Virus record (IMG/VR): IMGVR_UViG_3300035183_000545
Span: 1-29,616 of that record
DNA from: a virus
Direction: 5' to 3' (one strand)
DNA length: 29,616 nucleotides
Each line of letters begins with the position of its first letter. The stretch's first letter is position 1. Made by a program: the position numbers and the translations under genes. This document shows, piece by piece, positions 1 to 29,616 of this stretch. The notes beneath the pieces were generated by a model that did not search any database, was not told the DNA's origin, and was given only the letters and a program-made list of their open reading frames with translations.

Positions 1-329
1 AAACCGTACCCTTCCTGGGTGCCCCACACCAAGAACCCTGTAGCCTCCTCCGCCACCACGATAGTACGCACGTCATAGTTGCTGCTGAGCGCCGGGAACC
101 CTACCCCAGCAGCCACGGCGAACCCGTCCACGATGGAAAGCCCGGTCAGCCGTGGCGAAACCGCCACAACAGTATCGCCCAAGTCCGCCACAGAGACATC
201 GCGCTCGAAGTCGGGCGTGTAGTACTGGTTCACCAGCCGCATCCGAAACGCCCCAGACTCCCACTTGATGAGGCCGCTGCCAAACCGCTGCCTGGCAATG
301 GCGTAGAGCGAATTGGCCGCGCCCGTCAC
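1..329 (-). CDS. Phage virion-associated hypothetical protein (partial, C-terminus outside window)
   Basis: Leftward reading frame starting with GTG at 329, whose last bases form a GTGA overlap with the stop of the upstream gene; AGGAG lies about 6 nt upstream. The visible 109 codons begin VTGAANSLYAIARQRF and include LVNQYYTPDFERD, then VADLGDTVVAVSPRLTG. This pattern (a short helix, a strand, then YTPDF and a conserved LTG region) resembles a common phage protein of unknown function encoded downstream of capsid genes. That resemblance is from memory. The position, last in the head cluster, suggests a virion or virion-assembly role. The protein continues past the left edge, so its length is unknown. 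Confidence 0.75.
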   Translation of the reverse strand, partial: MTGAANSLYAIARQRFGSGLIKWESGAFRMRLVNQYYTPDFERDVSVADLGDTVVAVSPRLTGLSIVDGFAVAAGVGFPALSSNYDVRTIVVAEEATGFLVWGTQEGYG

Positions 330-991
330 AGCCCACTCCTAGTCAGCCGGCGCTGCGTGGCGAAGTTCGGAAACCGCCACACCCCCTGCCCATGCACGTA
401 ATGCTGGTCAGCCGCCGCGCGCTCCCTGGCCAAGTGCGCCATGGCTTCCCGACCCGCCAACAGCGCCACCTTGTCGCTCGTCCACGGCTTGTTGGGCTGC
501 GCCGCAAGCGCCGCCTGGCAATAAGCCAAAAGCGCAGAGAAGTGCCGCCCGACCATGGCGTCATCCAGCCCCTCCAAGGCGGTAGGGCGCAGCGCCACTG
601 TCAAATACAGCGGGTTTGTGTCGTCCGAGACGCTGGGGCGCACCGTGACCGTGCCGGGTATATCCCCATCCACCGTCAGAGGGTCGCCCTCAACAATATC
701 CGTCCGCCACGCAGTCTGGTTGACATTGCCGATGCAACGGCCTTTGTACGTGCCTCCGAAAATGTGGCACACTTCCGACCCGGCGGGGACTGGCACCGGG
801 TAAGTCACGGCGGGGGCGGCGAGGTTCATATACACCTCCAAAACCGCCCGCCACGCCAAGGACTGCGTATAGAAATTGTGCGCGGCGTTCAGCAGTTCCA
901 ATTGCAGCCCAGATGCGGACACCCCGGCGTTACGCACCATGAGCGTGTCCAGTAGCCGCTTGAGATACGGACCTTCGTGCGCGGGGTCCAT
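326..991 (-). CDS. Putative head-tail connector / virion protein, 221 aa
   Basis: ATG at 991 overlaps the upstream stop by one base (TGATG), so translation is probably coupled. The protein has a helical N-terminus (LKRLLDTLMVRNAG), a central strand-rich part with PVPAGSEVCHIFGGTYKG, and a helical C-terminus rich in Ala and Arg. No catalytic motif is visible. It lies two genes downstream of the coat protein, next to an adaptor-like gene, where podovirus-like phages keep connector or tail-adaptor proteins. The role is inferred from position only, and I do not recognise a named family with confidence. Confidence 0.8.
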   Translation of the reverse strand: MDPAHEGPYLKRLLDTLMVRNAGVSASGLQLELLNAAHNFYTQSLAWRAVLEVYMNLAAPAVTYPVPVPAGSEVCHIFGGTYKGRCIGNVNQTAWRTDIVEGDPLTVDGDIPGTVTVRPSVSDDTNPLYLTVALRPTALEGLDDAMVGRHFSALLAYCQAALAAQPNKPWTSDKVALLAGREAMAHLARERAAADQHYVHGQGVWRFPNFATQRRLTRSGL

Positions 992-1341
992 CAGCCACCC
1001 CCTCTCAAGTCCGTGATGAACTTGTTCATGAGCGCCACCGCTCGCCCATCCTGAGCGAACTCATCGTCACTCAATTCAGCGCGCCCCGCCATGAAATACA
1101 CGAACGATGGAGCGAATTGCCACTCCAAAGGAAACTCTTTGGCGGCGTCCCCAGGTCCGTACATAGGGGGCGTGCCGTCTCTGAGCGACGGCAAGAACAA
1201 GTCAGGCCGAACCATGCGCGCGGAGGCGAGCGCGGTGTTCAAGTGAGAGTACAAATCTGCATCCGAGTAGCGGTACGGCACTACACGGTCTTGCAGAATA
1301 CCCCGTGCGTCGTTCACTAAATCGCCTAGCGTGCGCGACAT
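991..1341 (-). CDS. DUF6682-like phage adaptor protein, 116 aa
   Basis: ATG at 1341 is preceded by GGAGGG at about 6 nt. The N-terminal half reads LVNDARGILQDRVVPYRY, then SDADLYSHLNTALASAR and MVRPDLFL. This matches the pattern I know for DUF6682 phage proteins: a helix, 'LQD...RYSDADL...LN.A...AR..RPDLF', then a small C-terminal helical part. These proteins are usually encoded beside the coat protein and are thought to act as head-tail adaptors. The length fits. The gene follows a 13-bp perfect hairpin that separates it from the coat gene. The family call is moderate; the adaptor function is inferred. Confidence 0.78.
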   Translation of the reverse strand: MSRTLGDLVNDARGILQDRVVPYRYSDADLYSHLNTALASARMVRPDLFLPSLRDGTPPMYGPGDAAKEFPLEWQFAPSFVYFMAGRAELSDDEFAQDGRAVALMNKFITDLRGGG

Positions 1342-1354
1342 GACCCCCTCCGTA

Positions 1355-1385
1355 GATAGGCCGAGAGCTAAACTCTCGGCCTATC
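1355..1385 (-). terminator. Hairpin between coat and adaptor genes
   Basis: A perfect 13-bp inverted repeat (GATAGGCCGAGAG with a 5-nt loop) lies between the coat stop and the adaptor ribosome site. On the leftward transcript no U-run follows it; the adaptor Shine-Dalgarno comes directly after. It is therefore more likely an attenuator, RNA-processing signal or 3' stabiliser that sets a high coat to low adaptor ratio than a complete terminator. Confidence 0.6.
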
Positions 1386-1406
1386 CAGTTTTAGGCAAAA
1401 CTGCCG

Positions 1407-2339
1407 TTAGGGAGCAGGAGTCACCTTCGCGCCGACAATATCCACGCCAGACAGCACCTTGGACCCCCACACTTGCAGCCCACGGAAGATGGTGCCGAAG
1501 GTGTGCTCGGAGCGCAGGGTTTCGACCTTGGTGAACTGGCTGGCGAACGCCAGTCCAGTCTTGACCCCGCCGATCACGTCCGTAACGCCAGACGCGACAG
1601 GCAGCAGGTTGGACGAATAGATGGTCCAACGGTCAATCATGCCCAGCCGCCCGTTGCGGATCGCCGACACGCCGTCGCCGGTGAGCGAAGCGTCCTTGAG
1701 GTCCGACAGCTTGAGCCGCGCCGCCATCCACGCTGGGATGACCACCCACCGCCCTACATCCGGCACGTTCTGCTCGTCCAGGACCTGCGCCATATTGACC
1801 AAGAGGTCAATGACATTCGTCTTGTCCACCGCAACCGGGGTGCCTGCGGTGCCAAGATTGATGTTGCCAGAGATGGCCCCCGCCGTCGCGCCCTTGTTGG
1901 CAGCGGCGATGCCAGCGTAAATCGTAGCAAGCACGGACTGGTCAATGCTGATCCGCATCCGGTTCGCCGCGTCATCAGCCCACATGTTCAGCAGGTTGAG
2001 GTCGGACTGCACGGCCATCACATCATCAAGGATAAGCGCGAAGTAGTTACCCTTGTCGATGGTCAGCGTAACCATGCTGGAGCTAGGGCGCTCCAGCGTA
2101 AGCGCCTGGTTGGCGTCGTAGGAACGGATCGTGATATCCGGCTTTTGCCGGATATGCACCGTATCGCCCAGGTCGGAAATCTCGCCCTGGTAGTCCGTGT
2201 TGGCGATGGCCGCAAGGACTGTCTGCTGGTAGTACTTTTGCACCAGCTTTGCCGACCACACCTCGGGAATGAACACCCCGGCATAGGCCGGGCTGGGGTT
2301 CGGGGGGCCATACGGCGAAGCCGCAACAGGATAAGCCAT
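1407..2339 (-). CDS. Major capsid (coat) protein, HK97-fold type, 310 aa
   Basis: This is the shell subunit of the phage head. After a proline-rich start (MAYPVAASPYGPPNPSP) comes FIPEVWSAKLVQKYYQQTVL, then ISDLGDTVHIRQKPDITIRSY and the long-helix segment DDAANRMRISIDQSVLATIY. These are typical of N-terminal and spine-helix regions in P22-like or HK97-fold coat proteins. A later WVVIPAWMAARLK fits the A-domain 'vv.P' pattern. There is no N-terminal delta domain, and a separate scaffold gene precedes it. ATG at 2339 has GAGG about 7 nt upstream. The length is usual for the family. The fold call is from sequence pattern, not a structure search. Confidence 0.88.
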   Translation of the reverse strand: MAYPVAASPYGPPNPSPAYAGVFIPEVWSAKLVQKYYQQTVLAAIANTDYQGEISDLGDTVHIRQKPDITIRSYDANQALTLERPSSSMVTLTIDKGNYFALILDDVMAVQSDLNLLNMWADDAANRMRISIDQSVLATIYAGIAAANKGATAGAISGNINLGTAGTPVAVDKTNVIDLLVNMAQVLDEQNVPDVGRWVVIPAWMAARLKLSDLKDASLTGDGVSAIRNGRLGMIDRWTIYSSNLLPVASGVTDVIGGVKTGLAFASQFTKVETLRSEHTFGTIFRGLQVWGSKVLSGVDIVGAKVTPAP

Positions 2340-2392
2340 GGAAGTACCTCATGTGCAGGGGGGACGACCCGCCCCTGCACACGCAGAGGCGG

Positions 2393-3454
2393 CTACGCGG
2401 GGCGGTACCTTCCTTCCGAAGCCGCCTTCAGGATATCCTGCTCCAGCCGCCGCCACTCATCGCCGCGATTGGCGGCGATATACTTATCATGCTCAGCGTA
2501 ATGGCGCCGGATAGCCGCTGGCGTCCATATCCGAGCTTCCTCCCGGCTTGGCAGCCCTCCAGGGCGCGAAGCGGGGACCCCACGTCCGGGCGCCGCAAAC
2601 GCTTCCAAGGACCTCTCTGGCCGCGCCGCGCCAGACTCCTGGGGGGGCGCGCCAGACGGTGCTTGCAGCGGCGGGGCACCAGCCGCGTGCTCGGCGGAGA
2701 AGGCCCGCAGATGCGCTACAATAACAGGCGTATCAAAGTTTTCAAGTGCTACGCGCAGCGCGGCAATCCGAGGGCGCCCGGTCATGGGGTCTATCTCGTT
2801 CTCCCACCGGCTAAACTCCTCAGATGTATTGATTTCCATCCAGTCAGGCACTTGCGCGCTCAACTCTGCGTACATTGCCGCGCGGCGCTGTTCTGTAGTC
2901 CGGGTCTCAAGGGTAGCCGCCATTTCCCGCGCCTGGCGGGCTTCCCGCCGTGCCTCTTCCACCCCGGCACGCGCCATCTCTTCACGCGCCGCCCGGCGCA
3001 CGACATCCAGCAAATCCGCGCCGAACGCCTCCTCGTCCTGGGGAGTAACTAGTCCAAGTGTACGCCCAGCTGCCGACGCGGGCGCAGCCTCCTCTTCTTT
3101 GCGTGCCGCGAGTGCCTGCTCCAGCCCGGCAATACGAGCCTCAGCCTGCGCCAGCCGCTCCATAGCTGACGCCAGCCTCCCTTGAGACGCACGATACCTG
3201 GACTCCCAATCGACATGATCCGGCGCCGGCTGCTTCTGCGTTGGCTGCTGCTGGGGTTCCTGAGCCGCCGGTTCCTGCGGTGCCTCTGGCGGAGCCTCCT
3301 GCGGGGGTTCCTGCGGGGTCTCTGGCGGAGCCTCCTGCGGGGGTTCCTGCGGCGCTCCTGTGCCATATACGGCAGCATATAGCTCATCCGCCCGCGCCGC
3401 CGCCGCAGTTACTGCCGGCGGAATAGTCGCCTCGACCGCGCCCGCACCACTCAT
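2393..3454 (-). CDS. Scaffolding protein, 353 aa
   Basis: It lies directly before the coat gene, the usual place for the internal scaffold that guides procapsid assembly. Residues about 35-75 are a low-complexity Pro/Gln/Glu tract built on PQEPPQEAPPE units. Residues about 85-125 and 145-195 are Arg/Glu/Ala-rich and likely coiled coil (MERLAQAEARIAGLEQALAA; AREEMARAGVEEARREAR). The C-terminus is basic and helical (IRRHYAEHDKYIAANRGDEWRRLEQDILKA in two stretches), as in scaffolds that bind coat through a charged C-terminal helix. AAGGAG precedes ATG at 3454. The call rests on composition and position, not on a family match. Confidence 0.8.
   Translation of the reverse strand: MSGAGAVEATIPPAVTAAAARADELYAAVYGTGAPQEPPQEAPPETPQEPPQEAPPEAPQEPAAQEPQQQPTQKQPAPDHVDWESRYRASQGRLASAMERLAQAEARIAGLEQALAARKEEEAAPASAAGRTLGLVTPQDEEAFGADLLDVVRRAAREEMARAGVEEARREARQAREMAATLETRTTEQRRAAMYAELSAQVPDWMEINTSEEFSRWENEIDPMTGRPRIAALRVALENFDTPVIVAHLRAFSAEHAAGAPPLQAPSGAPPQESGAARPERSLEAFAAPGRGVPASRPGGLPSREEARIWTPAAIRRHYAEHDKYIAANRGDEWRRLEQDILKAASEGRYRPA
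3284..3352. repeat. 36-bp tandem repeat inside the scaffold gene
   Basis: Two nearly identical 36-bp units, starting at 3284 and 3320, each encode the 12-residue unit PQEPPQEAPPE plus Thr or Ala. The copies differ by very few bases, which suggests a recent duplication or slippage in a flexible linker. Confidence 0.8.
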
Positions 3455-3506
3455 ATTTTAGCTCCTTCCCACTCCGTAAAAGCACTCGCTCCCCGCGCCC
3501 CAGAGA

Positions 3507-3737
3507 TTAATCAAGAGCTTGGTCTAAAGCCGTCTTGAACTCTTGCAGCGCATGCGCCCGGCCTTGATGGAACTCAAGCCGGTCTGTAGCGGTCAGCAGG
3601 ACGCGAGCCGCCGCAGCGCACATGTTGTCCCACTCGGCGCGCGCCACGGCGAACGCCTCAGGGTTCGCCGCTTTAAGCGCACGGATCGCCGTTACTGCGC
3701 GGCTAGAAAACGCCAAGTGCGCGCCACAAAGAATCAC
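3507..3737 (-). CDS. Small helical phage protein, 76 aa
   Basis: The frame opens at GTG 3737 after an upstream in-frame stop, so no longer version exists. The start has only a weak ribosome site (AGGCG) and overlaps the end of the preceding gene by 35 nt, so it may be read by coupling. The protein is Ala-rich and helical, ending in FHQGRAHALQEFKTALDQAL. A 'QGR..AL..' segment near a C-terminal helix is common in small phage head-region proteins. No function is recognised. It lies between portal and scaffold genes. The alternative is that only one of this gene and its upstream neighbour is real. Confidence 0.65.
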   Translation of the reverse strand: MILCGAHLAFSSRAVTAIRALKAANPEAFAVARAEWDNMCAAAARVLLTATDRLEFHQGRAHALQEFKTALDQALD

Positions 3738-3945
3738 CGCCTGGCGACCGCGCGGTCTTGGAGTAATTGTTCATCATACGAAGCATTACCCCATTGCCGT
3801 GCAGGTCGGACGCGGGAGTGAACTCCAGCCCGTTAGGCTGCACGTCCACTTTGAGGACGCGAGGCGTAACCGCAGGAGCGGTGCACCGCTCTCCCTTTGT
3901 CTGCGAGCACGCCCCGGCAAACCCATAACGCGGGTCCATGGCCAT
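3703..3945 (-). CDS. Small hypothetical protein in head cluster, 80 aa
   Basis: ATG at 3945 starts MAMDPRYGFAGAC and follows AAGG about 6 nt upstream; a second in-frame ATG lies two codons later. It begins 8 nt after the stop of the 56-aa gene, consistent with one compact leftward operon. It has two cysteines near the N-terminus (GACSQTKGERC) and no visible membrane segment. I do not recognise a family. It is kept because the spacing and ribosome site fit the operon and no other frame explains this interval. Confidence 0.6.
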   Translation of the reverse strand: MAMDPRYGFAGACSQTKGERCTAPAVTPRVLKVDVQPNGLEFTPASDLHGNGVMLRMMNNYSKTARSPGGDSLWRALGVF

Positions 3946-3953
3946 GGCCTACC

Positions 3954-4124
3954 TTACGCCTTGGGCGGCATCGGCCCCTGCATCGGGTTGAAATCCAGCG
4001 GGTACGACTGCGCCGCGCTCTTGGGATAGGACCGCCCGTCGTCGGACGCATTGTTCCACCCCGGCGGCGTGCTCGGCTTGCTGCCATGCTGGCTCTCGAC
4101 CGACTTGTCTTCAGGCTGCTTCAT
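3954..4124 (-). CDS. Small Pro/Ser-rich protein downstream of portal, 56 aa
   Basis: ATG at 4124 is preceded by AGGGGG at about 6 nt, one of the better ribosome sites in this block. The peptide begins MKQPEDKSVESQHGSKPS and ends in PMQGPMPPKA. It is hydrophilic, Pro/Ser/Lys-rich and probably disordered. It lies 35 nt after the portal stop and 8 nt before the next gene. Such short disordered proteins between portal and scaffold are common in podovirus-like phages, but none has a function I can assign here. Confidence 0.7.
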   Translation of the reverse strand: MKQPEDKSVESQHGSKPSTPPGWNNASDDGRSYPKSAAQSYPLDFNPMQGPMPPKA

Positions 4125-4159
4125 GAAAACCCCCTATGCTGGGTGTGTGACGCGCTATC

Positions 4160-6280
4160 TTACCTGGAAGCGCCCGGCTGTATCAAGTTCGTGTTCATCC
4201 CCGCCGCCTGCAAAGGCGGCGGCTGGCTCCCCTGCGCCTGCGCCCCCGCCCGCGCCAAGTCTGGGACCGGCAGGGGCTTACCCCCCTGCGCCGCGACAGA
4301 TTGCGCTTCCTGCGCAGCCATGTCCAGGCGCTTCTGCTGCTCAACAAGCTCGTCGTCCGTCGGGACGATCTTGTCCCCCGGCAGCCCCAAGTCTTCCGCC
4401 ACCGCCCGCAGCACCGCCGCCCTGCCCCGCACCCCAAGAAGCGGCGCGTCGATAGGGTTGGCGGTGATCTGCAAGAACTCCAACTGCCGCCGGCGCTCCG
4501 CCTCTTTGGCCACCGCCACATTCACCCCCTGCACCTCTATCGACTCATCCCCGCGCAGCAGCCCGCTCGGGTCAGTCAGCATCACCATGTCATAGAGCAT
4601 CTGGAGGGTGGGATAGATAATGTCCCGGTCGATATTGGCCGCCACCATCTGAAGCGCCTTCGAGGCGTTCCCCATCAACATGGCCAACCCGGACGCCGTG
4701 CGGCCAGCGTTGCCGGGGTTGCCGGACCCCGCGATGTAGCGCGGAATCGCCGACAAGTCGTCCGCCAGAAGGCTGAAAGCGTTAAAAACCTGTAAAAGCT
4801 CCCCGGCGTTGGACTGCGGCTGAAAGAACTCCATCGGAGGGCGGGTGCCGCCGAACGGGTCGGACACCATCCGCCACCGCTTCCACGGAAACAACTCGTC
4901 CACGGTCTCTCCAGGGGCAACCCGGTCCATATTGATCGCCACTTGCGGCCCGGAACTGATCGCCACGTTGTTCACCAAGGCACGCAGCGTCGCGTTGCAC
5001 ACGTCCTGGAGGTCGGAAATGATGTCCGGCACCCCGTTGCCGATCAAAGACCCAGGCACTTTCTCGAAGCTGGTCATATAATAAGGCACGCGCTTGCGCG
5101 GAGACGGCGCCAACTGGCACTTGATCACGTATTTGCCGATCATCCATGCCTGCACGTAGTAGTCGCGCATGGGTTCGGTTATCTGCGAGGGCCGCATGCC
5201 CCACTCAAGGAGCATGCGCCCCTGCACCGGCCCGCAGAACACAACCCCGTCGATGAACCCGGACTGATTGAATGTGGGGTCCTCCTTGTTCTCCAGCACC
5301 GCGCGCTCGCTGTCGATAGGAGAGGAGAAGTCCGTAAGCCCGCTAGTGCCGTATTCGTCCAGCACACGGAGGCAAGCGTCGCGGTTGTACCCCGGCAAGT
5401 CCATGATATCGTTGATGTCCGCGCGGGAAAACCGCAGCTTCTCTATGGTCGCCCCGTCCTCCAGGGACTCCACCCCAGGCGTGAAGTAAAAGTCGAACGG
5501 CGAGACCCGGCGCCAGAACATGCGGGGGGTCATGGTGACTGCCATCTCCCCGTTCCGCCACGCTATGGACGGCACCATCCGCACCTCCGGGCCAGCCATC
5601 ACCGCGAAGGGGAAAATGGGCAAGTCGATCAGCACCTCCGCCAGGGCGTCGTAGAACCGTCCCTCCACGAGGATGTCGTCCAACTTGTCCTGCGCGGCCT
5701 TGGCCGCCGCCTCCGCCTGCTTCAACGCGGCCTTGCGCGCCGCCTCCATAAGGCTGCGCTGCCGGTCCCGCACTTGCGCCTCCGACGGCGCCTGCCCCGC
5801 CGACAAGAGGGTGCTGACCTCGGTGCCCACCAGGGCGTTGACCGCCGACGTCACGGAGTCGGGCAGCCGGGGGTCGGGCGTAGGCTTCAATGACCACGAC
5901 CGCTGGGGGCCAAGATACACGTCCCGCAGCATGGAAGTCGCCCCACGGCATTTCGCCGCTGTGATGCGCGCATATACCTCGGACCCGCCAAACCTGCGAA
6001 TGTCGTGCAACTTCTGCGCGTCGTACTCCCCGTTGAACGCCCGCATGGCATATAGGAGCCGATGGTCCCAGCCGGACGACGACGTGCGGTGCGCCGACAT
6101 CATCTCGTACTGCCGGCGTATGTACGCGGCCAGGTCGGTCTGCACCTGCTGCGTGATGACGGGAGCCGTCAACGCCGCCTGCGCCTTCTCGAACTCGGAG
6201 ACCTGCGTGGGGGTCGCCACCTGGATAAGCCCAGGGCGGAGAGGGGGCGGAGACTGCGGCACGGTAAGGGCGTCGGACAT
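4160..6280 (-). CDS. Portal (head-to-tail connector) protein, 706 aa
   Basis: This would be the dodecameric portal at the capsid vertex through which DNA enters and leaves. It is the first gene of the leftward head block, upstream of scaffold and coat, and its ~700 aa length suits a large portal. Seen in sequence: an N-terminal helical region with IRRQYEMMSAHRTSS; an Ala/Lys/Gln-rich helix (ALKQAEAAAKAAQDKLDDIL); the strand-rich wing with RRVSPFDFYFTPGVESLED, a 'v.p.df..dp.a..ied' signature common in podovirus portals; and SLIGNGVPDIISDLQDVCNA, matching the 'G.s....l...Q...Na' segment before the crown helices. GAGG lies about 10 nt before ATG 6280. Confidence 0.87.
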   Translation of the reverse strand: MSDALTVPQSPPPLRPGLIQVATPTQVSEFEKAQAALTAPVITQQVQTDLAAYIRRQYEMMSAHRTSSSGWDHRLLYAMRAFNGEYDAQKLHDIRRFGGSEVYARITAAKCRGATSMLRDVYLGPQRSWSLKPTPDPRLPDSVTSAVNALVGTEVSTLLSAGQAPSEAQVRDRQRSLMEAARKAALKQAEAAAKAAQDKLDDILVEGRFYDALAEVLIDLPIFPFAVMAGPEVRMVPSIAWRNGEMAVTMTPRMFWRRVSPFDFYFTPGVESLEDGATIEKLRFSRADINDIMDLPGYNRDACLRVLDEYGTSGLTDFSSPIDSERAVLENKEDPTFNQSGFIDGVVFCGPVQGRMLLEWGMRPSQITEPMRDYYVQAWMIGKYVIKCQLAPSPRKRVPYYMTSFEKVPGSLIGNGVPDIISDLQDVCNATLRALVNNVAISSGPQVAINMDRVAPGETVDELFPWKRWRMVSDPFGGTRPPMEFFQPQSNAGELLQVFNAFSLLADDLSAIPRYIAGSGNPGNAGRTASGLAMLMGNASKALQMVAANIDRDIIYPTLQMLYDMVMLTDPSGLLRGDESIEVQGVNVAVAKEAERRRQLEFLQITANPIDAPLLGVRGRAAVLRAVAEDLGLPGDKIVPTDDELVEQQKRLDMAAQEAQSVAAQGGKPLPVPDLARAGAQAQGSQPPPLQAAGMNTNLIQPGASR

Positions 6281-6334
6281 TGAGTTCTCGCCTCGTCTGC
6301 ACGTATAGTATGAACAGGCACGTCAGGATAGCAC

Positions 6335-6820
6335 ATGACAGCGGAAGACGTACTACTCGGCCTCGCAAATGACATAGCCGCTGCGATCTTGCCCCTGGAA
6401 GACATATTGCAGCGCCACGGCCTGACCCCAGCCGAGTATGACACAATAACGCGCGACCCCAGGTTCCTGCGGCTGCTCCAGTCCGCCGTGGCGGAGTGGA
6501 CCTCGGTCAACAACACCACCCAGCGGGTAAGAATAAAATCCCAAGTAGCGGTGGAAATGGCCCTGCCGGACCTGTACAGGACCGTGACCGACCCGTCCAT
6601 CCCGCTCCATCACCGCGCGGCCATGCTGCGCATGCTGGCGAGCCTGGGCAAGCTGATCGACACGGGCGGGGAGCCAGCGAACACGGGCAACCGGGGGCAA
6701 GAGTTCTCCATCTCCATCACCATAAACGGCGCCACCAAGCGGTTCGACGGGTTCAACCCGCCCCCGACGATAGACGCTGAGGCGGACACCGCCGCCACCC
6801 CCGCGCTCACAGAGCAATAG
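6335..6820 (+). CDS. Putative terminase small subunit, 161 aa
   Basis: It precedes the large subunit by 2 nt, the usual place for the DNA-recognition subunit that selects the packaging start. The N-terminal third is helical and holds a possible helix-turn-helix (LEDILQRHGLTPAEYDTIT, residues about 22-40), followed by IKSQVAVEMALPDLYRTV and the AAMLRMLASLGKLID helix that often marks oligomerisation in these proteins. The C-terminus is acidic and Thr/Ala-rich. AGGA lies about 7 nt before ATG 6335. The call comes from position and helical pattern; the sequence family is weakly conserved. Confidence 0.75.
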   Translation: MTAEDVLLGLANDIAAAILPLEDILQRHGLTPAEYDTITRDPRFLRLLQSAVAEWTSVNNTTQRVRIKSQVAVEMALPDLYRTVTDPSIPLHHRAAMLRMLASLGKLIDTGGEPANTGNRGQEFSISITINGATKRFDGFNPPPTIDAEADTAATPALTEQ

Positions 6821-6822
6821 CC

Positions 6823-8259
6823 GTGCCTGACGCGCTCAATTACGTAGCTCCCCCGACCATCGCCCGCATGATGGCGTCCAGCGCCAGGGCGCGCTTCATC
6901 GTAGGGCCGCTCGGCTCCGGCAAGACCATGGGGTGCATCGTCGAGTTGCTGCGCCGCGCCCTTGAACAGGCCCCTGACCGGCAAGGCATACGCCCAACCC
7001 GGTTTGTCATCATCCGCAACACCATGGCGCAACTGCGTGCCACCGTGCTGGCGGACGTGCGGAGCTATCTCGGCCCCATCCTCCGCTACCGCGTCACCGA
7101 CACGGCCTTGCAGTTCCGCATACCGTTGCCGGACGGCACCTCCGTCGAGTCCGACTGGCTACTCATCCCGCTGGAGACCCAGGAAGACACGAGGCGCCTG
7201 CTGTCACTGCAACTCACCGGCGGCTGGATCGAGGAGTTCCGCGAAGTGCCGTTTCAGATTGTAGCTCCCCTGCTTGGCCGTGTCGGGCGCTACCCGCAAC
7301 TGGCCAGGGTAGCCCCCTCGTGGAGCGGAATCATAGGGTCCTCCAACCCCTACGCCGTCGGCTCCGAGTGGCACGAGGCGCTGGAAGTCACCCCCCGCGA
7401 CAACTGGGCACTGTTCCGGCAGCCCAGCGGTCTGTCCCCAGACGCGGAAAACATCGAAAACCTCCCCCCCAACTACTACAAGAATCTCGCGGAAGAGAAC
7501 TCGGAGGAGTGGGTCGCCGTGCACGTGCACGCCCGCAACGGCGAGTCCCTGGCCGGCCAGGCCGTGTTTCGCACCTCCTTCGTCCCGGACGCCCATCTCG
7601 TGGACACCCTGGAGCCGCAACGAGGCCGCGCGCTGGTCATCGGCCTTGATTTCGGGCGCACCCCAGCCGCCGTCCTATTGCAGACCGACGCCCACGGGCG
7701 AATACTCGTCCTGGAGGAGATCACCTCGACCGACATGGGCCTACAGCAATTCTTGCAGACCAAACTGCGCCCCATCGTCTCCGGCGAGCGATACGCCATG
7801 TGCCAGGTCGTCGTGTCGTTCGACCCCAGCGGCGTCACCAAGAGTCAGATCAACGAGATGAGTTGCTGGGACGTGCTGAAGGCCGAAGGCTGGGTCTCCT
7901 ACCCCGCCCCCACCAATGACATCCCACCCCGCCTGCGCGCCATAGAGCGGGAACTGCTGGCCACGCGGGTGGTGACGGACTCCGAGACCGGCAAGTCGCG
8001 GCAGACCCCCGCCCTGCTCATCTCCCGCCACCACTGCCCCACGCTGGTCAAGGCGTTCATGGGCGACTACAAATACAAGCGCCGCAGGGACCAAAGCCTG
8101 GAGGAGACCCCCGACAAGAACCACCCCTACTCGGACGTCATGGACGCCTGCGGGTATGGCATCATGGGGCTGTCCGCCGGGGTCGTGGGCCGCGTCATGA
8201 CCCAACTGGCCGCCGCCCAGACCAAGCGTGCCCCCGTCCCAGCCACCGCCTGGACCTAG
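6823..8259 (+). CDS. Terminase large subunit, 478 aa
   Basis: This is the packaging motor with an ATPase and a nuclease domain. Walker A is GPLGSGKT at residues 28-35. A Walker B-like WIEEFRE lies near 135-141. The coupling motif GSSNP is at 172-176. The RNase H-like nuclease domain starts with LVIGLDFGRTPAA (metal-binding Asp at 276), continues with VVSFDPSG, and ends with an Asp in HPYSDVMDACGYG. All expected parts are present and the length is typical. It starts at GTG 6823 with no clear ribosome site, directly after the small subunit stop, so translation is probably coupled. Confidence 0.95.
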   Translation: MPDALNYVAPPTIARMMASSARARFIVGPLGSGKTMGCIVELLRRALEQAPDRQGIRPTRFVIIRNTMAQLRATVLADVRSYLGPILRYRVTDTALQFRIPLPDGTSVESDWLLIPLETQEDTRRLLSLQLTGGWIEEFREVPFQIVAPLLGRVGRYPQLARVAPSWSGIIGSSNPYAVGSEWHEALEVTPRDNWALFRQPSGLSPDAENIENLPPNYYKNLAEENSEEWVAVHVHARNGESLAGQAVFRTSFVPDAHLVDTLEPQRGRALVIGLDFGRTPAAVLLQTDAHGRILVLEEITSTDMGLQQFLQTKLRPIVSGERYAMCQVVVSFDPSGVTKSQINEMSCWDVLKAEGWVSYPAPTNDIPPRLRAIERELLATRVVTDSETGKSRQTPALLISRHHCPTLVKAFMGDYKYKRRRDQSLEETPDKNHPYSDVMDACGYGIMGLSAGVVGRVMTQLAAAQTKRAPVPATAWT

Positions 8260-8268
8260 ACCCCGGCG

Positions 8269-8844
8269 TCACGGCAGCCTGCGGAACACCGTCATGACGC
8301 GGAAGCGATGGTTAGTGGACTTCACCATGCCCACGACCGCCTCCATGGCGAATGTATCCTTCTTGTACATGGGCAGCACCTGATCGAGCCACACCACATG
8401 CGCCCCGGCGGGCAGCCGGCGCAGGGCACGCATCACCAGAGTCCGCCGGACCATCGTCGTCCTATAGTGCTCCGCGTCCTCCACGCTGTAGGGCGGGTCG
8501 GCGAGCACGAGGTCGTAGTTCTCCAGCGGCACGCGCTTCAGGTCTTGAGCGTCGTCCACATAGGTAGGCTCCAGCGCGGGGTCGATGTCCACCGTGTCGC
8601 CAGGGAGCGCCACCAGGTCAACGCGGCCACTGAACAAGTGCAGCACCTTCCGCTTGTCCGGGAACAACGCCGCCACCCGCCGCAGATACCCCGCCGGATA
8701 GCCGCCGTAATAGGACGAGCGGACCCGGTAGTCATTGCCCATGATCCACGTGCCCACCACCCGGCCATCCTCCGCCACGAACAGCGACCGAGGGAACGAC
8801 GTCACCCGCACATAGTTGGCGATACGCTCTTCCCACGTCATCAT
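8269..8844 (-). CDS. DNA methyltransferase-like protein (DPPY motif), 191 aa
   Basis: A probable S-adenosylmethionine-dependent DNA modification enzyme. VLHLFSG at 67-73 fits the SAM-binding motif I; an acidic TVDIDP segment follows at 84-89; and LADPPYS at 114-120 is the catalytic DPPY motif of N6-adenine or N4-cytosine methyltransferases. It is short, and I cannot see a target-recognition domain. It is last of three leftward genes and converges on the terminase with only 9 nt between stops. It could protect phage DNA from host restriction or alter regulation; which base it modifies cannot be told. ATG ATG at 8844 lies 4 nt after the upstream stop. Confidence 0.8.
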   Translation of the reverse strand: MMTWEERIANYVRVTSFPRSLFVAEDGRVVGTWIMGNDYRVRSSYYGGYPAGYLRRVAALFPDKRKVLHLFSGRVDLVALPGDTVDIDPALEPTYVDDAQDLKRVPLENYDLVLADPPYSVEDAEHYRTTMVRRTLVMRALRRLPAGAHVVWLDQVLPMYKKDTFAMEAVVGMVKSTNHRFRVMTVFRRLP

Positions 8845-8848
8845 GACT

Positions 8849-9349
8849 TCACCCCGCCGGCCACACGGCCTTCGGCAAGGTGCTCATGCGCCTCACTGCG
8901 TTCAGGAAGTGAGAATACATGACGCGCGCCCAGGGCGGCAGGTCGTCCCACGCCTCCGGGACCTCCGCACCGAGCAGCGGTGCCAAAGACAACGGCGCCG
9001 CCTCGCCCACGCGCCTCACATACGCATAGTAACTGAACGCCGTCGTGTGCACGTCCAGCGGGTCCTGCTCATAGGGCGCGTCCTGCTCCGGCTGCCAGTC
9101 ATTGTTTGGGGAGCGGTTCAGCCGGCGGATTTCCGCCACGACGCGCTCCTTGCCGGCGGCGGACAACTGACCCCACGGGGGCAGTTGATCCAGAAACAAA
9201 GACTGCTGGCTCGTGTAGCGCCGGGAGGCTAGGCCGCGCGCCGCTTGCGCCACGCGCTCTTCCTCGACGCCGACGCGCAGCACGTCGCGCACGAACTCAT
9301 ACGCGCACTGGGCCACCTGGTAGTCGGTCAGTGTCGTCGTGCGCATCAC
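8849..9349 (-). CDS. Hypothetical protein, 166 aa
   Basis: The GTG at 9349 overlaps the upstream stop as GTGA; the in-frame ATG at 9346 is the other candidate start. The protein has an N-terminal helical region (YQVAQCAYEFVRDVLRVGVEEE) and a C-terminal segment with WDDLPPWARVMYSHFLNAVRRM. The pattern 'W..L......m...F...V' in that tail recalls small helical phage proteins that sense or bind a ligand, but I cannot name the family. It shares an operon with a helix-turn-helix protein and a methyltransferase-like protein, so a regulatory or DNA-modification accessory role is possible. Confidence 0.78.
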   Translation of the reverse strand: MMRTTTLTDYQVAQCAYEFVRDVLRVGVEEERVAQAARGLASRRYTSQQSLFLDQLPPWGQLSAAGKERVVAEIRRLNRSPNNDWQPEQDAPYEQDPLDVHTTAFSYYAYVRRVGEAAPLSLAPLLGAEVPEAWDDLPPWARVMYSHFLNAVRRMSTLPKAVWPAG

Positions 9350-9636
9350 TCGTCCTTCCCCGGGGGGCCATATACGAACTTCACGGACAGATCAGGCAGC
9401 ACGATTACCGAGGCGGCGAAGCCGTTCTTGCGCTGGTAGGCGATCAGCTTGCGCTCCAGCCACCCATTCGCCGAAGGCTTGTTGCGGTAACTGCGCAGCC
9501 TGCGCACGGCGCGGGCCGCCGCCACGACAGAGATGCCCAGCGACTTGGACACATCGACCGCCCGCATGCCCTGGTTGTGCACCATGTAATTGATCACGGC
9601 CATGCGAAGGAGAGACAGAGTGGATTTCAGTGCCAT
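9346..9636 (-). CDS. Helix-turn-helix DNA-binding protein, 96 aa
   Basis: A likely transcription regulator. Residues about 24-50 (MRAVDVSKSLGISVVAAARA, then VRRLRSY) have the spacing of a winged helix-turn-helix: a first helix, the turn at LGIS, and a basic recognition helix. The C-terminal VIVLPDLSVKFVYG could form the wing strands. It is first in a leftward operon facing the rightward accessory genes across a 365-bp region with palindromes, the usual place for an early or late switch regulator. AAGGGG precedes ATG 9636. Targets are unknown; dyads in 9776-9790 and 9883-9955 are candidates. Confidence 0.75.
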   Translation of the reverse strand: MALKSTLSLLRMAVINYMVHNQGMRAVDVSKSLGISVVAAARAVRRLRSYRNKPSANGWLERKLIAYQRKNGFAASVIVLPDLSVKFVYGPPGKDE

Positions 9637-9692
9637 GAAGAACCCCTTTTCGGTTTACATAACCTTATAGTGCGCCCAGCCGGGGTGTCAAT

Positions 9693-9773
9693 GGGGGGTT
9701 TTGGGGGTGGGGTGGTGTGTGGTCGGGGGGTTTAGAGGCGGAGGGGGTTGGGGTGGGGCGGCGGAGGGCGGGG
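9693..9773 (+). other. G-run tract, possible G-quadruplexes
   Basis: On the plus strand, runs of 4-6 G occur at 9693-9698, 9703-9707, 9709-9712 and 9725-9730. A second cluster has 9743-9747, 9750-9753, 9755-9758, 9766-9768 and 9770-9773. Each cluster could form a four-run quadruplex. The strand bias is extreme compared with the rest of the window. Confidence 0.7.
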
Positions 9774-9775
9774 TG

Positions 9776-9790
9776 GTTAGGATATCTAAC
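9776..9790. promoter_or_regulatory. Operator-like dyad
   Basis: GTTAG and CTAAC form a 5-bp dyad around GATAT, immediately after the G-run tract in the divergent region. A similar ATCTAAC occurs near 24915-24921. Binding by the adjacent helix-turn-helix protein is a guess. Confidence 0.35.
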
Positions 9791-9882
9791 GAAATGTGGC
9801 GAGGGGGCGAGGTGTGAGAGCACCACCTGACCGAGCCGGACCCCCCCGCCCCATGTCCATGCCCACCCGGGGTCAGCTGCCA

Positions 9883-9902
9883 CTAGGCCCAGCTGGGCCT
9901 AG
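9883..9902. promoter_or_regulatory. 20-bp perfect palindrome
   Basis: CTAGGCCCAGCTGGGCCTAG is a perfect palindrome upstream of the first rightward accessory gene. GGCCTAG recurs directly after it at 9905-9911. It could be an operator or a hairpin; there is no U-run, so it is not a standard terminator. Confidence 0.6.
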
Positions 9903-9925
9903 TCGGCCTAGTCGCTTAGCACGAT

Positions 9926-9984
9926 AAGCACCAAAATAAGCCACTATGCACATAGTAGGAAGCCATCGCTTCCTAGCCGAACAA
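9926..9984 (+). promoter_or_regulatory. Leader element, copy 1
   Basis: About 59 nt closely matching a second copy at 10770-10828. It contains the dyad CTATG-CA-CATAG (9944-9955) and an 8-bp stem TAGGAAGC/GCTTCCTA with loop CATC (9956-9975). It ends about 18 nt before the start codon of the gene at 10002. In the other copy the outer T-A pair of the stem is C-G, so pairing is kept. It could be a promoter/operator plus a leader hairpin controlling translation or mRNA stability. Confidence 0.65.
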
Positions 9985-10001
9985 CAACCCGGAGCTACTC
10001 A

Positions 10002-10331
10002 ATGACCGGTATGCCATTCCGCGTGTTCGATACACCCGAGACCGCCGTCAGGCTGGCAAATGTCGATGGCCAACCCGATGCCCATGATGAAGCGCGCGCG
10101 CGCCAAGCGGCGTCAGATATTCTGCGGCGCAAGAACGTTGACGCGCGCAAGGCATACAAGTCCTTTCTGCTGTGGAAACAGAATAAATCGCGCGCCCACA
10201 GTGATGAGTGTCTCAATTTGGTTTACGCGTGGATTGACGCGGAAAACGCCGCCAGGTGGGCGTATAACGCGCGGCGGAACAGTCACAATCATGCTTACAT
10301 CGAGTTAAGACCAGCTGCGCGCTATTACTGA
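10002..10331 (+). CDS. Expanded small-protein family, copy A (109 aa)
   Basis: First of at least five related genes. Conserved features are a helix HDEARARQAASDILRRK (residues about 28-44), a second helix ending in AYKSFLLW, then AWIDAENAARWAYNARR and the strand-like AYIELRP near the C-terminus. No catalytic residues, signal peptide or membrane segment are visible; it looks like a soluble, mainly helical protein. GGAG lies 8 nt before ATG 10002. Upstream is leader element copy 1; downstream the stop codon sits in a 13-base sequence shared by copies A, B and C, followed by a palindrome. I do not recognise the family, so its function is unknown. Confidence 0.85.
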   Translation: MTGMPFRVFDTPETAVRLANVDGQPDAHDEARARQAASDILRRKNVDARKAYKSFLLWKQNKSRAHSDECLNLVYAWIDAENAARWAYNARRNSHNHAYIELRPAARYY

Positions 10332-10341
10332 CGCGCCAGGC
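10329..10341 (+). repeat. Stop-codon 13-mer, copy 1
   Basis: TGACGCGCCAGGC spans the stop of copy A. The identical 13-mer is found at the stops of copies B (10709-10721) and C (11167-11179). Identity outside the coding sequence suggests duplicated cassettes or a functional trailer. Confidence 0.75.
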
Positions 10342-10344
10342 TAA

Positions 10345-10372
10345 CAAGCGCCACACTCGAGTGTGGCGCTTG
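10345..10372 (+). terminator. Trailer palindrome after copy A
   Basis: A perfect 28-bp palindrome, arms beginning CAAGCGCCACAC with centre TCGA. As RNA it forms a 12-bp stem with a UCGA loop. No U-run follows, so it is an atypical terminator at best; RNA stabilisation or processing is as likely. Its partner after copy B differs by two paired A-T to G-C changes. Confidence 0.65.
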
Positions 10373-10405
10373 CTCACCACCACAACCACCACCAGGAGAG
10401 ACACA

Positions 10406-10711
10406 ATGACCACCACCATCGACACCGCCGTCCGCGTTCAGTCAATCACCGGCCAGCGCGGCAGCGACAAGGACGAAGCTCGCGCGATCCGCGCGGCGGA
10501 AGCCGTCCTGCGCCGTCATCGAGTTGGCGCTATCGAGGCCTATGAAGCGTATCTCGCGACGGTGGAAGCCGATATCGATTGCGACGACGCCAATTTTCCT
10601 CGGCTGGCGCGAGTGTGGCTGGAAGCGGAGAGCGCCGCCGAAATCGCGTATGTCAAAGGCTGGCATAACCCGGATGCGGCGTACATCGAGATCGCGCCGT
10701 ACTGGTTGTGA
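10406..10711 (+). CDS. Expanded small-protein family, copy B (101 aa)
   Basis: ATG at 10406 follows AGGAGAG at about 7 nt. The N-terminus MTTTIDTAVRVQSITGQRG is shared with copy D. The family core follows: KDEARAIRAAEAVLRRHRVG, AIEAYEAYLATVEAD, then LARVWLEAESAAEIAYVKGW and AAYIEIAPYW. It is closest to copies D and F, more distant from A and C. It lies 74 nt after copy A, with the A trailer palindrome between them, and has its own stop-codon 13-mer and palindrome. The protein is soluble and probably helical with a C-terminal strand; function is unknown. Confidence 0.88.
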   Translation: MTTTIDTAVRVQSITGQRGSDKDEARAIRAAEAVLRRHRVGAIEAYEAYLATVEADIDCDDANFPRLARVWLEAESAAEIAYVKGWHNPDAAYIEIAPYWL

Positions 10712-10721
10712 CGCGCCAGGC
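10709..10721 (+). repeat. Stop-codon 13-mer, copy 2
   Basis: Same TGACGCGCCAGGC as at 10329-10341, placed identically on the stop codon of copy B. Confidence 0.75.
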
Positions 10722-10723
10722 TG

Positions 10724-10753
10724 GCAAGCGCCGCGCTCGAGCGCGGCGCTTGC
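10724..10753 (+). terminator. Trailer palindrome after copy B
   Basis: A perfect 30-bp palindrome, arms beginning GCAAGCGCCGCGC. It is homologous to 10345-10372 but with two paired substitutions that keep the stem intact and one extra outer pair. No U-run follows. Confidence 0.65.
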
Positions 10754-10769
10754 TCCGCGCCCAGTTCAT

Positions 10770-10828
10770 AAGCACCGAAATACGCAAATATGCGCATAGC
10801 AGGAAGCCATCGCTTCCTGGCCAGGCAA
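10770..10828 (+). promoter_or_regulatory. Leader element, copy 2
   Basis: Aligns with 9926-9984. It holds the perfect dyad TATGCGCATA (10789-10798) and the stem CAGGAAGC/GCTTCCTG with loop CATC (10800-10819). It ends 17 nt before ATG 10846. The loop is unchanged and the outer stem pair is C-G instead of T-A, which argues that pairing or symmetry is under selection. Confidence 0.65.
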
Positions 10829-10845
10829 CCAAGAAAGGATAACTG

Positions 10846-11169
10846 ATGCACAAGCACAACGCCAACAAGCTGGATACCGCCGTCGAAGTCGAATGGGACT
10901 TCGGCCAGATCGGCAATGCCAGCGACTTCGCCCGCGCGCGCAAGGCCGCGTCCGATATGCTGCGTTACTACCGAGTCAGCGCCCCTGCGGCCTATGCGGC
11001 ATACAAGGAAGTTATGCGAGACAAGTCGCATCCCATGGAGGGCAAAGTAGGGTATGACGCGACGGCATGGATGCGCGCGAAGGGCGCCGCTAGCAGCGCA
11101 TACACCGCGCGGTTCGGAGATCCGTTCGCCGGGTACATCAAGATTAAGCCGGCCACGGGCCAGCACTGA
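10846..11169 (+). CDS. Expanded small-protein family, copy C (107 aa)
   Basis: ATG at 10846 follows AAAGGA at about 7 nt, downstream of leader element copy 2. The N-terminus (MHKHNANKLDTAVEVEWDFG) differs from copies A and B apart from LDTAV. The core is recognisable: DFARARKAASDMLRYYRVSA, PAAYAAYKEV, then AWMRAKGAASSAYTARFGDP and GYIKIKPATG. It is the last gene before the strong terminator at 11189. It is the most diverged full-length copy, so it is probably not the newest duplicate. Function is unknown. Confidence 0.85.
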   Translation: MHKHNANKLDTAVEVEWDFGQIGNASDFARARKAASDMLRYYRVSAPAAYAAYKEVMRDKSHPMEGKVGYDATAWMRAKGAASSAYTARFGDPFAGYIKIKPATGQH

Positions 11170-11179
11170 CGCGCCAGGC
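11167..11179 (+). repeat. Stop-codon 13-mer, copy 3
   Basis: Same TGACGCGCCAGGC as the two earlier copies, on the stop codon of copy C; here it leads into a different hairpin with a U-run. Confidence 0.75.
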
Positions 11180-11188
11180 GGGCTGACG

Positions 11189-11220
11189 AATAACCCGCGC
11201 GCAAGCGCGGGTTATTTTTT
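11189..11220 (+). terminator. Rho-independent terminator
   Basis: A perfect 12-bp stem, AATAACCCGCGC with its complement around loop GCAA, with further T's running straight on (11217-11220). This is the clearest terminator in the window. It closes the A-B-C transcript. Confidence 0.88.
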
Positions 11221-11342
11221 CGGCGCCAGCCGGGCGGAGCAGGCCAGCAAGCGCCGGGTCTATCGCGCTAAATGCATATTTTGAGCATTTCATACAGACA
11301 AGCATTTATCATCATAGCCAGTGTTAGATTAAAAGGTATTTA

Positions 11343-11361
11343 GTTTCGCGGACGTTTCGCG
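11343..11361. repeat. Iteron-like direct repeat
   Basis: GTTTCGCG occurs at 11343-11350 and 11354-11361, an 11-bp step that puts both on the same helix face. Such spacing is typical of initiator or regulator binding sites. Confidence 0.5.
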
Positions 11362-11518
11362 ACACATAGGACACTAGACCGCGAAAATCGCCAAAATTGG
11401 GCCAAAAATTACGTGGGGAAACACTGTTGTCCATATAATATCGCACAATCTGCATTCCGCAATAAGTTTCAATCTGGCGTCGAGTTAGCGCCCATATTTG
11501 TGCAACCATGGCTAGAAT

Positions 11519-11553
11519 AAGTGTACTAAGTGTCGGATGTGTCTTTTGTAACG
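11519..11553. repeat. Direct repeat, copy 1
   Basis: Begins AAGTGTACTAAGTGTCGG and ends CTTTTGTAACG. It matches 11636-11674 with one base change in the first 17 and small gaps later. AAGTGT itself occurs twice within the unit. Confidence 0.65.
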
Positions 11554-11635
11554 AATACCAAAGAAACCATATGTGCACGGGGTCTAACCCGTTGATATAT
11601 ATATGTGTCTTGATAAGGTACAGTTATTTATACTT

Positions 11636-11674
11636 AAGTGTGCTAAGTGTCGAAGAAGGTGCCTTTTCGTAACG
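11636..11674. repeat. Direct repeat, copy 2
   Basis: Begins AAGTGTGCTAAGTGTCGA and ends CTTTTCGTAACG; second copy of the unit at 11519-11553. It directly precedes the long inverted repeat. Confidence 0.65.
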
Positions 11675-11677
11675 CGA

Positions 11678-11720
11678 GGGACTGGCTTAGGTCATGGTCA
11701 CCATGACCTAAGCCAGTCCC
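11678..11720. repeat. 43-bp inverted repeat (21-bp perfect arms)
   Basis: Arms 11678-11698 and 11700-11720 are perfect complements around a single C at 11699; each arm starts or ends with GGGACTGGCTTAGG or its complement. There is no U-run on either side. It could be a cruciform, part of an origin, a bidirectional attenuator, or a binding site for a dimeric protein. Confidence 0.75.
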
Positions 11721-11812
11721 CTTTAAAACCGTTGCTATTTTCGAGATTTCGATAGACACATCCGTTTCCACTAACATTGCGCTACGCCGCAAAATATTTT
11801 TTGCGTTGCCCC

Positions 11813-11841
11813 TTGCACTACGATGAACCATATGATATATC
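11813..11841 (+). promoter_or_regulatory. Sigma70-like promoter for the gene at 11873
   Basis: TTGCAC (11813-11818), a 17-bp spacer, then TATATC (11836-11841). The start would be near 11848, giving a leader of about 25 nt with AAGGA before ATG 11873. Matches to consensus are good but not perfect. Confidence 0.5.
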
Positions 11842-11872
11842 TTCGCGTGCCCACCGACCAAGGAACCAAGCC

Positions 11873-12310
11873 ATGACCACTCCCCGGCCCGCCCCCCTGA
11901 ACGCCGCGCCCGGCGTGCTCGGCCAGTACCCCGCCGAGGCCTGGACGCTCGCCCGCCAGCTCGCCTCGCTCCAGCTTAGCGACGAATTGTTGCAGTATTG
12001 CGAGCGCATCACCAGGCCGCGCCCGCACAGTCTGTGGACCTATTGGCAGGATGACGATTCACTGCCTCACGGGGGCCGTCTCGTGCTGCCTGCCGGCGCC
12101 TCGCAGGCCATCCTGGTCTATGACCACGGCACCGGGCCGCAGTGCGTGAATATCGTCATCCTGGCCGGCGAGACCGACCAGCAGGCCGGCATCGCCTGGA
12201 TCGCGGAGGCGAGCGCGTACACCGGCTATCCGCACCGCCTCATCTACGTTGGCCGGGGGGATGAGGCCGCTGCCGATGCGCGCGCCCGGGCGTTGTTCGC
12301 CGGCGCGTGA
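11873..12310 (+). CDS. Hypothetical protein with YPxExW motif, 145 aa
   Basis: ATG 11873 has AAGGA about 9 nt upstream; the frame extends further upstream, but only into AT-rich DNA. Residues about 15-45 (GQYPAEAWTLARQLAS, then LSDELLQYCERI) match residues about 9-40 of the 56-aa protein at 17656, so the two share a domain. The rest has strands such as CVNIVILAG and RLIYVGRGD and an Ala-rich helical end. No catalytic motif is recognised. It is first in the operon that continues into family copy D and the ATPase module, and is probably driven by the promoter at 11813. Confidence 0.82.
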   Translation: MTTPRPAPLNAAPGVLGQYPAEAWTLARQLASLQLSDELLQYCERITRPRPHSLWTYWQDDDSLPHGGRLVLPAGASQAILVYDHGTGPQCVNIVILAGETDQQAGIAWIAEASAYTGYPHRLIYVGRGDEAAADARARALFAGA

Positions 12311-12335
12311 GTAACCCACAAACGAGAGAGAACCA

Positions 12336-12650
12336 ATGACCAACCATGCCGATGCGCTGGACACTGCAATCTCAATCGCGTCAATCACTGGCCAAGCGGG
12401 CGACTATCTCGACGAAGCGCGCGCGAAGCGCGCAGCATCTGTCGTTCTGCAGCGCCACAATGTATCAGCAATTTCGGCTTACAAGGCATTTTTGATCGCG
12501 ACGAAAGCCGGGCTGGACAGTGACGACACGAAGTTTCCGCACCGCGCGCGCGTTTGGTTGGAAGCGGAAAGCGCCGCCAGCGCCGCGTACGTCAGACATT
12601 GGGATGATCCTGACGGAACATATGTCGAAATTGTGCCTCGCTATTACTGA
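12336..12650 (+). CDS. Expanded small-protein family, copy D (104 aa)
   Basis: ATG 12336 follows GAGAGAG at about 6 nt. The N-terminus reads LDTAISIASITGQAG, close to copy B. The core is LDEARAKRAASVVLQRHNVS, AISAYKAFLIATKAG, then RARVWLEAESAASAAYVRHW and YVEIVPRYY. Unlike copies A-C it has neither the leader element nor the stop-codon 13-mer (only TGACGCCACC), so the regulatory elements do not travel with every copy. It lies between the YPxExW gene and the ATPase module. Function is unknown. Confidence 0.88.
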   Translation: MTNHADALDTAISIASITGQAGDYLDEARAKRAASVVLQRHNVSAISAYKAFLIATKAGLDSDDTKFPHRARVWLEAESAASAAYVRHWDDPDGTYVEIVPRYY

Positions 12651-12674
12651 CGCCACCACCACGGGAGAGACCGC

Positions 12675-13712
12675 ATGACCAACGACACCGATACCGCCGA
12701 TACCATCCTCGCCACGACAACCCATGCCGTCGCGTCAACGTGCATGAAGGCACGTCTTACCACGTCAGCCTTTGGCGTCCGTCAGCATGACAAGGCCCTG
12801 GGCAGCAACGTTGCGTTGCAGGCCGGCGCGGATGCGACCGCCGTTTCCGTTTCACTGAACAAACTGGCGGGGGCGGACGAAGCGCACAAGCTCATGGTCA
12901 GCCTCCAAGCCGCCGCGCGTGGCATCCTCTACGAGTACACGTCCCCTTGGGATGCGGCGTGGCGCCTGCTGCCGGCGACGTCCTTCGACGCCATGGCGCG
13001 TGCCATGGCGAGCGTTCAGACCGAGTTTCAATCCGCGTTGGAAGAGTTGCGCGCGGCGGCGCCCGATATCATCCGCCGCGCCTCCGCTGCGCTCGGGCCG
13101 CTCGCCGCGCGCGTGAAACTGCCGTCCCCCGAGGAGCTGGGCGAGGCGTATAGCCTGCGCGTGGACTACGCGCCGGTCGAGACCGCCTCGGCGGCGGGGT
13201 TCCCCGGCGTGCCGCGCGTTGTCGCGGAGCGCCTGGCCGAGTTGATGGAAGCGCGGGCCAAGGCACAGATTGCCGAGGCGCTGCGCGATACACGCGAGCG
13301 TCTTTCGCATTCGCTGCACACCATGGCGGCTCGCTTGGCTGAGTACGACGCGCGCGAGGACGCCAAGAACGCGGACCCTGACTATAAATCGCGCAAGGGG
13401 GTGTTTAGGGACTCGCTGGTGAGCAATCTGGAAGATAGCCTCGCACTGGCGTCATCCATGGTCGCTGCCATTCCCGGCGCCGACCCGCTGCTGGAAGAGG
13501 CCTGCGCGCGTACGCGGCGCCTGCTCGCCGATCTGCGCGCGGCAAGCGCCCGGCTGACCGTCGGCTCCGCCCCGGCGCCGTCCTTGGCGGCTGTGCTGCG
13601 CGAGGATGCCGTGGCGCGGCACGCGGCGCGCCGCGCCGCCGAGGATGCCGCCGCGTTGGGCGGAGACAGTGTTGCCGCGATCATGGAAGCGTTTACGGGG
13701 GTAGCGGCATGA
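12675..13712 (+). CDS. Conserved phage protein of the ATPase/VWA module, 345 aa
   Basis: ATG 12675 follows GGGAGAG. It is a mostly helical, Ala/Arg/Leu-rich protein. The segment ARLTTSAFGVRQHDKALG, then YTSPWDAAWRLLPATSF (residues about 87-103) and FRDSLVSNLEDSLALASSM matches a phage family I recall with 'S....R..D', 'PWD..wRLLPa' and 'FRDSLV.NL', usually encoded just before a MoxR ATPase and a VWA protein and sometimes labelled DUF3150-like. No enzyme motif is visible; helical partner proteins in such modules may be adaptors or substrates. It overlaps the next gene by ATGA. Confidence 0.82.
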   Translation: MTNDTDTADTILATTTHAVASTCMKARLTTSAFGVRQHDKALGSNVALQAGADATAVSVSLNKLAGADEAHKLMVSLQAAARGILYEYTSPWDAAWRLLPATSFDAMARAMASVQTEFQSALEELRAAAPDIIRRASAALGPLAARVKLPSPEELGEAYSLRVDYAPVETASAAGFPGVPRVVAERLAELMEARAKAQIAEALRDTRERLSHSLHTMAARLAEYDAREDAKNADPDYKSRKGVFRDSLVSNLEDSLALASSMVAAIPGADPLLEEACARTRRLLADLRAASARLTVGSAPAPSLAAVLREDAVARHAARRAAEDAAALGGDSVAAIMEAFTGVAA

Positions 13713-13993
13713 TCGCGAAGAACCGTGTCACCAAGGAAGCGTTCCTTGCGGCCTACGAAGCCCGCCTGCGCGGCTTGGTGGGCGCGCATGACGGGCACAT
13801 TCCCGGCTTTCTCGCGCAAGTACGCGCGGCGATTTTCTCGCAGGCTAAGCGCGCGCCGTGGTCCCCCGTCACTGACACGGCGTACGCAGCGTGGCGCGAT
13901 GCGGGCGGGACCGGGGAAATCTCGCTGGACCGCCTGCGGAGGCTGCCGGACGGCGCGCCGCCTGCTCATGCAACCCTGAATGTGGAGGACTGA
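13709..13993 (+). CDS. Small protein in the ATPase/VWA module, 94 aa
   Basis: ATG 13709 overlaps the previous stop (ATGA). The protein starts MIAKNRVTKEAFLAAYEARL and contains helical GFLAQVRAAIFSQAK, then AYAAWRDAGGTGEISLDRLRR. It has no membrane segment or enzyme motif. Position between the helical partner protein and the AAA+ ATPase, with coupled translation, suggests it works with them. The family is not recognised. Confidence 0.78.
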   Translation: MIAKNRVTKEAFLAAYEARLRGLVGAHDGHIPGFLAQVRAAIFSQAKRAPWSPVTDTAYAAWRDAGGTGEISLDRLRRLPDGAPPAHATLNVED

Positions 13994-13996
13994 CCT

Positions 13997-15127
13997 ATGT
14001 CGTTGTTTTCGCAAATTACCCTCTCGCCGGCGGAAGTTGAGGAATGGCTGCCTCGGCTGGCGCTTCTCAATTTGGAGGCGCGCGCGTCCGTCGAGATTGT
14101 CGGACCGCCCGGATGCGGCAAGTCAGAGATTGCCTTCAGCTTGGCGAAGGCAATGACAGAAAAGACGGGCAACCGATGGGCAATGGCCGTGGCGCACGCC
14201 GCGCGCTACACGCCAACCGACACGTTGGGCTTTATGATCCCTCGCCAGCGTGAGGGCGGAATGCTTGTGTCGTCTTTCACTGCCCCCCCTTGGGCGCATG
14301 TGCGTGAGGACGACACATGGGTGTTCGATCACGAGTACGGCGTGTTGGTGCTGGAAGAGTTTGGGCAGGCGGAGCCGGACACAAAGAAAGCGCTGGCGGA
14401 GTTGCTGCTGGAAGGCCGGCTTGGGCCACACTGCCTGCCGCGTGGCTGGTTTATCGTGGCCACGTCCAATCGGGCGCAGGATCGGTCCGGGGTGACGCGG
14501 GACCTTGATCACGTGCTGAATAGGATAACGCGGGTGCACATGCGACCGGACCCCGACGCTTGGGAGCAATGGGCGGTGCGCGCGGGGGTGCCGACCATCG
14601 TCATTTCTTTCGCGCTGCGCAACCCACAAATAGTGTTTGAGGGCGAAGTACCGAAGGAGCCGGGTCCTTGGGCGACGCCACGCTCGCTCGTACGCGCGGC
14701 GCGCAAGCTGGAGGCGTTCATGCCGCGCCTGGCGGACGGTGCGCTGGACGTCCGCGAAGGGCTTGACGGTGCCCTGTTCAATCTGATCGCGGGCGATATC
14801 GGCGAGGGCGCCGCGCACCAGCTGAACGCGCATATGAGGCTTGTGACGCAGCTTCCGTCGCTCGACGACGTGCTCGCCGCCCCCGGCGCCGTGGACGTGC
14901 CTAGCCGGCCCGATTTGCAAATGCTGCTGGTCTATGAAATGGCAGCGAAAGCGACCCCGGCCAACATGGATAAGCTGCTGACCTACATGCGCAGGCTGCC
15001 ACGGGAGTTTGCGGTGGCGTTCGCGAAGGCAGCAGTGGGCTACTCGCCGAAGGTGCTGCTGACCACGTGCATGACGCAATTTGTTGCGGAAAACTCGGTG
15101 CTTATGGCAGCCATGGCGAGGAAATGA
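13997..15127 (+). CDS. MoxR-type AAA+ ATPase, 376 aa
   Basis: Walker A GPPGCGKS is at 36-43. The Walker B region is GVLVLEEFGQAEPD (115-128), with Glu-Glu at 120-121 where Asp-Glu is usual. Sensor 1 is ATSNRAQD (155-162), and a basic region with DHVLNRITRVHMRPD follows. The short N-terminus and immediate pairing with a VWA-domain gene are typical of MoxR ATPases, which act as chaperones or remodellers on a target recruited by the VWA partner. GGAGG lies about 8 nt before ATG 13997. The last base pairs overlap the VWA gene start (ATGA). Target and purpose in the phage are unknown. Confidence 0.9.
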   Translation: MSLFSQITLSPAEVEEWLPRLALLNLEARASVEIVGPPGCGKSEIAFSLAKAMTEKTGNRWAMAVAHAARYTPTDTLGFMIPRQREGGMLVSSFTAPPWAHVREDDTWVFDHEYGVLVLEEFGQAEPDTKKALAELLLEGRLGPHCLPRGWFIVATSNRAQDRSGVTRDLDHVLNRITRVHMRPDPDAWEQWAVRAGVPTIVISFALRNPQIVFEGEVPKEPGPWATPRSLVRAARKLEAFMPRLADGALDVREGLDGALFNLIAGDIGEGAAHQLNAHMRLVTQLPSLDDVLAAPGAVDVPSRPDLQMLLVYEMAAKATPANMDKLLTYMRRLPREFAVAFAKAAVGYSPKVLLTTCMTQFVAENSVLMAAMARK

Positions 15128-16392
15128 CAAACATGTATAACGTAGTTTCTGGCGCGAAGCGTACGCATGATCGGCTGACTGCCTTGAAGGGTCGGCTTTT
15201 GGTGGAGCAAGCGTTCTTTAGCTACATGCTCTACTCTACCACGCGCTTGCGTGTAGTGAATGACGCTTCATTCACTCACGTTGCCGCAACGGACGGATAC
15301 AATATCCTGCTGAACGAAGATACATTCTTCGCGATGCAGCCATCAGAACAGATATTCGTGCTGGCGCATGAGTTGCTGCACGTCGTATTCGATCACTGCG
15401 GGCAATCCAAGCGATACGCCGAGGCGGGCGGCATCGCGTATCAGGACGGAGTGACGCTGCCATTTGATAGACGCTTGGCGAACGTCGCGCAGGACGCGGT
15501 AATCAACAAGATACTGGACGATGCGCGCGTCGGGACCATGCCACGCGGCGGGGTGTTCTTTCCGTTCGTGTCAGCTGCTGACGGTTGGGTGGACGTGTAC
15601 CGCACCCTGTTCAAGGATGAGAAAGCTGGCGGCGCCCCCCGGCTGGGCTTAGAACGGCCCTTCGACGAACATATGGACCCGGCGGACGTGCCGGACGATG
15701 GCGAAGAGGCGCCGCCGCGCCCCTCGCCGGCGCAATTGGCCGGTGCGGTGCGGGAAGCCATGGCGCGGGCGAAAGCCCATGGCACGCTGCCTGCTGCCTT
15801 GGAGCGGGCGCTAGGGGGCGCGGCGGCGCCCCCCGTGGACTGGCGGGAAGTACTCCGCGCCAGCGTCCAGCGCGTGCTCGGCACGGGGGCGTATTCATGG
15901 GAGAGGCCGGACCGGCGGATGCTGGCGCGGGGGGCGCGCGATTTAAGCCGGATGGTGGTTGCGCCTGGCCGGGCGGGGCGCAGGGTGGGCGGCATCGTGA
16001 TTGCGGTCGATACGTCGGGGTCCGTGGCGCCCGCCGTGCTGGACGTGTTCGCGGCGGCAATGTCTGATATCTTGTCCCAAGCGCGCCCGGCATGGGCGGA
16101 CATTTTGTGGTGCGATGCCGCCATAGGCGCGCATCATCACGTAACCGACCCGGACGGGTTGCGGGACGTGCTGGCGCAGCCGGTCCCGGGTGGGGGCGGG
16201 ACGGACTTCCGCCCGGTGTTCGGGTGGGTCGAAGCGGCACACGCGCGCCCGGACGCGGTGGTGTATTTGACTGACTTGTACGGCACGTTTCCTGCGCATC
16301 AGCCGGACGGCGTGCAGACTATCTGGGCATCCATTTCGCGCAACGCCGCTCCGCCCTGGGGCGAGTTTGTGTTCCTGGATATGAACCAATAG
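15124..16392 (+). CDS. DUF2201-like zincin + VWA protein, 422 aa
   Basis: The N-terminal domain has AHELLHVVFDH (81-91), an HExxH zinc-metallopeptidase motif with a third His. The C-terminal domain is a VWA fold with a complete metal site: DTSGS (296-300), Thr in GGGGTDF (360) and Asp in YLTDLYG (384). This is the DUF2201 layout, normally paired with a MoxR ATPase as here. Between them lies an acidic, Pro-rich linker (residues about 180-205). It could be a protease or a metal-dependent substrate adaptor for the ATPase. ATG 15124 overlaps the ATPase stop; ATG 15133 has better spacing to GAGGA and is an equally good start. Confidence 0.9.
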   Translation: MTNMYNVVSGAKRTHDRLTALKGRLLVEQAFFSYMLYSTTRLRVVNDASFTHVAATDGYNILLNEDTFFAMQPSEQIFVLAHELLHVVFDHCGQSKRYAEAGGIAYQDGVTLPFDRRLANVAQDAVINKILDDARVGTMPRGGVFFPFVSAADGWVDVYRTLFKDEKAGGAPRLGLERPFDEHMDPADVPDDGEEAPPRPSPAQLAGAVREAMARAKAHGTLPAALERALGGAAAPPVDWREVLRASVQRVLGTGAYSWERPDRRMLARGARDLSRMVVAPGRAGRRVGGIVIAVDTSGSVAPAVLDVFAAAMSDILSQARPAWADILWCDAAIGAHHHVTDPDGLRDVLAQPVPGGGGTDFRPVFGWVEAAHARPDAVVYLTDLYGTFPAHQPDGVQTIWASISRNAAPPWGEFVFLDMNQ

Positions 16393-16425
16393 CAGCAAGC
16401 CTGACTGTCGAAGGGGGGCAAGACA

Positions 16426-17196
16426 ATGAGCCGCATTCCTGAATACATCTACAGCGCGCTCACTGGGCGCGCGCGCTCGGCGGGGCACGCATTGATGGCG
16501 GCGTACATGGACGACTTGCCGCTTACACCGAGAGAGTTAGACTTGTTGTTCATATCTGAGGAAGAGTACGAGATGGTCTCGAAGGTGTACGCCATGCGGC
16601 GGAGCCAGATATATTCTTTGGCTGAATTGCGTATATCCTGCGACGGTCTGGCTTCCAGGCCGGAGTGGGCCGGGCGCAAACTACAATTGGGTTGGGCCGG
16701 ACCACGTAGCCGCATTGAATTAGCTCCACGTGACAAAATTGTATTCGTGTCGCCGAAGGACGTCCAATTGCGCCCCGGCGCAAACCCTGAGCATGTAGCC
16801 ATACTGTCTGCTTATGTCGATCAAGCCTGCTTGTTGTTTGACCATTACACCGCCGTGTCTCGGTTCATTACCGGAGCCATGTCGATGCTTTCTTCGGGGT
16901 CGGCGCTTAAACTGGCGATGCCCAATGTGCTTGCCGCCGTAGGCGATAGTAAGCCCTTCAGCATGTATTTGCCCCGCTTCGACGCCGCGCGGGGGCGTTT
17001 GCCTGCCTGCTGGGTGAGGGATGGTTGGGCGGAAGCGGAGGAGTTTGCAGCGTCGTTCATCGCGAAGGGGATGCTTCTGGGGGATGAGGGCCGTTGCTTG
17101 GATTGGAGGTACATGCCGCGCGCATTTGTTTACGAAACGGCTTATGTGAAACTGCCATTCTTGCCGGACCCCGTTCCCTTGGAGACTATCCCATGA
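16426..17196 (+). CDS. Hypothetical protein, 256 aa
   Basis: AAGGGGGG sits about 8 nt before ATG 16426, a strong ribosome site. The protein has a charged N-terminus (LTPRELDLLFISEEEYEM), a basic middle (ELAPRDKIVFVSPKDVQLRP) and a moderately hydrophobic helical stretch near 145-165 (AVSRFITGAMSMLSSGSALK), then a Trp-rich end. It has neither a signal peptide nor an enzyme motif I recognise. It follows the VWA gene by 33 nt and is co-directional, so it may belong to that module, but nothing in its sequence shows this. Confidence 0.82.
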   Translation: MSRIPEYIYSALTGRARSAGHALMAAYMDDLPLTPRELDLLFISEEEYEMVSKVYAMRRSQIYSLAELRISCDGLASRPEWAGRKLQLGWAGPRSRIELAPRDKIVFVSPKDVQLRPGANPEHVAILSAYVDQACLLFDHYTAVSRFITGAMSMLSSGSALKLAMPNVLAAVGDSKPFSMYLPRFDAARGRLPACWVRDGWAEAEEFAASFIAKGMLLGDEGRCLDWRYMPRAFVYETAYVKLPFLPDPVPLETIP

Positions 17197-17212
17197 CGCG
17201 AGGAGGCGCACC

Positions 17213-17677
17213 ATGTCGGCTGTTGTAGATACCGCCGTGTCCTGGTACCATCGTTCCCTGGTAAAGGGCTACGCATCCGTTGTGGGGCTGCATGGTCCTG
17301 CGCTACGTGTATTCAAACACATGTGGCGCGAGCATCTCGCGGAGACCAGATGGCATCCCGTAGGCATAGACTATTTGCCCATTACTGGTAAGCCACGATA
17401 CTGCTACGTGTATGTGCCATACCGCACGACTTTGGCTCCGCTTCGAACGTGGCTGAGTATGTTCAGTGAGAGTACGTGCGGCCCAGTACCGCACAGTTAT
17501 AATTACGATATGGCTAAAGAGCGTGTCGTGCCGTTCCCCTTTGGCCGAGAAGGCCGCACCAGGTTCGTTATTCCTAGCGACCAGGTGGACGCGGTGGATA
17601 AGATCATAGCCGCATCCGGTTGGAGAAGCCTCATAACAAAAGAAAGGACGACAACATGCCAATCTACCCCGGCGTGA
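17213..17677 (+). CDS. Hypothetical protein, 154 aa
   Basis: GAGGAGG lies about 6 nt before ATG 17213. The sequence is rich in Tyr, Arg and His (GKPRYCYVYVPYRTTLAPL) with a C-terminal region holding FVIPSDQVDAVDKIIAASGW. It has no membrane segment and no recognised motif. The last 22 nt overlap the next gene in another frame, so the final residues (TTTCQSTPA) may be of little importance. Family unknown. Confidence 0.78.
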   Translation: MSAVVDTAVSWYHRSLVKGYASVVGLHGPALRVFKHMWREHLAETRWHPVGIDYLPITGKPRYCYVYVPYRTTLAPLRTWLSMFSESTCGPVPHSYNYDMAKERVVPFPFGREGRTRFVIPSDQVDAVDKIIAASGWRSLITKERTTTCQSTPA

Positions 17678-17826
17678 CTGGCACCTATCCGCCCGAGGTA
17701 TGGCGGCGGGCTGAGATGCTGGCAGACGGAGAGATCACTGATGAGCTACTCCGCCTCGCCGAGAGGCTGGTGCAGTACGAGCGCAAGCTGCAAGAGGCAG
17801 CGGCTCGGACGGAGGACAAGAAATGA
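17656..17826 (+). CDS. Small YPxExW-motif protein, 56 aa
   Basis: ATG 17656 follows AAAGGA at about 7 nt. The sequence GTYPPEVWRRAEMLADGE, then ITDELLRLAERLVQYERK matches the N-terminal part of the 145-aa protein at 11873 (G.YP.E.W..A..LA, then DELL...ER). It is thus a stand-alone version of that domain, about 5.8 kb away. It is predicted helical and charged. It overlaps the next gene by ATGA. Function is unknown. Confidence 0.8.
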   Translation: MPIYPGVTGTYPPEVWRRAEMLADGEITDELLRLAERLVQYERKLQEAAARTEDKK

Positions 17827-18521
17827 CCATGGCATGGCACTTCACCCGCGATAGGTTGCGCTCCGGCCACCTTATTCCGGAGCCGGGCTACGTGCTCCGT
17901 GACATTGCCCCGCTAAAGCCTGGGCTATCTGGATTGCACGCATCCTCGAACATCCTGGACGCGCTTGTATACGCGCCTGGGCCGCTCTTGCATCGTGTGC
18001 GGATGAGCGGAAAGACCGTCCACGACAGCGATAAGATGGTCGCGGAAGAACGCACCATTATCTGGTCCATCGACGCGACCAGCATTCTCTTGGCCTGCGC
18101 TCGGCACTGGGCGCTAGAAGTCGCACACCTTTGGGACGCGCCGCCGAAAGCTCTAGAGTATCTGAAAACCGGCAATGATAAATTGCGCCGTGATGCCAGA
18201 TCCGCTGCACGCGCCGCCATTAGCGCGGCGCGTAAAAGCAAGGACGACGCAATGACTGTGGCACGGACTGCCGCCTACGCCGCGCTGAACGCTGCCGCTA
18301 CGCCGCATCAGATCGAGCAGGATGCGATTACGATTGCTCTAGCATCAGCGGCGAACGCGGCATCGGCTATCGGTGAGAAGGCAGTTAGCGCCCTGCCAGC
18401 CAGCGTTAGTCAATTCGACATGGAACGGCCCGCAACATATGCTGCTGCTCGGGACGCCGCTCGCGCGCGTCAGGAACAGCACATTGTCGAAGCGGTTACA
18501 CAGGTACACGAAAGGAGGTAA
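17823..18521 (+). CDS. DUF7666-like protein, tandem copy 1 (232 aa)
   Basis: Residues 1-110 follow a phage pattern I associate with DUF7666: AWHFTRD at the start, SGLHASSNILDALVYAPG (36-53), LLHRVRMSGKTVHDSDKMVA, then IIWSIDATSILLACARHWAL and VAHLW. The remaining half is a long Ala-rich helical tail (ARAAISAARKSK, AAYAALNAAAT). The HASS and HRV positions are the most conserved in the family; no activity is known to me. The gene directly precedes a related copy, with an AGGAGG site in between. Confidence 0.82.
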   Translation: MTMAWHFTRDRLRSGHLIPEPGYVLRDIAPLKPGLSGLHASSNILDALVYAPGPLLHRVRMSGKTVHDSDKMVAEERTIIWSIDATSILLACARHWALEVAHLWDAPPKALEYLKTGNDKLRRDARSAARAAISAARKSKDDAMTVARTAAYAALNAAATPHQIEQDAITIALASAANAASAIGEKAVSALPASVSQFDMERPATYAAARDAARARQEQHIVEAVTQVHERR

Positions 18522-18524
18522 AGA

Positions 18525-19211
18525 ATGATACTCGCCTGGCACTTTACTCGCGACATGACCCAAGTCGGCCCGCCGGTCCCGGTGCCGGGCCAGGTGATTA
18601 AGTATTATGAGCCTCTCGAATCGTTGCTATCAGTGCCATCTGCCTCGGATCGCATCATTGATGCACTGACCGCCGCCCCTGGTCATCTTCTCCACCGCGT
18701 ACGCCTGGGCGGGAAAATCCTCCGACACGGAACCCGGTTGGTATCATCGGAATGGACCTTCCTCTGGTCCATCGACGCGAGGGAAATCCTTTTGGATTGC
18801 GCTCGCCGCTGGGCGCTCGACGTTCTCCATTTGTGGACTTTGCCGGCGATGGTGAAGGAGTATCTGGAGACTGGCCGGGAGGAATTGCGAGACGCCGCCA
18901 TAGCCGCCTCGCTCTCTGTCAGTGCGGCTGCCTCCGCCGCTTGGTCTGCCGCCTTCATTGCTTACACAAAGGGCTACCATGATACATCATTCAAAGCGAG
19001 AGACGCCGACATTGTTGCGTCTAAGGCCGCAGAAGCCGCTGCCAAGGCAGCTATCCATTCTGCCAGGGTTGCCGCCATCGACGCTGGGCTTGATGCCGGA
19101 TCACTCGATGACCCTGACGGGGCAAAAGCCTTTGCCGCCATCCGTGCAAAACAAAACGACTACATCACGGATTTGGTTATGAAAGCACATGAGGAGGCAA
19201 AAAATGTCTGA
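18525..19211 (+). CDS. DUF7666-like protein, tandem copy 2 (228 aa)
   Basis: Starts MILAWHFTRD, 3 nt after copy 1, with AAAGGAGG upstream. It shares LLHRVRLGGKILRH, FLWSIDAREILLDCARRWAL and LHLW with copy 1, and also ends in an Ala-rich helical tail. The SGLHAS signature of copy 1 is replaced by SVPSAS, so the conserved Gly-Leu-His is lost. This suggests copy 2 has changed function or is decaying, although its frame is intact. Function is unknown. Confidence 0.82.
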   Translation: MILAWHFTRDMTQVGPPVPVPGQVIKYYEPLESLLSVPSASDRIIDALTAAPGHLLHRVRLGGKILRHGTRLVSSEWTFLWSIDAREILLDCARRWALDVLHLWTLPAMVKEYLETGREELRDAAIAASLSVSAAASAAWSAAFIAYTKGYHDTSFKARDADIVASKAAEAAAKAAIHSARVAAIDAGLDAGSLDDPDGAKAFAAIRAKQNDYITDLVMKAHEEAKNV

Positions 19212-19461
19212 TGATCTCAACACTGGCAGGCACTACCACGACGCCGGGCCGCTCACAAAGAATGTGCTGGCCATCCGCGAGCACGTGCGCCAGCGCGCCG
19301 AGACCGGCGCGCTGGCGGATGCGGAATGGCTTGCGCATCTTGCCGATGCACTTTCCAGTTTGGCGGAGCGGGTCGAGGCGTTGGAGAACGCGCAGGCCTC
19401 CGCCGCTGCGCGGCGGGCGTGGAACGGACGGATTACTGTTATTGACGGGGGAGCAAGATAA
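19204..19461 (+). CDS. Small helical protein, 85 aa
   Basis: GAGGAGG lies about 6 nt before ATG 19204, and the gene overlaps the end of the previous one by 8 nt. Residues about 45-70 (WLAHLADALSSLAERVEALE) are a likely coiled coil; the N-terminus reads MSDDLNTGRHYHDAGPL. Its stop overlaps the start of the next gene (TAATG). No family is recognised. Confidence 0.78.
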   Translation: MSDDLNTGRHYHDAGPLTKNVLAIREHVRQRAETGALADAEWLAHLADALSSLAERVEALENAQASAAARRAWNGRITVIDGGAR

Positions 19462-19613
19462 TGTCGCGTACCTGGTTAACTTGTTATATCGTGGTCACTT
19501 CTGCGCTATGGTTCGCCGTGGGAGCATTCGTCGGCGCATCGTTGCGCGATATGGCCGCGCATACGACCGGCTCCGGTTTGAGCCTTGGCGCGATGCTTGG
19601 AGGCGGACAATGA
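19461..19613 (+). CDS. Small membrane protein, TM copy 1 (50 aa)
   Basis: ATG 19461 overlaps the upstream stop. One membrane segment covers about residues 5-27 (WLTCYIVVTSALWFAVGAFV). The C-terminus is GSGLSLGAMLGGGQ. It is closely related to the second half of the next gene, and perhaps to the 46-aa protein at 22042. The stop overlaps the next start (ATGA). It is likely an inner-membrane peptide of unknown role. Confidence 0.75.
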   Translation: MSRTWLTCYIVVTSALWFAVGAFVGASLRDMAAHTTGSGLSLGAMLGGGQ

Positions 19614-19855
19614 TACAAGCGGAACAAAATAAGCTCGACACAAGGGTCGCCGCCGGCGCGACAGAATGCCAGCATGGCAACGCTGAACGTGAAGCAGAAG
19701 CTGTTCTGTGCATCTGGTTAATTTGTTGTGTCGTGCTCATTTCTGCGCTCTCGTTTGCTACGGGAACATTGATTGGCGCGGCGCGGCATGAGGCGACCGC
19801 CCAGGCGGCGTGTTCTGGCCTGCGCCTCGGCGCGACGCTGGGAGGTGGGCAATGA
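19610..19855 (+). CDS. Chimeric protein: truncated family copy E fused to TM copy 2 (81 aa)
   Basis: Residues 1-32 (QNKLDTRVAAGATECQ, then AEREAEAVL) are the N-terminus of the expanded small-protein family and align with the next gene. At residue about 33 the sequence switches to CIWLICCVVLISALSFATG and ends SGLRLGATLGGGQ, which aligns with the whole TM copy 1. The frame is intact across the junction, so a tandem duplication followed by an internal deletion made an in-frame fusion. Starts and stops overlap neighbours by ATGA on both sides. It may be expressed; whether it functions is unknown. Confidence 0.78.
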   Translation: MIQAEQNKLDTRVAAGATECQHGNAEREAEAVLCIWLICCVVLISALSFATGTLIGAARHEATAQAACSGLRLGATLGGGQ

Positions 19856-20172
19856 CACAAACGAAACAGAAGGTGTTAGACACAAGGGTTGTTATCGTCT
19901 CAACAGAAGGCCAGCCTGGCAACGCTAAACATGAAGCGCGCGCGGTACGTGCGGCAGAGGCTGTGTTGCGGCGGCACAAGGTCTCCGCGGTTGAAGCGTA
20001 TAAGGCCTTCATGGCGGCGCTTGATGAGAGGATTGAGTTTAATGACGCCGCACCGCGCTTGGCCCGCATCTGGTTTGAAGCGACGTGCGCCGCCGACGCG
20101 GCCTATTCCAAGGGCTGGTGCGAAGATGACCACGAGACATTCGTCGTAATCGAGCCGGCGGAATCAATATGA
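19852..20172 (+). CDS. Expanded small-protein family, copy F (106 aa)
   Basis: ATG 19852 overlaps the chimera stop, with GGAGGTGGG just upstream. N-terminus MTQTKQKVLDTRVVIVSTEG; core KHEARAVRAAEAVLRRHKVS, AVEAYKAFMAALDE, then LARIWFEATCAADAAYSKGW, and a C-terminus VVIEPAESI. It is closest to copies B and D. It ends in an ATGA overlap with the DNA polymerase gene, so this family member is translationally coupled to replication. Function is unknown. Confidence 0.87.
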   Translation: MTQTKQKVLDTRVVIVSTEGQPGNAKHEARAVRAAEAVLRRHKVSAVEAYKAFMAALDERIEFNDAAPRLARIWFEATCAADAAYSKGWCEDDHETFVVIEPAESI

Positions 20173-22052
20173 TGGAAGGAATGATCGGCAGTAGCTCGCT
20201 TGTGCCGAGACCGGGGGACGGCATGAACCGTGTTTATGTGGACTTCGAGACTTACTACGACCGGGACTATTCACTGACAAGGTTGACGCCGTGGGAATAT
20301 GTCTGGGACCAGCGGTTTTCGCTCATAGGCGCTGGCGTTTGTGAAAGCGACACTGCGCCTCCGGTATGGATGGACCGGGATCACCTGTCAGAATGGGTGC
20401 GTGGCGTTGATTGGGCGAACACTGAATTGGTGTCGCACAATTTGGCGTTCGATGCCTGCGTCATGCTCGCGGCGTTTGATGTCGTTCCGGCGAAATATAT
20501 GTGCACGCTTTCGTTGGCGCGGGCGTTTACACTCATGGAGGCCAAGTCCGCTTCGCTGGCTGCGACGGCGGAGCACCTGGGCATAGGCAGTAAGACCGGG
20601 CCTGTCCAACGGTTTCTTGGGATGGACTTGGACGCGCTGCGGGCGGCGCCGGAGATTTACGCGGCTATGCGCGAATACGCGATGCGGGACGTATGGCTGT
20701 GCCGAGAGATACATGCGCGGCTGCGGCCTAGGCTGCCGCAGAGTGAAGAGTATCTTATAGATCGCGTGGTGCGTATGGTGACGGAGCCTGCGCTGGTCCT
20801 GGACCGAGCCAAGCTGGAAGCGCACTTGGCCAATGAACAAGCGCGGAAGGCGCGGCTTTTGTCCGAGGCGGAAGCGTCCGCCAAGGACCTTACATCGTCC
20901 GCAAACTTCATGAAGGCACTTGTCGCGCGTGGTGTTGACGTGCAGATGAAGCCAAGCCCGCGAACACCGGGCAAGCTCATTCCTGCATTCGCCAAGACAG
21001 ATGACTTCATGCGCCTGTTGTTGGATGGCGAGTATGGAGACCAGGTGCGCGCGCTGGCGATGGCGCGGCTTGGCGTGCGGTCCACCATCGAGGAGACAAG
21101 AGCGGCGAGACTTATCGCCATACACGACTGCACTGCGGAAGGCTATTGCCCCGTGCCCCTGCGCTATAGCGGCGCGCATACTCATAGATTGTCTGGTGAC
21201 TGGGCGCTTAACTTGCAAAACCTGCCGCGCAAGGGTGAGTTGCGTGGGGCGTTACGGGCGCCGGACGGGCATGTCGTCGTGGCTGCCGACGCCGCGCAGA
21301 TAGAGGCGCGCATCGTGGCGTGGCTCGCGGGAGAGACCAAGCTGGTGAACGGGTTCCGGCGGGGGGAGGATGTATATTCGATATTTGCGTCCGAGTTGTT
21401 TTCCAAGCCTGTATCCAAGACGGAAAACCCGCATCTGCGGCATATCGGCAAGGTGGCTATTCTGGGGCTTGGCTATGGCATGGGCGCGGAGCGGTTTGCT
21501 GCGGCGCTGCCGACCGTAGGTCATAACTTGGCGGCTGCTGTAGTGCGTTTTTATCGTAATGCGTATATTAGGATATATAACTTATGGCACACAGGCGGCA
21601 AGATGCTGCTGGCGATGGCGCGTGGAGACTTGAATTGCGCCATTGGGCCGTGTGTTGCTTTGCCAGGTGCCTTGACGCTGCCCAACGGGATGCAGTTGAG
21701 GTATCCTCGGCTGCGTCAGGACGCCACTACAATGTCGTGGTTCTATTCGTCCAGCCGGGGCGATGTTAGAATATATGGCCCCAAGGTGATCGAAAACATA
21801 ACTCAAGCCTTGGCGCGCATAATTGTGCTTGACGTAGCCAAAAGGTTGTCGTACGAGTTTCCGCACATAGGGCTGGCCATGACCGTGCACGACTCCCTTG
21901 TGTATGTATGCCGCGAGGACGTTGCGCCGGAGTTTTCTCGCCGCTTGGCGGAGGAAATGTGCGTGCCGCTCGATTGGTGCGAGGACTTGCCGCTGGCGTG
22001 CTCCATCGGCATCGGGCGTACTTTGTTGGAGGCGGAAGAAAATGCAGGATAA
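20169..22052 (+). CDS. Family A DNA polymerase with 3'-5' exonuclease, 627 aa
   Basis: This is the replicative polymerase. Exonuclease: VYVDFETYY (Asp25, Glu27), SHNLAFDACV (Asp95), and REYAMRDVW (Tyr170, Asp174). Polymerase: motif A VVAADAAQIEARIVAWLAG (Asp374); motif B RHIGKVAILGLGYGMG (Arg424, Lys428, Tyr436); motif C TVHDSLVY (His574, Asp575). The residue after Asp575 is Ser where most family members have Glu. There is no 5' nuclease domain. The start at 20169 overlaps the upstream gene; ATG 20223 (MNRVYVDFET), with GGGGGA upstream, would place the exonuclease at the very N-terminus and is a real alternative. Confidence 0.95.
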   Translation: MMEGMIGSSSLVPRPGDGMNRVYVDFETYYDRDYSLTRLTPWEYVWDQRFSLIGAGVCESDTAPPVWMDRDHLSEWVRGVDWANTELVSHNLAFDACVMLAAFDVVPAKYMCTLSLARAFTLMEAKSASLAATAEHLGIGSKTGPVQRFLGMDLDALRAAPEIYAAMREYAMRDVWLCREIHARLRPRLPQSEEYLIDRVVRMVTEPALVLDRAKLEAHLANEQARKARLLSEAEASAKDLTSSANFMKALVARGVDVQMKPSPRTPGKLIPAFAKTDDFMRLLLDGEYGDQVRALAMARLGVRSTIEETRAARLIAIHDCTAEGYCPVPLRYSGAHTHRLSGDWALNLQNLPRKGELRGALRAPDGHVVVAADAAQIEARIVAWLAGETKLVNGFRRGEDVYSIFASELFSKPVSKTENPHLRHIGKVAILGLGYGMGAERFAAALPTVGHNLAAAVVRFYRNAYIRIYNLWHTGGKMLLAMARGDLNCAIGPCVALPGALTLPNGMQLRYPRLRQDATTMSWFYSSSRGDVRIYGPKVIENITQALARIIVLDVAKRLSYEFPHIGLAMTVHDSLVYVCREDVAPEFSRRLAEEMCVPLDWCEDLPLACSIGIGRTLLEAEENAG

Positions 22053-22182
22053 CAGACTGGCAGTGTTGTTCTGGGTGACATATGCGCTTGTCGTGGTGAG
22101 CGCGCTTGCATACGCTGCCAGCGCCATAATGAGCGTGCCGTGGCAAGACATGATATCAGCGGCGTTGGGAGTTGTCATGTGA
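22042..22182 (+). CDS. Small membrane protein, 46 aa
   Basis: GGAGG precedes ATG 22042, which lies inside the polymerase end. A membrane segment is clear (LAVLFWVTYALVVVSALAYA, residues about 6-25). It ends at a stop overlapped by the GTG of the nuclease gene. The WVTYALVVVSAL part resembles the TM proteins at 19461 and 19610. Role unknown; it may be a membrane anchor or merely a coupling peptide. Confidence 0.68.
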   Translation: MQDNRLAVLFWVTYALVVVSALAYAASAIMSVPWQDMISAALGVVM

Positions 22183-22850
22183 ATAACTTTTCGTGGTCAT
22201 ATACGCGGCTGGCGGCGTTCGAGACTTGCCCCAGACGCTACTTTGAGACGTTTGTGGCGCGCACCGTGGCACAGCCCGATAGCGAACATATTCGAGTTGG
22301 TAACGTAGTTCATGCGGCCATAGCGCGCGCGTTGCAGGACGGCGCTACGCCGGCCAGCGGCGCGGAGGCTGTAGCAGTTAAGCGTGTGCAAATGGCACGC
22401 CTGACGCTGGCCAATATCGTCCAGGAAGAGTTGTGCGAAAGAAAGCTGGCGTTCACGCGCGACATGCGCGCTACGGAGTGGATGGCTGACGATGTGTGGC
22501 TGCGGGTCATTATAGACGCCGCTGTAATTGCTCCTCCCCTTGCCGTGGTGTGGGACTGGAAAACCGGCAAGGTGGACCCGAAGCCGGAGCAGTTGCTTAT
22601 TTTCGCGCTGGCGGTGTTTGCTTCATATCCTGCTGTAGATAGGGTGGCTACGGAGTATGTTTGGCTTCTCCATAACGCCTCCACAAAGATGGTGTACACC
22701 AAGCCTAAGTTGTGGGCTGCGTGGCTCGACCTGATGCCGCGCGTGGCGAGGCTGGAAACAGCCCACGCCGAGAACAAGTTCATGGAGCGCCCTGGAAAAC
22801 TATGCCGCCGCTGGTGCGCAGTAACCGCGTGTGTTCATAACGGGAAGTAG
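22179..22850 (+). CDS. Cas4/RecB-like PD-(D/E)XK nuclease, 223 aa
   Basis: A probable DNA exonuclease. It begins FSWSYTRLAAFETCPRRYF, the usual N-terminus of the Cas4/AddB group. GNVVHAAI (His46), IIDAAV (Asp113), VWDWKTGK (Asp126, Lys128) and EQLLIFALA (Gln138) are the RecB-family catalytic set. Cys17 with Cys209, Cys213 and Cys218 could hold an iron-sulphur cluster, though their spacing is slightly unlike the usual C-x2-C-x5-C. It starts at GTG 22179 with GGGAG upstream and a GTGA overlap. In a phage replication operon this enzyme probably processes ends in recombination. There is no CRISPR array here. Confidence 0.87.
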   Translation: MNNFSWSYTRLAAFETCPRRYFETFVARTVAQPDSEHIRVGNVVHAAIARALQDGATPASGAEAVAVKRVQMARLTLANIVQEELCERKLAFTRDMRATEWMADDVWLRVIIDAAVIAPPLAVVWDWKTGKVDPKPEQLLIFALAVFASYPAVDRVATEYVWLLHNASTKMVYTKPKLWAAWLDLMPRVARLETAHAENKFMERPGKLCRRWCAVTACVHNGK

Positions 22851-22852
22851 AT

Positions 22853-23056
22853 ATGGCTAGCGATATTTCTGCGCTGCTGCGCGCGCTTGAGCGAGAGGGA
22901 TGGCGAGCAACGCCGCTGCGCAGAGGGCACACGAAACTGGTCCATCCGAAGGCGGCGCGCGTGGTTTTCGCGTCAACCACTCCCTCGGACACACGGGCGC
23001 TATACAACATTCTCGCAGACTGCCGGCGCGCACTGAAAGAGGGTCCTCGTGACTAG
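22853..23056 (+). CDS. HicA-like small RNA-binding-fold protein, 67 aa
   Basis: The sequence ISALLRALEREGWRATPL, then RRGHTKLVHP follows HicA toxins: a helix, a strand, and GH.K..HP with the catalytic His. The tail TTPSDTRALYNILADCRRAL is the phage-type ending I recall. No HicB antitoxin is encoded next to it, so it is an orphan. It may be a dsRNA-binding or mRNA-cleaving phage protein instead of a toxin-antitoxin system. GGGAAG lies about 6 nt before ATG 22853; it overlaps the next gene by 8 nt. Confidence 0.78.
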   Translation: MASDISALLRALEREGWRATPLRRGHTKLVHPKAARVVFASTTPSDTRALYNILADCRRALKEGPRD

Positions 23057-23351
23057 AACCCCAGAAGGCCGGGTAAAGGCGCGCATAAGCAAGCTGCTAG
23101 CCGACTATGGTAATGTCGCATATGTCATGCCCATTGGATCGGCGTATGGCATCCCTGCGTTGGATTATATCGGCGCCGTCAATGGCCATGCGTTTGTGGT
23201 GGAGGCCAAGGCGCCAGGCGGTAAGGTCACGGCGCGTCAGGCCATGACTTTGGATAGGTGGGCAGCGGCTGGGGCTACGTGTTTTGTCGTGCAGGACGAC
23301 GCGGGGATCAGTGCGCTTCGGGCGTGGTTGGTGGAACGGGGGGCGGCATGA
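23049..23351 (+). CDS. VRR-NUC domain nuclease, 100 aa
   Basis: A small PD-(D/E)XK nuclease. Conserved parts: an N-terminal Glu in TPEGRVKARI, YGIPALDYIG (Asp39), HAFVVEAKAPGGKVT (Glu52, Lys54) and RQAMTLDRWAAAG (Gln64). VRR-NUC proteins of this size act as structure-specific endonucleases, possibly as junction resolvases. It starts at GTG 23049 with GAGGG upstream, overlapping the previous gene by 8 nt, and its stop overlaps the helicase start (ATGA). Confidence 0.87.
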   Translation: MTRTPEGRVKARISKLLADYGNVAYVMPIGSAYGIPALDYIGAVNGHAFVVEAKAPGGKVTARQAMTLDRWAAAGATCFVVQDDAGISALRAWLVERGAA

Positions 23352-24907
23352 CTTCGGTAATGGTGGCGCCCCGGTCGCGGGCGCTGGTGTTTCCCTCGAC
23401 CCTTGCAGGGTGTCTGCCGTTGTTGGCCGCAACGCCTATACAATACGACGGACAAAGCTGGTTGGCGGCGCCGCACACCAGTGAGACTGTTCGCCTCCTG
23501 CGTAATCTGGGCGTATCCGCTCCTGCACCCGTGCTGCACTATTATGATTGGTCGGGCGGTACTCCGTTCGAAGTTCAGCGCCGCACCGTCGCGGTCTTGA
23601 CCACAAACAAACGCGCGTATGTGCTGAACGGCCTAGGCACTGGCAAGACCAAGGCGGCGATATGGGCGTTCGATTGGCTTCGCCAAGCCGGAGAAGCCAA
23701 GCGTATGCTTGTGGTAGCGCCTCTATCCACGCTTAATTTCACATGGGCCAAGGAGGTTTTCGCCACTACCCCGCATCTACGCTGCCATGTGCTGCACGGG
23801 TCTGTTGCGCGCAGGCGGGAGTTGCTTGAGCAGGAAGCCGATATTTACGTAATTAACTATGATGGCGCCAGGGTGTTGGCGCCGGAGTTGCTGGCGCGCA
23901 AGGATATAGATGTTGTCGTGCTGGATGAGTTGGCGCTGCTGCGCAACGCGCGAGCCGCCAGGACCCGCGTCATGGCCCAGCTGGTGGCCAGGCGTGAGTG
24001 GGTGTGGGGCATGACCGGCTCGCCTACGCCGCAGGCGCCGACGGACGCATGGGCGCAAGCGAGGCTGCTTACTCCCGACCGGGTGCCGAAGTATTTCAAG
24101 ACGTTTCGTGACATGACGATGGTGCAGGTGTCGCAGTTTAAATGGGCGCCGAGGCGAGACGCTATGGCTATTGTCGCGGATGCGCTGCAACCTGCTACGC
24201 GGTTCTCGCTCAGCGATGTTATGGAGTTGCCGCAGGTAGTTACGCAGCATCGCGAGGTCCCGCCGTCGCTACTGCAACGCCAAGTGTACGACGCAATGAT
24301 GAAGCACTTTGTAGTGCAAGTAAAAAACGGCTCCATAGTGGCGGTTAACTCCGCCGTGCAGTTCGGGAAACTGCTGCAAATTGCGTTGGGCTGGGCGTAT
24401 GATCGGGTCGGGGCGCCTGTGTTTCTGGAAGCAGAGCAGCGGATGGAGGCCATCGAGCAGGCGGTGCTTGAGGCGGAAGGCAAGGCCATTGTGTTCGTGA
24501 CGTACAAGCACGCCATGTCGGCCATTGCAGACCGGCTGCGCGCTACATTGGGCGGCGATGTAGGTGTGATAAACGGAGACACGCCGCCGCGTGAACGCGC
24601 AGAGACTTTTAGGATGTTTCAGTTCACCGACACGCCACGGGTGCTCGTGGCGGCGCCGCAAGCCATGAGCCACGGAGTTACTCTCACGGCGGCTAATGTA
24701 GTCATATGGGCTGGGCCGCCTACGTCCTTGGAAGTATTCGAGCAAGCCAATGCGCGCATATCGCGCGTAGGACAAACCAGGAAGCAGTTGGTGATTACGC
24801 TCAGTAGCTTTCCGGCGGAGAAGTTGACATACGCCAGGCTACATGCGCGCGCTGGGCTTCAGACTTTGCTGCTAGATATGGTCAGGGAGATGACTAATGA
24901 TGTCTAG
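23348..24907 (+). CDS. SNF2-type DEAD-like helicase/ATPase, 519 aa
   Basis: A superfamily 2 DNA translocase. Motif I is GLGTGKTKAA (95-104); motif Ia is LVVAPLSTLNF; motif II is VLDELALL (191-198), with DELA where DEAH or DEGH is usual; motif III is GMTGSPTP (221-228). The C-terminal RecA-like domain has IVFVTYKHAM, VINGDTP and the SNF2-type motif VI QANARISRVGQTR. The N-terminal 80 residues are extra. Phage enzymes of this kind accompany polymerase and VRR-NUC genes. It overlaps the nuclease stop; ATG 23348. The likely role is fork or recombination remodelling. Confidence 0.92.
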   Translation: MTSVMVAPRSRALVFPSTLAGCLPLLAATPIQYDGQSWLAAPHTSETVRLLRNLGVSAPAPVLHYYDWSGGTPFEVQRRTVAVLTTNKRAYVLNGLGTGKTKAAIWAFDWLRQAGEAKRMLVVAPLSTLNFTWAKEVFATTPHLRCHVLHGSVARRRELLEQEADIYVINYDGARVLAPELLARKDIDVVVLDELALLRNARAARTRVMAQLVARREWVWGMTGSPTPQAPTDAWAQARLLTPDRVPKYFKTFRDMTMVQVSQFKWAPRRDAMAIVADALQPATRFSLSDVMELPQVVTQHREVPPSLLQRQVYDAMMKHFVVQVKNGSIVAVNSAVQFGKLLQIALGWAYDRVGAPVFLEAEQRMEAIEQAVLEAEGKAIVFVTYKHAMSAIADRLRATLGGDVGVINGDTPPRERAETFRMFQFTDTPRVLVAAPQAMSHGVTLTAANVVIWAGPPTSLEVFEQANARISRVGQTRKQLVITLSSFPAEKLTYARLHARAGLQTLLLDMVREMTNDV

Positions 24908-24957
24908 ATATAGTATCTAACATATAAGTTGACCGCCACGACGCTGCGTGCTATCGT
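24905..24957 (+). promoter_or_regulatory. Possible internal promoter with overlapping dyad
   Basis: TTGACC (24929-24934), a 17-bp spacer, and TATCGT (24952-24957) lie before the gene at 24983. Upstream is the dyad TAGATA-TAG-TATCTA (24905-24919). This 75-nt gap is one of the few in the operon, so a secondary promoter is plausible; the -10 match is only 4 of 6. Confidence 0.38.
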
Positions 24958-24982
24958 CGCGGCTTCCACCACGGAGGGCACC

Positions 24983-25399
24983 ATGGACATAAATGCCAGA
25001 ATAGCGCAGTTCGTCGCTATTCGTGACGCCATCGCCAAGCGTAATGAAGCGTTCAAGCAGGAGATGGCGCCTTACCACGACGCCTTGCAGAAACTCAACG
25101 CGCTGCTGCTGGATCATATGAACGCCATGAATGTGTCGCAGCTGAAATCAGAAGCGGGCACGGCGTATGTATCCACCATGTCGTCGGTGTCGGTAACAGA
25201 CAAGCAGGCGTTTCGCGAGTACATCGAGACCACCGGCAATTGGAACGTAGCTGACTTGCGCGCCAGCAAGACTGCGTGCGAAGCTATGCTAGTTACCGAC
25301 GAGGGGCTTCCGCCGGGAGTGTCTTACAGCGCGCGGAAAGTAGTGAACGTACGCCGCGCTACTCTCTCGGCTTTTCCAACACTTGAAGGAGATAACTGA
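24983..25399 (+). CDS. Conserved phage replication-region protein, 138 aa
   Basis: GGAGGG lies 5 nt before ATG 24983. An N-terminal helical stretch (RDAIAKRNEAFKQEMAPYHD) is followed by KLNALLLDHMNA, a strand region with TAYVSTMSSVSVTD, then FREYIETTGNWNVADLRASK and a C-terminal PPGV...VNVRRA. The last two parts are typical of a small protein seen beside ssDNA-binding and primase genes in many phages; I know no function or accepted name. The stop is 1 nt before the next gene's start. Confidence 0.83.
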   Translation: MDINARIAQFVAIRDAIAKRNEAFKQEMAPYHDALQKLNALLLDHMNAMNVSQLKSEAGTAYVSTMSSVSVTDKQAFREYIETTGNWNVADLRASKTACEAMLVTDEGLPPGVSYSARKVVNVRRATLSAFPTLEGDN

Positions 25400-25400
25400 T

Positions 25401-26402
25401 ATGGCTCAACTTCCCGCTATCCCCAATCTGGGCGCTCCGCCGGCGGTGTTTGCGTCGGCACCAGCGTCTGACGAATGGTCAGCCGGGGTCCAGGGCGGCT
25501 TCCCAGTGCTCAGCGTGCGCGGCAAGGTGTTCCGCATGAAGCACGACGGCGAAGAGCGGCCTATCCTGCGGCCAGGCACTGCGGACGCCGCGTCGTCCAT
25601 CGACGTTATCCTGGTGCAGGCAAACCGCGCCGTGAGCAAGGTGTATTACAAGGATAAGTTCGTCGAGGGAGAAGGCGAGTCCCCTACTTGTGCGTCGTCG
25701 AACGGCGTTACGCCGGACGCTGGGGTGCCGGAGCCGCAGTCGCGTACCTGCGCGGCGTGCCCCCATGCCGTGTGGGGGAGCGCCCACACCGATTCCGGCA
25801 AGGCGGCAAAGGCGTGCTCCGACACGCGCCGTGTCGCGGTGTTGCCGCTTGGCGATCTCGACCATGCAGTTATCCTCTTGCGGGTCCCTCCGACCAGCTT
25901 GGCAAACCTGAAAGCATACAGTTCGCTGTTGTCCACCGTCGGGCATCAGCCGCATACTGTGGTTACGCGGCTGGGGTTTGACATCAATGTCGCGTTTCCA
26001 AAGCTGACCTTCACGCCGGTGCGGGCGTTGACCGACGAAGAGGCGCAAGAAGTCGCTGCGCTTCGCGGCAGCGAGGAAGTGCTCACGGTCCTCAGCGCCC
26101 CTGTGCCGAGCGACGGCGAGGTCCCTGTGTCCGCCTCCGCGCCGGCGCCGGCGCCCGCTCCTGCGCCCGCGCCTACTATCGCACCTGCGCCCGCGCCTAC
26201 TATCGCGCCCGCTCCTGCCACGGCCACACTAGGCCGTCCGACGCGCAGGAAGGCGGCTGCTCCGGCGGCTGCTCCGGCGGCTGCTCCGGCGGCTGCTCCG
26301 GCCAGGTCGCCGAGTGCGCCAGCGCAGGCGCAAGAGCCTGTTACCGCTCCTACTGATCTGGATAACCTCCTGTCCCAGTTGGGGTTCGGCCAGCCCGAAT
26401 GA
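25401..26402 (+). CDS. Putative ssDNA-binding-like Cys-rich protein with Ala/Pro tail, 333 aa
   Basis: AAGGAG is 11 nt before ATG 25401. Residues about 30-110 contain strand-like FPVLSVRGKVFRMKHDGEE and SIDVILVQAN, then C-x-x-C TCAACPHAVWGS and KAACSD-like KAAKACSD, likely a zinc site. Residues about 235-305 are low complexity (APAPAPAP; four AAAPA repeats), ending in DLDNLLSQLGFGQPE. A folded core, a Cys site, a flexible linker and a short acidic-hydrophobic tail recall phage ssDNA-binding proteins, and the location between helicase and primase agrees. That function is inference. Confidence 0.72.
   Translation: MAQLPAIPNLGAPPAVFASAPASDEWSAGVQGGFPVLSVRGKVFRMKHDGEERPILRPGTADAASSIDVILVQANRAVSKVYYKDKFVEGEGESPTCASSNGVTPDAGVPEPQSRTCAACPHAVWGSAHTDSGKAAKACSDTRRVAVLPLGDLDHAVILLRVPPTSLANLKAYSSLLSTVGHQPHTVVTRLGFDINVAFPKLTFTPVRALTDEEAQEVAALRGSEEVLTVLSAPVPSDGEVPVSASAPAPAPAPAPAPTIAPAPAPTIAPAPATATLGRPTRRKAAAPAAAPAAAPAAAPARSPSAPAQAQEPVTAPTDLDNLLSQLGFGQPE
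26253..26300 (+). repeat. 12-bp tandem repeat, four units
   Basis: GCGGCTGCTCCG is repeated four times in frame, encoding AAAP units of the linker in the Cys-rich protein. Preceding bases at 26140-26220 carry irregular CCGGCGCC/CCTGCGCC repeats encoding Ala-Pro. Confidence 0.85.
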
Positions 26403-26409
26403 CAAACTC

Positions 26410-26435
26410 CGCCGCCCCGCCGGAGCGGGGCGGCG
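26410..26435 (+). other. GC-rich hairpin before the primase-helicase gene
   Basis: An 11-bp perfect stem CGCCGCCCCGC with loop CGGA starts 7 nt after the Cys-rich gene stop and ends 16 nt before ATG 26452. No U-run follows. It could lower primase translation or stabilise the upstream message. Confidence 0.6.
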
Positions 26436-26451
26436 CCCAGCGGGGGCGGCT

Positions 26452-29400
26452 ATGGACGAAGCGGAACAGATAACTGTATTCGCGCAGACGGTGCTTCCGT
26501 TTGCGCCCGACGGCTGGGTGCAGATATGGCGCAAAGACGGCGCCTCGGACAGGGGCATGTGGCGCGATACGTCGCACCACAACATGCACTCGCTGGTCGC
26601 GCGGGTCCTGGAGCTTAACAAGAGCGCCGGGGCGCCCAGGTGCACTTATGTCTCAATGGCGCGTATGGCCTCGGAGCGGCGGCGCCTGGCCGAGCAGGCG
26701 CTCGCGCTGCGGGCGTTGTGGCTGGACTGCGACATCAAGCCAGACGGGTTCGCGTCGTTTGAGGCCATAGCCGCCGCGCTGCGCAGTCTGACAGGTGCTG
26801 GCTGGCCCGTGCCGTCGCTGCTCATGCGCAGCGGGGGCGGGGTACAAGTATTCTGGGGCCTGCGCGACGAGCTTTCCGTCGAGGAGTGGCGACCGCTGGC
26901 GGACGGGCTAAAGCGAATGTGCCAGGCGCTCAATCTGGCGTGTGACCACAACGTCACCGCCGACGCGGCGCGTGTCATGCGGATGCCCGCGACGTGGAAC
27001 ACGAAATACTCTCCGCCGCGCCGCACCGAGTTGCTTACCGGGACGACAACGCCGCCGTTGTACGGCCCGCAGGACTTTTTGCATCACATATCCAAGTTGC
27101 AGCCCGCCCCGGTCGCGCTCAAGCCGCTCAGCCAGTTGGCCCCTTACGCGGCTAAAGTCGAGCCTGACCCGGACTATATGACTTCTCCGGCGCGTGAGCC
27201 GGTCTCCGCCCCAGCACTGTTCAAAGCGTGCCGGCTGTTCGCGCAGGCGCTCACGGCGGGGGTGTGGCCCGGCTCGGGGTGGTACATGCCGGCGCGTAAT
27301 TTGGCAGCGGCGCTGGGCGAGCGTGGGCGCGCCATTTATCATAGGATGAGCCATAATTGGGAGGACCTCGCGACCGGCAAGAAGTATTCCGTAGCGGACA
27401 CGGATGCCAAGTACGACGCGGCGTTGCGGCTAGTCGCCACTGACCCTGACCGCGCGCCCATTTCCTGCTACGCGCTCAGCGAAGATAAGCCGGACGCCTG
27501 CGCTGGGTGCGCTTACGCCGACCGCCGCGCGCCGGATAGTTCATTCAACAACCTGATGGCCGCTCGGGACTACGCCAGAGAAGAGGCTGCGCGTGAGTTG
27601 GCGCGCCCAGTGCCCGTCGCGGAAGGCTGGGTGAGCCATGCGCTGCCGCTCGGCTACTATGTGGACCCGCAGACCAAGACGACAAAGATAGACAAACAGG
27701 GCGAGAAAACTACCCGCCAGGTTACTGTGCTGAACGGGGTTATCGTTGGCGCGGAGCTTCGATCCACACCGAGCGTAAACGCAGCGGGCATGCCGTCATC
27801 ATCGTCTGTGTTGCACTGCGACATAATGACCGGCGATCAGATAGTGCGTGGGCTGGGCTTACCGCTCGCGGAGTTGAGTGGGATTAAGTTGTGGAACGAG
27901 CTAGCCCGCGTGGGAGCGCCTATCGAGACGAAAGACCGCGCAGAAACAGAGAAGTTTATCATGGCGTTCGTGCGACAATTGCAGGCCGCGAGAAGCGCGG
28001 GCACGGCAGCGCGTGAAGGCACCTACGCGCTCGGATGGACGGAGACTGGCGGGTTTACGTACGACGGGGTTGTTTACGAAGAAGGCTCAGCGCCACGGGT
28101 TGGCCTGCACTTGCCGCCCGACCAGAGGGGGCTGATCGGGTCGGCTGGCACTTTGGAAACGTGGTGTGCTGGCGTTCAGCCATTTCTTGAGTTCCGTGAC
28201 CCTGCTTTGTGGTCGCTGTTCCTGGCGGGGTTTGGCGGCCCGCTCGTGCCGCTGCTTACTGGGCCAGTTCGCGGGGCTACTTTGTGCGTGTACGGGGAGG
28301 GCGGCAGCGGTAAATCCACGGCAGCGGCTTGGGGGGCCAGCATCTACGGCGATCCGAAAGCCCTGATCCTGTCTGGAGACTGGAGTCCGGCGGGGGCTAC
28401 GCGGCGAGCGGCCACGTTGCGGCACATACCCTGCTATGTGGACGACATAGGCAAGCGGCGCGGGAAGTCCGCGCAGCAGGGCATGGCGGACGGGCTGGGC
28501 AACATGATCAAGTCCGTGAGCGAAGGGCAGATAGGGCTTAAATTGCGCAGGGACGGCACGGAGCGCGGCAACGCGCATTTTTCCGGCATTTTGCCGATAG
28601 CCCTCAACCAACCTTTGTCCGAGTTGATATCCATCAGTGCGATGGACGAGTTGACCGCCACCATCATGGACAGAGTAGTGGACTTGCGCACCCACACCAG
28701 CGGAAAATACGCTGGCACGCCGGACACTGCGTTGTACGGAAGCAACTATGGTGTTGCCGGTAGGCCATACATACGGCACGTAGCGGAGAACCGTAGCCGC
28801 TATGCTCATATGATAAACCACACGCGCGATGTCCTGTTGGCCGCCAACGGCAATAACACGCAAGATAGGTTTATAGCCTCTCTGTTCGCGGCGCTCATTG
28901 TCGGCGGGTTGGCGGCTAAGGCCAGCGTCTTACCGAGCCTGGACATGGAGTGGTACACGCGCCAAGTTCCTCAACTATGGCGCGGCGCGATGAGCGTTCG
29001 CGCTATGCTGGCGCCAATGCGCAATAACCAACTCGGCGCAGAAGCGATATTGTCCGAGCTTATCGCTTTGGCGACTAAAGACAATACGTTTGCTGTAATA
29101 ATGTCCACTGCGCTCAGCCCGCAGGGCAATCCGGGCACGTGCCATATGCCTGCCATTTACTCTCAGGTGCGCTCGCTCACCATAGAGCATCGCGTGTTCG
29201 GCACGGGCCAGCACTCCATCGTGGTCATATCGCTCGATGGGCTGCGCAGGATGGCCCCCGCTCTGGGCATGGGAGCGACTGAAGTAGTGGAAGTCCTGAA
29301 GCGCAATTTCGGCGCTACGCAGACCAAGCGCCGGCTGGGCGCTGGGACGGCCATTGGGGCGGGGCTAGGGCGTCGAGACGTGCTAGTAATAGATTGCGCG

Positions 29401-29475
29401 CACCCCGCCATGGCGTGGTATAAGGCGACGCTACAGGATGTTGCGCAAGACGGAGCAACTGCTGACCAAGTTTAA
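26452..29475 (+). CDS. Primase-helicase (AEP-like primase + DUF927-like ATPase), 1007 aa
   Basis: The N-terminal third has archaeo-eukaryotic primase motifs: ALWLDCDIK (Asp92, Asp94), SLLMRSGGGVQVFW (123-135) and CDHNVTADAARVMRMP (164-179) followed by ATWNTK. A Cys group (Cys339, Cys350, Cys353) could bind zinc. The C-terminal half is a DUF927-like ring helicase ATPase with Walker A GEGGSGKST (615-623), a Walker B-like CYVDDIG (661-667) and sensor FSGILPIALNQ. Together these prime and unwind at the fork, with the polymerase in the same operon. The frame opens upstream, but ATG 26452 with GGGGG before it is the natural start. Confidence 0.9.
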   Translation: MDEAEQITVFAQTVLPFAPDGWVQIWRKDGASDRGMWRDTSHHNMHSLVARVLELNKSAGAPRCTYVSMARMASERRRLAEQALALRALWLDCDIKPDGFASFEAIAAALRSLTGAGWPVPSLLMRSGGGVQVFWGLRDELSVEEWRPLADGLKRMCQALNLACDHNVTADAARVMRMPATWNTKYSPPRRTELLTGTTTPPLYGPQDFLHHISKLQPAPVALKPLSQLAPYAAKVEPDPDYMTSPAREPVSAPALFKACRLFAQALTAGVWPGSGWYMPARNLAAALGERGRAIYHRMSHNWEDLATGKKYSVADTDAKYDAALRLVATDPDRAPISCYALSEDKPDACAGCAYADRRAPDSSFNNLMAARDYAREEAARELARPVPVAEGWVSHALPLGYYVDPQTKTTKIDKQGEKTTRQVTVLNGVIVGAELRSTPSVNAAGMPSSSSVLHCDIMTGDQIVRGLGLPLAELSGIKLWNELARVGAPIETKDRAETEKFIMAFVRQLQAARSAGTAAREGTYALGWTETGGFTYDGVVYEEGSAPRVGLHLPPDQRGLIGSAGTLETWCAGVQPFLEFRDPALWSLFLAGFGGPLVPLLTGPVRGATLCVYGEGGSGKSTAAAWGASIYGDPKALILSGDWSPAGATRRAATLRHIPCYVDDIGKRRGKSAQQGMADGLGNMIKSVSEGQIGLKLRRDGTERGNAHFSGILPIALNQPLSELISISAMDELTATIMDRVVDLRTHTSGKYAGTPDTALYGSNYGVAGRPYIRHVAENRSRYAHMINHTRDVLLAANGNNTQDRFIASLFAALIVGGLAAKASVLPSLDMEWYTRQVPQLWRGAMSVRAMLAPMRNNQLGAEAILSELIALATKDNTFAVIMSTALSPQGNPGTCHMPAIYSQVRSLTIEHRVFGTGQHSIVVISLDGLRRMAPALGMGATEVVEVLKRNFGATQTKRRLGAGTAIGAGLGRRDVLVIDCAHPAMAWYKATLQDVAQDGATADQV

Positions 29476-29489
29476 CCTGGAGGGACGCT

Positions 29490-29616
29490 ATGCAGGGCTA
29501 TCGCACTTATGCTGTTGCGGTTGCGTGGATCATTGCGTGGGCAATAGCGAAGTTTGGACTCGCCGTGGATAAAGAGCTACTTGCCGACGCTGTAGTTGCG
29601 GTTGCAGCCACGATGA
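29490..29616 (+). CDS. Small membrane protein (partial), holin-like candidate
   Basis: GGAGGG at 29479-29484 precedes ATG 29490. The visible 42 codons begin MQGYRTYAVAVAWIIAWAIA (a membrane segment) and continue through KFGLAVDKELLADAVVAVAA into a second hydrophobic part at the right edge. 'GYRTY' followed by a membrane helix is seen in small phage membrane proteins, some of them holins. The C-terminus is outside, so the call is tentative. Confidence 0.65.
   Translation, partial: MQGYRTYAVAVAWIIAWAIAKFGLAVDKELLADAVVAVAATM

Follow-up and report, generated by a model that had tools for sequence, protein, structure and literature searches.

Why would a phage carry five copies of one small gene? 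The question is raised by the virus record IMGVR_UViG_3300035183_000545, a 29.6-kb stretch of DNA that was analysed over its whole length and is referred to here as the window. Its five related genes all lie on the plus strand, and are named here c1 (10002-10331, 109 aa), c2 (10406-10711, 101 aa), c3 (10846-11169, 107 aa), c4 (12336-12650, 104 aa) and c5 (19852-20172, 106 aa). As the contig is probably incomplete, five copies are a lower bound. An initial annotation of this DNA had described an unrecognised family of five full copies and one truncated copy, had attributed it to repeated duplication, and had proposed selection for diversified binding or for gene dosage as the reason.

The five genes are true homologues and form one family. 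Every copy retrieved the four others in an all-versus-all BLAST search, and codon alignments of about 100 aligned codons gave amino acid identities of 31-55% between them, so that the five related copies of the initial annotation are real. The family has an alanine content of 17-21%, and a resemblance due to composition only was considered from the start as what would overturn the family. Smith-Waterman alignments against composition-matched shuffles rule this out, with Z values of 16-46 among the five copies and of 12-61 across the full set of 28 pairs formed by the eight known domains (c1-c5 and three domains from another phage, described below). None of the shuffled sequences came near the real scores. 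Furthermore, all five copies have open frames and plausible ribosome-binding sites, and thus are intact, as first noted, though they have diverged strongly. The shared sequence pattern was also correctly recognised, except that its W..A..AA..AY stretch corresponds to the third predicted helix and not to the second, and that a strand is found at each end of the domain.

Structure prediction, which had been suggested for single chains, was run on c4 and gave a confident model of a compact beta-alpha-alpha-alpha-beta domain. The AlphaFold model m9831e7a7d1b8, based on the eight-domain alignment, reached a pLDDT of 91.7 and a pTM of 0.84 as the best of five models, which spanned pLDDT 73-92. Its predicted elements are a strand (12-19), three helices (24-40, 45-57 and 69-85) and a second strand (95-101). 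The same element order appears twice in the model of a tandem protein from the other phage, at lower confidence (pLDDT 77.7, pTM 0.52) and with an uncertain placement of the two domains relative to each other, so the evidence for a shared fold consists of the predictions for c4 and for these two domains. Fifteen of the 104 alignment columns are invariant (G19, R29, A30, A33, A34, L38, A45, A48, W74, A77, A80, A81, A84, Y85 and P101). Judged from the sequence, they are spaced three to four residues apart along the predicted helices, as would be expected if they formed a packed core. Arginine is the single charged residue among them, and His, Asp, Glu, Cys, Ser, Thr, Asn, Gln and Lys are all missing. 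The invariant residues therefore offer no visible active site, which argues against an enzyme.

While the core is conserved, the net charge at pH 7 is not. It amounts to +5 in c1 and c3 (pI 9.6 and 9.5), to -3 to -6 in c2 (pI 4.8), c4 and c5, and to -17 in the second domain of the tandem protein. This spread is hard to square with a common partner or with a simple dosage effect. Gene dosage, one of the two reasons offered initially, is thus unlikely, given that roughly every second nucleotide differs between copies and that their charges extend from +5 to -6.

The truncated fusion noted at 19610 is real as well, yet it does not represent a sixth copy. This frame (19610-19855, plus strand) joins the first 32 residues of the family in frame to the second copy of a membrane-protein gene, and it should not be counted because helices 2 and 3 and the last strand of the domain are missing. 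It arose as a side product when a 242-bp unit was duplicated in tandem (19472-19695 versus 19714-19937, 72.7% identical), and this unit comprises a small membrane-protein gene and the opening codons of a family gene. The parent of the unit is a gene for a 50-aa single-span membrane protein (19461-19613, plus strand), which is present also in two other phages. Differences between the family part of the fusion and c5 are spread evenly over the three codon positions (9, 8 and 10; n = 27, weak evidence), as expected without constraint on that part.

The family does not belong to any well-described group that we searched, in agreement with its first description as unrecognised. Searches of Pfam, NCBIfam, PADLOC, PHROGs and the PDB found no convincing family for the copies. 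The best match in PHROGs was partial (E 0.0064), with different copies matching different PHROGs, and PADLOC, which covers defence and not anti-defence proteins, returned one weak match to ZorA. Against solved structures, the sequence profile gave a marginal, partial match to Hsp70 (E 0.01) that was not repeated by the fold, and the c4 fold itself reached at best an E value of 0.66 in Foldseek and a Z of 4.0 in VIA-align (a FliL fragment), which is evidence neither way.

Two other phage proteins resemble the c4 model more closely. Foldseek matched it to A0A7G5BBB3 of Ralstonia phage Raharianne (87 aa; E 4.5e-4, probability 1.00, TM 0.60 by query and 0.70 by target) and to A0A6J5KMV0 of an uncultured Caudovirales phage (83 aa; E 8.6e-4, probability 1.00, TM 0.63 by target), and both proteins again headed the list when the tandem protein model was searched. 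They are of the same size class, and the predicted folds match over nearly the whole domain. However, the identity is only 22%, sequence searches give no link, and both proteins are uncharacterised. These structural matches suggest that the family probably belongs to a wider group of small uncharacterised phage proteins.

Outside the window, the searched collections contained the family in one other phage, represented by two nearly identical contigs (L006 and L007, 99.99%). L007 encodes a single-domain member (L007:9992-10309) and the tandem protein of two family domains (L007:10704-11339, 211 residues). L007 has a different type of terminase, most similar to those of an uncultured spring-water phage and of Pseudanabaena phage Pam5, and a search with the window terminase detected no similarity in this phage. 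The search for relatives scanned viral contigs and genome contigs for exact matches to back-translated peptides, an approach that misses distant members, and the collections may omit records very near the window. Two such scans of bacterial and archaeal genomes, which reach close relatives only, confirmed no relative. Among named phages and plasmids, tblastn gave no match for c4, the family consensus or the second tandem domain and only chance matches for c2 (E 5-9), and blastn of the c1-c4 region against named phages gave no match.

The window and L007 have in common the order of a c2-like gene, an uncharacterised gene and the start of a c4-like gene, with 75-78% nucleotide identity (for example, 78% between 12010-12343 of the window and L007 10382-10711). 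The gene between c3 and c4 (11870-12310, plus strand) is syntenic with the one between the L007 family genes. It looks chimeric, being similar to the small gene at 17653-17826 (49% over 35 aa) in its first part and to its L007 counterpart (about L007 10396-10682) in its second. Directly after the tandem gene, L007 carries a small helix-turn-helix gene (11360-11596, XRE-like by eye), possibly a regulator of the tandem-gene cassette.

The duplication history differs from the one first proposed. While c2 is 69% identical to the single-domain L007 gene, it reaches no more than 55% identity with the other four copies, and the sole resolved group in the eight-domain tree joins c2 with this L007 gene, with support from FastTree only (0.91). 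Repeated duplication within this phage, as originally worded, is therefore not supported; this split, at least, predates the separation of the two cassettes, and cassettes have travelled among phages. The two phages also share, at 77-88% identity, a module made up of DUF7666-like genes, small genes and membrane-protein genes. This accessory module is found at 17823-19613 of the window, at L007 16196-17318 and at 9277-10416 of a third phage contig, L012, with roughly 65-90% nucleotide or protein identity, and the three contigs otherwise differ in their genes. No family gene was found in the 14.3-kb record of L012, which is a fragment. Two adjacent genes at 17823-18521 and 18525-19211 are paralogous (42% identical), with alanine-rich ends and a DUF7666-like start (E 1.7e-4 in the first gene, below the cut-off), and have relatives in L007, as two adjacent genes, and in L012.

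Comparison with L007 also allowed selection to be measured. The c2 gene and its L007 orthologue, the sole unsaturated pair, are under purifying selection (dN/dS 0.22, dN 0.20, dS 0.91; Nei-Gojobori). For pairs of paralogues within the window, dS lies at about 1 to 2.4 or is undefined, and at such saturation dN/dS is uninformative on positive (diversifying) selection. From the selection initially invoked, constraint is thus confirmed for this pair, whereas diversifying selection is not demonstrated, and the comparison of dN/dS between the copies, although carried out as suggested, cannot decide on it.

The genomic setting offers a first alternative. The window encodes a terminase, an AAA ATPase (13997), a metallopeptidase/VWA protein (15130), a DNA polymerase, a RecB-like exonuclease, an SNF2 helicase and a DUF927-containing protein. 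The order of these backbone genes is that of Rhizobium phage RHph_TM3_14A, at protein identities of roughly 30-53%, which indicates that the window probably represents part of a tailed phage related to it. Scanning the whole window against Rfam and for tRNAs gave no matches. A scaffold-like gene on the minus strand contains a 36-bp tandem repeat (3270-3352) encoding a PQEAPPE-type repeat. The family could have a role inside the phage, as accessory subunits or assembly partners of replication or DNA-processing proteins, with the copies serving different phage partners. In line with this, c5 directly precedes the DNA polymerase gene and is coupled to the preceding membrane-protein frame, whose stop codon overlaps its start (ATGA), and an operon with the AAA ATPase and metallopeptidase/VWA genes comes after c4. 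However, a conserved internal partner predicts that the family tracks the backbone. RHph_TM3_14A retains the polymerase, ATPase, metallopeptidase, helicase and RecB-like genes, yet the interval corresponding to the family region holds a run of small hypothetical genes without a detectable family member, and the other phage with the family has a terminase without detectable similarity to that of the window. We consider such an internal role unlikely.

Further alternatives arise from the DNA that flanks the genes. Upstream of c1, an element on the plus strand (9924-9985) contains the hairpin TAGGAAGC-CATC-GCTTCCTA with a stem of 8 bp. It is 84% identical (52 of 62 positions) to an element upstream of c3 (10768-10829, plus strand), in which the outer hairpin pair has changed from T-A to C-G and the stem is kept, while third codon positions of the adjoining genes are only about 40% identical (p 2e-8). 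A second element, also on the plus strand, starts at the stop codon of c1 (10329-10375) and includes a perfect 28-nt palindrome. Its counterpart downstream of c2 (10709-10755, plus strand) is 87% identical (41 of 47 positions, versus 44% at third codon positions of the adjoining genes, p 4e-7) and includes a 30-nt palindrome with two compensatory pair changes from A-T to G-C. Overall, the genes beside the shared elements are 50% identical. The compensatory pairs, two downstream and one upstream, indicate that the paired structures have been kept.

Within the window, shared flanking elements were demonstrated for c1-c3 only, and no palindromes like those of c1 and c2 were seen beside c4. The upstream element of c1 and c3 had no match as an exact pattern in viral contigs, and a hairpin with the similar stem GCAAGCG lies 3' of the c2 orthologue in L007. 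The c1 upstream element is itself closely preceded by a perfect 22-nt palindrome, ACTAGGCCCAGCTGGGCCTAGT (9882-9903). Between c3 and the following gene, about 690 bp (11170-11860) are AT-richer and without a convincing gene, and contain a perfect inverted repeat with 21-bp arms (11678-11720), with TAAGTGTACTAAGTGTCG-like units repeated at 11518 and 11635. This stretch is possibly a regulatory or origin region.

The shared flanks could mean that the cassettes spread and duplicate by recombination at these sites, in a largely neutral process in which no copy is of individual importance. The tandem-duplication fusion at 19610, with its family part free of codon-position bias, and the accessory module common to three phage contigs are consistent with this. 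Neutrality is difficult to combine, though, with five intact frames of five at deep divergence, with 15 invariant columns, and with the low dN/dS of the single testable pair, and we judge it quite improbable.

The same elements could be the targets of the proteins, which would then be small DNA-binding regulators acting on the palindromes and hairpins that flank the genes encoding them. The 28-30-nt palindromes and the 8-bp hairpin, maintained by compensatory changes, would suit such a function, as would the basic c1 and c3 and a weak match of c5 to the antitoxin TacA (E 0.064). On the other hand, acidic members predominate, with charges as low as -17, no helix-turn-helix or ribbon-helix-helix family was matched by more than one member, the single invariant charged residue is an arginine, and c4 has no such palindromes. 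The palindromes could equally be transcription or RNA-processing signals. The downstream ones have no T run, no terminator-like or promoter-like site was called at the palindromes, and no sigma-70-like promoter was found around c1-c4. Altogether, we strongly doubt a regulatory function.

Finally, TCAD7 (PF19973), a ternary-complex-associated domain linked to MoxR/VWA conflict systems, is of similar length (109 positions) and was weakly matched by c5 over profile positions 1 to 62 (E 0.002), and the copies might be members or relatives of it that work with the AAA ATPase and VWA genes nearby, but the assignment was rejected and is extremely improbable, as only one of the eight members matches, at 18.7 bits and thus under the curated cut-off of 24, and the ATPase/metallopeptidase pair is explained by the phage backbone, being present in RHph_TM3_14A without the family.

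Our preferred interpretation, put forward tentatively and by analogy, is that these small proteins are made early, combine a conserved core with a varied surface, and bind different host factors during early host takeover. One small binding domain would have been multiplied, and then diversified, into five genes. The predicted fold would be held by alanine-rich helices packed into a core that two edge strands close off. The sequences and net charges differ between copies, presumably at exposed positions, which suggests that the binding partner probably changes from one copy to another. The genes form separate cassettes in a variable small-gene region, at the start of a rightward and probably early operon, with c5 just before the DNA polymerase. 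Early expression is suggested by this position at the head of the rightward genes and by a change of GC skew near 9-10 kb of the window. Host-factor binding would find its likeliest use in early host takeover, including stoichiometric binding to block host defence proteins. No anti-CRISPR-associated regulator was recognised near the copies in a non-systematic look. As the cassettes are shared by phages with different terminases, probably through exchange, a phage could keep a varied set.

A bolder form of this proposal, which we regard as rather doubtful, is that the family constitutes a hitherto unknown phage scaffold for anti-defence or host takeover, the surface of which is diversified in cassettes that carry shared control elements and are exchanged between phages, so that one phage possesses a set of inhibitors for several host targets. 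If the copies do bind different host factors, they would make available a ready set of natural variants of a single scaffold, and the shared flanking elements could be used as a search key for host-interaction genes in phages.

The closest parallel comes from an archaeal virus. SIRV2 carries 12 AcrID1 homologues among its early genes, with a regulatory sequence that is conserved while the genes are not, and this early-gene signature surrounds confirmed anti-defence genes (PMC11065993). The family described here is similar in that the proteins are small, many diverged copies occur per virus genome, and, beside c1-c3, putative regulatory DNA is more conserved than the genes. A place among accessory early genes would be another common trait, given the probable early position of our cassettes. 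Unlike our family, AcrID1 belongs to an archaeal virus and host and is a characterised anti-CRISPR, and a sequence relation is neither found nor claimed. The resemblance is thus one of anatomy, and we do not claim membership in any anti-defence family. If the interpretation is correct, the archaeal-virus pattern of a multiplied small anti-defence family with shared control elements would extend to the tailed phages of bacteria.

Follow-up and report, generated by a model that had tools for sequence, protein, structure and literature searches.

A DUF3150-like protein linked to a MoxR-like ATPase and a zincin-VWA protein in phages and conjugative plasmids suggests a ternary remodelling machine

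Some phages encode a MoxR-like AAA+ ATPase together with a protein that combines a metallopeptidase-like zincin domain with a VWA domain. A locus in an IMG/VR virus fragment of 29,616 bases (the window, meaning the whole stretch of DNA analysed) raises the question of which other gene, if any, belongs to this pair and what the proteins do for the DNA that carries them. One end of the window encodes the portal, major head and terminase proteins, and the other end encodes a DNA polymerase, an exonuclease and an SNF2-type helicase. Among sequenced phages, the RHph_TM3 group of Rhizobium phages, not N4, is closest to the window phage (portal 53% identical, polymerase 37% identical).

Gene layout of the locus

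Positions 12675-16392 hold four tightly coupled ORFs, all on the plus strand, with adjacent genes either overlapping by 4 nt or spaced by 3 nt. The GC3 of all four ORFs is of the coding type (0.75-0.80). The preliminary description of a coupled four-gene module is borne out. The features of the locus are as follows.

12675..13712, plus strand: DUF3150-like helical protein, 345 aa, PWD-type, with the conserved motifs TxPWD...RLLP and FRDSLVxN
13709..13993, plus strand: 94-aa ORF between the DUF3150-like gene and the ATPase gene
13997..15127, plus strand: MoxR-like AAA+ ATPase (AAA_5), 376 aa, N4 gp24 homologue (Pfam AAA_5, PHROG_1297)
14102..14125, plus strand: Walker A motif GPPGCGKS, ATPase residues 36-43, from the phage-pair alignment
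14342..14359, plus strand: Walker B motif VLVLEE, ATPase residues 116-121, with the Asp replaced by Glu
15124..16392, plus strand: zincin-VWA protein (DUF2201_N metallopeptidase-like domain and DUF2201 VWA domain), 422 aa, N4 gp25 homologue
15367..15396, plus strand: zincin metal motif HExxHxxxxH, here HELLHVVFDH, residues 82-91, from the alignment of 11 phage homologues
16009..16023, plus strand: MIDAS motif DTSGS, residues 296-300, completed by Thr360 (16201-16203) and Asp384 (16273-16275)

The mechanical ORF of the zincin-VWA gene begins at GTG 15067, and the start is most likely the ATG at 15124, which forms an ATGA overlap with the ATPase stop (15124-15127). The 94-aa ORF has a coding-like GC content by codon position (0.71/0.55/0.78) but no match in Pfam, PHROG or NCBIfam, and a phmmer search against the 5057 ORFs of the collected loci returned only the ORF itself. 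The earlier suggestion that this ORF is a second partner gene is thus unsupported.

The ATPase and the zincin-VWA protein

The ATPase matches PHROG_1297 (E 2.3e-59) and Pfam AAA_5 (PF07728, 31.8 bits, cut-off 22). The zincin-VWA protein matches DUF2201_N (PF13203, 97.8 bits, cut-off 23.2), DUF2201 (PF09967, 83.3 bits, cut-off 26.4) and PHROG_1314 (E 8.9e-66). The label of PHROG_1314, HNH endonuclease, was rejected for this protein, whose domains are DUF2201_N and VWA.

The homologies and the conserved catalytic residues are evident at the sequence level. Alignment of 11 phage pairs showed that P38, G39, G41, K42, E121, N158, R176 and R229 of the ATPase are invariant, among them the Walker A Lys, the sensor 1 Asn and two Arg, and the zincin and MIDAS metal residues are likewise invariant across the 11 phage homologues. 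In a wider comparison, K42 of Walker A is kept in 91 of 91 scored homologues, and the Walker B Asp position is occupied by Asp in 84 homologues and by Glu in seven (the window and six other loci). In the VWA domain, D296, S298, S300 and D384 of the MIDAS are invariant in all 86 scored homologues and T360 is kept in 85. Decay of the module in relatives, which the preliminary description named as evidence against it, was not observed; the residues of the ATPase and of the MIDAS hardly vary over about 90 loci.

The window protein does have both an intact HExxH motif and a complete MIDAS (HELLHVVFDH and DTSGS...T360...D384), as described before. The further step, that two intact metal sites mark an active machine, holds as far as both sites are present in the window, but the zincin motif has been lost from L013, L049, L050 and the plasmid locus L101, even though almost every other locus has it. 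In L013, L049 and L050 the MIDAS is retained. That the zincin site was lost repeatedly while the MIDAS stayed in place would separate a remodelling function from a protease function.

The pair is not new in phages. In N4, gp24 and gp25 are core genes of the N4-like phages (PMC4193335, PMC7650795), being among the 14 genes of one core listing, and they belong to the middle rather than the late transcript (PMC4193335). They fall into the same two families as the window proteins (PHROG_1297 and PHROG_1314), and are likewise adjacent and ahead of replication genes. The window ATPase and VWA protein align with N4 gp24 and gp25, with the invariant residues common to both, although the identity is only 20-24%. 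Essentiality data for gp24 and gp25 were not found in the literature search. For the group 2.2 jumbo phages, a MoxR ATPase with a vWA domain fused to an N-terminal metallopeptidase domain, the same arrangement as in the window, has been described (Iyer et al. 2021, PMC7824862). However, the passages of that paper on this arrangement describe a pair and name no third component.

The third gene encodes a divergent relative of DUF3150

Direct searches with the 345-aa protein gave no Pfam, PHROG or phage match, and a comparison with PF11348 (DUF3150) gave none even at E 10. Scans of IMG/VR with either the 345-aa protein or the VWA protein as a single query were also empty because the proteins are too divergent. 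A tblastn search of the 345-aa protein against plasmids gave two matches (E 1e-4 and 2e-4), both on plasmids of Rhodovastum atsumiense, in which the homologue is flanked directly by an AAA ATPase gene on one side and a DUF2201 VWA gene on the other. An alignment of three sequences, the window protein and the two plasmid homologues, retrieved 185 viral contigs from IMG/VR.

Members of the resulting helical protein family match PF11348 in 22 of 26 cases. A family profile built without the window sequence matches the 345-aa protein with E 8.5e-39 (127 bits); of 2000 shuffles, the highest-scoring one reached 5.2 bits. The window copy is the most divergent of the 54 compared. By these profile comparisons the 345-aa protein is a divergent relative of DUF3150 rather than a Pfam-defined member, because the window copy lies below Pfam detection. 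No mention of DUF3150 was found in the open-access literature searched. The ATPase/zincin-VWA pair was already known, whereas its DUF3150 partner is new and appears undescribed.

The three genes are linked

Co-occurrence was scored in the best 80 of the 185 viral contigs, which had been fetched with the helical family alone, and all counts refer to the clade of DUF3150 proteins closest to the window copy. In 73 of these 80 viral loci the DUF3150 gene has both the ATPase gene and the zincin-VWA gene near it, and in the other seven the contig is cut off beside the DUF3150 gene. A scan of bacterial genomes with alignment A9 gave nine loci, all with the three genes; an earlier scan with alignment A5 gave no loci. 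A survey of 385 alphaproteobacterial genomes added five loci from four further genomes, each carrying all three genes. Few bacterial genomes carry the triad (5 of 385 in this alphaproteobacterial set). All three genes are also present in each of the seven triad plasmids inspected. Across these loci, the helical gene was borne out as a partner of the pair, as first supposed, and at the level of gene content the three genes are near-obligately linked within this DUF3150 clade. More widely, DUF3150 also occurs without the pair, adjoining another AAA+ ATPase with DUF1257 and DUF2997.

Such linkage could in principle arise merely because the helical gene and the pair share a conserved early region and have no common function, since phage early genes often remain neighbours by descent. 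In each of 78 triads compared the three genes share one strand, with a median span of 3.4 kb and a maximum of 4.6 kb, but they stand in three different orders (51, 17 and 10 triads). Thus, the linkage is kept while the order changes. The association also spans phage replicons, plasmid replicons and genome loci with otherwise different neighbours. These observations make simple neighbourhood very improbable as an explanation, even though the helical gene is undetected in the sister phages RHph_TM3 and L012. The ATPase, the zincin-VWA protein and the DUF3150-like protein have distance matrices that correlate with r of 0.88-0.91 (0 of 2000 permutations), a correlation to which shared ancestry contributes.

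The pair is also found where a third gene was not detected. No DUF3150 relative was detected in the records of N4, Presley, phiFa, CRP-7, S-TIM5, RHph_TM3 and L012, or in those of the jumbo phages PA5oct, G and RaK2; the N4 genome differs from the window in this respect. Gp569 of phage G was rejected as a DUF3150 candidate, having only coiled-coil matches, and the neighbours of the pair in phiFa and L012 were rejected for having no matches at all. In a tree of the concatenated ATPase and VWA sequences, lineages with the pair alone are scattered among triad lineages, and the sisters of the window have only the pair. This pattern probably reflects repeated loss or gain of the third gene, or else divergence too great for the searches to detect. 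Likewise, RHph_TM3 and L012, which retain the pair, either do without the third gene or carry a version too divergent to be recognised.

Setting of the genes on phages and plasmids

The pair or the triad precedes the DNA polymerase gene in the window, RHph_TM3, N4, Presley, CRP-7 and L012. In many viral loci the triad is followed by VRR-NUC, polymerase or exonuclease genes and the terminase gene is on the opposite strand, in 31 loci at a distance of about 4.6 kb. The pairs of S-TIM5 and RaK2 lie near virion genes. The ATPase record of PA5oct has an ESI-MS/MS note. Plasmid triads adjoin VirB4/T4SS, PRTRC or ParB-like genes, several of the triad plasmids are typed conjugative, and no virion genes were found in the annotated stretches around the plasmid triads.

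The setting bears on the possibility that the machine is a chaperone-protease of virion assembly, remodelling structural proteins and cleaving them as the capsid or tail is built. A role in virion assembly was proposed for the same pair in the group 2.2 jumbo phages, in the relevant passages by analogy with the MoxR-vWA proteins of the Acidianus two-tailed virus (PMC7824862). The positions of the S-TIM5 and RaK2 pairs beside virion genes and the ESI-MS/MS note of PA5oct are in line with such a role. However, the genes stand on the replication side in the window and in many relatives, away from the terminase gene, and the N4 pair is transcribed in the middle period, not late (PMC4193335). Virion assembly is unlikely as a general role because the triad occurs on conjugative plasmids beside type IV secretion genes, and the virion maturation considered in the preliminary description is disfavoured for the same reason. 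Overall, an assembly chaperone-protease is an improbable reading. For the core gp24/gp25 pair of N4, the constant third partner and the occurrence on plasmids shift the plausible functions away from capsids.

Occurrence on both phages and conjugative plasmids would be explained if the machine dismantled or cleaved a host defence or nucleoprotein complex that any incoming DNA meets. The patchy distribution over mobile elements (phages, conjugative plasmids and the few alphaproteobacterial genomes above), the middle or early location in phages and the high divergence of all three window proteins are consistent with counter-defence or host takeover of this kind. However, the pair is core in N4-like phages that infect many different hosts, as would more readily be expected of an essential function than of an accessory anti-defence gene (PMC4193335, PMC7650795). 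An effector or inhibitor signature was not found. PADLOC, which covers defence genes and not anti-defence, gave weak P-loop or generic ATPase matches only, and an origin from a defence system was rejected on these matches. Counter-defence or host takeover is a rather unlikely reading.

A proposed remodelling machine

With moderate confidence, the DUF3150-like protein, the MoxR-like AAA+ ATPase and the zincin-VWA protein are regarded as one protein-remodelling machine of mobile elements, with an optional protease, DUF3150 as an adaptor or lever and a target that is more likely not the capsid. We infer complex formation, ATP-driven movement, proteolysis and the kind of target, and the steps are drawn by analogy with NorQD and midasin, both remodellers of the AAA+/MIDAS type. 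The MoxR-like ring would hydrolyse ATP and move the docked zincin-VWA protein, whose MIDAS metal would clamp an acidic side chain of the target complex. The DUF3150-like helical protein may serve as a dedicated adaptor or lever. Most lineages would use the N-terminal zincin to cut the target once it is remodelled, while some could do without this domain. As for the target, the capsid is a less likely candidate than a protein complex that DNA needs or encounters on entering a cell, for example one that serves its replication or maintenance, or a nucleoprotein of the host. Put more specifically, and more tentatively, phages and conjugative plasmids may share a ternary AAA+ machine, so far undescribed and made up of these three proteins, whose target is a complex of the host or of replication that any incoming DNA encounters; the machine would remodel this complex and, in most cases, also cut it with its optional protease.

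NorQ/NorD, CbbQ/CbbO and RavA/ViaA act on cellular enzymes, and they are not known to have a zincin domain in their VWA proteins or a DUF3150 partner. These systems resemble the proposed machine in that a MoxR-like ATPase and a VWA partner remodel a target (PMC13036017). The ring formed by the ATPase NorQ works on its VWA partner NorD via a finger in the pore, and NorQ remodels the NorD linker needed for metal insertion (PMC13036017).

A dedicated third component is also a property of the MoxR-vWA ternary conflict systems (Kaur et al. 2020, PMC7159879). However, these systems are concentrated in multicellular bacteria and have variable effectors (PMC7159879), and their third components, namely VMAP, iSTAND, FtsH or beta-propeller proteins, appear to differ from the DUF3150-like protein. 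A Pfam scan of the 345-aa protein found no VMAP-C, iSTAND, FtsH or beta-propeller domain, some of which may lack Pfam models.

Midasin/Rea1 is a single giant eukaryotic polypeptide that acts on pre-60S ribosomes and is not known to contain a zincin. It shares with the proposed machine an AAA+ ring and a MIDAS domain that remodel a large complex, and it is the solved structure closest to the ATPase profile (E 1.8e-36).

The product of window positions 15124-16392 combines a DUF2201_N metallopeptidase-like domain (zincin, HExxH) with a DUF2201 VWA domain (MIDAS), as identified from the sequence. Because of these domains, the name 'HNH endonuclease', given to this zincin-VWA protein by PHROG_1314 and many phage records, looks like a propagated misannotation. 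The HExxH motif is degenerate in four comparison loci (L013, L049, L050 and L101), all of which retain the VWA domain, and the MIDAS is intact in all three of these that were scored. The presumed protease site has apparently been lost repeatedly across these loci.

The triad of DUF3150-like, MoxR-like ATPase and zincin-VWA genes is also borne by Cupriavidus and Burkholderia plasmids (L117 and L100), where it is preceded, at a distance of a few kb, by genes of a PRTRC/ThiF-type cassette (L117:1-1255 and L100:665-1483). In a Candidatus Manganitrophus plasmid (L102:4854-7876), a DUF3150 gene is found with a different AAA+ ATPase (PF00004), DUF1257 and DUF2997, and MoxR and zincin-VWA genes are absent beside it, so DUF3150 may serve AAA+ ATPases more generally as an accessory.

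The phage records MinM2, Pag-Yong1 and Pra-JY27 (L099 and L009) each have 65,014 bases and an identical triad match with differently named hosts, and may represent a single phage under three names. The DNA polymerase ORF of the pair-only sister L012 (L012:10014-12902, 962 aa) appears to contain an intein-like insertion of >300 aa in comparison with the polymerases of the window and Rhizobium phage RHph_TM3. Close to the fragment end, the 1053-aa ORF at window 26314-29475 has a DUF927 domain (31.3 bits, above the cut-off) and possibly encodes a primase/helicase-type protein.
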